NCBI RefSeq assembly: GCF_900604335.1
Contig: NZ_UWOD01000001.1
Location: 558,001-622,000, forward strand
DNA length: 64,000 nt
Direction: 5' to 3'
From: Intestinibacillus sp. Marseille-P6563
GTDB lineage: Bacteria > Bacillota > Clostridia > Oscillospirales > Butyricicoccaceae
Below are positions 1-64,000 of this stretch, piece by piece. Each line of letters starts with the position of its first letter. Position 1 is the first letter of the stretch. A program made the position numbers and the translations under genes. The notes beneath the pieces were generated by a model that saw nothing but the letters and a program-made list of their open reading frames with translations, was not told the origin of the DNA and searched no databases.

Positions 1-432
1 CCTTGCGGGGTATGCGTGATTTACGCCCACCAGCGCCCCGGCTTAACGGGGTTCTCAGCTTCCACGAAATTGAAAAACAGTCGATTATCAGTCATGCTGT
101 TTTCGGTTTCCGACCCTTTTTGGTCGGTACTTGGTGTCGCCACTCAGGATGCTAGGCGACGCGTGCAGGCCGTAATACGTTATCATCCATTCGCATTCGT
201 GCCTTAAATCCCTTACGGGAGATTGAGTAGCAGAACGGTAAATTTGTTGTGGATAGGCGGTTGCTCATTCCGCCTAGTGTCCTAACTTTGACCTTCCGTG
301 GTTTGTGGGTCTCAAAAATCGCCGTTTACCCACTCATTCGCCACGTTCGAAATTCTGACGGCTCTATCGGTTTTTATCCGCCCGGCTTTCACGGGTAGTT
401 CGTCAACTAGCTCCGCCGTGTACTTTGGCGGA
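1..432. other. ORF-free prophage stretch with short hairpins
   Basis: No convincing protein gene is visible on either strand. The stretch carries several short GC-rich inverted repeats, for example around 34-51 (gccccgg/cgggg) and 390-398 (cccggctttcacggg). It sits just downstream, in transcript sense, of the minus-strand tRNA array. It may be part of the tRNA precursor or a structured non-coding RNA. No function can be assigned. Confidence 0.4.
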
Positions 433-509
433 TGGTGCCATTGACTGGACTTGAACCAGTGACATACGGTCATTTACGCCGATTGCTCTACCTACTGAGC
501 TACAATGAC
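433..509 (-). tRNA. tRNA-like gene, anticodon uncertain
   Basis: Read on the minus strand there is a 7-bp acceptor stem (gtcattg with caatggc), discriminator A and encoded CCA, a canonical D arm (gctc/gagc) and a canonical T arm (actgg-ttcaagt-ccagt). The anticodon arm is poor: only three central pairs form, and the loop reads gtaaatg, so the anticodon cannot be called safely. At 77 nt it is near normal length. It is either a degenerate phage tRNA or one with an unusual anticodon arm. It belongs to the minus-strand prophage tRNA cluster. Confidence 0.6.
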
Positions 510-515
510 ATGTGT

Positions 516-559
516 GGGGAGTCAACATTACTCGACTCCCCGTCCGGCATCCACCGGAC
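516..559. repeat. Two adjacent perfect hairpins
   Basis: ggggagtc/gactcccc (516-541) is followed directly by gtccgg/ccggac (542-559). They lie between the tRNA-like gene at 433-509 and the long tRNA-like module at 572-763. They may be processing or folding elements of the tRNA precursor; no poly-T run marks them as a terminator. Confidence 0.5.
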
Positions 560-571
560 CTCTCTGTTATA

Positions 572-763
572 TGCGGGTGATGATTTGCACATCACATGGT
601 TGATACTGCCCGTGGATTTGCTAGACCCCATCAGGGTACGGGAGCGTACTTTCATCGAACCTTCCGTTTAAGCGTCTACTTTTGCAACCACGCCATTTGT
701 GTGTGTTCAGGCCATTCGGTTGCTTTACATCGCCACACACTAACGCTCTATTCCGCCACCGCA
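572..763 (-). ncRNA. Long tRNA-like RNA module, copy A
   Basis: On the minus strand this 192-nt segment starts tgcggtggcggaa, which resembles the acceptor/D-arm start of bacterial tRNA-Leu. It ends with a T-arm-like hairpin (tgatg-tgcaaat-catca) and a strand (ccgca) that pairs with the 5' end. About 130 nt of extra sequence lies between, including the block agtagacgctt. A second segment (2320-2490) has the same 5' start, internal block and 3' end. It begins 3 nt after the CCA of tRNA-Gly. The T loop is not the canonical TTCRANY, so it is probably not an ordinary tRNA. The function is unknown; the call rests on seen pairing and the two-copy comparison. Confidence 0.45.
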
Positions 764-766
764 TAT

Positions 767-840
767 TGGAGCACGAAACGGGAGTCGAACCCGCGTTCCC
801 GGCTTGGAAGGCCGGTGTACTACCGCTGTACGATTCGTGC
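767..840 (-). tRNA. tRNA-Gly (anticodon TCC)
   Basis: A full cloverleaf of 74 nt including encoded CCA. The acceptor stem is gcacgaa/ttcgtgc with discriminator T, the anticodon stem ccggc/gccgg has loop cttccaa, and the T arm holds gttcgac. It is one of two Gly-TCC tRNAs in the prophage cluster and is followed 3 nt later by long module A. Confidence 0.92.
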
Positions 841-1197
841 ATGTGCCGGTCTTTCCCGGCTGTCATCCGTTTTTCGGGAACGGCATTCCATATTCATTCA
901 CAAAAACTGTATGCAGCAAAAATCAAACGGTGTTCAAATAACCCTGATCTCTAATCCTGTTCACGGATTACCTCCTTACAAAACTTTAGAATGAATCTTC
1001 TGGCGAAATGCGAATTTGTCGTATCTGGCAAATACGCGCTGGCCCGCCGCAGCCGACTTACATCTTCATATCTTTTGCGTCACAAACAAACTGACTACAT
1101 CGTTTCATTTTTCTCACCTTTCTTTCCCGGACTTTTATCCGTAAAACCTATCGCCGCGTCCTCATGCAGACTAAGCGATCATATTTATTCACGTATT
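841..1197. other. ORF-free spacer in prophage tRNA region
   Basis: About 360 nt between tRNA-Gly and the small phage gene at 1198. No conserved protein, tRNA fold or strong terminator was recognised. It presumably contains the 3' untranslated region of the minus-strand phage genes, which are transcribed towards the tRNAs. Confidence 0.35.
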
Positions 1198-1440
1198 TCA
1201 CGCAGGCTCGTATGTCTTTTGAAATATATCCGGTTTGCATGGATAAAATTCTCGATTTACACCCTTAATGATATAGTCTCCCACACTTGCATGAAGGTTC
1301 CCTTCTAGTGTATGAATCACTAAACCTACTTTCGGTATGATTTCAAACGATTCCGGGTCAATAAATTCGCATATTTCTGCATGGTTTGACCCATTCCATT
1401 GAACTGCATCAATTACAACAGGTTTCTTGCGATATTTCAT
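1198..1440 (-). CDS. Small conserved phage protein (PGDYIIKGV-type)
   Basis: An 80-residue protein beginning MKYRKKPVVIDAVQWNG and containing GDYIIKGVNREFYPCKPDIF near its C-terminus. This start and this motif are typical of a small protein family very common in phages and prophages of Firmicutes; its biochemical function is not established. I chose the ATG at 1440, preceded by a ggag ribosome-binding site, over an in-frame ATG four codons upstream. It lies in the same orientation as the tRNA array, consistent with one late or middle phage transcription unit. Confidence 0.8.
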   Translation of the reverse strand: MKYRKKPVVIDAVQWNGSNHAEICEFIDPESFEIIPKVGLVIHTLEGNLHASVGDYIIKGVNREFYPCKPDIFQKTYEPA

Positions 1441-1516
1441 ATCAATCTCCATTTCATTTTACAATCAATACTGGATTGTAAATCATTTGATCGAACATTG
1501 TGCTACGCTGACATGA

Positions 1517-1876
1517 TTACTTTTGCAAATCGTATAAGCTACCTACTATTTCAATGTTTTCCCATGCGTAAAACCTGCCATCGTACCTACTTAAATGAAT
1601 TGATTTGTTCAATCTTTGTTTCATCCATTCATCAGCCTTTTTAGTAAGAGAAATTTCTCCTGGAAGCAATTGGATAATGTTGTAGCAGTCTGTTTCTTCT
1701 GGTGAAATACATTCTGTGCTATGTTGCTGTTTATAAACAATAACATAGCCAATTGGTCTTTTTAACAATATTGCTTGTCCATCCCAAATTTCTTTTCCAA
1801 CTACACCTTCGGCAATGATATCGCCTTCTCGTAACGTTATACCATGAATATCTTTTCTTGGTATCGCTTCTCTCAT
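1517..1876 (-). CDS. Small phage-type protein, possibly YopX-like
   Basis: A 119-residue soluble protein. The N-terminal DIHGITLREGDIIAEG and the C-terminal WENIEIVGSLYD resemble the ends of YopX-family phage proteins, which carry a GDI-type start and end near EVIGNIYE; this is a weak resemblance only. The strong Shine-Dalgarno gaggtgagg lies just before the ATG. The gene is upstream of the 1198-1440 gene in the same orientation, with a 76-bp gap. No catalytic motif is visible and the function is unknown. Confidence 0.6.
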   Translation of the reverse strand: MREAIPRKDIHGITLREGDIIAEGVVGKEIWDGQAILLKRPIGYVIVYKQQHSTECISPEETDCYNIIQLLPGEISLTKKADEWMKQRLNKSIHLSRYDGRFYAWENIEIVGSLYDLQK

Positions 1877-2237
1877 TTCCTCACCTCTTACATTTTTAAT
1901 ACAATAAAAAGGATGATATTACAATCTACAACCTGTTCACATTTTTGCTACTTAACGCCTAGACGCACATTATTTTTGTCAGCTTATATGCTATTAGCTG
2001 AACTTTCCCGTGTTGGTCTGCGTTGCCACACACAAACTCTGCTTCCACACCTCACATACTTTGCAATCAGGAATCACCCTTTTCATCACGGTACTTTTCA
2101 ACCTCGCGCATGTGCATATGTCGCAACCGTTATCCCATTCGGTTGAGGTTAACCCATATAATTTTCAACGTGCCGCTTTCGCACAGCGCACACGCAAGAC
2201 CCGTTCGCGGTGTTTTTCGCCTGTGGTATCATACATC
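1877..2237. other. ORF-free spacer between phage gene and tRNA-Thr
   Basis: About 360 nt with no credible reading frame. It includes the ribosome-binding region of the 1517-1876 gene and short inverted repeats. Apparent frames across it encode low-complexity or tRNA-derived sequence and were discarded. Confidence 0.35.
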
Positions 2238-2313
2238 TGGAGCCAATGGTGGGACTCGAACCCACGACCTGATGATTACAAATCACCTGCTCTGCCATCT
2301 GAGCTACACGGGC
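2238..2313 (-). tRNA. tRNA-Thr (anticodon TGT)
   Basis: 76 nt with encoded CCA. The anticodon stem ggtga/tcatc closes the loop tttgtaa, giving anticodon TGT. The D arm (gctc/gagc) and T arm with gttcgag are canonical. The acceptor stem gcccgtg/cattggc has one mismatch, as is common for phage tRNAs. It is followed 6 nt upstream in window coordinates by long module B. Confidence 0.88.
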
Positions 2314-2319
2314 ATATTA

Positions 2320-2490
2320 TGCGGCCAAGGATTTGCACCCTGGATGGATGTTTTTACTTATCCAAGCCGTCTTGTGTCCTTAAAAGGTTACACATCCTCC
2401 GGTCAAGCGTCTACTATTACCGTTCAGGCTGTCGCCCGTCTGGTTTTACCGTCCCACGCGGTACGTAGGCCGTCTATTTCCGCCACCGCA
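2320..2490 (-). ncRNA. Long tRNA-like RNA module, copy B
   Basis: A 171-nt minus-strand segment sharing its architecture with copy A: start tgcggtggcggaa, internal agtagacgctt, a T-arm-like hairpin caggg-tgcaaat-ccttg and terminal ccgca pairing with the start. The sequence between the shared blocks differs in length and content, so the two are diverged homologues and not a recent duplication. It lies directly before tRNA-Thr in transcript order, so both modules touch tRNA genes. The RNA class is unknown; options include a tRNA with a large insertion or a tRNA-mimic RNA. Confidence 0.45.
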
Positions 2491-3459
2491 CAAATTCTGT
2501 GTGTATTCCGTCTTTCAGCCGTTCCAATGGGACGATAGCGCACACAATCGCATCCGGCATCTGATGATTTTTTATCACCTCTATACAGAGCCGCTATCGT
2601 CTAACTCAACCGCATAGCGACATATTTAGTGGCGGATAAGTTTAACCTCAGAACGCTTCTCTCACCAGCATTCCTATCTACTCTACATCGAGTAGACCCC
2701 AACTTCCAAAGGGTGCACATTATATACTCTACCACCGACAGGTCAGCACTTACCCATCTATCACTATATCGTGTGACTACTACGCCAAACAATCAGCAGC
2801 TTTTTTATATCTCATGTTGGCGATCAACCCAAGCGAGAATGGAGCCACGCATACCTGACCGTTTGGTTATAAGCGTTAGACAAGCTGTGTACACTATTTG
2901 GATATGTTTCCATGCCTTTAACACTTGTCCCACGGAATTTTACCGTGCCATCATACACTCATTTTTGGCTGAGCAACCTTAAATGGCATGACCATTATAT
3001 GAATCGAACCTCGCTTTTGGATAGGTCACTTCTGCCAGCCTGCTAACCATCTTCTACTCCTGTCGGCATCGAACTTCTCTTACTCGGTGCCAGATCAGGG
3101 GAGCAGGTTCACCAAAGGCAGTCTTTTCATCTTCTTTCGCTGCAAATACACAGACTCCATCGTTACAGTTATCCTCAGTATATCTGCATACCGTATATAA
3201 ACGGCATACAAGGGCTGTGCTGTGTTAAGGACGTTCCTTTCTGTTTATAGCCTTGGCCTTCGGCATCAGAACATTTACAGCTTCATCTACATTTACACGG
3301 GCTTGGAACCGTTATCCCAATATAGAGGGTGTTGCGAAAACATACATCGTCATATACCAGGATAGCTGTATTAAATTAGGTATTTACTGATGCTCCCATC
3401 GCTTGGAAGCTTCCCTCCATCCGCGTTCCTTGGCGTATTCTATACCCTCAATACCTAAA
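2491..3459. other. 969-nt ORF-free stretch inside the tRNA array
   Basis: No convincing protein gene. Scattered tRNA-like T-arm fragments (for example gaatcgaacct near 3001 and catcgaactt near 3067) occur without a complete cloverleaf. Long non-coding stretches between phage tRNAs are where large structured RNAs such as GOLLD and ROOL are known to lie, so such an RNA is possible. I cannot fold or match it by eye. Confidence 0.35.
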
Positions 3460-3533
3460 TGGAGCCAATGACGAGAATCGAACTCGCGCACTCAGATTGG
3501 AAATCTGATGTTCTACCATTAAACTACATTGGC
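3460..3533 (-). tRNA. tRNA-Gly (anticodon TCC), second copy
   Basis: A 74-nt cloverleaf with encoded CCA. The acceptor stem gccaatg/cattggc is perfect, the anticodon stem tcaga/tctga has loop tttccaa, and the T arm contains gttcgat. It differs in sequence from the Gly-TCC tRNA at 767-840, so the two are not a recent duplication. Confidence 0.92.
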
Positions 3534-3604
3534 ATATTGCCGTCTCTTCCAGCTGTCACCACGGGTTTTCATCGTGTCCGACACAAAGTATCGAGCCGCT
3601 ATCC

Positions 3605-3692
3605 TGGCGGAGCAGGAGGGATTCGAACCCTCGCACGTTCATCACGCCTCACAGTTTTCAAGACTGCTCCCTTACCACTTGGGTACCACTCC
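3605..3692 (-). tRNA. tRNA-Ser (anticodon TGA)
   Basis: An 88-nt class II tRNA with encoded CCA. The anticodon stem gcagt/actgt closes loop cttgaaa (anticodon TGA), a long variable arm is present, and the T arm is gaggg-ttcgaat-ccctc. The acceptor pairs ggagtgg with ctgctcc through two G-T pairs. Confidence 0.9.
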
Positions 3693-3696
3693 TTAT

Positions 3697-3789
3697 TGCA
3701 GCGTGCAGGATTCGAACCCGCGATGCCCAGTCTCCACACGAAAAAATCCGGCGATCAACCAAGAGTCTTGCCCGCTTGACCAACGCTGC
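3697..3789 (-). tRNA. Class II tRNA-like gene, anticodon unclear
   Basis: A 93-nt structure with a perfect acceptor stem gcagcgt/acgctgc, a D arm (gtc/gac), a T arm gcggg-ttcgaat-cctgc and a long variable region. The anticodon arm cttgg/ccgga has a mismatched first pair, and loop ttgatcg would give GAT, which does not fit a class II tRNA. No CCA is encoded, unlike its neighbours. It may be a degenerate Leu, Ser or Tyr type tRNA. Confidence 0.5.
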
Positions 3790-3794
3790 GTGTT

Positions 3795-3816
3795 CCTCCC
3801 CGCGTCTGCGGGGAGG
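3795..3816. repeat. GC hairpin between tRNAs (copy 1)
   Basis: cctccccgc-gtct-gcggggagg, a perfect 9-bp stem. A sister hairpin cctcccc/ggggagg lies at 3952-3972, so the tRNA-like gene at 3877-3948 is bracketed by two similar hairpins. A role in precursor processing is only a guess. Confidence 0.5.
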
Positions 3817-3876
3817 GTATGGGTATGATAAGGAAAGGAGATATTTTGTCGCAGAAACTAGCGACAGGCTTGAATA

Positions 3877-3948
3877 TGGATTGCGCCATTAGAGAATCGA
3901 ACTCCACATCGCAACTATACGTTACATGTTTGCCATACATTGGCGCAT
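3877..3948 (-). tRNA. Degenerate tRNA-like gene, possibly Ile (TAT)
   Basis: A 72-nt structure on the minus strand with an acceptor of six pairs (tgcgcc/ggcgca), a short D arm (tgt/aca), a T arm tggag-ttcgatt-ctcta and terminal CCA. The best anticodon arm is tgtaa/ttgcg with loop cgtatag, giving TAT, but position 33 is G instead of the invariant U. It is probably decayed or highly modified. Confidence 0.4.
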
Positions 3949-3951
3949 ATT

Positions 3952-3972
3952 CCTCCCCGGCTGCTGGGGAGG
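3952..3972. repeat. GC hairpin between tRNAs (copy 2)
   Basis: cctcccc-ggctgct-ggggagg, a 7-bp stem that matches the stem of the hairpin at 3795-3816. It stands immediately outside the 5' end of the tRNA-like gene at 3877-3948. Confidence 0.5.
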
Positions 3973-4109
3973 TGAAAGATAGGGAAAAGAGAAAGAAAAA
4001 GAGGTAGGAAATTCTGTCCCCGCTTTTGGGGTACGGGGAATTGCCTGAACCACATGGCAGCATGTATCCATGTAGCCCAAGCGTGTATGGTTGCGCCATA
4101 CAGAAAAAA

Positions 4110-4188
4110 GACGGCGCAATCCCCACCAAATCACACTACGAGTACATTACACACGTACTTAGTGCGGTTTGGCGCGGATTGCGCCGTC
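4110..4188. repeat. Extended 79-nt imperfect hairpin
   Basis: A 13-bp outer stem (gacggcgcaatcc with ggattgcgccgtc) encloses nested inner pairings ccaaa/tttgg, cacta/tagtg and agtac/gtact, so the whole segment can fold as one rod. It lies upstream of the first minus-strand tRNA, between the tRNA array and the element end. It could be a structured RNA leader, a remnant tRNA-like RNA or a DNA site. Confidence 0.55.
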
Positions 4189-4305
4189 TGTAACTGTATT
4201 ATATTCCTTCTTCTGGCGAAAGTCAACCATTTTTTCATTTCATTTTTAAAGTTTTTTTACGCCAACATACCGCCTGATACACTCCCGAAAACCAAGTATT
4301 TTCTT

Positions 4306-4327
4306 ATTGCTAATGTATTGCTAATGT
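4306..4327. repeat. Tandem 11-bp direct repeat near element end
   Basis: attgctaatgt occurs twice head to tail, about 35 bp inside the tRNA-Pro fragment. Short direct repeats at this distance from an attachment core are what arm-type binding sites of tyrosine integrases look like. The integrase itself is not in the window, so this reading is an inference. Confidence 0.4.
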
Positions 4328-4362
4328 ATACGCAAAAAAATCAGGTATTCCCGTAATTTTTG

Positions 4363-4412
4363 CTTGACTGGGGGTCAAGAGGCCGCAGGTTCAAGTCCTG
4401 TCACTCGGACCA
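4363..4412 (+). other. Attachment-site remnant: 3' part of tRNA-Pro (GGG)
   Basis: The sequence contains a complete anticodon arm (cttga-ctggggg-tcaag, anticodon GGG), a T arm (caggttcaagtcctg), the 3' acceptor strand and CCA, but no 5' half, D arm or acceptor partner. A 3' tRNA fragment of this size is the usual footprint of an element that integrated into a tRNA gene and carried a replacement 3' end. It marks the right boundary of the prophage-like element; the intact tRNA-Pro should lie beyond the left edge of the window. Confidence 0.75.
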
Positions 4413-4420
4413 AAAGATAG

Positions 4421-4463
4421 AAATCCGAACTTAATCTTCCAAGTTGGAGATGGGTTCGGATTT
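4421..4463 (+). terminator. Terminator downstream of tRNA-Pro site
   Basis: aaatccgaac pairs with gttcggattt and is followed by cttcttttt. It is most likely the original terminator of the tRNA-Pro gene, left on the chromosome side of the attachment site. Confidence 0.65.
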
Positions 4464-4507
4464 CTTCTTTTTACAGAAAATCTGGATTTAATCCGATAAA
4501 CGGAAAA

Positions 4508-4547
4508 AAGGCGGGCCTTCCTCGTTGATTTGAGGAAAGCCCGCCTT
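4508..4547. terminator. Strong bidirectional hairpin
   Basis: aaggcgggc...agcccgcctt with further cttcctc/gaggaa pairing, an A run on one side and tttt on the other. It separates the tRNA-Pro region from the minus-strand mobilization genes and may mark the outer edge of the mobilizable element. A second hairpin without a T run (atcaagtgc/gcacttgat, 4625-4651) follows. Confidence 0.65.
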
Positions 4548-4667
4548 TTCGTGTGTAAACATCTCATATAGTAAATATTGTTTGAAAGTCCCCTTTGGCA
4601 TAAAGATGATTTGGCAGTATGTATATCAAGTGCCCGAAGTGAGCACTTGATCGGAGATTGATTCGTT

Positions 4668-4850
4668 TTATCCAGCTTTAGCCATATGCTGTTTCAGCTG
4701 TTGTTCCTCCTTCCACTGGGCAAACTGACGCTGTCCTTCTTCGCTGGCGTAAAACTTTTCAATCTCCGGCAGCAGCACGCGAGCCAAAGCCTCCATCTCG
4801 TGCTGCGGAATCCCGGTACCGTAATCATTTACCTTTTTCTTTTTTGCCAA
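4668..4850 (-). CDS. Small mobile-element protein next to mobV
   Basis: 60 residues starting MAKKKKVNDYGTGIPQHE: a basic N-terminus, then an acidic/amphipathic helix-rich body ending in EEQQLKQHMAKAG. Short proteins of this kind with a DYGTGIP motif are frequent beside relaxase genes in Firmicute mobile elements; no function is known. I chose the TTG at 4850 because a good ggagg site lies 8 nt upstream, while the longer frame would overlap the relaxase gene and lacks such a site. It is transcribed downstream of mobV. Confidence 0.65.
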   Translation of the reverse strand: MAKKKKVNDYGTGIPQHEMEALARVLLPEIEKFYASEEGQRQFAQWKEEQQLKQHMAKAG

Positions 4851-4912
4851 ATGGTGTACCTCCATAATAGATTTGCATATACGTACAAAGAAAAAGCCGC
4901 CACATATGGCGG

Positions 4913-5896
4913 TCACAAGTTTTGCTCAATAGGCCGCTCCTTTCTCCCGGAGCCGCGGGTATACACATCCAGAACTTCCTTTGGGATACGATCAAGAACC
5001 GCCACAGCGTCAGCATAGTCCCGCCGCAGCTTGGCATCGGCCAGCTGCTTTAAAGTGCTTTCCTGAGTCGCTTTTTCCAGAGACTGCTCCAGTTGAGCAT
5101 TCTCCTGTTTCAGCTTTTTGTTCTCCATGGTGGTTTCCGTAAATGCCACCTGATATTTCTTCATGAGGTTGTACATCCGCTCCACAGCCGGGATATACTG
5201 ATCCATAAAAGCGGCAATCTCGGCAGCTCTGCTTTTTGCGTTAAAGGCTCCAATACCGGCCAGCAGTTCCTCCAGCTTGGCCTTCTGTTTGAGCAGGCGG
5301 GTCATCTCCTTGAACACTCTGGGCGGAATGTGTTCACGTCCGGTCTGGCTGGCGCTTTCTCCACGCTCGAGGTCGGGATATTTCCGCACCATGTGCTCCC
5401 AGAATTTGTCCTGCCACTGGGTCAGCTTTTTCTTGTTTCCCACGATTTCCTTGGCGCTGAGCCTGCCATCCGCAGTCAGCGGGACAAAAGAAAGGTGCAT
5501 ATGGGGCGTTTTCTCGTCCATATGCACCACAGCTGATATGATTGTTTTGGGGTCTTGGCTTTGCTGGAGAAAGGTCAGCGCCTCTTGAAAATAGGCTCTG
5601 ATCTCAGATTTCTTCTTTCCTCGAAAGAAGTCCGGTGTGGCCGTTACTAGGGCTTCCACGACTCGAACACTGTCTGACCGGGTACGGCAACCGGCTTCTT
5701 TGATCTGCCGCTCCGCCTCCGCACGATATTTTCGTTTCGGCTCGATCAGATGGAAATTATACTTACTCCTGCTGATGTCCACATCGGGATTGCTGGCGTA
5801 TTTCTCTTTGGTGCGCTCGTTGTGGGCTTCAATATTCCCGATCTCCGGTCCCTTGTACTTGGCAAAGCGGAGAATGGCATACTGCGTCTTACTCAT
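4913..5896 (-). CDS. MobV-family relaxase (Mob/Pre)
   Basis: 327 residues of the Mob_Pre family, which nick the transfer origin and pilot single-stranded DNA during mobilization by a helper conjugative element. The metal-binding histidine motif HMDEKTPHMH is at about residues 125-134, in the usual place. The C-terminal 100 residues are a charged coiled coil (LKQENAQLEQSLEKATQ). Upstream lies the region with GTACGTAC palindromes that may hold the transfer origin. No type IV secretion genes are visible, so the element is mobilizable and not self-conjugative within this window. Confidence 0.92.
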   Translation of the reverse strand: MSKTQYAILRFAKYKGPEIGNIEAHNERTKEKYASNPDVDISRSKYNFHLIEPKRKYRAEAERQIKEAGCRTRSDSVRVVEALVTATPDFFRGKKKSEIRAYFQEALTFLQQSQDPKTIISAVVHMDEKTPHMHLSFVPLTADGRLSAKEIVGNKKKLTQWQDKFWEHMVRKYPDLERGESASQTGREHIPPRVFKEMTRLLKQKAKLEELLAGIGAFNAKSRAAEIAAFMDQYIPAVERMYNLMKKYQVAFTETTMENKKLKQENAQLEQSLEKATQESTLKQLADAKLRRDYADAVAVLDRIPKEVLDVYTRGSGRKERPIEQNL

Positions 5897-5898
5897 AT

Positions 5899-6001
5899 GT
5901 TGTCCTCCTTTTTCCGTTTCTCAAATTACTGTGTGAATTGCTATAAAGAGCGTACAGCGGTCAATCAAAGTGTACGTACGTACAGCGTCCGCTCCCCGAT
6001 A
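5899..6001. other. Candidate transfer-origin region upstream of mobV
   Basis: A short gap between the relaxase and the D5 helicase gene. It contains actgtgtgaattgctataaag, loosely like the nick region of MobV plasmids (tagtgtg followed by an A/T arm), a duplicated cgtacagcg (5951 and 5979) and the palindrome gtacgtacgtac at 5972-5983. The same 12-bp palindrome recurs at 6034-6045 inside the end of the next gene. Position next to mobV supports an oriT; the exact nick site is not identified. Confidence 0.4.
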
Positions 6002-7381
6002 TTAGCGCCGCCATTCTTCCGGCACATCTTCCGGTACGTACGTACGCATCGAATCACCGGAAAACACCGACATATTATTTCTTACCAGAACCTCAATTCC
6101 CAGAAAGCCACGTACCCGCCGTCCGGCTGCATTGGTCACATTGTTGCAGTATTCCAGATTGTAGCGGCTCTGGCAGGCAATCAGGGCTTCGCTGAAGCTG
6201 CGGGGTTTCAGGGCGGGCAGATTATTTTCGGTGCAGTAAATCTGGTATGCCTCATACAGCTCTTTGGAGCTGGCAGATAGATCGGCTTTCCGGCGAATAT
6301 ACCCGTCCGAATCCAGAAAATCAAAGATATTGTTGTTATCTCGTTTGACGGCCTCCCGATTGTCTTTTGTGCGCTGGCTCTCGGTAAACTTGAAATTGTT
6401 GGCGGCCAGCCGCTGCAATCCCTCAAAAGCCCACAGCAGGATGCCCTCCACCTCGGCTTTCATCTTTTCGGCCAGGTCAGGATCGTCCGCACGGCCAGCC
6501 GGTTTTTCTTTTGTGGTCAGCACCAGCTGGCGGCGGTAAAATCCGTCACTCCGGTCAAATAGCGCCTGCAAATCTCCGTTGGAGAAAGCCAGCAGCCTGG
6601 CGCACATCCATCCCTGATAACTCTGCTTGCCCTTGCGCTCCAAATCCATCTTACCCTGGGCGGTGACGATGGATTTCACATAATTGGTCTGGCGCAGGGC
6701 TTCCATCCGCATATCGTCATCCACGCACAGGAGGATATGCTCCAGGTCAGCACGGGCAAACCGGTTCTCGGATATTTTCCCGATGCTGCCATCCTTCATG
6801 TTGGAGCCGAACAAAACTCCCAGCACAGCGCCGATCTGAGACTTCCCCTCGCCGCCGTTGCCTTTAATCACCATCATTCGCTGGCCCTTATTGCTGGGAA
6901 TCAGACAGTAGCCGATGTATTCCTGCAAGGTGGGAATGTCCTCCGGGTAGAGAAGGTCATCCAGAAATTGCAGCCAGAGGACAGGTTTCGGGGCGTTGGG
7001 GTTATAGGCCATAGGGAAGCGGTTGCGGACGATTTCAGTTTTTCCCTCCACAAACCTCCCATCCAGAAAAAGCGTCCCGTTGGAAAGATGAATCCGGTCC
7101 GCCTGCGGGGGAAAATCCTCCACCAGTGCTGCCAGCTTCATCAGCTCCACAATGTTGCTGATTTTACGGGGAATGTTGCTAACCGCACAGTATTTCATCC
7201 CCTCAAAAATCTCTCCTCGCAGGGGAAGTTCATCGGTTACACGGCCTTCGGGCGTGAAAAAAGCCCCGTTTGTGAAGATGATCTTGTGTGTCTGCAAGAA
7301 CTCCTCACAAAACAGGGCTTCGTTGATACTTTTTCCATCAAACCAAACGGGCATTCCGTCAGGCTGCTTGTTTTTCTTCAT
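6002..7381 (-). CDS. D5-type replication helicase (phage/plasmid primase family)
   Basis: 459 residues. A D5/P4-type superfamily III helicase domain carries the Walker A motif GNGGEGKS (about residues 173-180) and downstream acidic motif CVDDDMRM, as in phage P4 and poxvirus D5-like replication proteins. A basic C-terminal region (RRVRGFLGIEV) may bind DNA. The gene overlaps the end of the CHC2 primase gene by 23 bp on the same strand, so the two are probably translated together and form a primase-helicase pair for autonomous replication of the excised element. Confidence 0.87.
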   Translation of the reverse strand: MKKNKQPDGMPVWFDGKSINEALFCEEFLQTHKIIFTNGAFFTPEGRVTDELPLRGEIFEGMKYCAVSNIPRKISNIVELMKLAALVEDFPPQADRIHLSNGTLFLDGRFVEGKTEIVRNRFPMAYNPNAPKPVLWLQFLDDLLYPEDIPTLQEYIGYCLIPSNKGQRMMVIKGNGGEGKSQIGAVLGVLFGSNMKDGSIGKISENRFARADLEHILLCVDDDMRMEALRQTNYVKSIVTAQGKMDLERKGKQSYQGWMCARLLAFSNGDLQALFDRSDGFYRRQLVLTTKEKPAGRADDPDLAEKMKAEVEGILLWAFEGLQRLAANNFKFTESQRTKDNREAVKRDNNNIFDFLDSDGYIRRKADLSASSKELYEAYQIYCTENNLPALKPRSFSEALIACQSRYNLEYCNNVTNAAGRRVRGFLGIEVLVRNNMSVFSGDSMRTYVPEDVPEEWRR

Positions 7382-7979
7382 AGGTGACTTCCTCCTTTTT
7401 CAATCTTTTTAACCGTCCCTCCAAATTGGCAATCAGATCATCCTTGTTCAGTATTTCTACGATTTTCACCCGCTGTTCCAGCTCGGCGGCAATGAGCAAA
7501 TCCGCCAGATACTCCACATAGTCCATCATCTGGCAGGTTTCCACAAACCGGTCATCCAGAGTACCTTCCGGCGCCTTAGGTGCGTGCCGCACCTTCCAGC
7601 ATTCCAGAAGATGCAGATAATCGCACAGCACCCGCAGGCAGCGCACTTCCTCCTGCCGGTATGCTTTCAGCAGAGGACTTTTTGGCTTGGGCAGGGCGAT
7701 TGCCGCTGGTGGCTTATCTGGGTCAATGCCAAAGTCATGAGCCAGCTTCTGCGCTGCCTCATAGTTGCTCAGACCGAACAACTTCGCCACAAGGTCGATC
7801 ACGTCGCCGGTGGCTCCGCAGCCAAAACAGTAAAAGTACCGCTCGTTCAGCTTCATGCTGGGGTGTCGGTCATCATGGAACGGACAACAGACCATGCCAT
7901 TTCGACTGACTTGCAGCCCATAATAGGCCGCAGCCTCCGGAACCCGGACAACTTGTTTTATCAGCTCAAACCATGTCAT
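7359..7979 (-). CDS. CHC2 zinc-finger primase-like protein
   Basis: 206 residues. The N-terminal zinc finger (CCPFHDD, then FYCFGCG at about residues 31-57) is of the DnaG CHC2 type that recognises primer start sites. There is no TOPRIM catalytic domain, so it is a finger-only protein that presumably works with the adjacent D5 helicase. The C-terminal half is helical and ends in a lysine-rich tail. This pairing is typical of replication modules in Firmicute mobilizable elements. Confidence 0.85.
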   Translation of the reverse strand: MTWFELIKQVVRVPEAAAYYGLQVSRNGMVCCPFHDDRHPSMKLNERYFYCFGCGATGDVIDLVAKLFGLSNYEAAQKLAHDFGIDPDKPPAAIALPKPKSPLLKAYRQEEVRCLRVLCDYLHLLECWKVRHAPKAPEGTLDDRFVETCQMMDYVEYLADLLIAAELEQRVKIVEILNKDDLIANLEGRLKRLKKEEVTYEEKQAA

Positions 7980-8198
7980 TACTGCTCACTCCCTTCCGAA
8001 AGAAAATCCTGGGTGCCGTTTTTTACCATAGAACCTCTCTTTCTTGCGCTTCCGGCGCAGTCGCTATATAATGTTGTTGTAGTTCCCCAAAAAGTAATCC
8101 GATTTTAGATTACCCTTTCACTAATAGGAGAAATCCGGGGTGTAAAACGGAACCATTTTTTGAAAAAGCACAAAATATTTTTTGAAAGAGGTGAGGTC
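7980..8198. promoter_or_regulatory. Divergent intergenic region of the mobile element
   Basis: 219 bp between the minus-strand replication/mobilization operon and the plus-strand sigma-like gene. It must hold the promoters of both directions. An AT-rich stretch with a tatataatg-like box (around 8063-8071) is seen, but no clear operator. Confidence 0.4.
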
Positions 8199-9050
8199 AT
8201 GGCGTATCTGTCTGATGACGAGCTTCTGGATACCGAGGGTGGCTTCACCGTATGGGACGATGGGACAGGCACTGGTGTGGCGGAGGAAACGCTGGAACAG
8301 GCGCTTGCGGAAGAACGTCTGGCAGAGCTGGAAAGCGAGCTGGAGCAGGACGAGCATCCTATCGACTATGAAGCGGAGCTGGAAAACGAGGAAGAAGAAT
8401 CCGCCCCGGTCAGCGAAAAGCGACTGAAACGGGAGATTCGGGCGGAAGCCATGCGGCGGCTGGAGGAAGCAGCCCGCACTGAAAAGGATTTTCAAGTCGT
8501 AGTAGGGGAATGGGACAGGCTGGATCGAAACCGGGAGCGCCGGGAGCGGGACCACGAAAACCTTCGGGGAGATGTACCGCTGGAATATCAGACGGTGCCT
8601 GAACCGAAACTCATTCCACGGTGGATGAACAACCCTGCATACCGGCAGCTGATGGCCGGAAACTTTCTGGACATCCTGTTTGACTGCCCCTATGAGATGC
8701 ACAACCTGACCGCTAATCCCTTTATTTCCCGCATGGTGGAGGAACTGAGCGAGGAACATAAGGAAGTTCTGTATTTCCTCTCTTTGCGGCTGTACAGCAC
8801 CACCCGGCTTGCCACTGTGCGTGGGCAGTCTGACCGCAACATCCGCAAGCTGCGGAAAACCATCCACAAGAAATTGCAGCGCCAGATGTATGACCATCTG
8901 GGCGGCAAGCAGGAGCATGGCGGCAGCTTTACCTTGCGGGAACGCCAGTTTTTGGAGGAATACTCGAAAATCGCAAGAAAACAGGGTAAGGATGCTGTGA
9001 TCCGACGGGAGAACAAGACTAAGCGCAGAAAAAAGAAAAACCGCCCCTGA
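8199..9050 (+). CDS. Sigma-70-like regulatory protein of mobile element
   Basis: 283 residues. The N-terminal ~110 residues are strongly acidic (EEE, LELESELEQDE), and the C-terminus is very basic (KTKRRKKKNRP). A region-4-like helix-turn-helix is visible around residues 175-230 (LSEEHKEVLYFLSLRLYSTTRLATVRGQSDRNIRKLRK, split in two for motif: LSEEHKEVL and GQSDRNIRKLRK). Regions 2 and 3 of a true sigma factor are not recognisable. The ATG at 8199 follows a good gaggtgag site. It is co-oriented with the DUF6076 gene 31 bp downstream; the pair recurs in Firmicute integrative elements and probably controls element genes. Confidence 0.65.
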   Translation: MAYLSDDELLDTEGGFTVWDDGTGTGVAEETLEQALAEERLAELESELEQDEHPIDYEAELENEEEESAPVSEKRLKREIRAEAMRRLEEAARTEKDFQVVVGEWDRLDRNRERRERDHENLRGDVPLEYQTVPEPKLIPRWMNNPAYRQLMAGNFLDILFDCPYEMHNLTANPFISRMVEELSEEHKEVLYFLSLRLYSTTRLATVRGQSDRNIRKLRKTIHKKLQRQMYDHLGGKQEHGGSFTLRERQFLEEYSKIARKQGKDAVIRRENKTKRRKKKNRP

Positions 9051-9081
9051 TAATTGGGACGATTAAGGAGAAAGGGCGTGT

Positions 9082-9993
9082 ATGATGAAAAATCTGTTTG
9101 AACAGTCCCGTTCCCATTGGGTGCGGTACGATCATTACGAGCTGAAAACAGCGGAAGATGGCAAGCGGTACATCACCCCCGGCAAAAACGCAAAGCCGGA
9201 TGTCTACAATCCGCTGAAAGAAGTCCCTAACATTGTGCTGGATGCGCTGAATGTGGGGATGCTGATGATGGGGCGCAAGCCGGAAGCAGAAGTGGAAAAG
9301 GCGATAATGGAATTTGTCACCCGGTACGGTCTGTTGGGACTAATGACCGCCTTGCCTACCACACCGTCCTTTATGGACTATGAGGCGGTGTACCTGCCGA
9401 AAAACCACTTCATCAAAGAAGAATCCATGGCGACAGACAAATATCTGTCCCTGTTTTACCCCTTTGACCAACTGGACTTGGTGAAGAAAGGCATTACATC
9501 CACATGGAACGTGTCTGGTGACCGGACGATGGTTGCCCTGACCATGACCTTCATGGACGAGCCGATGGCAAAGAACATGAGCTTCCAGCGGGAATATGCG
9601 GAACCCTATGACTGGGTTGCCCAGCAGTTCAAGGACTGGGCATTCACCCTGTCTACCTCAATCCTGTACTACAATGATTATGACTCCCTTGATGAGGACG
9701 CACGGGGGCTGTACCGCAAGTCCATGGCTGCGTTCGGCGGAATCGCTCCCAGCTACCACATCGAGCTGCTGGATAAGCCAACCATTTATTGGGACTTTCA
9801 TTCGCTGCTGCTGGGTATCCAGATGATGTTCAGCTTCATGCTGGTGGACAATGACCAGCCCCTGCGCCTGTGCAAGCACTGCCAGAAGGTGTTTTTGGGC
9901 AGCCGGTCCAATGCGGCCTTTTGTAGCCCACGGTGCAAAAACCAGTACAATGTCTACAAGAGCCGTGAGAAATCCAAGGGGGAAGCAGACTAA
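9082..9993 (+). CDS. DUF6076-type zinc-finger protein
   Basis: 303 residues. The C-terminus carries a CxxC...CxxxC zinc finger (CKHCQKVFLG and FCSPRCKNQYN, about residues 264-291) of the treble-clef kind also found in CGNR/DUF6076 proteins. The long N-terminal part has no recognised catalytic motif. Such proteins commonly follow a sigma-like gene in mobile elements of gut Clostridia and are thought to bind nucleic acid; the precise role is unknown. The aaggag site lies 11 nt before the first ATG, and a second ATG follows at once. Confidence 0.7.
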   Translation: MMKNLFEQSRSHWVRYDHYELKTAEDGKRYITPGKNAKPDVYNPLKEVPNIVLDALNVGMLMMGRKPEAEVEKAIMEFVTRYGLLGLMTALPTTPSFMDYEAVYLPKNHFIKEESMATDKYLSLFYPFDQLDLVKKGITSTWNVSGDRTMVALTMTFMDEPMAKNMSFQREYAEPYDWVAQQFKDWAFTLSTSILYYNDYDSLDEDARGLYRKSMAAFGGIAPSYHIELLDKPTIYWDFHSLLLGIQMMFSFMLVDNDQPLRLCKHCQKVFLGSRSNAAFCSPRCKNQYNVYKSREKSKGEAD

Positions 9994-10454
9994 CGAGGTC
10001 GCTGTCGCTGCGGCGGGACAGGGCATGATATACCTTTGTTTCCTTTTCCGGCCAGGCAGATTTTGCCCTCTGTGCAAATCCCGATTCCGTCCGTATCCGT
10101 ACAAAATCCGCCTGTCCTACTGTCGCCAAAAAGTGTCTGTCAACCGCTATCTGCCCGCACAGCAGATGGCGAAGCCAGCCCCTTTCCAGCGTCAGCCGGA
10201 AGCAAAGGTATAACACACTAGACTTTCCGAGGGAAAGTCGTGTGCCAAGGAAGGCACTGCCCTCCTTTGGAAACCTCCCGCCAAGGGGAACGCTGTTCCC
10301 CTCTAGACTCCCTTTGCCAACAGGGATGCTACTCGCCCCTATTGGATGACCTAGAGCCAAAGGGGCTTTGCCCCTCTGGACACCTCGCCTGTCCGTGCAG
10401 TGGCTATCCATCCTGCTCCTGCACAATGGTGCCCCCATACCCGAACAGAAAAGA
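9994..10454. repeat. Non-coding stretch with array of short hairpins
   Basis: About 460 nt without a gene. From about 10220 to 10400 there are successive short inverted repeats at roughly 30-50 nt intervals: gactttcc-gag-ggaaagtc, aaggggaac-gctg-ttcccct and aggggctttgcccct. Several are followed by a similar tail (ctagactcc, ctctggacacc). It could be a single-strand initiation site, a second origin element, or regulatory RNA hairpins. Confidence 0.5.
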
Positions 10455-10501
10455 CCAGGCACGAAAATCCACCCAGAATAAGGGTGAATTTCCGTGCCTG
10501 G
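10455..10501 (-). terminator. Terminator of the hsd operon
   Basis: ccaggcacg/cgtgcctgg outer stem with an inner tcaccc/gggtga type pairing. On the minus strand it is followed by tcttttctg. It lies 9 bp after the hsdR stop codon. Confidence 0.75.
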
Positions 10502-10509
10502 TTCATTGT

Positions 10510-13500
10510 TTATGACGCTGTAATTTGAACCGCGTTTTCTCGAACCTGATTGATGGTCTCCATCAAAGCGGTTCTGGTTTTTGCATCAAACAATTTGATA
10601 AAACTGATTGGCTTGTCAAACGGTGGCTTGGTCAGCTCTGCGACATTTTCCATATATCCGTTCAGCTCAATATGATTGATGATTTTGTTTACAAAAGCAA
10701 TCTGCTTTTGATTCAGAGATTGGTCATTGATAAAAGCGGAAAACGCCTGCATAGCCGCTTCATGATCTAGCTTAGCGATCTTGCGAATGAGCAAGCCAAA
10801 GGGTGTGTCGCCAAACTCTCGGGCATAATCTTCTTTGCTGCCCAATTCGCTAGTTAGCACCCGCTCCAGTTCCTGATAATCGCCCATAGCCAGCGGAATA
10901 TTATGGGTCAGCTTATATATGGCCAGCGTATTCCCGTGCTCGTTCACATAGCGATTGACCTTGGCACGGTAGTCTTCAAAGTCATAGGCAGCTTCCAGCT
11001 GGACGCCCTCCTGACTGTCAATAATCGGGTCAGTCAGCTTGGTGACGATCTGCCTCTGTGCTCCGCCACCTTCATCTAAAAATCGAATCAGCTCCCGCAG
11101 CTCCTTCCGAACCTGCTCAAACAGCAAAATATCATTCGCGTCCCAAAATGCATTGGTGTGAATCTCCTGAAGCATGGGCAACTTTGCCTTAATCTGCGGA
11201 ATGCTGGCCTTACGCTCCAGTAGGGAAGCGGTGTCGCACAGTTGCTTTTTTGCATACTGGAAAGTGGGCATCTGCTCGATGTGTGCCAGAATTAGGCCAT
11301 ACATGAAATTATCAAACCGCTTTGCAAACTCGTCAGCCTCGTCTGAGCGTACCAGAGGTGCAATCTGTGTGAGCAACTCGCCCTTGTCACCTTCGCTTAT
11401 GGACACGAAGGCTTCCGGCTTTTTATATTTCTCCACATACTGCATCCGCAATTTTACGGCAATCAGGTCTGAGTTGAGCGCCAGCACCTGCTTGTGGCAG
11501 GTATTGACGATCTCGCTGCGCCACATCTGATAGTCCTCACCGGCAAAGGCACTTTCCTGCAAAACCATTGCAATTTTGATTTGTTTGCCGAAGATGTTTT
11601 CCGACAGTGTTTTGGTTTCTCTGGTTTCGTAGCCTTCTTTATGTTCCCGGAAGTACTCAAAGTTGCCGCAGTAGTCAAAAATCAGGAACCGCCGCTTGTC
11701 GGTGTATGTTCCGTCAATCTGATCCAAACAGGCCAGTCCTTTGCACAGCCGAGTGCCGCGGCCAATCATCTGCCAGAACTTTGCCTTTGACCGAACTTTT
11801 TTGAAAAACACCAGATTGACGCACTCCGGCACGTCGATGCCGGTGTCCATCATGTCCACAGATACCGCAATGTGCGGTTCTTTTTCCGGCTGCTTGAAGT
11901 CGTCGATCACCGTCTGGGCATAGGCATCATCGCAAATTACCCGCTGAGCAAATGTGCCGCGATACTGTGGGTACAGCTTATTGAATCGTTCCAGAATAAA
12001 CTCCGCGTGGCGCTTGTTTTGGGCAAAGAGAATGGTTTTGCCCAGACGGTCACCGCCCGCCACCTTGATCCCCCGTTCCATCAGATCCTGCAACACGATG
12101 TCAACGGTTGTCTCGTTAAACACGAATTTATTGAGAGCGGCGGAGGGGATAAAGTCCGGCAGTTGACCATCCTCGATGAAATCATCCTCATACCGCTCCT
12201 TGTCATCGTCAGACAAGTCATCGTATGTGATGCCCTCTTCCAGAAACTTGGTCTTGACCTCATAGTTATAATATGGCACCAATACATGGTCTTGATGAAC
12301 TGCCGTTTCGTAATCGTAGGCATAGGTGGGGACACCGTGTTCCATCTCGAAGAAGTCGTAGGTGTTCCGATCTACATCGGTTTTGGGCGTAGCGGTCAGG
12401 CCCACCATGAATGCGTCAAAATATTCAAAGATAGCCCTATACTTTTTAAAAATGCTCCTGTGGCTTTCGTCAATAATAATCAAGTCAAAATGCGCCGGAG
12501 TAAATAACTGACGCCCGTTCTTGGACTTGGTATCATCAATGGCGTTGAGGATGGTCGGGTAGGTGGAGAACACGATGCGGGCATTACGGTCATCCTTATT
12601 GGAGCAGAGATTGCACAGAGACATATCTGGCAGATAATTTTTAAAATCGTCCTTTGCCTGTTTCACCAGTGCGGTGCGGTCGGCCAGAAATAGGATGTTT
12701 GTAACCCATTTGCCACGGCTGAGCACATCGGTCAAGCTGGACGCAGTTCTGGTTTTGCCGGTGCCGGTGGCCATCACCAGCAGATGCTTGCGGAACCCCT
12801 GCGTAATCTGCTCACATACCGCCCGGATGGCTTCTTTCTGGTAATACCGGTCTGTGATTTTGTCATCAATGGGAATATCCATCAAATCCATCCGCTCGGT
12901 GCGCCGGTTCATCAGCTTTTGCAGGTCATCCTTGCTGAAAATGCCACTGACCTTCCGTTGCGGGGCGGTCTGGTCATCCCAGAAGTAGGTTTCAAAGCCA
13001 TTGGTGGTGAACATCATGGGGCGGCGGCCAAACTTCCGTTCCAGACAATCCGCATACAAAACCGCTTGTTTGCGTCCAATGTTGGGGTCCTTGCTGGTGC
13101 GCTTGGCTTCTACCACCGCCAGGGGCAGGCCGTCCTTCCCAAACAGTACATAGTCGCAGAAGCCAGGCTGACCTGGCACCCCGGCCATATCCTCCACACG
13201 ATACTCCTCTTGTACATCAGCATCCGGGCCGGTGAACTTCCAGCCCATCAGTTTGAAGTCCACGTCGATGTAGATTTTGCGGGTCTTGAATTCCGAGAGG
13301 TCCTCCGGCTGGAAGGTGCGTTCCTTCTGATGCTGCTCCTTTTCGGCGGTGTACCGGATGGACATCTGCTCGATTTGTTTGCGCAGCGCCTCGATCTCGG
13401 CGTCCTTCTGGTCCAGCAGACTTTCCTGTTCCTTGATTTTCCGGGTGTCCACCGCCACCTTTTCGGTGGGGACAAGGTTCTCGTCGAAGGTGCGCTCCTG

Positions 13501-13887
13501 ATAGTCCGCGCCATAGCAATAGTCAATCCACTGCACAAACTCAAACAGACCGCGCAGGGAAGCAAGCGCATCACTTGGCTGAACGCTGCGCTCGGTATGT
13601 ACCGCCAGATTGCCCAACTTAATGATAAAAGGCATCTTGCCCCAAGTGTCGGAGTCCACAGCGAAGCGGAAAGTTGGCTCGTGAATGAGGGATTGCAGAT
13701 TGTCCTTGTAAGGCATTTTCATGGACTTGTCCGCTGCATATACCCATTTTACTGCTAGCTCCAATGCCTTACGGCAGCCTACTGCACACATGGCAGGAGC
13801 AGAAACATAAATTTTCTCAGCTTCCATGCAGGCGGGGGCGAAGAGGGCATATTCAGTTTTGGCTTTGAGAAAGGAGAAGTTAGTCAT
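10510..13887 (-). CDS. hsdR: Type I restriction enzyme R subunit HsdR
   Basis: About 1125 residues. A DUF4145-like N-terminal segment is followed by a coiled coil (about 160-195). The PD-(D/E)xK nuclease is seen as GFCDYVLFG and VVEAKR (about 240-260). The superfamily II translocase has Walker A ATGTGKT (~373), DESH box (~470), GLTATPK and the late motif QMIGRGTRL. With HsdM and HsdS it forms the complex that cleaves foreign DNA after ATP-driven translocation. The ATG at 13887 (ggag 8 nt upstream) is preferred to the GTG one codon earlier. It is the last gene of the operon, separated from hsdS by four unrelated genes. Confidence 0.95.
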   Translation of the reverse strand: MTNFSFLKAKTEYALFAPACMEAEKIYVSAPAMCAVGCRKALELAVKWVYAADKSMKMPYKDNLQSLIHEPTFRFAVDSDTWGKMPFIIKLGNLAVHTERSVQPSDALASLRGLFEFVQWIDYCYGADYQERTFDENLVPTEKVAVDTRKIKEQESLLDQKDAEIEALRKQIEQMSIRYTAEKEQHQKERTFQPEDLSEFKTRKIYIDVDFKLMGWKFTGPDADVQEEYRVEDMAGVPGQPGFCDYVLFGKDGLPLAVVEAKRTSKDPNIGRKQAVLYADCLERKFGRRPMMFTTNGFETYFWDDQTAPQRKVSGIFSKDDLQKLMNRRTERMDLMDIPIDDKITDRYYQKEAIRAVCEQITQGFRKHLLVMATGTGKTRTASSLTDVLSRGKWVTNILFLADRTALVKQAKDDFKNYLPDMSLCNLCSNKDDRNARIVFSTYPTILNAIDDTKSKNGRQLFTPAHFDLIIIDESHRSIFKKYRAIFEYFDAFMVGLTATPKTDVDRNTYDFFEMEHGVPTYAYDYETAVHQDHVLVPYYNYEVKTKFLEEGITYDDLSDDDKERYEDDFIEDGQLPDFIPSAALNKFVFNETTVDIVLQDLMERGIKVAGGDRLGKTILFAQNKRHAEFILERFNKLYPQYRGTFAQRVICDDAYAQTVIDDFKQPEKEPHIAVSVDMMDTGIDVPECVNLVFFKKVRSKAKFWQMIGRGTRLCKGLACLDQIDGTYTDKRRFLIFDYCGNFEYFREHKEGYETRETKTLSENIFGKQIKIAMVLQESAFAGEDYQMWRSEIVNTCHKQVLALNSDLIAVKLRMQYVEKYKKPEAFVSISEGDKGELLTQIAPLVRSDEADEFAKRFDNFMYGLILAHIEQMPTFQYAKKQLCDTASLLERKASIPQIKAKLPMLQEIHTNAFWDANDILLFEQVRKELRELIRFLDEGGGAQRQIVTKLTDPIIDSQEGVQLEAAYDFEDYRAKVNRYVNEHGNTLAIYKLTHNIPLAMGDYQELERVLTSELGSKEDYAREFGDTPFGLLIRKIAKLDHEAAMQAFSAFINDQSLNQKQIAFVNKIINHIELNGYMENVAELTKPPFDKPISFIKLFDAKTRTALMETINQVRENAVQITAS

Positions 13888-13891
13888 CACA

Positions 13892-14914
13892 TCATCTCCA
13901 GTATTTTATTTCTTTTGAACTCATCATGTCCTCATATTGTTTCAACGCGGTTTCCTTATCTGTATGAAGCAGTTGGTAAAACTGTTCATCATCTTCTTTT
14001 TTAGCGTCTATTGAAAAATCAATATACGATAATAAATCTATACGGTTAGAAATTAACATCTCTTTATTTATCTGCTTGCTGTTCATGCGCTTTACGCTGT
14101 TGTCATCAATTATGATTATTCTGGGAATGTGCTGAACAGTATCGACAAACGCCAAAAATAATTCTGGCGTAATTGGCATACCAAGCAAGTCATATTCTAT
14201 ACCATCTTTTTCACCGTAAATATTGACTACCGGCATATCGCTTGTAACGAATACGGAACCTTGGGCTTTAAAAATACACAGTTGCGATTCCTTCATTGTC
14301 TCAGCCAAAGCCCGAGGAAACAAGCCAACATCCGGAGCAATGTTCATCTTCAAAAACTCGTTTGCCAGCATGGACAGATAAACATTTTGCGGTACATCAG
14401 GAAAAATGTTCTTTACATGTTTAATATGATCCGGATCGTTTTTGTATTGTGTATCAATGATATAATTTGACAGATGCACAAAAATAGGGTTTCTAAACAG
14501 TAGTGATGACATAAATTGCCTTAGTTTATCAATTTCCACCCGAGCTAACTCAAATTCATCTGAATCCCGTAAAGCATTTTTTATCTTTGAGATAATGGTT
14601 GCGTATTCGCCTTCCAGTTCGATAAAACTGTTCTCGATCTCATTTGGTGCTGCAAAAACATGAGTTTTGCTATCTGGATCAATTGCAATTTGATCATATA
14701 GGTAAGAACGACAGCAAATATTGTCGATTGAAACCATTTTTGCGTTTTCATCATTAGTAAAAACAACATAAACTTGTTCTGATTTTTGATTACTCACAGA
14801 AAAGTTTTTTAAGTAAGCCTTGGGGACATAATGTTGTTTTCTCGTGATTTGCTTGTCTAAAACCTCTGTATACTCCATGACAATTTTGCTATCACCAATA
14901 TTTCCTATATTCAA
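13892..14914 (-). CDS. DUF4238 family protein (insert in hsd operon)
   Basis: 340 residues with the N-terminal signature RKQHYVPKAYLKNFS (about 25-39) typical of DUF4238, a family of unknown function found widely in bacterial accessory and defence regions. No transmembrane segment or known nuclease motif is evident. The gene stops 4 bp before hsdR, so translation is probably coupled. It starts at TTG (14914) or, more simply, at the ATG of MEYTEVLDKQ (14878). AT content is higher than in the hsd genes, suggesting a separate origin. Confidence 0.72.
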   Translation of the reverse strand: MNIGNIGDSKIVMEYTEVLDKQITRKQHYVPKAYLKNFSVSNQKSEQVYVVFTNDENAKMVSIDNICCRSYLYDQIAIDPDSKTHVFAAPNEIENSFIELEGEYATIISKIKNALRDSDEFELARVEIDKLRQFMSSLLFRNPIFVHLSNYIIDTQYKNDPDHIKHVKNIFPDVPQNVYLSMLANEFLKMNIAPDVGLFPRALAETMKESQLCIFKAQGSVFVTSDMPVVNIYGEKDGIEYDLLGMPITPELFLAFVDTVQHIPRIIIIDDNSVKRMNSKQINKEMLISNRIDLLSYIDFSIDAKKEDDEQFYQLLHTDKETALKQYEDMMSSKEIKYWR

Positions 14915-14962
14915 ATCTTCTCAGCACTAAAATTGATCAAGAAATCATCATTTTATCTAGCC

Positions 14963-15637
14963 CTAATTCTGCAAGCTTTGTATTAGCCTCGAAAAATTCT
15001 GCATTATTGGGAAATGGTTATCTAGTACATAGAACTGCCGATCTTGCCCATCTTTCAAGAAGAATACTTGTTTATCCCGTGCTGAGCTATTTAGGCTCTC
15101 CCTATGTAAGCATACAAAATAGTCTAATGTCTTTTCTTCTGGAAGCCGTTCCTGGGTATATCCTTTTGTACTTCTGTCATATTTATAACCGAACTCTTTA
15201 TATAATCGTTGTTTTCCAATACGAGTTTTAAAAGCGAACATCGCTAATTTTATATGTTTTGTTTCATCATGCAATTGGAAAAATTTATTTTTTTCAATCG
15301 TTTCTGTTAAATCATCCAAGGTTGCATTTCCCTTGACTTCTATAACCATTATGCAATCATTTGGTTCAACCAGGAAAATGTCTCCGGATAGTTGACGTCT
15401 ATAAAAATTTTTCCTACATACGATGATGTCACATTGTGGGCTTTGATGATTGGCCCAAGCAATAAAGCCGGTAACAAATTCTAGCATTTGAAACCGTTCC
15501 TGAAGACATTTTTTGAGAATATTTTCTCCACATCTACCCATCTCAGCATGATGTTTTAACTTTTCAGCTATAAAATATTTGCAAAACAGAAGTTCCTCCG
15601 AATATTCCTCATATATCTTTGTAACATCTTCTTCCAT
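14963..15637 (-). CDS. DUF6602-like putative nuclease (insert in hsd operon)
   Basis: 224 residues. The centre shows a PD-(D/E)xK-like pattern: SPQCDIIVC (about residue 69-77) followed by IMVIEVKGN (about 96-104), with the catalytic D and E-x-K spaced as in restriction-type nucleases. This resembles the DUF6602 family. The Shine-Dalgarno gagagg precedes the ATG. If active, it would be a second nuclease inside the type I locus, beside HsdR. Substrate and partners are unknown. Confidence 0.65.
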   Translation of the reverse strand: MEEDVTKIYEEYSEELLFCKYFIAEKLKHHAEMGRCGENILKKCLQERFQMLEFVTGFIAWANHQSPQCDIIVCRKNFYRRQLSGDIFLVEPNDCIMVIEVKGNATLDDLTETIEKNKFFQLHDETKHIKLAMFAFKTRIGKQRLYKEFGYKYDRSTKGYTQERLPEEKTLDYFVCLHRESLNSSARDKQVFFLKDGQDRQFYVLDNHFPIMQNFSRLIQSLQN

Positions 15638-15655
15638 AATAGACCTCTCACTTAC

Positions 15656-16423
15656 TTAAAACTTTTGTTTAGAAGTCTTTTTGAGCATTTGATAGCCTTC
15701 GGTTCCGCTAATTTCAAGCATCGAATATTTCTTTAGCATTTTCTCTAAACTTATACGGATTTGGACAGGGGTATAAGAAGTTAATGCCCCTTGGTTAATG
15801 ATAGACTTCGTCCAATTTCTTTGCTGATTGTAGAGACTCCAAAAACGATTCATATCAAAGTTGGGATTCTGTGCCGCTATTTGTTGCACCATTGCGTTAA
15901 GGGTATTTCGATCCGTTTCCGAAACGCCTTGCGGAATCATATTTCCCATAGCAGAAGTGATGTTTTGCGCTGTAACTCCTGTGCAAGCATTATTAAGATC
16001 GGCCATAATAAACTGCGATTCTATATTTGCTAAAACATTTTGTGTTATCTGAAAGGAATTCTTTTGGAATGACTTCATGAGCATCTGTTGTTCCTGAATC
16101 TCTGACACATACTCATATAGTTGATTCAGTGCTGTATAGCTGGTCGCGTCCATTTTTCGGACAAAGTAATGTTTGTACTTGTTCCAATAATCCGTATCCA
16201 TCAGGGGTAGTGATTCATAGAACGCCGTTTCGTTTAATTGTCCGTCAACAATGAACGTAGAGATTTCCCTTAACCGCTCCTGGAACTCATCAATTTGAAG
16301 GACGATAAGAGAAGCTGCATCAATCTTTTTCTTCCGTTCCTGCAATATGTAAGTTGCAAGGGCAAAGCTGCCTACAATAATAAGCAAAATGTTTGCCCAG
16401 TTTTCTGAAATAAATTTTACCAT
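15656..16423 (-). CDS. Membrane-anchored protein (insert in hsd operon)
   Basis: 255 residues. One hydrophobic segment lies at residues 11-27 (ILLIIVGSFALATYILQ) next to a basic RKKK stretch, predicting an N-terminal anchor with a cytoplasmic body. The rest is helical and glutamine-rich (EIQEQQMLMKSFQKNSFQITQN). No family was recognised. It lies 13 bp downstream of the AlbA-type gene in the same operon, with its own gaggag site. A membrane protein between hsdS and hsdR is unusual and suggests an effector or sensor function. Confidence 0.6.
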   Translation of the reverse strand: MVKFISENWANILLIIVGSFALATYILQERKKKIDAASLIVLQIDEFQERLREISTFIVDGQLNETAFYESLPLMDTDYWNKYKHYFVRKMDATSYTALNQLYEYVSEIQEQQMLMKSFQKNSFQITQNVLANIESQFIMADLNNACTGVTAQNITSAMGNMIPQGVSETDRNTLNAMVQQIAAQNPNFDMNRFWSLYNQQRNWTKSIINQGALTSYTPVQIRISLEKMLKKYSMLEISGTEGYQMLKKTSKQKF

Positions 16424-16436
16424 CTATCAGGACTCC

Positions 16437-17258
16437 TCACTGCAAATCAAGCACCCGTTCAATTTTTTTCTTCTTTTTATCAATTAGTGCAGCAATAAAT
16501 TGTTCGTAGGATTCTTCAGGATACAAAGGATTTTTCTCTGTTTCATACTCGTATCCGCCTGTAATTCCTCGTGCCAACTCTGCTAATGTTTTTAATGCTT
16601 GTGCAAATGGAATATCTTCGGGATTTTTTATCTTGGAAATCGTTGGTTCTATATGATTATATAAGATTTTAAGTTGTTCAAGATGTTCTTCTAAAATTAA
16701 TGGTTTCCCAGTTACAGGAAAAATATGTTTCATTCGGCGTTCAAGAATATGAGATAATTCTTCTTCTGTAACTTGCTCATCGGATGTTCCGCGTCGTATG
16801 TAAATAGTAGCAGGCTTAATACTGGAACCTTCTTTTCGAGATATAAACGGTAAAAATTGAGGAGTATCTTCAACAAAAAGCATTTGGAATTGTTTTCCCT
16901 TCAATGCCTCGTACTCAGATGTTTGATAGCTAAAATCATATACATCATACTTCAGGCTGGAAGAAAGGTACGGCTTTATCCATGCCCCTATCTGCTCTTT
17001 TGCTTGTAACTCTTTTAACCCATCACATGAAAATGTCTTATCATCGTTTTCATGTACGCCAAAAACAACAATGCCACCGCCGTAATTTGCTAAGGCGAGC
17101 ATTAATTTTGCCAGCTTGTCTTTCTCAATCCACTCTTGTTTAAAATCGATGGCATTGTGTTCGCCAGTTTGGTCCTGCAAAAATTCACGAAAGTGATCCA
17201 ATGTTGGCTCTTGAAGAAGTCGATATACAGTATCTTTTATTTGTTTAGGGAATTCCAT
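16437..17258 (-). CDS. AlbA_2/Schlafen-type putative nucleic-acid-binding protein
   Basis: 273 residues. The N-terminal part matches the Schlafen/AlbA_2 fold: EHNAIDFKQEW, then LANYGGGIVVFGVHEND and later IYIRRGTSDEQVTEEEL (about residues 30-165). Family members bind nucleic acid and some Schlafen proteins cleave tRNA; whether this one does is not visible. The ATG at 17258 is preferred because the ggtgagg site spans the hsdS stop codon 8 nt upstream, indicating translational coupling to hsdS. An alternative start six codons earlier would overlap hsdS by 8 nt. Confidence 0.75.
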   Translation of the reverse strand: MEFPKQIKDTVYRLLQEPTLDHFREFLQDQTGEHNAIDFKQEWIEKDKLAKLMLALANYGGGIVVFGVHENDDKTFSCDGLKELQAKEQIGAWIKPYLSSSLKYDVYDFSYQTSEYEALKGKQFQMLFVEDTPQFLPFISRKEGSSIKPATIYIRRGTSDEQVTEEELSHILERRMKHIFPVTGKPLILEEHLEQLKILYNHIEPTISKIKNPEDIPFAQALKTLAELARGITGGYEYETEKNPLYPEESYEQFIAALIDKKKKKIERVLDLQ

Positions 17259-17268
17259 ATGTTTTACC

Positions 17269-18411
17269 TCACCCAAAGTATTCCTGCATTAGCGCCTTTT
17301 TCAGCGTTTCAAGCTTTTCAAGGCTTTTGCTGATGGTGGTTTTTGTTTTTTCTGTTTGATCCACAAAGTTCTCAAAAGTTTCTTGTTGAGCATAAGGGTA
17401 TAAAGGAACTTCGACTTTACCTAGATCTTTACTTCTGATTCCTTGTGCCGTTCCTCCGGTTTTATACATAGCTATATCTTTGATAAATTTGTCTGTCTGC
17501 ATATATGCACATAAAAAAGCATTATTGATTATTCCCCTATGTCCTTGGATGGTGATTACTCTTTGCCCAAGTGCAAATTTAGTTAACCCTTGAGGAACTT
17601 GACAGGCATTTCCAAATGTATGGCCTTCAGTAACAAATAAAACATCTCCTGGATATCCAAATCCTCTATGCATCCAGCTATCATATGTCTTTTCTGTTAC
17701 ATATTCTTCAACATATTTGAAAACACCTTTTCCAACGGATTTTGCATTTACCATTCGTATGTTTCCGTCGTCAGAAAGTGTAGGAGTATGTCCTCTATAA
17801 TCAACAAACTCCGTATTATCACTCAACATTCCATAAGTACAAGCACTTAGATCAAACATCTCCACAAACCTTGCCTTAATAAGCAAATCCAGCTTGTCCA
17901 GCTGCTGGCGGCGTTTGGCAATCAGGTCGCTGACTTTGTCCAGCACCGCCGCAATTTTGCGCTGTTCGTCAATGGGTGGGAGCGATATTGTTAAGTTTCC
18001 AATCTGCTTCAAATAAATACCTTTCTGCGCTACACCTCTGGATTCCTGCTCAAGATATGGGCGCATATTTTGTAAGTAATACATGAGGAATCGATTATAG
18101 ACAATATCTGATTTCGGTTTAAGGACAGCTACACTACGTTGAACACAGATTTTAGTCAATTCGTTAGGCACAATAGCCACACGACCGATTGTGCCAACAA
18201 TAGTCATAAGAAGATCATCTGGTTCAATATTTGTTCGTTTGTTTTCTGTATCAAAATCGTCTTTGGACAAATACCGTGGATCGTCTAGCGTGATGCTATC
18301 GTCATCAATATTTTTTGAACTTAGCATCAAATACGAGCTTTCCCCAACACTGACAGGTGGGTTGTGACTTCCATCCGTAATCTGCGTACAAATATCTCCT
18401 AATCTCACCAT
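17269..18411 (-). CDS. hsdS: Type I restriction specificity subunit HsdS
   Basis: 380 residues with two target-recognition domains separated by conserved helices. The first half ends with the typical LPPIDEQRKIAAVLDKV plus the RRQQLDKLDLLIKARF helix. The second ends with LYPYAQQETFENFVDQ and the helix LEKLETLKKALMQEYFG. The two domains decide which bipartite DNA sequence is methylated or cut. Its start overlaps the hsdM stop (TGATG), and its own stop lies in the ribosome-binding site of the next gene. Confidence 0.93.
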   Translation of the reverse strand: MVRLGDICTQITDGSHNPPVSVGESSYLMLSSKNIDDDSITLDDPRYLSKDDFDTENKRTNIEPDDLLMTIVGTIGRVAIVPNELTKICVQRSVAVLKPKSDIVYNRFLMYYLQNMRPYLEQESRGVAQKGIYLKQIGNLTISLPPIDEQRKIAAVLDKVSDLIAKRRQQLDKLDLLIKARFVEMFDLSACTYGMLSDNTEFVDYRGHTPTLSDDGNIRMVNAKSVGKGVFKYVEEYVTEKTYDSWMHRGFGYPGDVLFVTEGHTFGNACQVPQGLTKFALGQRVITIQGHRGIINNAFLCAYMQTDKFIKDIAMYKTGGTAQGIRSKDLGKVEVPLYPYAQQETFENFVDQTEKTKTTISKSLEKLETLKKALMQEYFG

Positions 18412-19943
18412 CACAACATCACCTCCAATTCCGCCAGCCCTGCGGTGATCTCCAGTTCCAGCTCGTGCAGGTCTGCCATCAGTTCCGTGGTCGAGGGGTA
18501 CTCCACCGGCACATACTCCACCTTTTTGTACTTGTTGATGGATAAGTCATAGTCATTGTCCGCAATTTCCTGTTTCGGCACAAAAAAGCTCTGCTCCGTG
18601 CGCTTGCGGTCGGCTTCCTGGTCTAGATGATGGAACCGCTCGATGATGTCGGGGATGTCATTCTCCGCCACCTCGCTGCGCTTATCGTCCAGGGAAAAGC
18701 CGTCGGCCTTCATATCATAAAACCACACGTTTTCCGTACCGCCCGCGCCGGTTTTGGTGAACACCAGCACCGCCGTGGACACGCCCGCGTAAGGCTTGAA
18801 CACGCCGGAGGGCATAGAGATCACCGCCCGCAGCTGATGGTTCTCCACCAGTTCTTTGCGAATAGCTTTGTGTGCCTTGGAGGAGCCGAACAGCACGCCG
18901 TCCGGCACAATGCAGGCACACTGACCACCCTTTCTCAGCATCCGCAGGAACAGGGCCAGAAACAACAGCTCAGTCTTTTTAGTGTTGGTCACGGCTTTCA
19001 GGTTGTCGTGGATGCTTTCTGCGTCCACCGTGCCCTTGAAAGGCGGATTTGCCAGACACATGGTAAACTTATCGCTGATCTGGTTCTGCTTGGAAACACT
19101 GTCCTTGTAGTCGATCTCCGGGTGGCTGATGGAGTGCAGCATCAGGTTCATCGCAGAAATGCGCAGCATGGTGCGGTCTGTGTCAAAGCCGGTGAAAGCG
19201 TCCCCAGCAAAGTGCTCCCACTGCTCGGAAGTCATGGTATCCTCGTAGTGGTTGCGAATGTACTCCGCGGCGGAGACCAGAAAGCCTGCCGTGCCGCAGG
19301 CCGGGTCGCAGATGGTGTCATCCGGGGTGGGTTGCAACAACTCCACCATCATTTCCCGGATGTGCTTGGGAGTGCGAAACTGGCCGTTCTGTCCAGCGGT
19401 GGCCAGTTTGCCCAGCATGTACTCGTACAAGTCGCCCTGCATATCCAGATCGGCAATGTCATGCTCATACAGGTCATCCAACCCTGTGATGATTTTTTGC
19501 AACACCTGCGGCGTAGGAATCAGGAACATCGCATCGCTCATGTACCGGGCAAAGGCCGTCTCATTCTGCGCATCACTGCTGGAATCGTCGGCGATTTCCA
19601 CCAGTTCCCCCTGCTCGGTGAAGTCCGGCAGGCGGCCATGTTTCATGTTTTTGATAGCAGGGAAGACCCGCTGGGAAATTACATTGAAAATATCGCGGGG
19701 ATCGTTGTTCTTGAATTTACTCCAGCGCATGGACTGTCCAACGGCAGACTGGGGGAAAATCTTCTCCATTTTCTCGCCGGTCATATGCTCAAATTCTTCC
19801 GTTTCCAGCTCTTTTTCGTCCAGAGAGCGGATAAACATAAGATAGGTCAGCTGTTCGATGACGGTTAGAGGATTGGTAATGCCGCCCGCCCAGATGTCCG
19901 TCCAGATTTTATCTACTTTATTTTTAATCACACCTGTAATCAT
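18411..19943 (-). CDS. hsdM: Type I restriction methyltransferase HsdM
   Basis: 510 residues. N-terminal HsdM helical domain, then the N6-adenine methyltransferase with the SAM-binding motif DPACGTAGFL (about 211-220) and catalytic NPPF (about 298). It methylates the host recognition sites and forms the core of the restriction complex. It overlaps the upstream regulator gene by 4 bp (ATGA), so the two are translated together. A long frame on the opposite strand is only a GC-driven shadow. Confidence 0.95.
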   Translation of the reverse strand: MITGVIKNKVDKIWTDIWAGGITNPLTVIEQLTYLMFIRSLDEKELETEEFEHMTGEKMEKIFPQSAVGQSMRWSKFKNNDPRDIFNVISQRVFPAIKNMKHGRLPDFTEQGELVEIADDSSSDAQNETAFARYMSDAMFLIPTPQVLQKIITGLDDLYEHDIADLDMQGDLYEYMLGKLATAGQNGQFRTPKHIREMMVELLQPTPDDTICDPACGTAGFLVSAAEYIRNHYEDTMTSEQWEHFAGDAFTGFDTDRTMLRISAMNLMLHSISHPEIDYKDSVSKQNQISDKFTMCLANPPFKGTVDAESIHDNLKAVTNTKKTELLFLALFLRMLRKGGQCACIVPDGVLFGSSKAHKAIRKELVENHQLRAVISMPSGVFKPYAGVSTAVLVFTKTGAGGTENVWFYDMKADGFSLDDKRSEVAENDIPDIIERFHHLDQEADRKRTEQSFFVPKQEIADNDYDLSINKYKKVEYVPVEYPSTTELMADLHELELEITAGLAELEVML

Positions 19944-20167
19944 GCATCTATTCCTCCGTTTTCTGTATCAGGGATAAATTCCATCACGTCTCCGATATTG
20001 CATCCCAGCACGGTGCAGATTTTTTCCATGCTGTCCATGGAGACAGGCTCACCTTTACTTAATCGTGCTAAAACATTGGTGCTGATTTTTGCACGGTGCA
20101 TCATGTCGGTTTTGCTCAAACCATGGTCGATCAACTGTTTCCACAGCCGATTGTAACTGATTGCCAT
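19940..20167 (-). CDS. Cro/CI-type regulator of the hsd operon
   Basis: 75-residue helix-turn-helix protein (LSKTDMMHRAKISTNVLARLSKGE, abbreviated motif LSKTDMMHRAKIS then TNVLARLSKG) of the small XRE/HTH_26 kind. It is the first gene of the operon and overlaps hsdM. Its size and place match controllers of restriction-modification operons that delay nuclease expression after entry into a new host. A palindrome tcacgaaatcgtga lies upstream of its promoter and may be its operator. Confidence 0.85.
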   Translation of the reverse strand: MAISYNRLWKQLIDHGLSKTDMMHRAKISTNVLARLSKGEPVSMDSMEKICTVLGCNIGDVMEFIPDTENGGIDA

Positions 20168-20196
20168 CCCGCACCTCCTGATTTTTCCTATTTACT

Positions 20197-20225
20197 AGTA
20201 TAACGGAAATTGTGCTAAAAGACAA
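20197..20225 (-). promoter_or_regulatory. Sigma-A type promoter of the hsd operon
   Basis: On the minus strand TTGTCT and TATACT are separated by 17 bp, ending about 30 bp before the start codon of the XRE regulator, which has the ribosome-binding site aggaggtg. Confidence 0.7.
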
Positions 20226-20232
20226 ATAAAAA

Positions 20233-20246
20233 TCACGAAATCGTGA
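20233..20246. promoter_or_regulatory. Palindrome tcacgaaatcgtga, possible operator
   Basis: A perfect 14-bp inverted repeat located 7 bp upstream of the -35 box of the hsd operon promoter. Its place suggests a binding site for the first-gene XRE regulator, acting as activator or autorepressor. This is inference. Confidence 0.45.
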
Positions 20247-20260
20247 GCTATTGATTGACA

Positions 20261-20299
20261 AAAACGTGGTCTGGATATTGGAATCCCAGACCACGTTTT
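20261..20299 (-). terminator. Terminator after the methyltransferase relic
   Basis: aaaacgtggtctgg pairs with cccagaccacgtttt, and a T run follows on the minus strand (gtttttg). It lies 25 bp after the stop codon of the rlmD-like relic and insulates it from the hsd promoter. Confidence 0.7.
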
Positions 20300-20323
20300 G
20301 CTTTGAGTAAGACAGGCTTGCCA

Positions 20324-20642
20324 TCAAATCATTTGAAAATGCTTTAGTACATCCATAATTGCAGCTTCCTTTTCCGGCGGGCACTGTGGCACTTTCGCGT
20401 CTTCTTTCTTTGACAGATTATAATTCTGTCCCACATCTAGCCCGCACTTCCGCTTAACCTAGGAGATATACAGGCTGGACACCTTCAGGCCGTGCTTTTC
20501 CGGCACATAGGCTTTGATCTCATCATAGGTGGCTTTACTCTCCGCCGATGTCAAATCCAGCTCGTCCAGATTCAACTCCACCTCGATATGCTGCTTGGTA
20601 TTGAGTTTGGACAAAAGTACTACCGTCTCGATGTAAATCAGT
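20324..20642 (-). pseudogene. Relic of a 23S rRNA (uracil) methyltransferase-like gene
   Basis: The minus strand reads ETVVLLSKLNTKQHIEVEL, then ELDLTSAESKATYDEIKAYV, LKVSSLYIS-stop, and continues in the same frame KVPQCPPEKEAAIMDVLKHF to a TGA. This is the C-terminal end of the RlmD/RumA-like proteins carried by many Firmicute integrative elements. The N-terminal catalytic part is missing, and a TAG at 20459-20461 sits where a CAG (Gln) would be expected after LYI(A/S). The gene is therefore truncated and has a nonsense mutation. The rum gene is a known target of some serine-integrase elements, so the relic beside the integrase may reflect past integration. Confidence 0.75.
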
Positions 20643-20712
20643 TGAGGGGATGAATCAAATTAGTTAGATAGCACGGAGCGAGACGATTCTATTTGCGAAA
20701 TCAAATATTGGG

Positions 20713-20740
20713 TTGAAAACAATGCAATATATGCTATAAT
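20713..20740 (+). promoter_or_regulatory. Promoter of XRE regulator and integrase
   Basis: TTGAAA and TATAAT are separated by 16 bp, and the box ends 23 bp before the ATG of the XRE gene. It is close to the sigma-A consensus. Confidence 0.75.
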
Positions 20741-20763
20741 ATTTGCGAGAGGATGTGGTTGAT

Positions 20764-21123
20764 ATGAAGTTAATTGGAAAACGTCTACGTACCCTCCGAG
20801 AAGCTTTATCCCTTTCTCAAGCGAAACTGGCAGAGCTTTTAGGCATCACTCAGTCCAGCCTTAACCGCTATGAAAACGGACAGTCAACTCCGTCGGTTGA
20901 TCTGCTACGCAAGTATGCAGACTTTTTCGATGTTTCCATGGATTATATCTTTGCTCGCTGTGACGAGCCACAGGGAAAGCTGTATCAATACCAGCCGAAA
21001 GTATGGAAAAACGCAGCTGAGATGGAGCAGTTCGTCGAGATGTGCTTTGATCCTAAATCGCCATACTATAACCGCATGAAAGAATCCGTTTTACGGATGT
21101 TTTCGGAAACTGCTGATGAGTAA
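20764..21123 (+). CDS. XRE-family transcriptional regulator
   Basis: 119 residues. The N-terminal helix-turn-helix (LSQAKLAELLGITQSSLNRYE, shown as LSQAKLAELLG and TQSSLNRYENG) is followed by the conserved TPSVDLLRKYADFFDVSMDYIF helix pair and a C-terminal tail that may sense a signal or dimerize. It is separated by 12 bp from the integrase gene in the same direction, so it probably controls excision and integration. The ATG at 20764 is the simplest start; a GTG lies three codons upstream. Confidence 0.85.
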   Translation: MKLIGKRLRTLREALSLSQAKLAELLGITQSSLNRYENGQSTPSVDLLRKYADFFDVSMDYIFARCDEPQGKLYQYQPKVWKNAAEMEQFVEMCFDPKSPYYNRMKESVLRMFSETADE

Positions 21124-21135
21124 GGAGGTGACGAT

Positions 21136-22614
21136 GTGAACGCAGTAATCTACGCTCGTTATTCCAGCGAAGGACAGCGGGAGGAAAGCATTGACGGTCA
21201 GATCCGAGAATGCATGGAGTATTGCAAGCAAAACGGTATGATCGTAGTGAAGGAATACATCGACCGTGCCCTTTCTGCCAAAACTGACAACCGCCCCGAT
21301 TTCCAGCGAATGATTAAAGACAGCGCCAAAGGATTGTTTGATGTGGTTGTGGTCTGGAAGCTGGACCGTTTTGCCCGCAACCGCTATGACAGTGCCCATT
21401 ATAAAGCTGCCCTGAAAAAGAACGGTGTACGGGTGGTTTCTGCCACAGAGAATATTGCTGACGGGCCGGAGGGCATCATTCTGGAATCTATGCTGGAAGG
21501 TATGGCGGAGTACTATTCCGCAGAACTTTCCGTGAAGGTTATCCGTGGCCACACAGAAAATGCACTCAAATGTAAGTACAACGGCGGCACCCCCACATTC
21601 GGCTTTGCCATTGATGCCAACAAGCAATACCAACCAGACCCAGTCAATGCTCCGATTGTCCTAGATATTTTCAAGATGTATGATACCGGCTCCACCATGA
21701 AGCAGATTATGGATCACCTAAATGCTCTGGGGGTCACAACTGTCCGAGGCAAACCGGCAGACTTAAACTTCATCTCTGGAATTCTGCATAACCGGAAGTA
21801 CATTGGCGAATATAAATATCGCGACATCGTGGTACCGGATGGCATTCCAGCTCTTGTACCGACAGATTTATTTGAACGAGTGCAGGAACAGATGAAGAAA
21901 AACAAAAAGGCCCCAGCCAGACACAAGGCTGAGGATGACTATCTGCTGACCACAAAATTGTTTTGTGGTTCCTGCAAGGCGATGATGGTGGGCGAATCCG
22001 GTACGAGTTCCAGCAAGGGTCAGGTATATCATTATTATCGCTGTGTAAACAGCAAGCGGAAAAAGACCTGTAAAGCCAAACATCGCAGTGTTCGAAAAGA
22101 CCCTCTGGAGCGTGCTGTTGTTGCATCCGTTATGCGGAACATCATGGACGATGCTTTTGTGGAGTATTTTACCGACCAGGCAATGGCGTTACAGGGGCAG
22201 GAAAGCAACGAACTACCCGCCCTGCGGCGGCAACTGGCAGATACCGAGAAGGCTATCGACAATATGCTCAACGCAATCCAGGCAGGTATTTTCAATACCT
22301 CTACCAAGCGCCGTTTGGACGAGCTGGAAGCCACCAAAGAAAAGCTGGAGCTGAGCATCATCAAGGAAGAGATGAAAAAGCCTCAGTTCACCAGAGAGCA
22401 GATTCAGTTCTATATTCTCCAGTTCCGCAAAGTGGACACCAATACCTTGGAAGGGCGCAGACGGCTGATTGATGGCTTTGTTAATAGTGTGGTCGTATAC
22501 GATGACTACATCCTCGTGACCTTCAACTACAAGGAAGGTGCGGAACGGATCACCTTTGAGCAGATCGAGAGTTCGGATTTATCATCCCTCGGGGGACCAT
22601 GCGGAGTATCATGA
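21136..22614 (+). CDS. Large serine recombinase (integrase)
   Basis: 492 residues. The resolvase catalytic domain begins MNAVIYARYSSEGQ with catalytic serine about residue 10 and the DRFARNR arginines near 77. It is followed by the recombinase domain (GGTPTFGFAID to IGEYKYRDIV), a zinc ribbon (CGSCKAMM, later CVNSKRKKTC) and a coiled coil. Enzymes of this kind insert and excise mobile elements without strong homology. The GTG start follows aaggaggtgacgat. It lies at the right end of the mobilizable element, and its stop codon is inside the terminator hairpin. Confidence 0.94.
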   Translation: MNAVIYARYSSEGQREESIDGQIRECMEYCKQNGMIVVKEYIDRALSAKTDNRPDFQRMIKDSAKGLFDVVVVWKLDRFARNRYDSAHYKAALKKNGVRVVSATENIADGPEGIILESMLEGMAEYYSAELSVKVIRGHTENALKCKYNGGTPTFGFAIDANKQYQPDPVNAPIVLDIFKMYDTGSTMKQIMDHLNALGVTTVRGKPADLNFISGILHNRKYIGEYKYRDIVVPDGIPALVPTDLFERVQEQMKKNKKAPARHKAEDDYLLTTKLFCGSCKAMMVGESGTSSSKGQVYHYYRCVNSKRKKTCKAKHRSVRKDPLERAVVASVMRNIMDDAFVEYFTDQAMALQGQESNELPALRRQLADTEKAIDNMLNAIQAGIFNTSTKRRLDELEATKEKLELSIIKEEMKKPQFTREQIQFYILQFRKVDTNTLEGRRRLIDGFVNSVVVYDDYILVTFNYKEGAERITFEQIESSDLSSLGGPCGVS

Positions 22615-22656
22615 AAGGATCTGAAAAGGTCTGCTGATGATACTCCGCATTTTTTA
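22599..22656 (+). terminator. Terminator overlapping the integrase stop
   Basis: atgcggagtatcat (22599-22612) pairs perfectly with atgatactccgcat (22637-22650) and is followed by tttttattttc. The 5' arm lies within the last codons of the integrase. Confidence 0.8.
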
Positions 22657-22685
22657 TTTTCAAGTTTATATAGCGATCTATGTAG

Positions 22686-22708
22686 AGGCGTAGCTGAATG
22701 CTACGCCT
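22686..22708 (+). terminator. Second terminator after the integrase
   Basis: aggcgtag/ctacgcct with a 7-nt loop, followed by tttcttgttt. The remaining stretch to the perR promoter at 22902 is AT-rich and shows no gene. The right junction of the element may be in this interval, but no direct repeat with the left side was found. Confidence 0.7.
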
Positions 22709-22901
22709 TTTCTTGTTTCCTGTTGTGCCAATCCCAGACTCCCGCAACCTATTAAGGAAATGTCTGCATATTGCTGCTTTGTAGACAGTCGGAATGCTGA
22801 TTTTTGTCCAGCAGGAGCAATGGATGATACAAATATTATTCTTCTTTATTATAGAATGTATTATTATTTTATATCAAAGGTTCACTTGGCGAATTTTCCT
22901 C

Positions 22902-22929
22902 TTGACGGAATAGAAAAATTTCGTATAAT
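22902..22929 (+). promoter_or_regulatory. Promoter of the perR-hydrogenase unit
   Basis: TTGACG and TATAAT are separated by 16 bp, immediately upstream of the PerR-type palindrome. Confidence 0.8.
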
Positions 22930-22933
22930 GAAA

Positions 22934-22948
22934 TTAGAATCATTCTAA
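22934..22948. promoter_or_regulatory. PerR/Fur box
   Basis: TTAGAAT-C-ATTCTAA, a perfect 7-1-7 inverted repeat matching the shape of PerR boxes (TTATAATNATTATAA). It lies just after the -10 box, where a bound repressor would block transcription start. This suggests autoregulation of perR together with the downstream hydrogenase-rubrerythrin gene. Confidence 0.8.
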
Positions 22949-22964
22949 AATCGTGTTGGGTGCT

Positions 22965-23327
22965 ATGACGAAATACGGAATAAAAATTTTAGAAATCGTA
23001 AGCGCCTCCCGCAGTCATATGACGGCTGAGGAAATTTTCTACGCCCTGCGACAAACCTATCCCACGGTAGTGCTGGCCACCGTATACAACAACCTCAATC
23101 GTCTATGGCAGGATGGCCTGATCCGCAAAGTATCAGTGGAGGGAATGCCAGACCGGTACGACCGTATCCAGCGCCACGACCACCTTGTGTGCAAAGGATG
23201 CGGCAAACTTCTGGACATTGATTTAGGAGATATGACCGTACAGCTGGAAAAAAAGGTTGGAATGTCTATCCTATCCTATGACCTGAAGCTGACATATTTA
23301 TGTGAGGAATGTAAGGAACGTATTTGA
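22965..23327 (+). CDS. perR: Fur-family peroxide regulator (PerR-type)
   Basis: 120 residues. The winged helix (HMTAEEIFYALRQTYPTVVLATVYNNLNRL; motif TVYNNLNRL) is followed by a dimerization/metal domain with two CxxC pairs (CKGCGK and CEECKE) for structural zinc and a HDHLVC regulatory metal region. In anaerobes such regulators use Fe2+ or Mn2+ and release DNA on peroxide oxidation. The perfect box upstream and the rubrerythrin-containing gene 12 bp downstream favour a PerR over an iron-uptake Fur role. The ATG at 22965 gives the usual N-terminal MTKYGIKILEI. Confidence 0.87.
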   Translation: MTKYGIKILEIVSASRSHMTAEEIFYALRQTYPTVVLATVYNNLNRLWQDGLIRKVSVEGMPDRYDRIQRHDHLVCKGCGKLLDIDLGDMTVQLEKKVGMSILSYDLKLTYLCEECKERI

Positions 23328-23339
23328 TCAGAAAGGAAT

Positions 23340-25403
23340 GTGAGGAAACTGAATCATCTGCCTTTATCTGTCCGCGTCCCCATTGAAGCGGACAACCCCA
23401 GCATTGTACGCTGGGAGGAAAAGTGCATCCGGTGCGGGATGTGCAAAGAGGCCTGCACCAACCTAATGGGGGTACACGGCACTTACACTCTGGAGCAAAC
23501 CGGAGGAAAAGCCATCTGCATCTACTGCGGCCAGTGCGCCAATGTCTGCCCTGTGGACAGCATCACCGAGCGGGACGAGGCTCCCCAAGTGCAAAAGGCG
23601 ATTGCCGACCCAGACAAAGTGGTGGTGGTAAGCACCTCCCCTGCCGTTCGAGCATCGCTTGGCGAAGAATTTGGCATGGAGCCGGGCGCTTTTGTGGAGG
23701 GAAAAATGGTGGCATTGCTCCGGGCTTTGGGAGTGGACTATGTACTGGACACCAATTTTGCCGCTGACCTGACCATTGTAGAGGAGGCCAGCGAGCTGAT
23801 TCGCCGGATGAAGGAGCAGGACCGTCCCCTGCCCCAGTTCACCAGTTGCTGCCCGGGCTGGGTCCACTTTGCTGAAATCTATGCCCCCGAGTTGCTGCCT
23901 CACTTGTCCACCGCCAAAAGTCCCATTGGGATGCAGGGCCCCACGGTAAAGACCTACTTTGCCAAGCAGATGGGCCTAGACCCTCAAAAAATTGTCCATG
24001 TGGCCCTGACCCCCTGTACTGCCAAAAAGTTTGAAGTCCGGCGGGAGGAGATGCACGCCGCCGCTGACTACCACGGCGTGGAGGGGATGCGGGATACCGA
24101 CCAGGTGATCACCACCCGGGAGTTGGCCCGTTGGGCCAAGGCCGCCGACATCGACTGGAACGCTCTGGAGGACTCCGCCTATGACTCTCTAATGGGTAAA
24201 TCCTCGGGGGCGGGCGTTATTTTCGGCAACACTGGCGGCGTGATGGAGGCCGCTTTGCGCACCGCTTATGAGTACCTGACCGGTCAGGCAGCGCCGGAGT
24301 CCTTGCTGCACCTCAGCCCCGTCCGAGGCTATGAGGGGGTACGCGAGGCCCAGGTGAAAATTGGAGAGCTAACGCTGCAGGTGGCCGTGGTTTACGGTAC
24401 CGCCAACGCCCGCGCTTTCCTGCAGCGGATGAAAGAAAGCGGCAAGCAGTACCACTTTGTTGAGGTCATGGCCTGCCCCGGCGGCTGCATCGGCGGTGGC
24501 GGACAGCCCAAGAATCTAATGAAAAATGCCGACGAGACCCGCAAGAGCCGCATTGCCGCTCTCTATCAACGGGACGGTTCCATGACCTTGCGCACCAGCC
24601 ACGAAAACCCTGAGATCAAAGAGGTCTATGAGGCTTTCTATGGCCAGCCTCTCAGCGAGCTGGCGGAGCAGATGCTCCACACCACTTATCAGGATCGAAG
24701 CAGTATGATACATAAGGAGGACAAAACCACCATGTCCAAGTGGAAGTGTAAGATTTGCGGTTATATCTACGAGGGTGAGACTCTGCCCGACGACTTCACC
24801 TGCCCCCTGTGCAAGCAACCGGCCTCCGCCTTTGAAAAGATGGAGGAAGTTCCTGAGAAGTGCGGCGGCAGCAAGTACGCTGGAACCCAGACCGAAAAGA
24901 ACCTGGAGGCCGCCTTCGCCGGTGAGTCTCAGGCCCGGAACAAGTACACCTACTTCTCCTCCGTGGCCCAGAAGGAAGGCTACGAGCAGATCGCTGCTCT
25001 GTTCCTCCAGACGGCAGAAAACGAGAAAGCCCACGCCAGAATGTGGTTTGAGGAGTTGCACGGTGTGGGCAACACCGCCGAGAATCTGCTCCACGCTGCC
25101 GAGGGCGAAAACTACGAATGGACGGATATGTACGACGGCTTTGCAAAGACCGCTGAGGAGGAGGGCTTCCCGGAGCTTGCCGTCAAGTTCCGTCTAGTGG
25201 CTGCCATTGAGAAGCGCCACGAGGAGCGCTACCGCGCCCTGCTGCACAATGTGGAGACTGCGCAGGTCTTCGAAAAGAGTGAGGTCAAGATGTGGGAGTG
25301 CCGCAACTGCGGTCACATCGTGGTAGGCACCGCTGCCCCACAGGTTTGCCCCACCTGCCTCTATTCTAAGAGCTTCTTTGAAATTCACAGCGACAACTAT
25401 TGA
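23340..25403 (+). CDS. Trimodular [FeFe]-hydrogenase-rubredoxin-rubrerythrin fusion
   Basis: 687 residues. A two-cluster ferredoxin domain ([22 protein letters not shown]) leads into an H-cluster domain with TSCCPGW (~167), TPCTAKKFE (~222) and [11 protein letters not shown] (~376). Then follow a rubredoxin ([10 protein letters not shown]...CPLCKQP, ~468-505), a ferritin-like diiron rubrerythrin (~515-650) and a terminal rubredoxin (CRNCGHI...CPTC). Electrons from H2 or ferredoxin could pass to the diiron site to reduce H2O2. Motif L2 has Thr where typical hydrogenases have Met. An aaggagg site and ATG (24732) precede the rubredoxin, so the last part may also be made alone. It starts at GTG 23340, downstream of perR. 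Confidence 0.93.
24714..24734 (+). promoter_or_regulatory. Internal ribosome-binding site and start in the fusion gene
   Basis: aaggagg (24714-24720) lies 11 nt before an in-frame ATG (24732-24734) that begins [11 protein letters not shown], the usual N-terminus of a stand-alone rubredoxin-rubrerythrin. It could allow separate synthesis of rubrerythrin, or be a fossil from when the two genes were separate. Confidence 0.55.
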
Positions 25404-25416
25404 TTCCATAAAAACA

Positions 25417-25450
25417 GGGAGCGCTGCAGATCGGATTCTGCAGCGCTCCC
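25417..25450 (+). terminator. Terminator of the perR-hydrogenase unit
   Basis: gggagcgctgcag pairs perfectly with ctgcagcgctccc and is followed by aattgttttttt. The 240 bp after it, up to 25694, show no convincing gene. Confidence 0.9.
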
Positions 25451-25694
25451 AATTGTTTTTTTATCTGCTACGCAGCTCGAACTTTAGCCGCCATCTATCC
25501 AGTCGTAGACGGAACATTTTAGCACTATTCTTTCCATTGACTGCATCGCTGCAGCGAACAAGATTGTGAATCGTCGTTTCCAGCAGCCTGAACTGGACGT
25601 CTCATCTACAACGCCTCTTTTCAGGCTATGTTCTTACTTTCCAAAAAAGTCAATACAGGCGTATCCCCCCATAAGTGGCTGCATGTTTCTCACA

Positions 25695-26456
25695 TCAAAG
25701 AAACAGCTCACATTCCTTACGCTCAGAGCAAACCTTCTTCAGCATCAGGCTGGCTGCAGAGAGCATGACAGGATTGAGCTTGCGAGCACCCTGCGGACAT
25801 ACGGCGATACAACGCATACAAGAGATACACGTCTTTTCATCCACTTTTTTGGGATTTCCTTTGTCGATGGCCTGTACAGGACACTCTGCTGCACAGACGC
25901 CACAGTTGGTACACTCTTTTGTTGCTTTGGGCACCATACCGGCTCCTCCAGCTTTCTTGTAAGGACGATTACCAGGAATCGTAGGTTCTGAAATATCTGC
26001 CGCAGAAAGCTTATGCTGAATCTGTTTGGCAAAATCGGAAAGCTGTGCTTCATCCTGTGCATCAGGCCGCCCGGTGGCAAACTGACGAGCGATGGAATGT
26101 TCCGCAATGGCAGCCACTGCCGCAATCACCTGAAAACCAGCCTGCTTTGCGGCATCCTCCAGTTCTACCAGCGTGTCCTCATAGGCTCGGTTGCCATAGA
26201 CACAAACCAGAATGGCTCGGGCACCGTTGCCATGTACCATGCGCAGCCGCTCTGCCGCCACAGCAGGAACACGACCACCATAGGACGGCACAGAAATGAC
26301 TGCTACATCCTCTTTTGTCAGTGAAACGGCATGAAAATCCTGCTTGCTGTCGGTCAGATCAATGGTAGTTACATCCCCCTCCAGTGCACCGGTTAAATCG
26401 TCGGCCACCTTTTTTGTTCCGCCTGTGGGGCTGAACACGATGTCATAAAGTTTCAT
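25695..26456 (-). CDS. Flavodoxin-ferredoxin (EFR1-family) protein
   Basis: 253 residues. The flavodoxin-like N-terminus has an FMN phosphate loop FSPTGGTKKVA (about 8-18) and SVPSYGGRVP. The C-terminus holds two [4Fe-4S] motifs, CTNCGVCAAECP and CISCMRCIAVCP (about 180-220). It is a cytoplasmic electron carrier that can transfer between flavin and iron-sulphur partners. It is the last of three co-directed genes (MDR oxidoreductase, nitroreductase, this), with 15-16 bp gaps suggesting one operon. Confidence 0.88.
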   Translation of the reverse strand: MKLYDIVFSPTGGTKKVADDLTGALEGDVTTIDLTDSKQDFHAVSLTKEDVAVISVPSYGGRVPAVAAERLRMVHGNGARAILVCVYGNRAYEDTLVELEDAAKQAGFQVIAAVAAIAEHSIARQFATGRPDAQDEAQLSDFAKQIQHKLSAADISEPTIPGNRPYKKAGGAGMVPKATKECTNCGVCAAECPVQAIDKGNPKKVDEKTCISCMRCIAVCPQGARKLNPVMLSAASLMLKKVCSERKECELFL

Positions 26457-26471
26457 CAGAATATCCTCCTT

Positions 26472-27314
26472 TTACTCGGCAATACGCCAGGAAATCATGT
26501 AATGTATGTTCTCAGGAAGGTTTTCATTTTCCTGGGCCATCTGTTCGAAGGCTCCAGTCAGGCCCAGCTCCAAAGCTGTCTGGTGGAAATGGGACAGGGC
26601 AATGCCCAGATCCACCTGTTTGATGATTTCTTCTCCTTTAGAAAGTTCGGGTTTATAATCCGCATAAAAGTGATAGGCGTTTTCGGTTTTACGCACCCGC
26701 CACGGCTGGGCATTTTTTGCCGAGGGAGCCAGCCGCACCATTTCCAGCGGCTGGGCATAGGCTCCGGCCATGTCCTTGGTAAGCGGAGTGCGAAAATCCG
26801 CCTGATAGAATAGCTTTTTCCACTCTTTTCGGGAAGAAGATTTCATGGTGGAGCGTATCAGGTTTTCCGTCAGGCTGCGTTTGGCTGCGGGATAGCCTAC
26901 CGGTGAAATCGCCGGAAACAGTTCGTCCTTTGGAATTTTCATGGCAGAAGCAAAGCTGTCTCGATTGAAGGTCGCTGCCAACCACACCGTACCCAGTCCC
27001 ATATGAGTGGCTGACAGAATCAGATTTTCAAATTCATATCCGGCTGCCAGGGGTGCCAGCTTTGTATCCGGGATGGAGACCCCCAGGAAAGTACTCGCGC
27101 CCTTAATGACACCGTAGGTTCCCAGCTTTTCCCCATCTGAATGCAGCTCCTTATCCACGATGTATGTATGGACAGGAACGCCAAAGGGATTATCCAGCTG
27201 TTTCATACACATAAGCAGGGCTTCTCGATCTTGGGGCAGCAAGGGCTTACTCTCATAAGTGCGAACACTGTGCCGTTTTTGAACGGTTTCTACAACAGGA
27301 ATGGACAATTTCAT
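26472..27314 (-). CDS. Nitroreductase-family flavoprotein
   Basis: 280 residues. The N-terminal QKRHSVRTYESKPL is the FMN-binding start of the nitroreductase fold. GYEFENLILSATHMGLGTVWLAATF and LAPSAKNAQPWRV (about residues 90-115 and 195-207) are conserved cores; the protein looks like two half-folds, as in the TM1586-type group. Substrate is unknown. Operon position with a flavodoxin-ferredoxin and an NADPH oxidoreductase suggests detoxification of quinones or nitro compounds. Confidence 0.85.
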   Translation of the reverse strand: MKLSIPVVETVQKRHSVRTYESKPLLPQDREALLMCMKQLDNPFGVPVHTYIVDKELHSDGEKLGTYGVIKGASTFLGVSIPDTKLAPLAAGYEFENLILSATHMGLGTVWLAATFNRDSFASAMKIPKDELFPAISPVGYPAAKRSLTENLIRSTMKSSSRKEWKKLFYQADFRTPLTKDMAGAYAQPLEMVRLAPSAKNAQPWRVRKTENAYHFYADYKPELSKGEEIIKQVDLGIALSHFHQTALELGLTGAFEQMAQENENLPENIHYMISWRIAE

Positions 27315-27330
27315 TGTATTTCACCCTCTC

Positions 27331-28332
27331 TCACAGCTGAATCATAACTTTACCGTTGAGCTGACCCTTAGCCACAAGCCGTAATGCCTCATTGGCCTGA
27401 TCCAGAGAAAAAACACGAGAATCGACGGCAGGCTTGACCTGTTGCTTCTCCACGATCTCAGTGATTTTTCGCAGCTGTGCCCCATTGGAACGGACAAACA
27501 CAAACCGATATTCTTTGCCCTGCTTTTGAGCAGCCTTGTCTAATTTACTGCCCGCCAGGGTGAACATCTGTTTTTTCAGGCCGCCGAACTGATGCCGCAG
27601 GGCAAAAGTTTTATTGGGTCCAGTTCGCAGGCTCACCAACCGCCCGCCCTTTTTCAGCACCGCCAGTTCGTGTTCGAACTCGTCAGGCCCCAAGGTGTCG
27701 ATCACATGGTCTATATCAGACAATCCTTCCCAATAGTTTTCTGTTTTGTAGTCGAGATACCGATCAACTCCCATAGCGAGAAACTGCTCTTTCGCCCGTG
27801 CGTTGCCGGTCACGATCACTTGCAGCCCCAGGGCCTTGGCGATGGGAACCGCCATCTGACCGAAACTGCCAGAGCCACCGGGGATCAGGATCGTTTGACC
27901 AGGCTTTGCTTCCAGCTCTTCCACGATAGCCTGATAGGCCGTCAAACCGGTCAGCGGGATAGCTGCGGCAGTATTGAAGTCATACCCTTTCGGCATTTTG
28001 GCAACGGCATCCTGCTCGACCGCTACATATTCTGCGAAAGCACCGATTTTTCCAATCGGCAGGCGGGTGTAGACTCGGTCTCCTTTTTTGAATCCCTCAA
28101 CCTTGCTGCCTACCTGCTCCACAATACCGGAGCATTCATTGCCCAGTGTCAGGGGCATCGGATAATCCTGAATCAGTTTTACGCTTCCTGTCAGGATCAG
28201 CAGTTCCACTGGATTAACTGCTGCAGCTTTTACCCGAATCAGTACTTCAGAATCTGAAATCTGAGGCTTCGGGATGTCGCTCAGGGTCACGTTGATTTCT
28301 TTGGAGTAGTTTTTGATTTGGACCGCTTTCAT
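27331..28332 (-). CDS. NADP-dependent MDR oxidoreductase (quinone-reductase type)
   Basis: 333 residues of the zinc-independent medium-chain dehydrogenase/reductase family. A GroES-like N-terminal domain (GNECSGIVEQVGSKVEGFKKGDRV) is followed by a Rossmann fold with ILIPGGSGSFGQMAVPIAKALG (about 150-171), a modified AXXGXXG nucleotide site. There are no catalytic zinc ligands. It probably reduces quinones or enones with NADPH. It is divergently transcribed from the Rrf2 regulator, and both promoters share two palindromes. Confidence 0.88.
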   Translation of the reverse strand: MKAVQIKNYSKEINVTLSDIPKPQISDSEVLIRVKAAAVNPVELLILTGSVKLIQDYPMPLTLGNECSGIVEQVGSKVEGFKKGDRVYTRLPIGKIGAFAEYVAVEQDAVAKMPKGYDFNTAAAIPLTGLTAYQAIVEELEAKPGQTILIPGGSGSFGQMAVPIAKALGLQVIVTGNARAKEQFLAMGVDRYLDYKTENYWEGLSDIDHVIDTLGPDEFEHELAVLKKGGRLVSLRTGPNKTFALRHQFGGLKKQMFTLAGSKLDKAAQKQGKEYRFVFVRSNGAQLRKITEIVEKQQVKPAVDSRVFSLDQANEALRLVAKGQLNGKVMIQL

Positions 28333-28407
28333 ATAAGACCTCTCTGCATAAATTCTGGTTTTATAGAATCTCTCTTGCTTTTTTTCGCAAGAACCGATAA
28401 AATATTA

Positions 28408-28430
28408 GATGTAATAAATCAAATTACATC
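28408..28430. promoter_or_regulatory. Operator palindrome 1 (GATGTAA-N9-TTACATC)
   Basis: A perfect inverted repeat with 7-bp arms and a 9-bp centre between the divergent MDR and Rrf2 genes. An identical-arm copy lies at 28453-28475. Their centres are 45 bp apart, about four helical turns. Confidence 0.8.
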
Positions 28431-28452
28431 TTCTTTAGTTTAGCACCCACAT

Positions 28453-28475
28453 GATGTAAAGTCAATAGTTACATC
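28453..28475. promoter_or_regulatory. Operator palindrome 2 (GATGTAA-N9-TTACATC)
   Basis: Same arms and centre length as the copy at 28408-28430. It lies about 40 bp before the Rrf2 start codon, consistent with autorepression and with control of the divergent redox operon. Confidence 0.8.
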
Positions 28476-28515
28476 TCTGATAATGTGTTTGCTTTTGAAA
28501 GGATATCGAGTATTT

Positions 28516-28962
28516 ATGCAGATCAGTATAAAATGTTCTGTTGCAGTTCACTGCCTAATTTTTATCCATGAAGCGAAAGGAATTGCAAAAGTAACTAGTA
28601 ATCTTTTGGCCCAAAGCACAGGAAGCAATCCTGTTGTAATCCGCAACATTCTCAGCGCCCTGAAAAAAGCAGGGCTTATTACAGTGCCCCGTGGCACCGG
28701 CGGTGCAGAATTGTGCGCCGACCCATCCCAAATCACCTTATACCAAATCTATTCTGCACTGGAGCCAGATGGCGTGACCTCCATCATTGGAATTCATCCC
28801 TGTGATGGCCGCCCTTGTCCGGTTGCACAAAATATTCGCAAAGTGCTGGAGCCGCCGTATCATAAAATTGAAGATGCCGTCAAGGAAGCGATGGAAGAAA
28901 TTACGCTACAATCCATGATTGATGATTTTCATGGCATAGTTCAGCAAAGCTCTACCACTTAA
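28516..28962 (+). CDS. Rrf2-family transcriptional regulator
   Basis: 148 residues with the Rrf2 winged helix (KVTSNLLAQSTGSNPVVIRNILSALKKAGLI; motif NPVVIRNILSAL) and the glycine-rich wing RGTGG. A loop with two cysteines (GIHPCDGRPCPV) could be redox active, but the classic three-cysteine Fe-S cluster pattern of IscR/NsrR is not seen; it resembles the YwnA-type branch. The ATG at 28516 (MQISIKCSVAVHCL) fits the family start. It probably controls the divergent MDR-nitroreductase-flavodoxin operon through the two palindromes. Confidence 0.87.
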   Translation: MQISIKCSVAVHCLIFIHEAKGIAKVTSNLLAQSTGSNPVVIRNILSALKKAGLITVPRGTGGAELCADPSQITLYQIYSALEPDGVTSIIGIHPCDGRPCPVAQNIRKVLEPPYHKIEDAVKEAMEEITLQSMIDDFHGIVQQSSTT

Positions 28963-29831
28963 AAGGGCTTGCAATAAAAAACAGCCATGGCAAACCCCAG
29001 AGCTGTTTTGGTTGACCAGCTGTAGCTCCGTCTTTCCGTGCCGAATAACGGCGGCTACATACTGCACCGAAGCATTGGTCAGGACTATTAGGCCGGATTA
29101 TCTAGCGACAGCATTGATTCACTTTTGAAGAACTGCCCGAACATCGCCGCATAACCGTTGAGGGTATGATCATAATCCACGGAACCGGTGTTTATCCGCT
29201 TCGCCAGAGCCGATCTGGACGGCAAGCCAGACGCAGGCAAGCAGCAGACAGAAAATCTCACTAACAAGCGTACCTAAAGCAAACCTAGTTAAGCCCATGG
29301 CACTAAAAATATTACTAAGTAGTTGGACTTCCAGATAGTCTTTAGCCAGATTACAAACTACTCCTTTTGCCCTCAGCAGATGCAATATTCCTATCGATAC
29401 AACAAAATGAGAAAGTGTTATTTTCCATATGGTGATAAACCTACAAAAAAAGAATACCAGAAGCAAGTGGACACGATTTGTCCCTTTTCTTCTAGCATTT
29501 TTTATTCTTTTGGAGATTCTGTCAAATAATCTGACCGCTCAAACTCCCTTCTTGTTTTTTTACATTCAGATATTTGCTCCACTTCAAAAGTAAAATAACT
29601 TTTCCATCTGTGCAATACAAAAAAAGCCCGCTCGGGCGAAGAATATAATAGTGATGCTCCACAATATGGCTTTCCACCAGCTATTATTTCAAGAAACACT
29701 TCATAACCCAGCCCCTCATGGATGGTTTTACGAACTATTTTAAGTTATATACCTTACTTTTTACAGATTTGTTAAGGTCAACTCGGATACACATTCCCGG
29801 TTCCCCAGTGATAGTTTGCCTTACGGCATAA
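28963..29831. other. Intergenic region with gene relics
   Basis: About 870 nt without an intact gene. A hairpin at 28981-29009 may terminate the Rrf2 transcript. Between about 29095 and 29230, one minus-strand frame reads LAKRINTGSVDYDHTLNGYA and MFGQFFKSESMLSLDNPA before a stop, which looks like the end of a decayed protein gene I cannot name. A weak hydrophobic 98-residue frame (29170-29466, minus) overlaps it and has no supporting features. Confidence 0.4.
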
Positions 29832-29836
29832 AAAGA

Positions 29837-29863
29837 GGCCAGCCGCCTAACAGGCTGCTGGCC
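29837..29863 (-). terminator. Terminator of the bgl operon
   Basis: ggccagc/gctggcc outer stem with an inner cct/agg pairing, and a T run (ctctttttatg) on the minus strand. It lies 69 bp after the GH1 stop codon. Confidence 0.75.
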
Positions 29864-29931
29864 AAAAAAAACTTTATCTCTGTCCTATTTATGTCCTATT
29901 TATATGTAATGGCTTAGTCAATGGAAGAAAG

Positions 29932-33290
<3,359 letters not shown>

Positions 33291-33407
33291 TTACCTCCTG
33301 TTTCTATTCCCGTTCTTCTGTGCGGTAACACTAAAATAATACATATTTTCACCAAATACAATGTGCAAAATGCATTTCGGTCCATCGGTTCAAAATACAT
33401 AAAAAAA

Positions 33408-33434
33408 GAACCGATGCTGGTGAAACATCGGTTC
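33408..33434 (-). terminator. Terminator after the RpiR gene
   Basis: gaaccgatg/catcggttc with a 9-nt loop, followed on the minus strand by ttctttttttatg. It separates the regulator from bglF. Confidence 0.8.
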
Positions 33435-33443
33435 AAAAAGCGA

Positions 33444-34313
33444 TTACGCATCAAAGTTTTCATTGAGCAGAAGGTTCCTGTGACGGACCATTTCCAGTGA
33501 AGATTGCACGTGCTGTTCCTGACAGCGCGAGAGCAACAGAGAAAAAAAGATATCAAAGACGTAATTGCTTGCCGCAAAGGAAGTGATAACATCCAAGCTC
33601 AGAATAGAGTCACGATTGGGAATTTCTACGACCTCATGGCACCATGGACGGGTTCTCTGGTTGTGCGGGCCCAGAATCCCAACCACATGATTATGCGTGG
33701 CAGTGCGCAGATACTGTGCCATGGTTTCCACCGTGCGATTGGCTCCCGTAAAGCTGATCACGAAGGCGACCGTCTTTTTATGCTTTCGGGCCGCAAGATA
33801 GTGACCGTTGATGCTCTCATAGGCAGAGCTTTCCACGCCGAGCGTTGCAAACTTAAACGCCGCGCCCTGTGCCAGCGTATAGCTAATCCCTGTACCATAG
33901 ATATCAATGCACTCGGCTTCCTGCAAAAAGTGGTTGATGCGCAGCATGTCGGTCTTGTTCAGCGTCAGCCGCGTATTGGTGACTGCCTTGTCATACAGTC
34001 CCGGAATGGTATGGATAATATCCGAGTAGGAACTTTGCGGCGTGATCGGTTCATTGGCTAGAATCTGCCCGATGCGCTCATTCTGATTGACTTCTGCAAT
34101 CAATTTGAGCTTCAATTCCTGATATCCGGACAGGCCAAGTTTCTGGCTCAGACGAACCACGGTTGCCTTGCTGGTCAGCGACTCCTTGGCAAGTTCTCCG
34201 GCTGAAATATCTGGAATTTGATCCATGTGCGTCAGAATATAGTTTGCAACATCCTTTTCGTGATTTGTGAAGTTCTTCATCTCTTTCAGCTGCACCAACA
34301 ACACAATCTTCAC
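33444..34313 (-). CDS. MurR/RpiR-family sugar-phosphate regulator
   Basis: 289 residues. The N-terminal HTH_6 domain (LAKESLTSKATVVRLSQKLGLSGY; motif SKATVVRLSQKLG, about 45-65) is followed by a SIS sugar-phosphate domain (DIYGTGISYTLAQGAAFKFATLG, about 140-160). Such regulators sense phosphosugars; here the likely ligand comes from BglF/GH1. The start is GTG at 34313. It lies directly upstream of bglF in the same direction. Confidence 0.9.
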   Translation of the reverse strand: MKIVLLVQLKEMKNFTNHEKDVANYILTHMDQIPDISAGELAKESLTSKATVVRLSQKLGLSGYQELKLKLIAEVNQNERIGQILANEPITPQSSYSDIIHTIPGLYDKAVTNTRLTLNKTDMLRINHFLQEAECIDIYGTGISYTLAQGAAFKFATLGVESSAYESINGHYLAARKHKKTVAFVISFTGANRTVETMAQYLRTATHNHVVGILGPHNQRTRPWCHEVVEIPNRDSILSLDVITSFAASNYVFDIFFSLLLSRCQEQHVQSSLEMVRHRNLLLNENFDA

Positions 34314-34430
34314 CTTCTTTCCTACATCCTGTCTTGTAGTGAGTATACCATAACCTCAAATAATTTACAATTCCAGATCGCTCCCCTTGTACAAACTCGG
34401 TCCAATCGCAGCAATCCTGAAGGATGGGTT

Positions 34431-34598
34431 TCACAAGTCAGAAAATCCGTCTTTTCTTTTGGACTTCATATTCCAGAATACCACATTCATCAGAATAACA
34501 ATCAGCAAAACAGCTGCCATTCCCATCCAAAAGCCCATATCAATTCCCAAAAAGGATGTCGTACCAAATAAGTTTGTCCAAAGAGTTGCCCAATTCAT
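34431..34598 (-). CDS. Small membrane protein of the Mg2+ ATPase locus
   Basis: 55 residues, MNWATLWTNLFGTTSFLGID, then a single membrane helix (MGFWMGMAAVLLIVILMNVVF shown as MAAVLLIVILMNVVF) and a basic tail KSKRKDG. It directly follows the C-terminal fragment of the P-type ATPase with an 18-bp gap. Small one-helix proteins of this look occur beside MgtA-type ATPases in Firmicutes and may stabilise or regulate the pump; this is inference from context. Confidence 0.6.
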   Translation of the reverse strand: MNWATLWTNLFGTTSFLGIDMGFWMGMAAVLLIVILMNVVFWNMKSKRKDGFSDL

Positions 34599-34616
34599 AA
34601 AAAATACCTCCAATCT

Positions 34617-35301
34617 TTAAAGCAGTTCACCGTAGTGCCGCACATAGGCTTTTTTCAAGCTGGTAGCCAACACCATGTAAAGCAGAATACACGGAATCAA
34701 GTAGGCGAAGTAAGCGGGAGACAGAGCCACAAAGCCAAGGATAGTTCCAAGGGGTGTAAACGGGATGATCGTAAGTACTGCAATTCCAGTCATGGTCAGC
34801 AGCGTCAGCGGCGTAGAGGCTCTGCTTTGGATAAAAGGCAGCTTGGGCGTACGGATCATATGGATCACAAGCGTTTGGCTCCACATAGATTCCACGAACC
34901 AACCAGCTTGGAACAATCCAATGTATTTTGCCTGCATCATGGCCAGCTCTGCCCCGCTGAAATGGGCGGGCAAATCGTTGAACAGCACGCCTTTCGAGAC
35001 AAACAGCGGGCAAAATACGAAGTACATAAACAAATAGGTCGTAAAGTCAAAGATGGAACTGGTTGGTCCAAGCCAGATCATGAAATTACCCACACTGGAT
35101 GCATCCCACTTCCGGGGCTTTGCAATAAATTCCTCGTCCACATTGTCCCAGGGGATCGCAGTACAGGACAGGTCGTAGATTAGGTTTAAGAAAATCAGAT
35201 GTACGCTCATCATCGGAAGGAAAGGCAATAGCGCCGATGCAGCCAACACCGAAAACATATTTCCGAAGTTGGACGAAGCCGTCATCTTAATGTACTTGAT
35301 C
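34617..35301 (-). pseudogene. mgtA: mgtA copy 1, C-terminal fragment cut by IS
   Basis: 222 residues beginning [15 protein letters not shown] and ending [12 protein letters not shown]: the last transmembrane segments (about M5-M10 region) of a P3-type magnesium-translocating ATPase. The upstream part is at 36785-38873, separated by an IS256-family insertion flanked by the 8-bp duplication acttgatc. Joined at the duplication, the two halves read [19 protein letters not shown] without a frameshift. The fragment lacks the catalytic domain and cannot pump by itself. Confidence 0.9.
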
Positions 35302-36784
35302 GAGGCTTCTTCAAATTATGTGTAAACCTCCTGAGTGGTGTAGAATAGAAGCATCACACAGGAGGTTATACATATGGCCAGAAAGAATCGCACGCCGGAA
35401 GAAAAGGCCCGGCGGGAGAAAATCCGCGAACTGCTGCAGATGGCGAATATCGGCAGCATGGATGACATTCAAAACCTGTTCAAAGAGACCATAGCCGAAT
35501 TCATGGAGAACGGCCTGGAGGCGGAACTGGATGACGAGCTGGGCTACAGCAAATACGACTACAAGAACAAGAACACAGACAACAGCCGTAATGGCCACAG
35601 CAGCAAAAGGCTGCGTACCAGCTTTGGCGAGGTGGATGTGTCGGTTCCTCGGGACCGGAAAGGCGAGTTTGAGCCGCAGGTGCTGAAAAAGAACCAGACC
35701 AGCATCAGCCAGGATATCGAGGAAAAGATCCTGTCGATGTATGCCAAGGGGATGACCACCGGAGATATTGAGACCCATATTCAGGATATCTACGGTATTT
35801 CGGTCTCGGACAGCACGGTCAGCCGGATCACGGACAAGATCCTGCCTGTGGCCAAAGAGTGGCAGCAGCGGCCTTTGGAGTCCATCTACGCCGTGGTATT
35901 TTTGGATGCCATCCACTACCATGTCCGCAGCGAGGGGCAGATCGTAAAGAAAGCGGTGTATATTGCCATAGGCATTGATCTGGATGGCCGGAAAGATGTA
36001 CTTGGCATGTGGGTAGGCGAAAATGAGAGCGCCAAGTTCTGGGCGACCGTGCTTAACGGCCTGCGGAACCGTGGTGTGGAGGATATTTTCATCGCCTGCA
36101 CGGATAACCTTGCCGGATTTGATGCGGCCTTCCATGCCACCTTTCCTCAAACCGAAATTCAGAACTGCATCATCCATCAGCTGCGCAATTCCAGTAAATA
36201 TGTGTCCTACAAGGACTTAAAGGCGCTTATGGCTGATCTGAAGGCAGTTTATGCCGCCGTAGATGAGCAGGCAGCACTGGATGCCCTGGATACCTTCGGG
36301 GAGCACTGGGACCGGAAATATCCGAAAATCTCCCAGTCCTGGCGGGACAACTGGGCAAACCTGAGCACCTATTTCAAGTACCCTCAGGAGGTGCGGCGGC
36401 TGATTTACACCACCAATGCTATTGAGGGCTTCAACCGCCAGCTGCGTAAGGTGACCAAAGCCAAATCCGTCTTTCCCACCGATGACAGCCTGCTGAAAAT
36501 GCTGTATCTGGCCATGATGGATATCACGAAAAAGTGGACCGGCCGGCGGCAGGACTGGAGTGTGATCCACGCCCAGATGGCTGTCTACTTCGCTGAGCGC
36601 ATGCCTGAGTAATGCCCGTTCAGATCGATGGCTGAGGGGATATGAATGCCTTCGTCTTGACATCCCCTCTCGCTGGCGTTATGTTGTTAACAAGGCGGCA
36701 GCCGTTTTACCCGTCTGCCGCCCATGATAAATTTCGCTCTATTTGCACCACAAATGACCTTTACACAGAATTTGGGATTGCCCT
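35302..36784 (+). mobile_element. IS256-family insertion sequence in mgtA
   Basis: 1483 bp bounded by the 8-bp direct repeat acttgatc (35294-35301 and 36785-36792), the length expected for IS256-family elements. The ends form imperfect inverted repeats: about 17 of 25 positions match between gaggcttcttcaaattatgt and, from the other end, agggcaatcccaaattctgt. It carries one transposase gene. The identical flanking repeats indicate a fairly recent, simple insertion. Confidence 0.9.
35374..36612 (+). CDS. IS256-family (Mutator-type) transposase
   Basis: 412 residues. The DDE catalytic residues are visible as VVFLDAIHY (D, ~175), CTDNLAGFD (D, ~241) and TTNAIEGFNRQLR (E, ~350), with the C/D(2)H-type CIIHQLRNS region between. 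It cuts and pastes the element by a copy-out mechanism in this family. The start follows caggaggttatacat. The gene is intact, so the element may still move. Confidence 0.95.
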   Translation: MARKNRTPEEKARREKIRELLQMANIGSMDDIQNLFKETIAEFMENGLEAELDDELGYSKYDYKNKNTDNSRNGHSSKRLRTSFGEVDVSVPRDRKGEFEPQVLKKNQTSISQDIEEKILSMYAKGMTTGDIETHIQDIYGISVSDSTVSRITDKILPVAKEWQQRPLESIYAVVFLDAIHYHVRSEGQIVKKAVYIAIGIDLDGRKDVLGMWVGENESAKFWATVLNGLRNRGVEDIFIACTDNLAGFDAAFHATFPQTEIQNCIIHQLRNSSKYVSYKDLKALMADLKAVYAAVDEQAALDALDTFGEHWDRKYPKISQSWRDNWANLSTYFKYPQEVRRLIYTTNAIEGFNRQLRKVTKAKSVFPTDDSLLKMLYLAMMDITKKWTGRRQDWSVIHAQMAVYFAERMPE

Positions 36785-38873
36785 ACTTGATCATGTTGGC
36801 ATAGGTTTTGCGGCCTTCGATAATTCCCTGCTCGAGAACCATCAAGTCCTTTTCCAGCAGGATGATATCCGCCGATTCCTTTGCCACATCTACGGCGGTG
36901 TCCACCGAAATACCGATGTCAGCTGACTTCATGGCTGCGGCATCATTGATGCCGTCCCCCATGAAGCCGACCGTATGACCATTCTCTCGAAGTATGGAGA
37001 CCACACGCGCCTTCTGATCTGGGGTCAGCTTGGCAAATACATCGGTGGATTCGGCTGCTTTCGCCAATTCGGCATCACTCATATGCTCGAGATCAGCTCC
37101 CAGCAGCATATTCCGTACCTTGAGCCCCACCTGTTTGCAAATCGTACGGGTTACCTTGTCATTATCTCCCGTTAGAATTTTGGTGGTGACACCATGATCT
37201 TTCAATGCTCGGATAGCATCCGCAGTCGATTCCTTGGGCGGATCAAGAAAAGCCAGGTAGCCAATCAGCACCATATCACATTCATCTTTTACGCCAAATG
37301 TGTCGACCGGAGAGGGATTGCTTTTTTGTGCAATCGCAAGTACGCGGAATCCCTTATCATTGAGGTCATCCACGGTTTGAAGAATGCGGCGGCGCACTTC
37401 ATCCGTCAAAGACTGCACCGTGCCGTCACACTCTGCAAACGAGCAAATGGACAGCATTTCCTCCACAGCGCCTTTGGTTACCATTTGTGTTTTCCCGGTT
37501 TTGTCCTGCACAACGGTGGTCAGCCGGCGCCGCGCAAAATCGAAGGGAATTTCGTCTACTTTCCGATAATGTTCCGATAAATCCACCAACCGCGGGTCCT
37601 CTGCCTCTGCTTCCTCGGTCTTATGAATAATGGCAAGATCCATCATATTTTTGTATCCCGTCTGGAAATAGCTGTTGAGATACGCGTGACGCAAAACGCG
37701 GGTATCGTCTTCGCCATTGACATTCAAATGATATTCCAGAACGACCTGATCCTGTGTCAAGGTCCCGGTTTTATCCGTGCAAAGAATATCGATTGCCCCA
37801 AAGTTCTGGATCGAGTTTAGATTCTTGACAATCGTCTGTTTTTTGCTCATCGATACCGCGCCCTTGGCAAGACAGGTGGTCACGATCATCGGAAGCATTT
37901 CCGGAGTCAGACCCACGGCAATCGAAATACCAAATAGAAACGCTGCCAGCCAGTCTCCTTTGGTGATACCATTGATGAAGAATACCAACGGAACCATGAC
38001 TGCCATAAAGCGGATAAGAACCCAGGAAACCGCATTGACGCCTTTGGTAAAGCTCGTTTCCACGGCTTCTCCTGCAACAGCGGATGCCATGGAGCCGAAC
38101 AGCGTATTGTCCCCGACACACACAGCCACGGCGGTCGCACTGCCTGAAACCACATTGCTTCCCATGAATGCAATGTTCATATAATCCGTTTCACTTTCCT
38201 GCGGCTTGCTGACATGGGGCATTTTTTCCACCGGTTCGCTCTCGCCAGTCAAGCTGGCTTGACTGATGAACAAATCCTTTGACTCCAAAATGCGCACATC
38301 GGCCGGAATCATATCACCAGCAGACAGATGGATCATATCTCCCACAACCAATTCATCCATAGGAATTTCTGCTTTTTCCTGATTTCTTCGGGTAACGGTG
38401 CAGGTAGTGGTGATCATGGCCAGAAGTTTTTCCGCTGCATTCCCGCTTCTGGATTCCTGCACAAAGCGGAGCGTACCCGAAATGATGACCATGGTCATGA
38501 TAATCACGACGGTCAGGCAGTCGAAATCCTCCGGTGTGCTTCCGAACAGAGACAAATACGGAAAAACCATATCGGTCATTGTGGATACCAGGGCCAAAAA
38601 GAACAGAATCGCGGTAAACGGATTGATAAACGCGTCAGCCAACCGTCTTACCAAGGATTTTTTCTTTTCATGGGTTACTTTATTGCTGCCATATTGGGCT
38701 CGGCTTGCAGACACTGCTTCCATGTCCAGACCACGAAGCGTCGTGTGTAATTCTTGCAAAACACCTTTTATCGGATTTGTTGCCGCATGTTCGATGCGGC
38801 GCTTCTGTTCGTCTCGGATTGCTGCCTTTTCCGCAGCCTGACGCGCAGAAATGCGATTTTCTTTCTTGTTCAT
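36785..38873 (-). pseudogene. mgtA: mgtA copy 1, N-terminal part cut by IS
   Basis: About 696 residues of a magnesium-translocating P-type ATPase, including the TGES actuator loop (TGESEPVEK), the phosphorylation site DKTGTLTQ (Asp ~365) and the hinge [16 protein letters not shown]. It ends at MIK followed by a TAG contributed by the IS, so the C-terminal membrane segments are missing. The ATG at 38873 has aaggagg 9 nt upstream. A product could still be made but should not transport ions. Confidence 0.9.
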
Positions 38874-39004
38874 GATGATCAACCTCCTTGAATGAAATCA
38901 AGGCAGTACACGACATGGGACTCCATTGTCCATGTACTAACCTTCGCGGACCGCTATCAGAGTCCATGTCATTCACCTCTTTTCGTCCTAAACCAGTATA
39001 AAAA
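38874..39004 (-). promoter_or_regulatory. mgtA leader with hairpin and possible leader peptide
   Basis: Between the terminator at 39005-39042 and the mgtA start, the minus strand carries a gaggtg site followed by ATG opening a frame MDSDSGPRRLVHGQWSPM, which runs past the mgtA start in another frame. catggactc pairs with gagtcccatg and agtacatg with catgtcgtgtact, forming a hairpin. Magnesium transporters are often controlled by leader peptides or riboswitches; no M-box consensus was recognised here. Confidence 0.35.
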
Positions 39005-39042
39005 AATCGCAAGAAAGATCACATGGTCAAAACCTTGCGATT
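39005..39042 (-). terminator. Terminator between winged-helix gene and mgtA copy 1
   Basis: aatcgcaag/cttgcgatt with a ~20-nt loop. On the minus strand it is followed by ttttttata. It could also act as a conditional terminator for mgtA. Confidence 0.65.
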
Positions 39043-39062
39043 TTCTTGCGATATGGTAAGAA

Positions 39063-39570
39063 TTATAGATGATCGTTAAACTTATAGCCGATGCCCCAAA
39101 CCGTCAGGATGTATTCGGGCGAATCCGGATTAGGCTCGATTTTCTTGCGAAGTTTTCGGATAAACGCCATGATATTGCTATCGTCCAGCAAGTAATCGTT
39201 TTCCCACACAGCCTGGTAAATCTGTTCTTTTGTGAACACCTCACCGCGATTGCGGGCCAAAAAATATAAAATGTCAAACTCTTTAGGGGTTAATGAAATC
39301 TCTATCCCTTCTCGGCTCACCTTACGCAATCTCCAATCAATAGACAGTGTGCCACAACAGATTATGTCTCCCCCAGCTGTTGGAAACTCACCCTCTCCCA
39401 GTTCCAGCATTAGAGAGCCCGCTGTGCCGTCCATTAAATTCCGAAGCCCTTCGCTTAGTTCCTGTGCGCTTGGTGTGCTGATTGCAGAAGTTCGCAGTTT
39501 ATCTAAAAGCCACTTAAAGCCACTTGACCAAGGAGGAATCCAAAGCGACAAAATCAATATGTTTCTTCAT
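39063..39570 (-). pseudogene. OmpR-type winged-helix regulator broken by 10-bp duplication
   Basis: The C-terminal 100 residues are a clear OmpR/PhoB winged helix (ISLTPKEFDILYFLARNRGEV, shown as SLTPKEFDILYFL; then VWENDYLLDDSNIMAFIRKLRKK and GIGYKFN). There is no receiver domain. An ATG at 39570 with aaaggagg opens MKKHIDFVALDSSLVKWL and then hits TAA. The unit aaagccactt is duplicated in tandem at 39506-39525; removing one copy restores VKWLLDKLRTSAIS in frame with the winged helix. The gene lies between two magnesium ATPase genes and probably regulated them. Confidence 0.8.
39506..39525. repeat. 10-bp tandem duplication in the winged-helix gene
   Basis: aaagccactt occurs twice head to tail. 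Ten is not a multiple of three, and deletion of one unit restores the reading frame, so the duplication explains the frameshift. The sequence could revert by slippage. Confidence 0.85.
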
Positions 39571-39587
39571 AACAGATTCCTCCTTTC

Positions 39588-42268
39588 TCAAAGCAATTCA
39601 TGATGCCGCCAGAGATACCACCGCTTGGCCAATGTAACCCACAACAGATATAGCAACACTGTGAGTGCCAAAAAAACGAAATAGACCGGCGGCAAAGCGG
39701 TCAGCCCAATCAGTTCACCAATTGGCGTGAATGTGAGGAGCGTAAACAGTGCTGTGCCCAGTAAAGTCACCAGCATGACTGGTCGGGACGGCCTACTTTG
39801 CAAAAGCGGCACCTTTTGTGTCCGCAAAAGATGCAGAATGAGCACCTGTGTCCACATGGATTCCAGAAACCACCCGGTCTGAAATAGCGCGATAAAGCGG
39901 GCCTGTTCGGCACTTCCCGCCAAAGCAGAAAAGGCACCACCGCAAACCGATGGACACAAAACAAAAAACAAATACGCAAAGGTAAGAATATCAAAACAGG
40001 AGCTGATCGGCCCGAAAAACCGCATAAAGCGGCCCAAAGTTCTGCCCGACCACTCCAACGGTTTGGAATACAAATCCGCATCGACCTGATCCCAAGGAAG
40101 AACCAGGCATAAAATATCATACAGAAGATTCAACAGCAGAAGCTGCAATGCAGTCATCGGGAAAAAGGGTAAAAACACGCTGGCAATCACGATGGAAAAG
40201 ATATTTCCGAAGTTAGAAGAGGCTGTGATTTTAATATATTTTGACACATTGGCGAATGCTTTCCGCCCTTCTTTGATTCCTTCTTCCAAGACATTTAAAT
40301 CTTTTTCCAGCAGAACAACATCTGCTCCTTCTTTGACAGCCTCTGCCGCTGTGTCTACGGATATTCCCACATCTGACTCCACAATCGCCGGCAAGTCATT
40401 CATGCCGTCTCCCAAAAAGCCTACTGTGTGTCCGTTTGTCCGCAACATCTGCACAATTTCAACTTTCTGCTTTGGTGACAGTTCTGCAAAGACTGTGGTG
40501 CGCTCAATCTGTATCGGAATTTCGTTGTCGGTCAACTGTTCCAGTTCTCCGCCTGTTAGAGTGTGTGCAGTATCAATCCCCAGTCTTCGACAGATGGAAG
40601 CCGCAACATCCCGATGAGCCCCAGTCAACACCCTTACGTCAACATTGAGTTTTTGCAGTTTATCCATTGCAGCAGCGGCGCTTCGCTTGGGTGCATCAAA
40701 AAATGCCAGATATCCCAGTAGAATCAGGTCCTTCTCGTCTTCCCGCGATAACCTCGCCTTCTCCATGGGTTTATACGCCACCGCCAGAACTTTCATGCCG
40801 TCTTCCAGCATTTCGTCTACAATCGCATGGATGCTCGCCTCTCCATTGGCATCCATGCTTCGTCGTTCCCCTTTATACTCAATATCGCTACATCTGTGGT
40901 ACACTTCATCAATGCTGCCTTTGATAATAAGAAAATTTTCCTCTTTGTGTCGCACAAGAACACTGGCAAACCTTCGCTCATGATCAAAAGGAAGTTCGTC
41001 CAGCTTTGGATGCTGCCCTTCTAACTCCTGATAGTGTATACTGTACCCCGGCATTTCCCGATATTTGAGAATGGCATCGTCCAAGTGATTTTGGACACCA
41101 GTATGATAGAGGCTGTTTAAATAGGCAAAATCTAAAACCTGCTGGCTTTCGTTTCCCAGAATGTCCATGTAATATTCCAGCGATATTCGATCGCCAGTTA
41201 AAGTCCCGGTTTTGTCCACGCATAGGATATCCATACTGCCAAATCCCTGCATGGCATTGATGTTTTTGACAACGGTCTGCTTTGTGCCCATTGCTGCACT
41301 ACCTTTGGCCAGACAAGCATTGATCACCATTGGAAGCATTTCTGGAGTCAGGCCAACGGCAACCGAAAGCGCAAACAAAAAGGCAGAAACCCAGTCGCCT
41401 TTCGTCAGTCCACAGGCGATGAATACGACAGGAATCAAAACCGTCATAAAGCGGATGAGTACCCATGCAATCGAGTTTGCACCCTGATCGAAGCCGTTTT
41501 TTAGGTGAGATTCCGCTGTCGAAAATCCGCCATAAACGGTATCTTTACCAACCGCCAGTACGATGCCCTCACCCATACCGCCAGTACGATGCCCTCACCC
41601 ATACCGCCAGTAACCAAGGAGCCCATAAACATGAGATTCTTATAATCGGAATAAGAATGCGCCTGTCCCCGGAAAAGGCTCCTGGCATTCTTCTCCAAAA
41701 TCCCACTCTCACCCGTAAGGACGGATTGCGAGATAAACAAATCCTTTGCCGCAGTCAACCGAATGTCCGCCGGTACACGATCTCCGGCCAGAAGACGCAC
41801 TTGGTCACCCACCACGAGTTCTGTGGAGGAAATCTTCGTCCATTTCCCATTCCTACGTACCATCACAGTGGAAGAAACCATTTTTGTCAGATGATCTGCC
41901 ACACGTTTTGCGCGGAGTTCCTGAATAAATCGCACAATGCCACTAATCAGCAGCATACATAGAATAATGGCCGCAGTCGTAATATTCCGACTGAAATTGG
42001 ATGCCAGCACAACATCGGTTAAAAAGGATATGGCAGCCAGCACAAACAGGATGATCGTGAACGGATTGATAAAGGCTCTCCGCAAGCGATAGAGTACCGT
42101 ATCGGACGCTCTGCCGGACAAGACATTCTTTCCGTATTTGATACGACTTTCTTCGATCTCTTCATCGCTGTATCCTTGCTCTGAAATATGAAAGTCCTGA
42201 TACAGCGCATCCATATCCATATAGGCATAGTCAAGCACACGCCGATGAATCGCACGGTCACTTTTCAT
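39588..42268 (-). pseudogene. mgtA: mgtA copy 2, frameshifted by 26-bp duplication
   Basis: A second magnesium-type P-ATPase in two overlapping frames. The N-terminal part (42268 to about 41501) has the TGESGILEK actuator loop; after MGEGIVLAV it shifts into WVRASYWRLV and stops. The remainder (MGEGIVLAVGKDTVYGGF to WRHHELL, stop at 39588) carries DKTGTLTGD and GDGMNDLPAIVESDVG. A 26-bp unit is duplicated at 41551-41602; removing one copy gives one continuous frame of about 885 residues. The gene is the first of the locus and paralogous to copy 1. Confidence 0.9.
41551..41602. repeat. 26-bp tandem duplication in mgtA copy 2
   Basis: The unit starting accgccagtacgatgccctc and ending acccat occurs twice without interruption, followed by a third partial copy of 10 bp (accgccagta). 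The partial copy shows that the original unit had 10-bp direct repeats at its ends, which favour slippage. The duplication causes the frameshift. Confidence 0.9.
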
Positions 42269-42530
42269 TCATCTCACCTCGATCGGATTGGTTTTTATGA
42301 TAATTCTACTGTATTATAACATAAAAACTGCTTCGTCACGTTGGATGAAATCTTGCTTTTTTCTTACTTTGCAAATATTCTTTTTTTATGATAGTAGCCG
42401 ATCGTTTTGACATTCCTGTGACAAAACCTTCGGTTTTCGGACGGATTCATTTTGTGTAAACCCATCTTTTGCCGTTTGCTTTACTGTGCTATACTGAAGA
42501 TAAAGAGATTTACAGGAAGGAGTGACCCCT

Positions 42531-43919
42531 ATGCCAATGCTCGGTGCCATACTGCCCCCTCACCCGCCAGTATTACTGCCCGAAGTGGGGCATGGACGAG
42601 AACGAGAAATTGCTGCTACCGGCCGCGCAATGTCCATGGCCGCCGAAGAAGTCGCTCGTTGGGACCCAGATGTCCTGATTGTTGCTTCGCCCCATACGAT
42701 TTTATATGGGGACTATTTTCACATTGCTCCTGGCCGCGCTGCCGCAGGAGACATGTCTGCCTTCGGTGCACCACAGGTACGGATTCAAGTGTCCTATGAT
42801 ACCGCTTTACGCGACGAGATCATATCCCAGGCACAGGCTGTCGGGCTCGAAGCTGGGACGCTCGGCCAGCGAGACCCTGCCCTTGACCATGGTGTCTTGA
42901 TTCCGCTTTATTTTCTGCAACGAGCTGGGGTCCATTGCCCCATCATACGGATGGGCTTGTCCGGCTTTTCCTCTTTGGACCATTACCGGCTAGGACAGTG
43001 CGTAGCCAAAGCGGTCGAACAATTGGGCCGCCGTGCCGTGTTCGTGGCCAGCGGCGACCTCTCCCACAAGCTCAAAGACGACGGCCCCTATGGTTTTGCA
43101 TCCGAAGGCCCGATATTCGACAAAGCCGTTACACAAGCAATGGCCTCTGCGGATTTTTTACAGTTTCTCGCCCTGAATCCATCCCTTTGTGAGCGGGCGG
43201 CCGAGTGTGGTCTGCGTGCCTTTCAGATGATGGCAGGCGCTTTGGATGGACTTGCCGTAGCTCCCCAGCTTCTCAGCCATGAAGGACCTTTTGGCGTGGG
43301 ATATGCGGTAGCATTGTTCCCAGTCACAGGCCCGGATTCCACCCGCTGCTTTGCAATTGCCTGCGAGCAGGCGCAGCGCGCCCATCTGGAGGAATGCCGT
43401 GCCAGAGAGGATGCCTGGGTACGGCTGGCACGGCTCTCGCTGGAGACCTATGTGCGCACCGGCCATCGCTTGGAACGTTTGCCCGATGACCTGCCCTCCG
43501 AACTGACCAGCCCCACTGCCGGAGCCTTTGTTTCGCTGCATATCAACGGGCGGCTACGAGGCTGCATCGGCACCATTGTCCCCACGCAGGAAAACGTCGC
43601 TTGGGAGATCGTACAAAATGCCATATCTGCTGGTTCCCGTGACCCACGATTCCCTACCGTACGTGCCGACGAACTGGATACCCTGGAATATAGCGTGGAT
43701 GTGCTAGGGCAGCCTGAGCCTGTGGACTCCCCTGCCCAGCTGGACCCCAAGCAATACGGCGTAATCGTCAGCTGTGGCCAGCGGCGTGGTCTGCTGCTTC
43801 CCGATCTGGACGGCGTGGACACCGTCGAGCAGCAACTGCATATCGCCTGTCAAAAAGGCGGCATCTCCGCAAAAGATCGGTATCAAATCGAACGTTTTCG
43901 GGTGGTGCGGCATTTATGA
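42531..43919 (+). CDS. AmmeMemoRadiSam MEMO-AMMECR1 fusion protein
   Basis: 462 residues. The N-terminal ~265 residues are a MEMO-like / class III extradiol dioxygenase fold with HPPVLLPEVGHG, SPHT and the conserved GDLSHK. The C-terminal part is an AMMECR1 domain with the invariant LRGCIGTI (about 343-350) and DPRFPTV. In many anaerobes these two proteins and a radical SAM enzyme form the AmmeMemoRadiSam system, whose reaction is unknown. The ATG at 42531 follows aaggag. It overlaps the radical SAM gene by 4 bp (ATGA). Confidence 0.9.
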   Translation: MPMLGAILPPHPPVLLPEVGHGREREIAATGRAMSMAAEEVARWDPDVLIVASPHTILYGDYFHIAPGRAAAGDMSAFGAPQVRIQVSYDTALRDEIISQAQAVGLEAGTLGQRDPALDHGVLIPLYFLQRAGVHCPIIRMGLSGFSSLDHYRLGQCVAKAVEQLGRRAVFVASGDLSHKLKDDGPYGFASEGPIFDKAVTQAMASADFLQFLALNPSLCERAAECGLRAFQMMAGALDGLAVAPQLLSHEGPFGVGYAVALFPVTGPDSTRCFAIACEQAQRAHLEECRAREDAWVRLARLSLETYVRTGHRLERLPDDLPSELTSPTAGAFVSLHINGRLRGCIGTIVPTQENVAWEIVQNAISAGSRDPRFPTVRADELDTLEYSVDVLGQPEPVDSPAQLDPKQYGVIVSCGQRRGLLLPDLDGVDTVEQQLHIACQKGGISAKDRYQIERFRVVRHL

Positions 43920-44740
43920 GTATTCGATGCGACCTGTGCTTTCATCACTGTAAGCTACACGAAGGACAGACCGGCTTGTGCCGAGCCCGTGCCAATCGTC
44001 ATGGACAAATAGTCTCTCTCAATTATGGTAAACTGACTGCGCTTGCTCTGGACCCTATTGAGAAAAAGCCGCTGCGCCAATTCCATCCTGGCAGCATGAT
44101 TTTATCGGTGGGCAGCTTTGGCTGCAACCTTCATTGTCCCTTTTGCCAGAACGCGGCCATCGCTACTGCCGGACCGGAAAGCCGCACCCAGGATTGTTCC
44201 CCGGAAGCACTGGTGCGGGAAGCTGTCCGCTTACAGGACCGCGGCAATATTGGCATCGCCTACACATACAATGAGCCTTTGGTTGGCTATGAATATGTAA
44301 GGGACTGTGCCGCTCTTGTACACGAAGCCGGTATGCTCAATGTGCTTGTGACCAATGGCACCATAGAGGATGCCCCCTGGCGTGCTTTGCTGCCGCAAAT
44401 CGACGCAGTCAACATTGACCTGAAAGGCTTTCAGGAAAGCTGGTATCATACCTTGGGCGGTGACTTGGAAACGGTAAAGCGTTCGATTCGTCTGGCGGCA
44501 CAAAGCTGCCACGTGGAAGTGACTACCTTAATCGTACCGGACGAAAATGACAGCGAAGACGAAATGCGCGCTTTATCCTCTTGGTTGGCTTCGGTCAGCC
44601 CAGACATCCCGTTGCACGTTTCCCGCTTCTTTCCCCGCCACTGCATGACCGACCGTCTACCCACCCCGGTAGAAACAGTTTATCGCTTAGCCGATGTGGC
44701 ACGAGAAAAACTGCATACGGTTTACACGGGAAATTGCTGA
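43916..44740 (+). CDS. amrS: AmmeMemoRadiSam system radical SAM enzyme
   Basis: 274 residues. The N-terminal cysteines CDLCFHHCKLHEGQTGLC (shown as CDLCFHHC and GQTGLCRAR) precede the radical SAM cluster motif CNLHCPFCQN (about 67-76). GIAYTYNEPLVG and NVDLKGF-like NIDLKGFQESWY follow, as in the activase-like branch. It generates a 5'-deoxyadenosyl radical for an unknown substrate, perhaps the MEMO or AMMECR1 partner. Overlap with the upstream gene implies coupled translation. Confidence 0.92.
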   Translation: MSIRCDLCFHHCKLHEGQTGLCRARANRHGQIVSLNYGKLTALALDPIEKKPLRQFHPGSMILSVGSFGCNLHCPFCQNAAIATAGPESRTQDCSPEALVREAVRLQDRGNIGIAYTYNEPLVGYEYVRDCAALVHEAGMLNVLVTNGTIEDAPWRALLPQIDAVNIDLKGFQESWYHTLGGDLETVKRSIRLAAQSCHVEVTTLIVPDENDSEDEMRALSSWLASVSPDIPLHVSRFFPRHCMTDRLPTPVETVYRLADVAREKLHTVYTGNC

Positions 44741-44767
44741 AAATCCATACACTAGGAGGTATTTGAT

Positions 44768-45328
44768 ATGCGTAAAAATTTTGGAGCCAAGCCGTGGACC
44801 TATCCTCAGCCGGTCTTTATCCTCGCCACCTACGGAGAGGATGGTACTCCGGATGCCATGAATGCAGCCTGGGGCGGCATCAGTGACGATCAAGAGCTGT
44901 CCATGTGCATCAGCGCCGAACACAAGACCACTACCAACATTCTGGCCCGTAAAGCGTTCACGGTCAGCATGGCTACGGCAGAACAAATGGTAGCTTGTGA
45001 TTATGTTGGCATCGAATCCGGTAATGCGGTGTCCAACAAGCTGGAAAAGGCAGGCTGGCACACCACCAAATCGGAATTTGTAGATGCTCCCCTGATTGAC
45101 GAACTACCCATGGCAGTAGAATGCCGTCTGGTCAGCTATGATCCGGAAAGCTGCCGTTTGGTGGGTGAGATCGTCAATGTCAGTGCCGACACATCGGTAC
45201 TGGATGCAGAAGGCAAAATCGACCCCGACAAGCTCCAGCCGATTATCTTTGACCCCATCCACAACACCTATCGCAAGCTGGGTGAAAAGGTGGGCAATGC
45301 CTTCCGAGATGGGCTTTCACTCAAATAA
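44768..45328 (+). CDS. Flavin reductase-like FMN-binding protein
   Basis: 186 residues of the flavin-reductase split-barrel family: FILATYGEDGTPDAMNAAWGG (shown as TYGEDGTPDAMNAAWGG, about 18-38), CISAEHKTTTNI and the ending HNTYRKLGEKVGNAFRDGL. It binds FMN and can supply reduced flavin or electrons. It follows the radical SAM gene by 27 bp with a strong aggagg site, so it is probably in the same operon and may be an electron source for it. Confidence 0.88.
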   Translation: MRKNFGAKPWTYPQPVFILATYGEDGTPDAMNAAWGGISDDQELSMCISAEHKTTTNILARKAFTVSMATAEQMVACDYVGIESGNAVSNKLEKAGWHTTKSEFVDAPLIDELPMAVECRLVSYDPESCRLVGEIVNVSADTSVLDAEGKIDPDKLQPIIFDPIHNTYRKLGEKVGNAFRDGLSLK

Positions 45329-45374
45329 AACGGCGTCAAAACCACAAGATACAGCATTCGAAAGGAATCATCCG

Positions 45375-45707
45375 ATGAAACGAGTCAAAATCACGGTTCT
45401 AAAAACCACTCTGGATACCGAGCTGGCCGCGGAATACGGCGTCGAAGGACTCACCACCTGCCCCATGCTTCAAGCGGGACAAGTCTTCTATGCTGACTAC
45501 GCCAAACCGGAAGGGCTCTGTGATGAGGCCTGGAAGGCCATTTATCAGTACGTATTTGCCCTGGCTCACGGGGCTGAAAAAGAACTGTTTTACTATGGCG
45601 ACTGGATTCGCAAACCTGGCGTAGCGATTTGCAGCTGCAATGACGGCCTGCGTCCGGTTATTTTTAAATTGGAAGCCACCGATGAGATTTCACAAAACAA
45701 AACGTGA
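45375..45707 (+). CDS. TIGR04076 family protein
   Basis: 110 residues. The start KRVKITVLKTTLDTELAAEY, the CPMLQAGQVFYAD segment, AWKAIYQYVFALAHGAE and the end CSCNDGLRPVIFKLE match the TIGR04076 family of small proteins of unknown function, often found near radical SAM genes in anaerobes. Two cysteines in ICSCNDG might bind metal. It is the last gene of the AmmeMemoRadiSam operon here, followed by a bidirectional terminator. Confidence 0.82.
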   Translation: MKRVKITVLKTTLDTELAAEYGVEGLTTCPMLQAGQVFYADYAKPEGLCDEAWKAIYQYVFALAHGAEKELFYYGDWIRKPGVAICSCNDGLRPVIFKLEATDEISQNKT

Positions 45708-45723
45708 TGTGTGGATACACCAA

Positions 45724-45756
45724 AAAGACCTTGTTGCAATGAGCAACAAGGTCTTT
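45724..45756. terminator. Bidirectional terminator between convergent genes
   Basis: A 14-bp stem aaagaccttgttgc/gcaacaaggtcttt with a 5-nt loop, and A and T runs on both sides. It ends the AmmeMemoRadiSam operon on the plus strand and the secreted-protein gene on the minus strand. Confidence 0.9.
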
Positions 45757-45760
45757 CTAT

Positions 45761-46345
45761 TTATAGTTCATAGCCCCAGTATACCGTGCCATGCGCGTAT
45801 GTGCCGGATTGATCGACCGTAACCGGGAGCACAATCGAGCCTTCCTTCTCCAAAGGTCCATCGTATAGATCGACCTTTTGTAAACTGGTTCCGTTCGTAT
45901 CCTCAAAGGAAAAGACAAACTTAATCCGTGGGAATGAAACTCCGGTCGTATTTTGGAAAGTGGCAGCATACTCTCCTGCCTTCATGTAGTAGTGTCCATT
46001 GACCGGCTCTTTTTCCCATACATTCCATTCTGGAATGATACGCTCCAACTCTGCTTGGATTCTGTCATCAATATCCGGATTGGCACCCTTCTGATAGGTC
46101 AAATCCTCAACGCCGGTCTCCTCTTGCGGAGCGGGCGGCGTTGGAACCACGCTCTGGTCCGGAGCTGGCGCAGAAGATGTGGATGCCGACTTTTGAATCT
46201 GGTCCATAAAATTCGTTAGACTTTCTGCAATCGGCTCCCACTTATCCTGTAACAAGCCATGCAAAGAGAACCCGATCAAGGCAATTGCCAAAACGACCAG
46301 CAGAAAAAGTACGATATTTTTCACACGATTTGGCATCCTCATCAC
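45761..46345 (-). CDS. Membrane-anchored protein of unknown function
   Basis: 194 residues. A hydrophobic helix (IVLFLLVVLAIALIGFSLHGL, shown as VLFLLVVLAIALIGF, residues 11-28) is followed by a Ser/Pro/Ala-rich linker (SASTSSAPAPDQSVVPTPPA) and a beta-rich domain (YYMKAGEYAATFQNTTG). It is probably exported and anchored by its N-terminus. No family was recognised. It lies downstream of the zinc-ribbon membrane protein, same strand, 43 bp apart, and the two may work together. Confidence 0.65.
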   Translation of the reverse strand: MMRMPNRVKNIVLFLLVVLAIALIGFSLHGLLQDKWEPIAESLTNFMDQIQKSASTSSAPAPDQSVVPTPPAPQEETGVEDLTYQKGANPDIDDRIQAELERIIPEWNVWEKEPVNGHYYMKAGEYAATFQNTTGVSFPRIKFVFSFEDTNGTSLQKVDLYDGPLEKEGSIVLPVTVDQSGTYAHGTVYWGYEL

Positions 46346-46388
46346 GACCCTATCCGGATGCTTTGGTCACATAGGATTTATACGCAGC

Positions 46389-46817
46389 TTAGATCACTGC
46401 CACAGCATCCGCCTCTTTATCGTTTACCCATACACTGATTGCATAGGCGCTGGGATCTTCTTCTTTCTCCTTGGATTTGGTCAGCATATCTTTGACTTTG
46501 AGCCCACCAAAGACCAAACCGCCGATAACAGCCAGCAACAAAATCACCAGTAAGATTCGCTTGACAATTTTGCCGCCTTTGCGACCGCGGCCACCTTTTG
46601 TGTCCTCATCGTCATCTTCCTGTGCCATACTTTTTGCTTTTTCTTTATAAATGCGTTCCAATTCAAAGCGATTCAATTCCGGATCTGCTTGATAGATGCT
46701 ATCTGGGAATGTTACATGGGTTCCACACTTGGGGCATGTACCGGCTCCCCCTGCTTCGCACCGGAGTTTCTGTTTGCATTTCGGACAGGCTATAACAACG
46801 CGTTCGATAGTGTCCAT
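46389..46817 (-). CDS. Zinc-ribbon protein with one membrane helix
   Basis: 142 residues. The N-terminal double CPKC zinc ribbon (CPKCKQKLRC and CPKCGTHVTF, residues 10-36) is followed by a charged linker (EDDDEDTKGGRGRKGG), one membrane helix (LLVILLLAVIGGLVFGG, about 90-106) and a short exported C-terminus. The ribbon resembles those of MJ0042-type proteins that sense or bind nucleic acid or protein. The function is unknown. Confidence 0.7.
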   Translation of the reverse strand: MDTIERVVIACPKCKQKLRCEAGGAGTCPKCGTHVTFPDSIYQADPELNRFELERIYKEKAKSMAQEDDDEDTKGGRGRKGGKIVKRILLVILLLAVIGGLVFGGLKVKDMLTKSKEKEEDPSAYAISVWVNDKEADAVAVI

Positions 46818-46935
46818 ACCTTCCCATCCCTTTCCAGATTTCGTTGATATAATTTATATATCGACAAATCGGTCCAGCTACATAACCACTGCACCGGAGA
46901 AAATCTCCACTTAAGCCGCTCCATCCAGAAAAGAA

Positions 46936-46970
46936 AACCGTCAGCTTCCTTTTGAAAAGGGCTGACGGTT
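46936..46970 (-). terminator. Terminator of the GntR regulator
   Basis: aaccgtcag/ctgacggtt stem with a long loop containing cttcctttt/aaaaggg pairing, followed on the minus strand by ttcttttc. It lies 4 bp after the regulator stop codon. Confidence 0.75.
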
Positions 46971-46973
46971 GTT

Positions 46974-47672
46974 TTAACGATAGGACCGAATCTCCAAACA
47001 ATATTTTTTCGGATTCTTGTATGAAATGGTATATTCAAACGCACGGCCATCCGACAGATAGGCTGTCATTTCAATTTTGATGACCGGTGCATTGGGCGGC
47101 AGGCCAAGCTGCCGGGCGATTTCCTCATCGGGCAGGATGGCGTCGATGGTTTCTTCTGCCATAGAAGGATGAAACCCATTGGTCTGCTCAATATAATCAT
47201 AAATGGATTCCACCAAGGTTTCACATCCAATGCCCTTGATGCAGAACGGGCAAAAATGGTTGATGTCATAAATGATCGGGTCCCCATTTTTGCAGCGCAC
47301 CCGAACGATTCGATAGACCGGGTCCCCGATCGCTACATTCAAATGATCGGCCACCGCTTCATCGGCTTCCACTTTTTCGAACGAAAGCAGTCGTGTTGTT
47401 GGTGTATCGCCTCCCGCGAGCATATCCTCCTTAAAGCTTTGCAGACGGTTTAAAGATTTGCGCAACCGACGATCTGCTACAAAAGAACCTTGGCGTGCAA
47501 TGCGATAAATCACGCCTTCTTTTTCCAGTTCGGTCAATGCCTTTTGAATGGTCGGGCGAGAATATCCAAATTTTTCGATCAGATCGCGTTCGCTGGGAAG
47601 TTTCGTATTGGGCGCTAATTTGCAGATTTCATCCCGAATACGAACTTTGACTTCTAAAAATTTTTTATCCAA
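46974..47672 (-). CDS. GntR/HutC-family regulator, NagR-like
   Basis: 232 residues. The N-terminal winged helix (LPSERDLIEKFGYSRPTIQKAL, shown as SERDLIEKFGYSRPTIQKAL) is followed by a UTRA ligand domain (VRVRCKNGDPIIYDINHF and FEYTISYKNPKKYCLEI). Regulators of this type sense GlcNAc- or glucosamine-phosphate. The TTG at 47672 with aaggag 8 nt upstream is chosen; a longer frame reaches 47774 but lacks family-like sequence. It is divergent from nagB, and four TGGANATATCCA-type palindromes lie between and in the promoters. Confidence 0.85.
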   Translation of the reverse strand: MDKKFLEVKVRIRDEICKLAPNTKLPSERDLIEKFGYSRPTIQKALTELEKEGVIYRIARQGSFVADRRLRKSLNRLQSFKEDMLAGGDTPTTRLLSFEKVEADEAVADHLNVAIGDPVYRIVRVRCKNGDPIIYDINHFCPFCIKGIGCETLVESIYDYIEQTNGFHPSMAEETIDAILPDEEIARQLGLPPNAPVIKIEMTAYLSDGRAFEYTISYKNPKKYCLEIRSYR

Positions 47673-47747
47673 AAAAGCTTCTCCTTTCCGAGTACGAAAT
47701 GATCCATAAACGCACCATGGGGATAGCCTTATTATACTATAACTATC

Positions 47748-47759
47748 TGGAGATATCCA
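47748..47759. promoter_or_regulatory. NagR-like operator site 1
   Basis: TGGAGATATCCA (within ctggagatatccag), 76 bp upstream of the regulator start codon and next to a minus-strand -10-like tatagt/tataat stretch. It suggests autoregulation. Confidence 0.65.
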
Positions 47760-47962
47760 GCACTGTTTTGCCATCTATCCCGGAATTTGAGGCAAAAAAT
47801 CGTGCACTCCTGACATTCCAGTTGGTTTTTTCGCTTGGCTTGCAATATGGAAAATCTCTAAAAGAACCAGCAATGCACGATTCCAGCAGCCACTCAAAAG
47901 ATTGGACATAGCGCAAGATTCATAAAATCACCGGTTTACTCCTGTTTCCTGCACCAATGCGT

Positions 47963-47974
47963 GGATATATCGAG
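47963..47974. promoter_or_regulatory. NagR-like operator site 2 (imperfect)
   Basis: TGGATATATCGA, one mismatch to the palindrome, in the middle of the 700-bp intergenic region, which holds no gene. Confidence 0.45.
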
Positions 47975-48176
47975 ATTCTGGACTGCTTCTGCCGCAATCG
48001 TGGTCATATATTTCTTATCCAGACCCTATACCTGGCTATATTTTTATAGTGCACAACATCTGCTCATTTTCAATTAAAATTGTTTCATTTTTCCCGTATT
48101 AACAGCGAAATACGCCATAAATCAAGTTTATTGATTCGTAAAATTAGCTATTTTTTGATTGCAAGCAACAACCCAC

Positions 48177-48188
48177 TGGATATATCCA
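48177..48188. promoter_or_regulatory. NagR-like operator site 3
   Basis: TGGATATATCCA, a perfect 12-bp palindrome about 190 bp upstream of nagB. Confidence 0.6.
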
Positions 48189-48290
48189 TAATTCTTGCAT
48201 AAAAATCAAATATTCTTTCATTCTTTTACATATAAATGAAGAAATTTACGGATTTTTATTTCATATGAATACTTTTTTTCAAAATTCCTC

Positions 48291-48319
48291 TTGTTTTTTT
48301 GATTTGGGTCATATATAAT
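48291..48319 (+). promoter_or_regulatory. nagB promoter
   Basis: TTGTTT and TATAAT separated by 17 bp, ending 51 bp before the nagB ATG. Operator site 4 starts at its last base. Confidence 0.7.
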
Positions 48320-48330
48320 GGACATATCCA
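48319..48330. promoter_or_regulatory. NagR-like operator site 4 over the nagB start site
   Basis: TGGACATATCCA lies directly after the -10 box and would cover the transcription start, a typical repressor position. Confidence 0.65.
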
Positions 48331-48370
48331 AGAGGTGCAACCCCAAAAATAATAAAAGGAGCGTTCCACT

Positions 48371-49108
48371 ATGAAAGTTATCGTTACAAAGAATTATGAA
48401 GAGTCCTGTCAGGTTACTGCCAATATGATTCTGGACCAGGTTCGTGCAAACCCTGCTTCCAAGCTTGGTCTGGCTACTGGTGGTACCGCGGAACCGGTAT
48501 ACCCGATTATGGTTGATGCCTGCAAGAAAGGCGAAGTTGATTTCTCGCAGATCACCACAGTGAACCTCGACGAATACATGGGGATGGATCCGACCAACGA
48601 CCAAAGCTACCGTTACTATATGAACCAGCGTTTCTTCATTCCGGCTGGTATCGACCTTGCACGCACCTTTGTAGCTTCGGGCAAGAACGACCCGGAAAAG
48701 GAAATCGCTCTGTTTAATGAAAAGCTGTATGGTGATGGCCATTTCGTAGACATCCAGCTTCTGGGCATCGGTGTCAGCGGCCACATCGGCTTCAATGAAC
48801 CGGGCACGATGATTTCCGGCGTACACGTACAGAAGCTCGAAGAAAGCACCATCAAGGCCAACGCTCGTTTCTTCGAAAACGAAGCAGACGTACCGACCGA
48901 AGCGATGACCATGGGTCTGGGCGACATTCTGAAGGCTGGCAAGATCGTTTTGATCGCAACGGGTGCCAACAAGGCTCCGGCTCTGCGCAAGGTCCTGCTC
49001 GACGATGAGGTCACCGCAGATGTACCGGCTACGGTGCTCAAGATGCATCGTGATGTCACGATTGTCATTGATGAAGCTCTGGCTGCTGAAATCGGCTGGA
49101 AAAACTAA
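48371..49108 (+). CDS. nagB: Glucosamine-6-phosphate deaminase NagB
   Basis: 245 residues. Conserved motifs LGLATGGTAEPVYP (phosphate loop, ~32-45), VNLDEYMGM (catalytic Asp, ~61-69) and GIGVSGHIGFNEPG (catalytic His, ~134-147) are present. It converts glucosamine-6-phosphate to fructose-6-phosphate and ammonia, feeding amino sugars into glycolysis. The gene is alone between its own promoter and terminator; nagA is not in the window. The divergent NagR-like regulator and four palindromes point to induction by amino sugars. Confidence 0.96.
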   Translation: MKVIVTKNYEESCQVTANMILDQVRANPASKLGLATGGTAEPVYPIMVDACKKGEVDFSQITTVNLDEYMGMDPTNDQSYRYYMNQRFFIPAGIDLARTFVASGKNDPEKEIALFNEKLYGDGHFVDIQLLGIGVSGHIGFNEPGTMISGVHVQKLEESTIKANARFFENEADVPTEAMTMGLGDILKAGKIVLIATGANKAPALRKVLLDDEVTADVPATVLKMHRDVTIVIDEALAAEIGWKN

Positions 49109-49124
49109 AAAATCTCCCAATGCA

Positions 49125-49153
49125 AAACGGCGCGACAAAGAGTCGCGCCGTTT
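49125..49153 (+). terminator. nagB terminator
   Basis: aaacggcgcgac/gtcgcgccgttt with a 5-nt loop, followed by ttgtgttt. Confidence 0.9.
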
Positions 49154-49246
49154 TTGTGTTTCATATGTTGATTGTATCGTTAGCCCGAATGGGTCTAGTT
49201 TTTTCATCTACACCAAGCATAAAGTCATGCGCTTGGCACTCGCATT

Positions 49247-49474
49247 TTAACGTTGGGCTATGTAATCTTCCACGACATCATGGAAATGAAGCAATGATAC
49301 CTCAAACCGATTCAGCATCTGTGCCAGCTGCTTTGCTTCTGCAAAGTCCGGTACAACATCTTCGATCGTGTCTACCAGGCAATCATCCTGATAGGCCGCC
49401 ACCCCGCTGCTGACGGTTCCCTCTTCTCCTTCTTCTTTTGTTGCTGGTTGGTTCACTGCAACATATTCCAACAT
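49247..49474 (-). CDS. DUF6514-like small protein
   Basis: 75 residues, acidic. The pattern TVSSGVAAYQDDCLVDTIEDV, then a helix FAEAKQLAQMLNRFEVSLLHFHDVVEDYIA, resembles DUF6514 proteins of Clostridia (unknown function). A moderately good ggggg-rich upstream region is seen but no clear operon partner. Confidence 0.6.
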   Translation of the reverse strand: MLEYVAVNQPATKEEGEEGTVSSGVAAYQDDCLVDTIEDVVPDFAEAKQLAQMLNRFEVSLLHFHDVVEDYIAQR

Positions 49475-49614
49475 TATAAAAAACCCCCTAACTTAATTTC
49501 TTGCAAGCCCTTTGATTTCTTTCTGATTTTACCATACAGCCAACCGCGAATTTTGTCGAAGTTTGTCGTAAAACCGCATTTTAATCAAAGTTTACTCGGA
49601 TATAATTTTAAAAA

Positions 49615-49650
49615 AAGGCTACCTGTGTACCATTTTACACAAGTAGCCTT
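49615..49650 (-). terminator. Terminator of the C_GCAxxG gene
   Basis: aaggctac/gtagcctt with inner tgtgt/acaca pairing and a T run (ttttttt) on the minus strand. Confidence 0.8.
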
Positions 49651-49666
49651 CTTTGTTGTGTCGAAT

Positions 49667-50074
49667 TTAGTCTTCCAGTAAATATTTCTCAACCAGCCGT
49701 GCACCGTCTTCCACACAGCCGTCGCACGAGCGGAGTACTACACCGGTTTCTACCCCTTTCAGGTCCCGGCACAGCACGCTTTTGTTCATTTCGCGGAATG
49801 CCTCTCCCAAAACGCGGTCCAGCTTATAGGTCTGTGCTTTGGTCTTGCCGACCTGTGCCAAGCCACCGCTGTTTTTCAAGCCTGCCAGCATGCAGGCGCC
49901 TGTCAAAGCACCGCAGACTTCCATCTGACCCATTCCAAAGCCAAACGCTTCGCTGGCTTTGTAGGCCGTCTCCTCGTCTATACCAAACAGGTCACAGTAA
50001 GCACAAACGATCGACTGCGCGCAGTTGTATCCCTTATGATGCAGCTCTACTGCTTTCTCAACTCGACTTTCCAT
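49667..50074 (-). CDS. C_GCAxxG_C_C family redox protein
   Basis: 135 residues. The family cysteines are visible in GYNCAQSIVCAYCD (about 16-29), MEVCGALTGACM (about 52-63) and near the C-terminus (VLCRDLKG, LRSCDGCVEDGA). These proteins are thought to bind a metal or disulphide redox centre; the substrate is unknown. The ATG at 50074 (MESRVEKAVELHHKG) gives the typical start. The upstream amidase gene ends 30 bp away on the same strand. Confidence 0.87.
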   Translation of the reverse strand: MESRVEKAVELHHKGYNCAQSIVCAYCDLFGIDEETAYKASEAFGFGMGQMEVCGALTGACMLAGLKNSGGLAQVGKTKAQTYKLDRVLGEAFREMNKSVLCRDLKGVETGVVLRSCDGCVEDGARLVEKYLLED

Positions 50075-50103
50075 GAAGTATCCTTCCTTTCCAACCATTG
50101 CTC

Positions 50104-51399
50104 TTAATATTCATGTGTGGAGAAAAACTCCAAGATGGCGTCGTGCATGGCCTGGGCTTCTGCACGAAGACCTGCATCCGACAAAACGCAGGCTACATCG
50201 CCGCTGTTGTCAATAAATGCATATTCGCTGATGACGGCCAGCATGTCAACGTTCGCTGCATAGCGCAGGATGGCATAATAGTCACCATTCTGTCCATGGC
50301 GGAACACCGTCGGACGATGCCGGGTGCGTCCGTTGGCATAATAATATTTCTCCAGCGTCGCGCCCAATTCCTTACCAGCGCCGCCGTTTTCATATTGGAT
50401 CTGTGCCAGAATCTCGAATCCAGCTGCATTGCCGTTATACGCATTGTGATGCACGCTGAAGCAGAAATCGGCAACATCGGCATTTTCTTCGATGATTTCT
50501 TTGCGGGTCGCAAAGGATACATACTTATCTTCCTCGGCGGTCATAATGACGTTTACGCCACTTGCTTCCAGCATATCGCGCAGATAGAGCGCCACAGGCA
50601 GGTTAAAGTCCTTCTCCTGCATAGTGGAGCCGGCCTTGACTGTTTCGCCCTTGTAGTTTACATACGTGCTCGGAGCAATACCACTCGAGCCGCCATCCGA
50701 GCCGCCATGTCCCACGTCGATCAGCACCGTAAGCTGACCATCAATGTGAGAGGTTTCCGGCTCCGGCTCAGGGGCCGGATTGGGCACGGGCTCCGGGTCC
50801 GGCGTGGGTTCCGGATCTGGGGTAGGCTCTGGAGTCGGTTCGGGTTCGGGTTCGGGCTCCGGCTCGGGTTCTACGTAGCCCGGAGTTTTCATGATGCCCT
50901 GCTTGCTGTCATTGCGATAATCGACTTCAAACCCAAAGGTTTCGCCAATGTCACGCAGCTTATAATACGTAAAGCCCTTGACGGTGTAAGCATCCATGGT
51001 GACTTCTTCGCCATCGACCAGAATGGGCAGATTGGCCGCTGTGGCAATCTGATTGCCGCTGCCGACCGGCTGCAATTCGGTGCCATCCCCCACATAGGTT
51101 TCCCCACGGGTGGCAATGATCGAATCGGTTGCCGCATCGTACTCGACATTGAACTTGCATTCCTTATCGCGCATCAAATAGGCGATGTCACGGATTTTAA
51201 AATATGTATAGGCCGAATCCCCTGTACTGATCAAATAGCCGGACGGATAAACCTGTTCACCATCGAGAAAAATCTCCATTTTGCTGACATATGCCGTTTT
51301 GCCAGCGGCATAGACATCGGTTTCAGCCGCCAACGCCGGTGCGACTGCTGCAAACAGCATCAGCAAAGCCAACATCCCACAAAGTAATTTTTTGCGCAT
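50104..51399 (-). CDS. Secreted N-acetylmuramoyl-L-alanine amidase, copy 1
   Basis: 431 residues. Signal peptide (residues 1-24, [20 protein letters not shown]), two copper-amine-oxidase N-like repeats ([24 protein letters not shown]; ~35-165), a Pro-Glu/Pro-Asp repeat linker (~173-214) and an Amidase_3 zinc domain ([42 protein letters not shown]). It cleaves the glycan-peptide bond of peptidoglycan outside the cell. It is paralogous to the gene just upstream (51472-52572), which has a shorter linker. Confidence 0.92.
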
Positions 51400-51471
51400 T
51401 TCAATTCCTTTCTCCCGTATTTTTTACAATCGTTTTCAGTATACCACGCGCTTCCTGGCTGTGCAAGCCGC

Positions 51472-52572
51472 TTAATAAGCATGGTCCTGGAAGAATGCCA
51501 TGATGGCCCGATACAGTGCCGCAGCTTCGGCCTTACGGCCTTCAGTGGTGGATACAAAGGCAATGTCATCGGTATCGAGGAAGCAAAATTCGGTCAGCAC
51601 TCCAGGCACATCGTTTTCCGATGCTCCGCGCAGCACACGCATACCCGAACCATCTTTGTCGCCGCGGTTGCGCAGGCCGAGTTCCTCAAACTCCTCCAAA
51701 ATCAGTTCCGCCATTTCTTTGCTGTATCCAGACGGGTCCTGGGCATCGGAAGGTACTAAGACCTCTGCACCCGTGCCGCCGCCCGAGTTGTGATGGATAC
51801 ACAGGAAGAAATCGAGCGATTCCCGGTATTGCTTAATCATGTCCGCCCGGTCATCCAGAGATGGATAGGTATCAGTATCCGTACGTGTCATATACACGGT
51901 CACGCCCTGAGCTTGCAGCATATCCCGCAGGTAGAGCGCTACTTCCAGGTTGAGATGGTTTTCATCATACTGACCGTCCGGGCTGGAAGCGCCGGGGTCG
52001 GCGCCGCCGTGACCCGGATCGAGCAGGATGGTGAGTTTGCCATCCAGATGCGCGTCGGTATCAAAATCCGGCTCCGGCTCGGCCGGTTCGGTGGTAATGG
52101 TGATTTGCCGGCTGCTGTCGACAAAGCCTACACTGAATCCCAGCGCGCTTCCCAAATCACGCAGCTTATAATAGGTATAGCCGCCGATGTTGTAGGCGTC
52201 CAACGATTTTTTAGTGCCATCCACCAAAACCGTCATGGTCGACGGGGTAGCACGCTTGCTTCCGGTTGCGGTACTCTCCATTTCGCTGCCATCCGGACTG
52301 TATGCCGACTGGGTTTTGATCGAAATGCTGCGGCTGGAGGCATTGTAACCCACGCTGAACTTGCAGGATTTATTCTGCATCAGATACGCGATGTCACGCA
52401 GTTTAAAATAGGTATAGCCTTCGATCACATAACCTTCCGGACGGACAGACTGTCCGTCCAGCAGAATATCCATCGTATTGGCCAGCGCTGTCTTATCGGC
52501 TGCCAACGCAGTCACACCCCCAATGAGCAACATCCATAGGGCTACGGCCAGCGCCGTCATTCTTTTTAACAT
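51472..52572 (-). CDS. Secreted N-acetylmuramoyl-L-alanine amidase, copy 2
   Basis: 366 residues with the same architecture as copy 1: a signal peptide ending VTALAA, two copper-amine-oxidase-like repeats (YFKLRDIAYLMQNKSC, YYKLRDLGSALGFSV), a short acidic linker (AEPEPDFDTDAH) and an Amidase_3 domain (LLDPGHGGADPGA, CIHHNSGGG, LTEFCFLDTDD). The 72-bp gap to copy 1 and equal orientation indicate a tandem duplication; divergence is large, so it is old. Export and cell-wall turnover are the likely roles. Confidence 0.92.
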   Translation of the reverse strand: MLKRMTALAVALWMLLIGGVTALAADKTALANTMDILLDGQSVRPEGYVIEGYTYFKLRDIAYLMQNKSCKFSVGYNASSRSISIKTQSAYSPDGSEMESTATGSKRATPSTMTVLVDGTKKSLDAYNIGGYTYYKLRDLGSALGFSVGFVDSSRQITITTEPAEPEPDFDTDAHLDGKLTILLDPGHGGADPGASSPDGQYDENHLNLEVALYLRDMLQAQGVTVYMTRTDTDTYPSLDDRADMIKQYRESLDFFLCIHHNSGGGTGAEVLVPSDAQDPSGYSKEMAELILEEFEELGLRNRGDKDGSGMRVLRGASENDVPGVLTEFCFLDTDDIAFVSTTEGRKAEAAALYRAIMAFFQDHAY

Positions 52573-52721
52573 GAGGGACTTCCTTTCTACAAGGGCCCGG
52601 CCACCGGGCCGGATGAAAAATAAAAAACCGAATAGTTACAATATAGCATCAATTTCTTTCGGGTACAAGTTTTGCACTTTATGTGTAACATATTTGTAAA
52701 ATGCGTCGGATTTTTCACAAA

Positions 52722-52745
52722 AAAAGTGGCGAAATCGCCACTTTT
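52722..52745 (-). terminator. Terminator of the hprK-php-ROK operon
   Basis: aaaagtggcga/tcgccactttt perfect stem with a T run on the minus strand (cactttttttg), 18 bp after the ROK stop codon. Confidence 0.88.
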
Positions 52746-52762
52746 CTTCAGGTATTTTTCAG

Positions 52763-53695
52763 TTATAGCATAGCCGCGCCAATCAGTCCGGCGTCGTTTC
52801 CAAGCACAGCCTGGACAATCTGCGTATTTTTTCCAATGCCGTGGAAACTGTCCCGCTCGACGATCTCACGCAGAGGCTGCAACAGCTTTTCCCCATAGCC
52901 GGCCACGCCGCCGCCGATAATCATCTTTTCCGGCTGCAGGATGTTGACCAGGCTGGTCAGACCGCTGGCCAGATATTTGCAATACTCATCAAACACTTCG
53001 GCAGCCAGTGCGTCGCCTTCATCCCGGGCATCGCAGACCATCTTCGCAGTCAGTTTGCCGTCGTTGGCCTGCATCTTTTCCCGCAACAGGCTTTCTCCGC
53101 CCTTTTCTAGAGCCATGGTCGCCAAACGAATCATCCCGGTTGCCGACGCATAGGCTTCCAAGCAGCCCTTGCGGCCGCAGTTGCACGGCAAGCCGTCCAC
53201 CGCAACGACCATGTGGCCAATTTCGCCTGCAACATCGTTGCAGCCGCTGTATACCTTGCCATCGATGACAATACCGCCGCCGACACCGGTGCCCAGGGTG
53301 ACCATGACAGCATTCTGACAGCCGGTCCCCGCGCCTGCAATGACTTCACCCAAAGCGGCACAATTGGCGTCATTGTCCAGCTTGACCGGGCACGCAAACT
53401 CAGGCGCGAATACCTGTGCAAAGCAAACGTTGTTCATGCCCAGATTGGTGCCAAACACCAACGTCGCGGTTTCCTTTTCAAAGGTACCCGGTACGCCGAT
53501 GCCGATTTGGGTCACGGCATCAGGTGCGATCCCCTGCTCTTGACACAAGGCCAGCGCCAGGGTCTTCATATCTTCCTTCATTTGCTCCGGCTGCCCGGTG
53601 CGGGTGGGCAGGCCCTTTTTGCACAGCATCTTGCCATCTTCCTGGCACAGGCTGACCACAGTATTGGTGCCGCCCAAATCAATTCCAATGCGCAT
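52763..53695 (-). CDS. ROK-family glucokinase
   Basis: 310 residues. The ATP phosphate motif GIDLGGTNTV (residues 3-12), DNDANCAALGE, GTGVGGGIVIDG and the ROK zinc motif with GHMVV and CNCGRKGCLEAYAS (about 155-180) are present. It phosphorylates glucose or a related hexose to the 6-phosphate. It lies 2 bp after the PHP gene, so translation is probably coupled; with HprK upstream, the operon links sugar phosphorylation with catabolite control. Confidence 0.93.
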   Translation of the reverse strand: MRIGIDLGGTNTVVSLCQEDGKMLCKKGLPTRTGQPEQMKEDMKTLALALCQEQGIAPDAVTQIGIGVPGTFEKETATLVFGTNLGMNNVCFAQVFAPEFACPVKLDNDANCAALGEVIAGAGTGCQNAVMVTLGTGVGGGIVIDGKVYSGCNDVAGEIGHMVVAVDGLPCNCGRKGCLEAYASATGMIRLATMALEKGGESLLREKMQANDGKLTAKMVCDARDEGDALAAEVFDEYCKYLASGLTSLVNILQPEKMIIGGGVAGYGEKLLQPLREIVERDSFHGIGKNTQIVQAVLGNDAGLIGAAML

Positions 53696-53697
53696 CT

Positions 53698-54444
53698 TTA
53701 CACTTCTCCCTCTTGAAAGCTATTGATATCCAAACCACGGATTTTTTGAAAATACGCTGCCAGACGATCCCAATCGGTATTGAGAATCAGTTCTTCCGGA
53801 AAATCGATTTCCTCCAGCATCTGCATGGCATCCTGCACTTTGCCGACCATATACGAAATATGCGCATCGCTGGTCACCACGATGGGCACCCGGTACTTCA
53901 TGCACAACTTGGCAATGCTGGTGCAGTTTTTGCGGCTTCCGCGGCGGATGGCCAAGGAATTATTATTGATCTCCACGATTTTCCCAAATTCATTGCACTG
54001 GGAAATGATGCGTTCCTGATCAAAGGCAAATTCTTCCGAGCCCAGATGGCCCAGCGTCGTGACGTATGGATTGCGCAGAATATTTTCCAGCGCCAAGGTG
54101 TGTACTTCAGGGCCAGCCGGCAGGAAGGCCTGCACATGGAACGAGGCGATCACATAATCCAAGTTTTTCAGATACCGCAATTCGATCGGGTCGATGCCGC
54201 CGTCCGGCGGAAGAATGTTGAGTTCCACACCGCGCAGGACTACCACATCGTCAATCTTTCGCGGCACAATGTTCAGATTGGCAAAATGCCACTGATGGGC
54301 GCCATCCTCCATCGCCGGACCGTGATTGGTGATTGCAATCGCACGGTGTCCGGCCCGTTTGGCCCCTTGGACCATTTCGGTCAGCGTACTGTGTGCATGA
54401 TGCGACACATTGGTATGTGTGTGCAAATCTGCAATGATTTTCAT
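53698..54444 (-). CDS. PHP-domain phosphoesterase (YcdX type)
   Basis: 248 residues. The metal-ligand histidines are in ADLHTHTNVSHHAHST (residues 5-20), TNHGPAM and HLGSEEFAF; SDAHISYMVG holds late ligands. This matches the YcdX-type branch of trinuclear PHP hydrolases; the substrate is not established. The ATG at 54444 (MKIIADLHTHT) with a ggaaagga site is preferred over the longer frame. It is the middle gene of hprK-php-ROK. Confidence 0.88.
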   Translation of the reverse strand: MKIIADLHTHTNVSHHAHSTLTEMVQGAKRAGHRAIAITNHGPAMEDGAHQWHFANLNIVPRKIDDVVVLRGVELNILPPDGGIDPIELRYLKNLDYVIASFHVQAFLPAGPEVHTLALENILRNPYVTTLGHLGSEEFAFDQERIISQCNEFGKIVEINNNSLAIRRGSRKNCTSIAKLCMKYRVPIVVTSDAHISYMVGKVQDAMQMLEEIDFPEELILNTDWDRLAAYFQKIRGLDINSFQEGEV

Positions 54445-54510
54445 ATTCGTTCCTTTCCATCCATAAACATGGGCTGCGACACAACCGCCACAGCCCATAC
54501 CATTTTGCTT

Positions 54511-55443
54511 TTAGCCGCCAAACGAGCGGAGCATACGTTCTTGCAGTTCCTTTGCTGCATTGTAACCCATCTTTTTGTAGCGGTTGTTCATCGCTGCAAC
54601 TTCGATGATGACGGCCAGATTTCGGCCCGGCTTGACCGGGATGGTCAAAGACGGCACACGGATGTCCAAAATGCTGGTCGTCTGGCCTTCCAGGCCCAGG
54701 CGGTCATACTGCTTGCCTTCTTCCCAGTTTTCCAGGTTGATGACCATTTCGATCTTTTCGGTCAGCTTAACCGAGCCCACACCAAAGATGCGGCGCACAT
54801 CAACGATACCGATGCCACGCAGCTCGATGAAATACCGAATGACATCCGGCGACGTACCAACCAGAGTCTTGTCCGACACGCGCTTGATCTCGACCGCATC
54901 GTCCGCGATCAGACGGTGGCCGCGCTTGACCAGCTCGATTGCCGTCTCCGACTTACCGACGCCCGAATCGCCCAGCAGCAGAACACCTTCACCGTAGATC
55001 TCAATGAGTACACCATGGAGCGTAATGCGCGGCGCGAGCGACACTTTCAGGGATGCCACGATGGCATTGATGATGGTCGACGTAAATTCATTGGTGCGCA
55101 GCAGCGGGACGCCATATTTCTTTGCCGCTTCCAAACACTCGGGGAAAATATCGATGTTGCGCGAGATAATCATGGCCGGGATACCGGCAGAAAACAGACG
55201 CTCAAAAATCTCGGTGCGCTTTTCCGGTTCAAAGCTTTCAACATAGGTGGTTTCCACCTTGCCCATGACCTGCAAACGGTTGGGGTCAAAAAAGTCAAAA
55301 AAGCCGGCAAGCTGCAAACCCGGGCGGCTCACGTCATCCTTGGTGATTTCTATTTTATCAAATCCGTCCGGCCCGTAGATCACTTCAAAATTAAATTCCT
55401 GGATCAGATCACCCAGGCAAACGCCAAACTCTTTTAGCTGCAT
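54511..55443 (-). CDS. hprK: HPr kinase/phosphorylase HprK
   Basis: 310 residues. The N-terminal HprK domain has MIISRNIDIFPE and the C-terminal kinase has Walker A LGDSGVGKSETA (about 155-166) and the family signature IRYFIELRGIGIVDVRRIFG (split ELRGIGIVDVRRIFG). It phosphorylates HPr on serine in response to fructose-1,6-bisphosphate and thereby steers catabolite repression and PTS uptake. The ATG at 55443 (MQLKEFGVCLG) follows gggagg 9 nt upstream. Confidence 0.96.
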   Translation of the reverse strand: MQLKEFGVCLGDLIQEFNFEVIYGPDGFDKIEITKDDVSRPGLQLAGFFDFFDPNRLQVMGKVETTYVESFEPEKRTEIFERLFSAGIPAMIISRNIDIFPECLEAAKKYGVPLLRTNEFTSTIINAIVASLKVSLAPRITLHGVLIEIYGEGVLLLGDSGVGKSETAIELVKRGHRLIADDAVEIKRVSDKTLVGTSPDVIRYFIELRGIGIVDVRRIFGVGSVKLTEKIEMVINLENWEEGKQYDRLGLEGQTTSILDIRVPSLTIPVKPGRNLAVIIEVAAMNNRYKKMGYNAAKELQERMLRSFGG

Positions 55444-55646
55444 TCTTAAAGCCCTCCCAGTATTTTGGAGAATCGTTATGGTTATTATAACGGATTTTTC
55501 TGTTTTTTTCAACGCTTCCCGCAGAAGCCGGGACATATTTTTTTCCTCTTTCAAATTATTTTGTCAAATAGGCTTGCATTCCGGATGACTTTGTGGTAAT
55601 ATAATATGCGTTACTCAATGCCTTGTAGATAAGGAGGTGCAGGAAA

Positions 55647-55835
55647 ATGGCAAAGTGCGATATTTGCGGCAAGGGCGTTACCTTCGGTATTAAGGTTTCC
55701 CACTCCCACAGACGTTCCAACCGGACTTGGAAGCCGAATGTCCGTCGTGTAAAGGCTATTGTAGACGGTACTCCCCGCCATGTCAACGTATGTACTCGGT
55801 GCCTCCGCTCCGGCAAGGTTACCCGCGCTATCTAA
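55647..55835 (+). CDS. rpmB: 50S ribosomal protein L28
   Basis: 62 residues, AKCDICGKGVTFGIKVSHSH to VNVCTRCLRSGKVTRAI. It is the zinc-binding (CxxC...CxxC, C+) form of L28. It binds 23S rRNA near the exit-tunnel region of the large subunit. An aaggaggtg site precedes the ATG, and a strong terminator follows, so it is a monocistronic gene. Confidence 0.97.
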   Translation: MAKCDICGKGVTFGIKVSHSHRRSNRTWKPNVRRVKAIVDGTPRHVNVCTRCLRSGKVTRAI

Positions 55836-55860
55836 GCGCCCGTACATTGACCAAAATGAA

Positions 55861-55887
55861 CCGCTCTGTTTTCAGAGCGGTTTTTTT
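55861..55887 (+). terminator. rpmB terminator
   Basis: ccgctctg/cagagcgg with a tttt loop and a run of seven T. Confidence 0.92.
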
Positions 55888-55904
55888 CATGCGCAAAAAC
55901 CAAC

Positions 55905-55928
55905 GGCCGTCCGCTTATGCGGACGGCC
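55905..55928. terminator. Hairpin between rpmB and the MerR gene
   Basis: ggccgtccgc/gcggacggcc with loop ttat, T-rich on both sides. It probably ends the minus-strand MerR transcript. Confidence 0.7.
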
Positions 55929-55936
55929 TTCTTTTG

Positions 55937-56644
55937 TTATGTCTGATAGGGATACGCATACGCAAATTTAAAGCCGTAGGTATTGACCGTAAAAAACGGC
56001 AGAAACACCCGCAAGAGTCCCTTCAGTTCCAGCATATGCGGCTGCTCCAAAAGAAACAGATATTTCTTTCCGTCCACGTAGGCCACCGGTTCCAGACCTT
56101 CGTGCACGATGTCCAGCGTACGGTGCTCCCGCCTGCAATACTCCATCAATTCATTGGTGAAATCTTCGCGCTTTAAAATAGGGTCCTGGGGCTCAAACCA
56201 AAACTCCGGGGTCGGCCAGATGTTTTTGGCTCTCGTCAGATAGTCATACGCAATGTTGATAAAGCGCTGTCCCAGGCTTTCCTGGCGGTCCATCTCTTGC
56301 AGGTATCCATCGACCGCCAGTCCTTCCAAACGCACAGGAGCCGATTGCAGCTCCCGGCAGATGCGGTCGATCTGTTTGAGATTCATCTGCTCTTGGCGCA
56401 ACTCTTCCCGCCGCAAATCAATGCAATCGCGCAGGGTGATCTCCCCTTCCAGCGTCTGCTTGATGCAGGCCAGGGAGATCCCCAGACGGCGTAAAAATTT
56501 AATCTGTTTCAGGCGTTCCAAATCGTCAGGGCCATAGTCCCGATATGCACCACACCGCTTGGGATGGAGCAGACCTTCCTGCTCATAAAAGCGAATGTTC
56601 TTTTCGGTTATCCCGATCTGTTCTGCCACTTGTTTGATTCGCAT
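55937..56644 (-). CDS. MerR-family regulator
   Basis: 235 residues. The MerR winged helix starts MRIKQVAEQIGITEKNIRFYEQEGLL and reads CGAYRDYGPDDLERLKQIKFLRRLG, then a coiled-coil helix (LRREELRQEQMNLKQIDRIC). The C-terminal domain of about 110 residues with several aromatic residues (FWFEPQDPIL) is of unknown ligand. The ATG at 56644 is the family-like start. It is followed downstream by no partner gene; target genes are unknown. Confidence 0.87.
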   Translation of the reverse strand: MRIKQVAEQIGITEKNIRFYEQEGLLHPKRCGAYRDYGPDDLERLKQIKFLRRLGISLACIKQTLEGEITLRDCIDLRREELRQEQMNLKQIDRICRELQSAPVRLEGLAVDGYLQEMDRQESLGQRFINIAYDYLTRAKNIWPTPEFWFEPQDPILKREDFTNELMEYCRREHRTLDIVHEGLEPVAYVDGKKYLFLLEQPHMLELKGLLRVFLPFFTVNTYGFKFAYAYPYQT

Positions 56645-56735
56645 CGTGATCACCTCTCTTCGTCTGTCATCATACACCTTCCACCAAGGGGAAAGTCAAG
56701 AGAATTTGAAAAATTTCTTCCGAAAAAAATAAAAA

Positions 56736-56763
56736 AACAGGACGAGCCTGGGCTCGTCCTGTT
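56736..56763 (-). terminator. Terminator of the symporter gene
   Basis: aacaggacgagcc/ggctcgtcctgtt with a 2-nt loop, followed on the minus strand by ttttttatt. Confidence 0.9.
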
Positions 56764-56776
56764 TTGCATTCCAGTG

Positions 56777-58495
56777 TTATTCCTGCACCATTTCAGCTGC
56801 CGAAGTCTGGTTCTCCAGATAGCGCTGATAGGTGGATGTGTCGCTCTTGCCAAAGCCAAGGGGCGAGAAGATGATATACGCCAATACCATGATGAGCAGC
56901 GTAACCGTTGCCCAGAACTTGCCGTGCTTCCACGGAGTCAGGTCAACCGCACCAGCATCCTTCAGAACGAAATCGGTCGGACGCGGGTTCTTCTTGACGA
57001 TGACCCACATGAGCAGCATGTCAAAGATGAACAGTACAGCGGTGAAGTACAGATAGTGTACATCCTTCAGCCACGGAATCACATTACGCAGACCAAACTG
57101 GAGCGTAAAGTACAGCACAACGTGTACCGGGATAACGATCTTGGCCGCAATGGACGGAACCTTCTTCCAGAAGAAGCCGCACAGCAGGCAAACGAAGATC
57201 GGGGTATTGAACGCTGCAAACGCCGAGTTTACGAAGCTGGTGATACCGCCCATGTACAGCATGAACGGGCTCATGATGGTCGAAATAACTGCAACAACCG
57301 TACCGAAATTCTGACCGATCTTAACCATACGGGCATCGGATGCCGTGGGGTTAAACAGCGGACGGTGAATATCGAGTGCATAGATGGTCGATGCCGAGTT
57401 CAGAACCGAGTTGAACGAGGACAAGATCGCGCCAAACATAACGGCTGCGAAGAAGCCCAGTACCGGCTTAGGCATAACCTCTGCAACCAGCATCGGGTAT
57501 GCGGAGTCGCCGCTGCCCCAGTCCTGGCCCGGGTAAGCCAGTGCGCAGATAACGCCCGGCACAACGATGATCAGCGGAGTCATGATCTTCAGGAAACCTG
57601 CGAATACCGCGCCCTTCTGTGCTTCCTTCAGGTTCTTTGCACCAAAGGCACGCTGGATGATCGACTGGTTGGTTGCCCAATAGTACATGTTGTTGACCAG
57701 CAGGCCGGTCAGCAGCAGCGGCCACGGCAGCCACGGCTCGGGCGAGTTGGCCTCGTTGATCGAGTTGAGGTAAGCCGGGTCGGTATGTAAGAACTTATCA
57801 AAGCCATCCAGGAAGCTGCCATCGCCGCCGAGCTGGCCGGACAGGAACATCAGGCCAAAGACCGGCACCAGCAGACCGCCGACAATCAGACCCAGACCAT
57901 TGATGGAGTCCGACAGCGCGATTGCCTTCAGGCCGCCAAAGATCGCATAGATGGAACCTACGATTGCGGTTGCCACACAAACCAGCGCAATCGCAGCAAA
58001 ATAAGAAATGTTCAAAAGCTTGTCAATGCCGAAAATGTTGACGAATACCTGTGCACCTGCGTACAGGATGTTCGGCAGCATGATGACAACATAGCTGAGC
58101 AGAACGATGATGGATACCAAACGACGGGTGCCTTCATCGTAACGCTCCCGGAAAAATTCCGGTACGGTCGTCAGACCGGTTTTCAAATACTTCGGCATCA
58201 GCACGAACGCCAGAATAACCAGCGCGATTGCTGAGGTTACTTCCCAGCCCATCGTACTCATACCAACACGAACGGCCTGGCCGTTGTTACCGACCAGCTG
58301 TTCTGCCGACAGGTTGGTCATCAGCAGCGAACCTGCAATGACCGGACCAGTCAGACCACGGCCAGCCAGATAGTAGCCGTCTTGCGTGTCCAAGTTATCA
58401 CCGCGCGTTTTCCACCAAGAGATAATTGCAACAAGCGCCGTGAAGCCCACAAATGTGATCGCAGTAAAAGCAATAGAATTGAAAAACTGCATCAT
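56777..58495 (-). CDS. Sodium:solute symporter (SSS family, SGLT-like)
   Basis: 572 residues with about 14 hydrophobic segments. Conserved SSS motifs are GRGLTGPVIAGSLLMTNLSAEQLVG (~45-70, sodium-site helix), AIFGGLKAIALSDSINGLGL and NQSIIQRAFGAKN. It resembles the galactose/glucose branch (vSGLT-like). It cotransports Na+ with a sugar or related solute across the membrane. It is monocistronic; the 435-bp upstream gap holds its promoter but no recognised operator. Confidence 0.9.
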   Translation of the reverse strand: MMQFFNSIAFTAITFVGFTALVAIISWWKTRGDNLDTQDGYYLAGRGLTGPVIAGSLLMTNLSAEQLVGNNGQAVRVGMSTMGWEVTSAIALVILAFVLMPKYLKTGLTTVPEFFRERYDEGTRRLVSIIVLLSYVVIMLPNILYAGAQVFVNIFGIDKLLNISYFAAIALVCVATAIVGSIYAIFGGLKAIALSDSINGLGLIVGGLLVPVFGLMFLSGQLGGDGSFLDGFDKFLHTDPAYLNSINEANSPEPWLPWPLLLTGLLVNNMYYWATNQSIIQRAFGAKNLKEAQKGAVFAGFLKIMTPLIIVVPGVICALAYPGQDWGSGDSAYPMLVAEVMPKPVLGFFAAVMFGAILSSFNSVLNSASTIYALDIHRPLFNPTASDARMVKIGQNFGTVVAVISTIMSPFMLYMGGITSFVNSAFAAFNTPIFVCLLCGFFWKKVPSIAAKIVIPVHVVLYFTLQFGLRNVIPWLKDVHYLYFTAVLFIFDMLLMWVIVKKNPRPTDFVLKDAGAVDLTPWKHGKFWATVTLLIMVLAYIIFSPLGFGKSDTSTYQRYLENQTSAAEMVQE

Positions 58496-58900
58496 ATTCT
58501 CCCTTTCTCTTTACGAACTTTCCCAGGCCTTGCCCCCCCTTTGGACAATACCTGTGCATGCATAGACAATTCTTTTATCTTGCGGTTCTGTGCTTTTTCA
58601 CATCTCCCTTCTTCCTGAAAGCAAAAATTTTCGATTCGAATTTTGAATTGTCCAATCTTTGCATATAAATGATAACATCTTGGTCTTTTACTTTCAAATA
58701 TATTTTCTATCATTTAGTATTTTTGTTTATTTGCACACATGTTGGGTTTCTTCTGTACGGACATTTCACATTTTTGTGATAAGATTCGCAAACTGACCGC
58801 GTTTTTTCACCGTATCTAAAGATGACTCCCCTTTTAATTACGAAGTATAGTTTTGTTTCCTTGCGGTTTTTACTGCATTTTCCATATTGTTTATAACAAA
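58496..58900. other. AT-rich intergenic region
   Basis: About 400 nt between the symporter start and the pcrA terminator. No gene is visible. It should contain the symporter promoter on the minus strand; only a weak candidate box was seen, and no clear palindrome. Confidence 0.4.
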
Positions 58901-58925
58901 AACCCCCAGATAAAATCTGGGGGTT
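58901..58925 (-). terminator. pcrA terminator
   Basis: aacccccagat/atctgggggtt with a 3-nt loop and T run on the minus strand. Confidence 0.92.
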
Positions 58926-58932
58926 CTTTACC

Positions 58933-61344
58933 TTAAATTCGTGTCATAAACTGCATGGCGCTCTTGGCCATCAGTCGTTTGGTGCCCTTGGTATCGAAGG
59001 CGATTTCCAGCAATTCGTCGCCACCCATAGGCTTGACCGATAGCACCATACCCTCGCCAAAGGCCTTGTGCCGTACCCGATCGCCCGGTTTGAACGACGG
59101 CGCCGCACCCGCTGCCTGGGCTGCTTTTCGCTCAGCTGCCGCAGCCGTGCGATACGCCTGACTGACCGAAAAGGCTGCCCGCTTTTGATAGGTCCGCTCC
59201 TGTTCTTCCATCGCGTTGCGCTGGGCCTGCGCCCGCTCGGAAATATTGGAGTCAATCAAATCCTTCGGGATTTCTTCGAGAAAACGGGACGGTTTGGAAT
59301 ACTGAGTCCGGCCATAGAGCATGCGCCGCTCGGCACAGGTCAGATACAGCTGCTCCTTGGCGCGCGTCACGGCAACATAGCACAAGCGCCGTTCTTCCTC
59401 CAAAGTTTCATCATCTGCTTCGGCCCGCATCGACGGGAACAGACCATCCTCCATACCGCACAAAAATACATTGGGGAATTCCAAGCCCTTGGCCGAGTGC
59501 ATGGTCATCAGCAGCACGGCGTCCTCGTTTTCGTCGGTGTGGTCGGCGTCGGTATACAGCGCCATCTCCTCCAGGAAACCAGCGAGCGACGGCTCTTCGG
59601 CCTTTTCCTGATATTCGACCAGGTTGGACTTGAGTTCCATAATATTTTCGGCCCGGCCGCGCGACTCCATATCGCCCTTGGCTTCCAGAGCGGCCAAATA
59701 GCCAGTCTGCTCGAGGAGTTCATCATACAATTCCGGCAAAGTCAAAAATTCTTGCTGCTGCCGGAGATTGTCGATCATCCGGCCGAATTTCTCCATCGCG
59801 CCCGCGCCGCGGGACAGCGCCGGGAACCGGCTGGCATTTCGGACGACTTCATGCAGTTCCAGTCCGTTGGCGGCTGCTTCCTGCTCGGCCAGTTCGACCG
59901 AACGGTCGCCAATCTTGCGCGCCGGTACGTTGATGATGCGCTTGAGCCGCAGAGTGTCCGACGGATTTTCAATGATCCAGAGATAGGCGAACATGTCACG
60001 AATCTCCGCGCGCGAGAAGAAGTCACGACCCTTATAAATCCGGTACGGGATGGAGTTGCGACGGAATGCGCCTTCGATGTTGTTGGAAAGCACGTTGTTG
60101 CGATACAGCACCGCGAAATCGCTCCACTTTTTGCCCTTTGACACACCTTCCACGATGCAGTCGGCAATATAAGCCGCTTCGCTTTCCTGCGTATCCGAAC
60201 GGTGCAGACGGATTTTCGCGCCGCCCGCCTTTTCGGTCCACAGCTCTTTGCCCTTGCGGTACTGGTTGTGGCGGATGATCTCATTGGCCGCACACAAAAT
60301 CGTATCGGTCGAACGGTAGTTCTGTTCCAGACGGATGGTGCGCGCGTTCTGGTACTGGTGTTCAAATTCCAAAATGTTAGCGATGGTTGCGCCGCGGAAT
60401 TTATAGATACTCTGATCGTCGTCGCCTACGACACAGATGTTATGATGCCCACCAGCCAGCAGGCTGGTAAGCACATACTGCGCATGGTTGGTGTCCTGAT
60501 ATTCGTCGACTAGCACATAACGGAACTTGTCCTGATAATAGGACAGCACATCCTCATTCTGCCGCAGCAGCTGAACGGTCTTGAAAATGATATCGTCAAA
60601 GTCCAGCGCATTGGCATTTTTGAGCGCTTTTTGATAGAGCGTATAGATCTCAGCAATCTTGCCCTTATAGTAGTCATCCTTCACCTCGGCGGCATAGGCC
60701 TTGGGAGAAATCAGATTATCCTTGGCACGCGAAATGGTGTTCATGACCGCCCGCGCATCGAAAACCTTTTCGTCCAGCTTTAAGCTGCGCAGAATGTCTA
60801 CCATCACTCGCTTTTTATCGTCCTCATCGTAGATGGTGAAGCTCTTATCATACCCGAGCCGCTCAATGTCGCGGCGGAGAATGCGCAAGCAGGCGGTGTG
60901 GAAGGTATACGCCCAAATCGCGTCCGCGTCCTGCTCCCCCACGGCTCGTACCAGACGTTCTTTCAGTTCACGCGCAGCCTTGTTGGTAAAGGTGATGGCA
61001 ATCACTTCCCACGGCCGGGCCGGTTCCACGGCGCACAGCCATTCGGCGCGCTGTTCGCATTCGGGCTTGGGATCATTCAGATAATCCAGTAAGAAGCGCA
61101 AATCATCCGGTGTCGCGTTCGAGGGTGCATATTCACACTGTGCTCCCCGACCAAAGCGCAGGATGTTGATAATGCGCTGGATCAGCACGGTCGTCTTGCC
61201 GCTGCCTGCACCCGCCAAGATCAAAAGCGGTCCTTCGGTCTGTAAGACCGCTTCGCGCTGCATCTCATTGAGATGTGCAAATCGCTGCTCAATGATCGCC
61301 CGCCGGATGGAGGCATATTGTATATCGAATTTGGTTAGTTCCAT
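58933..61344 (-). CDS. pcrA: ATP-dependent DNA helicase PcrA/UvrD
   Basis: 803 residues of superfamily I. Walker A GAGSGKTT (~43-50), TFTNKAARELKER, TFHT, the DEYQDTN box, GDDDQSIYKFRGA, YRSTDTI, and the late MTMHSAKGLEFPNVF and VAVTRAK motifs are all present. The C-terminal tail ends in the small Tudor-like segment FKPGDRVRHKAFGEGMV typical of PcrA, which binds RNA polymerase. It unwinds DNA in repair and rolling-circle replication. The ATG at 61344 begins MELTKFDIQYASI. Confidence 0.95.
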   Translation of the reverse strand: MELTKFDIQYASIRRAIIEQRFAHLNEMQREAVLQTEGPLLILAGAGSGKTTVLIQRIINILRFGRGAQCEYAPSNATPDDLRFLLDYLNDPKPECEQRAEWLCAVEPARPWEVIAITFTNKAARELKERLVRAVGEQDADAIWAYTFHTACLRILRRDIERLGYDKSFTIYDEDDKKRVMVDILRSLKLDEKVFDARAVMNTISRAKDNLISPKAYAAEVKDDYYKGKIAEIYTLYQKALKNANALDFDDIIFKTVQLLRQNEDVLSYYQDKFRYVLVDEYQDTNHAQYVLTSLLAGGHHNICVVGDDDQSIYKFRGATIANILEFEHQYQNARTIRLEQNYRSTDTILCAANEIIRHNQYRKGKELWTEKAGGAKIRLHRSDTQESEAAYIADCIVEGVSKGKKWSDFAVLYRNNVLSNNIEGAFRRNSIPYRIYKGRDFFSRAEIRDMFAYLWIIENPSDTLRLKRIINVPARKIGDRSVELAEQEAAANGLELHEVVRNASRFPALSRGAGAMEKFGRMIDNLRQQQEFLTLPELYDELLEQTGYLAALEAKGDMESRGRAENIMELKSNLVEYQEKAEEPSLAGFLEEMALYTDADHTDENEDAVLLMTMHSAKGLEFPNVFLCGMEDGLFPSMRAEADDETLEEERRLCYVAVTRAKEQLYLTCAERRMLYGRTQYSKPSRFLEEIPKDLIDSNISERAQAQRNAMEEQERTYQKRAAFSVSQAYRTAAAAERKAAQAAGAAPSFKPGDRVRHKAFGEGMVLSVKPMGGDELLEIAFDTKGTKRLMAKSAMQFMTRI

Positions 61345-61528
61345 GGTTTCATTCCTTTTTCTCGTTTTGCTCGCCAAAGCACCAATATAATAGAAGCGGT
61401 ATCCAAACCGCTATGCGGCTATTATACCATAGCCGCACTTGCCGGCGCAAGTCTTGTAAAACAGATGTTCGATTTTATAATTCTTCCCGACGCATCACGA
61501 AATGGCTGCAAACGCATCCAACAAACAA

Positions 61529-61558
61529 ACGGCAGGCCCGTTTTCTCCGGCCTGCCGT
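61529..61558 (-). terminator. Terminator of the c-di-GMP phosphodiesterase
   Basis: acggcaggcc/ggcctgccgt with a ~10-nt loop; on the minus strand a gtttg stretch follows. The T run is weak. Confidence 0.55.
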
Positions 61559-61587
61559 CTGACATGATTGAGTTGTTGGCTACGGTG

Positions 61588-64000
61588 TTACTCGCCTCGC
61601 TCTAAAAAAGTACGGCGAAACGCACTCGTCGGGACCGGCTTGCCATAATAATAGCCTTGCCCGTAATCGCACCCCATCGAGCGGATGAAGGCCTCATCCT
61701 CCTTTGTTTCAACGCCCTCTGTCACGGTTTCAATGCCTAATTTCTTTGCCATTTCAAAAATCAAAAGCATAACTTCATATTGCGAACTTCTCTGTTCCTT
61801 TTTCAAATCCATCAGGAACATACGATCCAATTTGATTTGGTCGATATGAAGTTTACCGAGGGTGTTGAGCGAAGAATACCCGGAACCAAAGTCATCCATC
61901 GACACCCGGAAACCCGCGTGACTCAGCTGCGCAATGGTATCATTCAATTCCTCGATATTTTCAAAAACCAGGCCTTCCAAAATCTCCAGGATGATATATC
62001 GAGGCGGTACCTGATAGCGCGCTGTCATCTCCTGGAGCTTCTCGACATAATCCTCGCTGACAAAGAGCGATCTCGTCTGATTGACCGAGATCTTTATAGG
62101 CGGATACCCTTTGTCCATCCAATTTCTTAAAATCTGGCATACTTTCTCCACCATATAGAGATCCAAATTCTTGCAGAATCCGTTCTGCTCAAACAATGGG
62201 ATGAACTGATTGGGATAAAGCTGGCCGCGCTCTTTGGTCTGCCAGCGCACAAGAGCTTCTGCGCTATCGATTTGACCGGTATGCAGATTCATTTTCGGCT
62301 GCAGATAAACTTGATATTCCTCATCCTCCAAAGCCCGGTGCATATTGGCTTCAATGTATTGCCGCAGTTTCTCCTCCTCATGCATGGAATCATCATACAT
62401 GCAGACATGAGAACCACCGTTCTGCTTGGCATGGGCCAATGCTACGACAAGGCCATTGAGTCCCGCCTGGGCGTTGGACAACTCAAGCGACATCACAGAA
62501 GAAACGGCGCCGCAGTAAATGGAAATTCGATAGCCGTCTAACAAATTCTCTGCCATTTTTTTGAGCTGCGATTGCAGTTGGTCCACCCGACGATTGATAT
62601 CCTCTGCCTGATATTGTGAAACCAAAAGATAAAAACAATCGGTCGTGGGACGGCAGATAAATTCGCCTTCGCCCAGATTAGCTTCTAAAATCTCCTTAAA
62701 CCTACAAAGAAGCTGATCGGCTCTCTGGGTCCCATAGGTATCATTGATGTACTTAAAATTGCAGATATTAAAGGCAATGATTGCCCCCGGCACATGCTGC
62801 TCCATTTTTTGTTCGAGCAGCTTACAAAAATACGTGCGATTGTATGCACCGGTCATTTCATCATAGATGGAAAGCTGCAATATTTTATTTTCATTGACCA
62901 GGGTCTTATACGCCATCTTTCTGTGGTAATTGTAAAACGCAAATGCACCAATCAGCAAAATGAGACTGATGGCAACCACAAGAATGGCCGCCCGATTTAC
63001 CCGAATCCATTCTTTGAGTGTATACTGTATGTTGTCCAAAAGATAGGTAGATAAGCGGGCCTGTGTATCCTGGTCACTGATGGAACTGGAAAACTGATTC
63101 AAAAGCGAAAGCATGGTATCCGCACCGGGCAGGGCATCTGTCACCGCAACCGCATAAGAAAATTCTTTCGCGCTCGCCCAGTCGGTCACCACATCATCAT
63201 AAATGACCCGTTTCCGAAGATAATAGTTCAAGGAATAACGATCCATCCAGATGCTGCAGTCGTCATCCGATAGTACATGCTCCAAGGCCTCTTCTGTGTT
63301 CATATCCAATGCCAGGGTATGCCCTTCCTTTGGATCATGTTCGATCGAATACGTGCGAATGGCATAACTATGGAAGTATGGAAGAGATAGCCGAATGCCG
63401 TTCTCGTAGGATAGCGCAGAATCGGTTGCAATGCACGCGATCAAATCCACTTTCTGCTCGTTAACCAGTTCGACCGCATCCTCCAGGTCATCCTCGATTA
63501 TGGCTTCGTATTGCAAGTCGATGCTCTTCGCAAAGTCATCAAAATACTCTACGGCAAATCCCTGCAGATGGTTATTTTTTATGTACTGAAACGGTGCATT
63601 TCCGGTAAAAAACAACACACGGACCGTTCCCAGCGACTGAATATATTCCAATTCCTCTTCCGAAGCTCGAAAAATGTCGGAGTCCAGAAAATAGCGTTCA
63701 TACAGTTCGTGCTCCAGATTGCCATAAGAAGCCGACACGATTTCCAGCGCAGAATTCAGCTCCGGAAGCAAATCCTGCCGCGTCGGAGACAACGCAAAAT
63801 AGTAGGGCGTCGGCGAAAAATACCCGATACTTCTCAACCCATCCGGCAGCGAAATATCGACCTGCAGCGTCGCGTCCGCTCGTCCACTCCTGACCGCTTC
63901 CATCACTTCTTGGTGTGTTTGGCAATCGACCACTTCGTAGGTAAAACCATTGACCTGTGCATACTGTTCAAAAAGCTCCATCCGCGCCGCCATTCCCGGA
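61588..64000 (-). CDS. Cyclic-di-GMP phosphodiesterase with sensor domain, N-terminus off window
   Basis: About 803 residues visible; the frame runs off the right edge. Two periplasmic solute-binding-like lobes (ending about residue 90 and 120-310, LGTVRVLFFTGNAPFQYI) lead to a membrane helix (~337-356). Then comes a degenerate GGDEF domain (FICRPTTDCFYLLV in the active-site loop) and an EAL domain with EALVRW, NQTRSLF, MDDFGSGYSSL and VTEGVET. The catalytic EAL residues are intact, so it should hydrolyse c-di-GMP; GGDEF probably is only regulatory. The ligand sensed outside the cell is unknown. Confidence 0.9.
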   Translation of the reverse strand, partial: PGMAARMELFEQYAQVNGFTYEVVDCQTHQEVMEAVRSGRADATLQVDISLPDGLRSIGYFSPTPYYFALSPTRQDLLPELNSALEIVSASYGNLEHELYERYFLDSDIFRASEEELEYIQSLGTVRVLFFTGNAPFQYIKNNHLQGFAVEYFDDFAKSIDLQYEAIIEDDLEDAVELVNEQKVDLIACIATDSALSYENGIRLSLPYFHSYAIRTYSIEHDPKEGHTLALDMNTEEALEHVLSDDDCSIWMDRYSLNYYLRKRVIYDDVVTDWASAKEFSYAVAVTDALPGADTMLSLLNQFSSSISDQDTQARLSTYLLDNIQYTLKEWIRVNRAAILVVAISLILLIGAFAFYNYHRKMAYKTLVNENKILQLSIYDEMTGAYNRTYFCKLLEQKMEQHVPGAIIAFNICNFKYINDTYGTQRADQLLCRFKEILEANLGEGEFICRPTTDCFYLLVSQYQAEDINRRVDQLQSQLKKMAENLLDGYRISIYCGAVSSVMSLELSNAQAGLNGLVVALAHAKQNGGSHVCMYDDSMHEEEKLRQYIEANMHRALEDEEYQVYLQPKMNLHTGQIDSAEALVRWQTKERGQLYPNQFIPLFEQNGFCKNLDLYMVEKVCQILRNWMDKGYPPIKISVNQTRSLFVSEDYVEKLQEMTARYQVPPRYIILEILEGLVFENIEELNDTIAQLSHAGFRVSMDDFGSGYSSLNTLGKLHIDQIKLDRMFLMDLKKEQRSSQYEVMLLIFEMAKKLGIETVTEGVETKEDEAFIRSMGCDYGQGYYYGKPVPTSAFRRTFLERGE

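What the first reader, a model, noticed from the sequence alone, without database searches (positions are those of the whole stretch)
572..2490. Two homologous long tRNA-like RNA modules in a prophage tRNA array
Segments 572-763 and 2320-2490 share a tRNA-Leu-like 5' start (tgcggtggcggaa), the block agtagacgctt, a T-arm-like hairpin with loop tgcaaat and a 3' strand pairing with the 5' end, but are 170-190 nt long and differ in between. Both directly touch real tRNA genes. They may be a new class of phage RNA: tRNA mimics, tRNAs with large insertions, or bait for host nucleases.
Basis: partly seen in the sequence, partly recalled or inferred. Interest (0 to 1): 0.65.

Follow-up and report, generated by a model that had tools for sequence, protein, structure and literature searches.

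The report
Phage tRNA-like RNAs with variable inserts
The two segments belong to a large family of phage RNAs, apparently not described before, that fold like a tRNA-Leu but carry a fast-changing insert where the anticodon should be, so hundreds of phages, including textbook ones, seem to make a tRNA look-alike of unknown function.

Summary
Confirmed, and larger than reported. On the minus strand, window 765-569 and 2492-2317 hold two members of a phage RNA family that Rfam 15 lacks and ARAGORN misses. I collected 397 distinct members, from IMG/VR contigs, bacterial genomes (nearly all Bacillota) and named phages such as phi3T, Listeria PSA and B054, phiJL-1, Sha1, LP65 and SBSphiJ.

The scaffold is tRNA-Leu-like: a 7-bp acceptor, U8, a 3-bp D stem, A14/A15, mostly G18 with G19, U48, and a 6-bp T stem with loop UGCAAAU. 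The helices show strong compensatory change. It has no anticodon arm and almost never an encoded CCA (4 of 397). Between D and T arms lies a hypervariable payload of about 30-190 nt with a closing helix. The window copies belong to a 'long-D' subclass whose D loop carries two further covarying hairpins.

It is not tRNA, tmRNA or YrlA. Ro60 is absent from the host and from 39 phage records. In sampled temperate phages it often sits between the late activator and HNH/terminase; elsewhere in tRNA arrays. No gene neighbour is constant.

Best reading: a trans-acting tRNA mimic with a phage-specific insert. The family is secure (>0.95); function is inferred. The open-access paper library had nothing on it.

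The parts
569..765 (-). tRNA-like RNA module 1 (long-D subclass), 197 nt
   Evidence: pattern, R1 model hit, coordinates
759..765 (-). module 1 acceptor 5' strand UAUGCGG (pairs with 576-570 CCGCAUA)
   Evidence: acceptor covariation in family
747..756 (-). module 1 D-arm 5' half GCG-GAAUAGA
680..746 (-). module 1 D-loop insertion (H1 / GUAAAG / H2 GCAACC..GGUUGC / AAAA)
   Evidence: subclass alignment; helices covary in subclass
672..679 (-). module 1 D-arm 3' half GUAGA-CGC
598..671 (-). module 1 hypervariable payload with closing helix GGUU-cGAU / AUC-aACC
577..595 (-). module 1 T arm GUGAUG-UGCAAAU-CAUCAC
2317..2492 (-). tRNA-like RNA module 2 (long-D subclass), 176 nt
   Evidence: pattern, R1 model hit, coordinates
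2486..2492 (-). module 2 acceptor 5' strand UGUGCGG (pairs with 2324-2318 CCGCAUA)
2415..2472 (-). module 2 D-loop insertion: H1 CGgCCUACG/CGUGGGaCG, GGUAAA, H2 ACC..GGU, AAUA
2346..2406 (-). module 2 payload with closing helix GGAUGU/ACAUCC
2325..2343 (-). module 2 T arm CCAGGG-UGCAAAU-CCUUGG
767..840 (-). tRNA-Gly(UCC) abutting module 1 (1-nt gap), CCA encoded
2238..2313 (-). tRNA-Thr(UGU) abutting module 2 (3-nt gap), CCA encoded

Best explanation
The two segments are members of a widespread phage-encoded RNA family with a conserved tRNA-Leu-like scaffold: acceptor stem, D arm, T arm and the nucleotides of the tRNA elbow. The anticodon arm is replaced by a hypervariable structured payload. 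In the subclass seen here the D loop also carries a two-hairpin insertion. Most likely (inferred) it is cut out of phage transcripts by the tRNA-processing enzymes. It would then act in trans as a tRNA mimic: the elbow and acceptor/T stack engage a host tRNA-handling protein, and the payload gives a phage-specific interaction, as a decoy or inhibitor in host takeover or counter-defence. It cannot decode, because it has no anticodon arm. Shown: the family, the fold, its distribution, and the lack of anticodon arm and CCA. Inferred: processing, trans action and the target.
For: Hundreds of homologues in IMG/VR and 19 in bacterial genomes. 60-sequence alignment: 98.3% of 960 cells paired, 13 of 16 pairs with double changes, covariation score 0.679 against 0.186 shuffled; sequences with fewer than 6 of 7 acceptor pairs had been left out, and the unfiltered set gave 85-90% at the six inner acceptor pairs. 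D stem compensations GTG/CAC, ACG/CGT, ATG/CAT in a set not selected on it. tRNA-core nucleotides: U8 397/397 (partly imposed by the search pattern), U48 394/397; A15-U48 60/60. Reciprocal selection: 5'-half-selected sequences have the UGCAAAU T loop in 89 of 117, and most 3'-half-selected ones have the D arm. Closing helix 109/204 against 23.5+-4.3 shuffled. D-loop H1 and H2: 144/152 and 154/190 cells paired against 106 and 97 re-dealt. The model weakly rings host tRNA-Leu, confirming Leu-likeness. CCA 4/397, against about half (221/447, crude check) of tRNAs in the same loci. Payload swaps on one scaffold: Listeria PSA against B054; same payload with short or long D loop: L118 against L003. 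No constant gene partner, which fits action in trans.
Against: No expression or processing data. No target identified. Only 104 of 371 module-bearing loci hold a tRNA gene in the DNA fetched, so it is not simply part of tRNA arrays. A hypervariable payload would also fit little constraint on filler. Position near the late-operon start would also fit a cis processing role. Family sampling was by sequence anchors, so scaffold constancy is partly ascertained; correct for this only in part.
Confidence: 0.5

Rival explanations
1. A trans-acting antisense/regulatory small RNA that uses the tRNA-like scaffold only for processing and stability; the payload is the guide.
For: Payloads are hypervariable, phage-specific and modular on a constant scaffold.
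Against: Payloads are structured and keep related sequence inside subfamilies across different phages. No excess of complementarity to the neighbouring phage DNA; host targets were not tested. The tRNA core nucleotides are kept more exactly than stability alone would seem to need.
Confidence: 0.2
2. A cis-acting processing signal: a tRNA-like punctuation mark cut by RNase P/Z that separates or stabilises transcripts, in temperate phages at the start of the late operon.
For: Position between late activator and HNH/terminase or the genes before them in PSA, phiFL3A and Sha1, and upstream of HNH-terminase in Pd_22F. In the window it almost abuts real tRNAs.
Against: Also found in tRNA arrays and other contexts with no constant neighbour. 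Payload helix, D-loop domain and payload subfamilies would be unexplained.
Confidence: 0.13
3. An aminoacylated but non-decoding leucyl-tRNA analogue, used for non-ribosomal aminoacyl transfer or to drain leucine.
For: tRNA-Leu-like D arm; the model also matches host tRNA-Leu. From general knowledge, leucyl-tRNA synthetase does not read the anticodon in many bacteria.
Against: Discriminator A73 in only 53% of members and CCA encoded in 4 of 397, although CCA addition could happen after transcription.
Confidence: 0.06
4. Decaying or intron-bearing tRNA-Leu genes with no function of their own.
For: Leu-like sequence; position in a tRNA array.
Against: Compensatory changes throughout the helices, a nearly constant non-tRNA T loop UGCAAAU with 6-bp stem, and independent covarying D-loop domains are incompatible with decay.
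Confidence: 0.02

Closest known systems
tRNA-Leu (Rfam RF00005; class II tRNA)
   Same: 7-bp acceptor, U8, GCG/CGC D stem, A14/A15, G18/G19, U48, U54/C56/A58; the R1 model rings host tRNA-Leu at about 22-31 bits in the own genome
   Different: No anticodon arm, payload of about 30-190 nt, position 55 is G instead of U, 6-bp T stem (13-bp acceptor/T stack), CCA hardly ever encoded; not called by ARAGORN or by the Rfam tRNA model
YrlA bacterial Y RNA (Rfam RF02553)
   Same: From memory of the literature: a tRNA-mimicking RNA with an extra domain in place of the anticodon arm, known from bacteria and phages
   Different: YrlA model reaches at most 12 bits on eight records (threshold 69). No Ro60/TROVE gene in the host genome or in 39 phage records
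tmRNA
   Same: tRNA-like ends around an inserted domain
   Different: Length about 90-220 nt, Leu-like D arm, no tmRNA call by ARAGORN or Rfam. In Enterococcus phage 21C1 a real tmRNA lies next to the module as a separate gene
GOLLD / ROOL (phage- and array-associated large RNAs)
   Same: From general knowledge: unexplained structured RNAs of phages, often near tRNA genes
   Different: Far smaller, tRNA-like fold, no Rfam match

Membership tests
tRNA (RF00005) | match to the tRNA covariance model / tRNA finder | tested here: not met
   cmscan up to E=10 and ARAGORN do not report either module
tRNA (RF00005) | anticodon arm with 7-nt loop | tested here: not met
   region is hypervariable, 31 nt (Sha1) to over 170 nt (LP65); only a subfamily has a 4-bp CUUA/UAAG mini-hairpin, with loops of 3-10 nt
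tRNA (RF00005) | elbow nucleotides: U8, A14, A15-U48, G19-C56, U54-A58 | tested here: met
   (sequence only; no 3D data; partly ascertained by the search anchors)
tRNA (RF00005) | 3' CCA in gene (as in about half of the tRNAs of the same loci) | tested here: not met
   4 of 397 against 221 of 447
YrlA (RF02553) | match to YrlA model | tested here: not met
   best 12.1 bits, cut-off 69
YrlA / Y RNA | partner protein Ro60/Rsr (TROVE, PF05731) | tested here: not met
   0 in own genome, 0 of 39 phage records
tmRNA | tmRNA tRNA-like domain plus coding tag | tested here: not met
   no tmRNA call by ARAGORN or Rfam
new family described here (scaffold model R1) | match to a model built without the window | tested here: met
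   two hits in 64 kb, exactly at the two modules
new family, long-D subclass | GAAUAGA-H1-GUAAA-H2-AAUA-GUAGACGC | tested here: met
   module 1 has a mismatched H1 and AAAA in place of AAUA

The most novel reading that the evidence does not exclude
A major unrecognised class of phage effector RNA: a tRNA-elbow scaffold that displays exchangeable, fast-evolving payloads (and optional D- and T-loop domains), with which many Bacillota phages disarm host defences or reprogramme a host tRNA-binding enzyme.
Probability: 0.35. Interest if true: 0.92.

Novelty: categorically new. Interest (0 to 1): 0.8.

Why it matters
A structured RNA present in very many Bacillota phages, including textbook ones (phi3T, Listeria PSA, phiJL-1, LP65), appears to have gone unannotated. 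Its design, a fixed tRNA-like frame around a rapidly changing insert, points to molecular mimicry under an arms race. It makes a concrete question testable in model phages: which host factor normally binds the tRNA that is being imitated, and what does the insert do? It would also correct phage annotation, since tRNA finders miss it and hypothetical ORFs are annotated over it in several records (phi3T, KLEB27-1, B054).

Tried and rejected
Y RNA of a Ro60 particle: the Ro60 gene is absent and the YrlA model does not match. A 3' overlap with an upstream ORF ending ...AVAE* in L184, L031, L183: not systematic, 8 of 152, and other frames are open as often. Payload antisense to neighbouring phage DNA: no excess. 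MazF site bait: UACAU not enriched. Mini anticodon hairpin as a general feature: only a subfamily (52 of 214 exact CUUA/UAAG). A single partner gene: none. Single-sequence folding as proof: inconclusive. Rfam hit RAGATH-36 nearby is a different place and below threshold. About eight of the first 28 pattern hits (L004, L005, L007, L019, L020, L022, L023, L024) lack the T arm, look like chance matches and were not used. Ten literature searches of an open-access library, including the scaffold sequence itself, found no description; most subscription papers and bioRxiv preprints are not covered.

Full report
What is there. The finding's two segments are real. Both are read on the minus strand: module 1 at 765-569 and module 2 at 2492-2317. 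They lie in a tRNA-bearing stretch that also holds tRNA-Phe, -Gly, -Thr, -Gly, -Ser and -Ile genes and, just to the left in the genome, tRNA-Gln, -Met and -Trp. The surrounding DNA is phage-like: primase, helicase, DNA methyltransferase and a serine integrase at 21136-22611. Rfam 15 reports only the tRNAs above threshold, and at a lax threshold nothing at the two modules. ARAGORN does not call them.

Homologues. An exact pattern taken from the two copies found 28 viral contigs, about 18 to 20 of them genuine by inspection of the T arm. In bacterial genomes there were 19 hits: Bacillus, Paenibacillus, Lactobacillales, Clostridia, Erysipelotrichaceae, plus one Muribaculaceae MAG. In a sample of 398 genomes of the host's phylum, 5 carry a strong match (strict filters, so a lower bound). 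Named phages include phi3T, KLEB27-1, SBSphiJ and other B. subtilis myophages, Pd_22F, and Listeria PSA, B025, B054, P70, Lactobacillus phiJL-1, Sha1, LP65 and Enterococcus Schiekviruses and phiFL phages. The matches are unannotated or overlain by hypothetical proteins.

Anatomy of the family. From 397 distinct members (acceptor at least 6 of 7 paired) and a 60-sequence alignment: 7-bp acceptor; U8, G9; 3-bp D stem GCG/CGC with GAAUAGGUAGA loop; variable payload; A47-U48; 6-bp T stem with loop UGCAAAU; 7-bp acceptor 3' strand. Pairs change together: 98.3% of cells paired, 13 of 16 pairs with changes on both sides, covariation score 0.679 against 0.186 +- 0.012 for shuffles, while slid partners fall to 33-48% paired. 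One caution: I had dropped sequences with fewer than 6 of 7 acceptor pairs from that set. In an unfiltered set the six inner acceptor pairs are 85-90% paired and the outermost 76%, with all four Watson-Crick types at most positions. The D-stem variants GTG/CAC, ACG/CGT and ATG/CAT appear in a set that was not selected on the stem. Selecting only on the 5' half recovers the UGCAAAU T loop in 89 of 117, and selecting only on the 3' half recovers the D arm in most of 121. Adding the 7 and the 6 gives a 13-bp acceptor/T stack; from general knowledge that length is otherwise typical of tRNA-Sec, not of elongator tRNAs.

The payload. Between D and T arms the sequence is hypervariable (31 nt in Sha1, 37 nt in PSA, over 170 nt in LP65). 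It is not random: the nucleotides just before C/U-AU pair with an upstream segment, usually after an AAG, in 109 of 204 dissimilar payloads against 23.5 +- 4.3 in shuffles, and words around UAAG are the most enriched. Payloads form subfamilies shared by modules with different acceptor stems, and one payload type occurs both with a short and with a long D loop (L118 and L003). Phages of one host genus carry quite different payloads on nearly the same scaffold (Listeria PSA and B054). The domain therefore behaves as an exchangeable module.

The window copies. Both belong to a 'long-D' subclass (about 60 distinct sequences). In it the D loop reads GAAUAGA-H1-GUAAA-H2-AAUA-GUAGACGC. H1 and H2 covary: 144 of 152 and 154 of 190 cells paired against 106 and 97 when strands are re-dealt. 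Module 2 fits well; module 1 keeps GUAAA and H2 but has a mismatched H1. A covariance model built from short-D homologues only finds the two modules and nothing else in the window. L026 also has two modules close together. A rarer variant carries an insertion in the T loop instead (UGAC...CAAAU). The scaffold thus tolerates extra domains at each loop.

What it is not. Not a working tRNA: there is no anticodon arm, CCA is encoded in 4 of 397 against 221 of 447 tRNAs of the same loci by a crude check, and A73 is present in only 53%. The similarity to tRNA-Leu is nonetheless real, because the model picks host tRNA-Leu genes as weak hits. Not YrlA: the model scores at most 12 bits, and no Ro60 gene occurs in the host or in 39 phage records. 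Not tmRNA.

Context. In the annotated temperate phages examined, the RNA lies downstream of the late transcription activator (ArpU/RinA type) in PSA, phiFL3A and Sha1, in Sha1 just before HNH and terminase genes; in Pd_22F it lies upstream of HNH-terminase. In phi3T it follows the HU gene yonN. In large myophages it stands in tRNA arrays, in Enterococcus phage 21C1 directly behind a tmRNA. A survey of neighbours in 45 loci shows late regulators and sigma-like factors as the commonest upstream families and HNH/terminase among the commonest downstream ones, but no constant partner.

How it may work. Shown: a tRNA-like core kept by selection, a swapped-out anticodon arm, and a fast-changing structured insert. 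Inferred: excision by tRNA-processing enzymes, and action in trans as a mimic of tRNA, the insert giving phage-specific contacts. The lack of a constant gene partner and the late position fit a product acting on the host, but a cis processing role and an antisense role remain open. I give the mimic reading about 0.5, antisense 0.2, cis punctuation 0.13, aminoacylated analogue 0.06.

Novelty. Tests against Rfam exclude the tRNA, tmRNA and YrlA families; the design idea (tRNA-like ends plus an inserted domain) is shared with tmRNA and YrlA, so the kind of mimicry has precedents even though this family appears to be new.

Limits. No expression data. Sampling by sequence anchors overstates scaffold constancy. 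Literature coverage is open-access only; ten searches found nothing, including one for the scaffold sequence itself (among them).

Noticed in passing
window 2950-2758 (-): Sub-threshold match to Rfam RAGATH-36 (29.6 bits, E 0.0028, threshold 70) with strikingly conserved 5' end; possibly a divergent relative in the same array.
   Followed up: no
window about 3075-2985 (-): tRNA-like T-arm GAGGUUCGAUUC with a possible degenerate tRNA not called by ARAGORN.
   Followed up: no
L017 (position 6039 on its - strand) and L027 (position 6327 on its - strand): tRNA-Leu-like sequences with a D-loop insertion of roughly 65-80 nt but a normal UUCGAAU T loop; a possible intermediate between tRNA-Leu and this family.
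   Followed up: no
L380, L364, L400, L371, L378, L394: Variants in which the T loop itself is interrupted (UGAC...CAAAU), in one case by a short GAC/GUC hairpin.
   Followed up: partly
L184 1864-1754 (-): Sub-threshold match to the skipping-rope RNA family (24.6 bits, threshold 36.7) near a phage HU gene, about 1.5 kb from a module.
   Followed up: no
L402 2155-2502 (Enterococcus phage vB_Edu_21C1): Phage-encoded tmRNA whose 3' end directly abuts a module, inside a tRNA array.
   Followed up: no
L246: One homologue in a MAG binned as Muribaculaceae (Bacteroidota), the only non-Bacillota hit in the genome scan; may be mis-binned.
   Followed up: no
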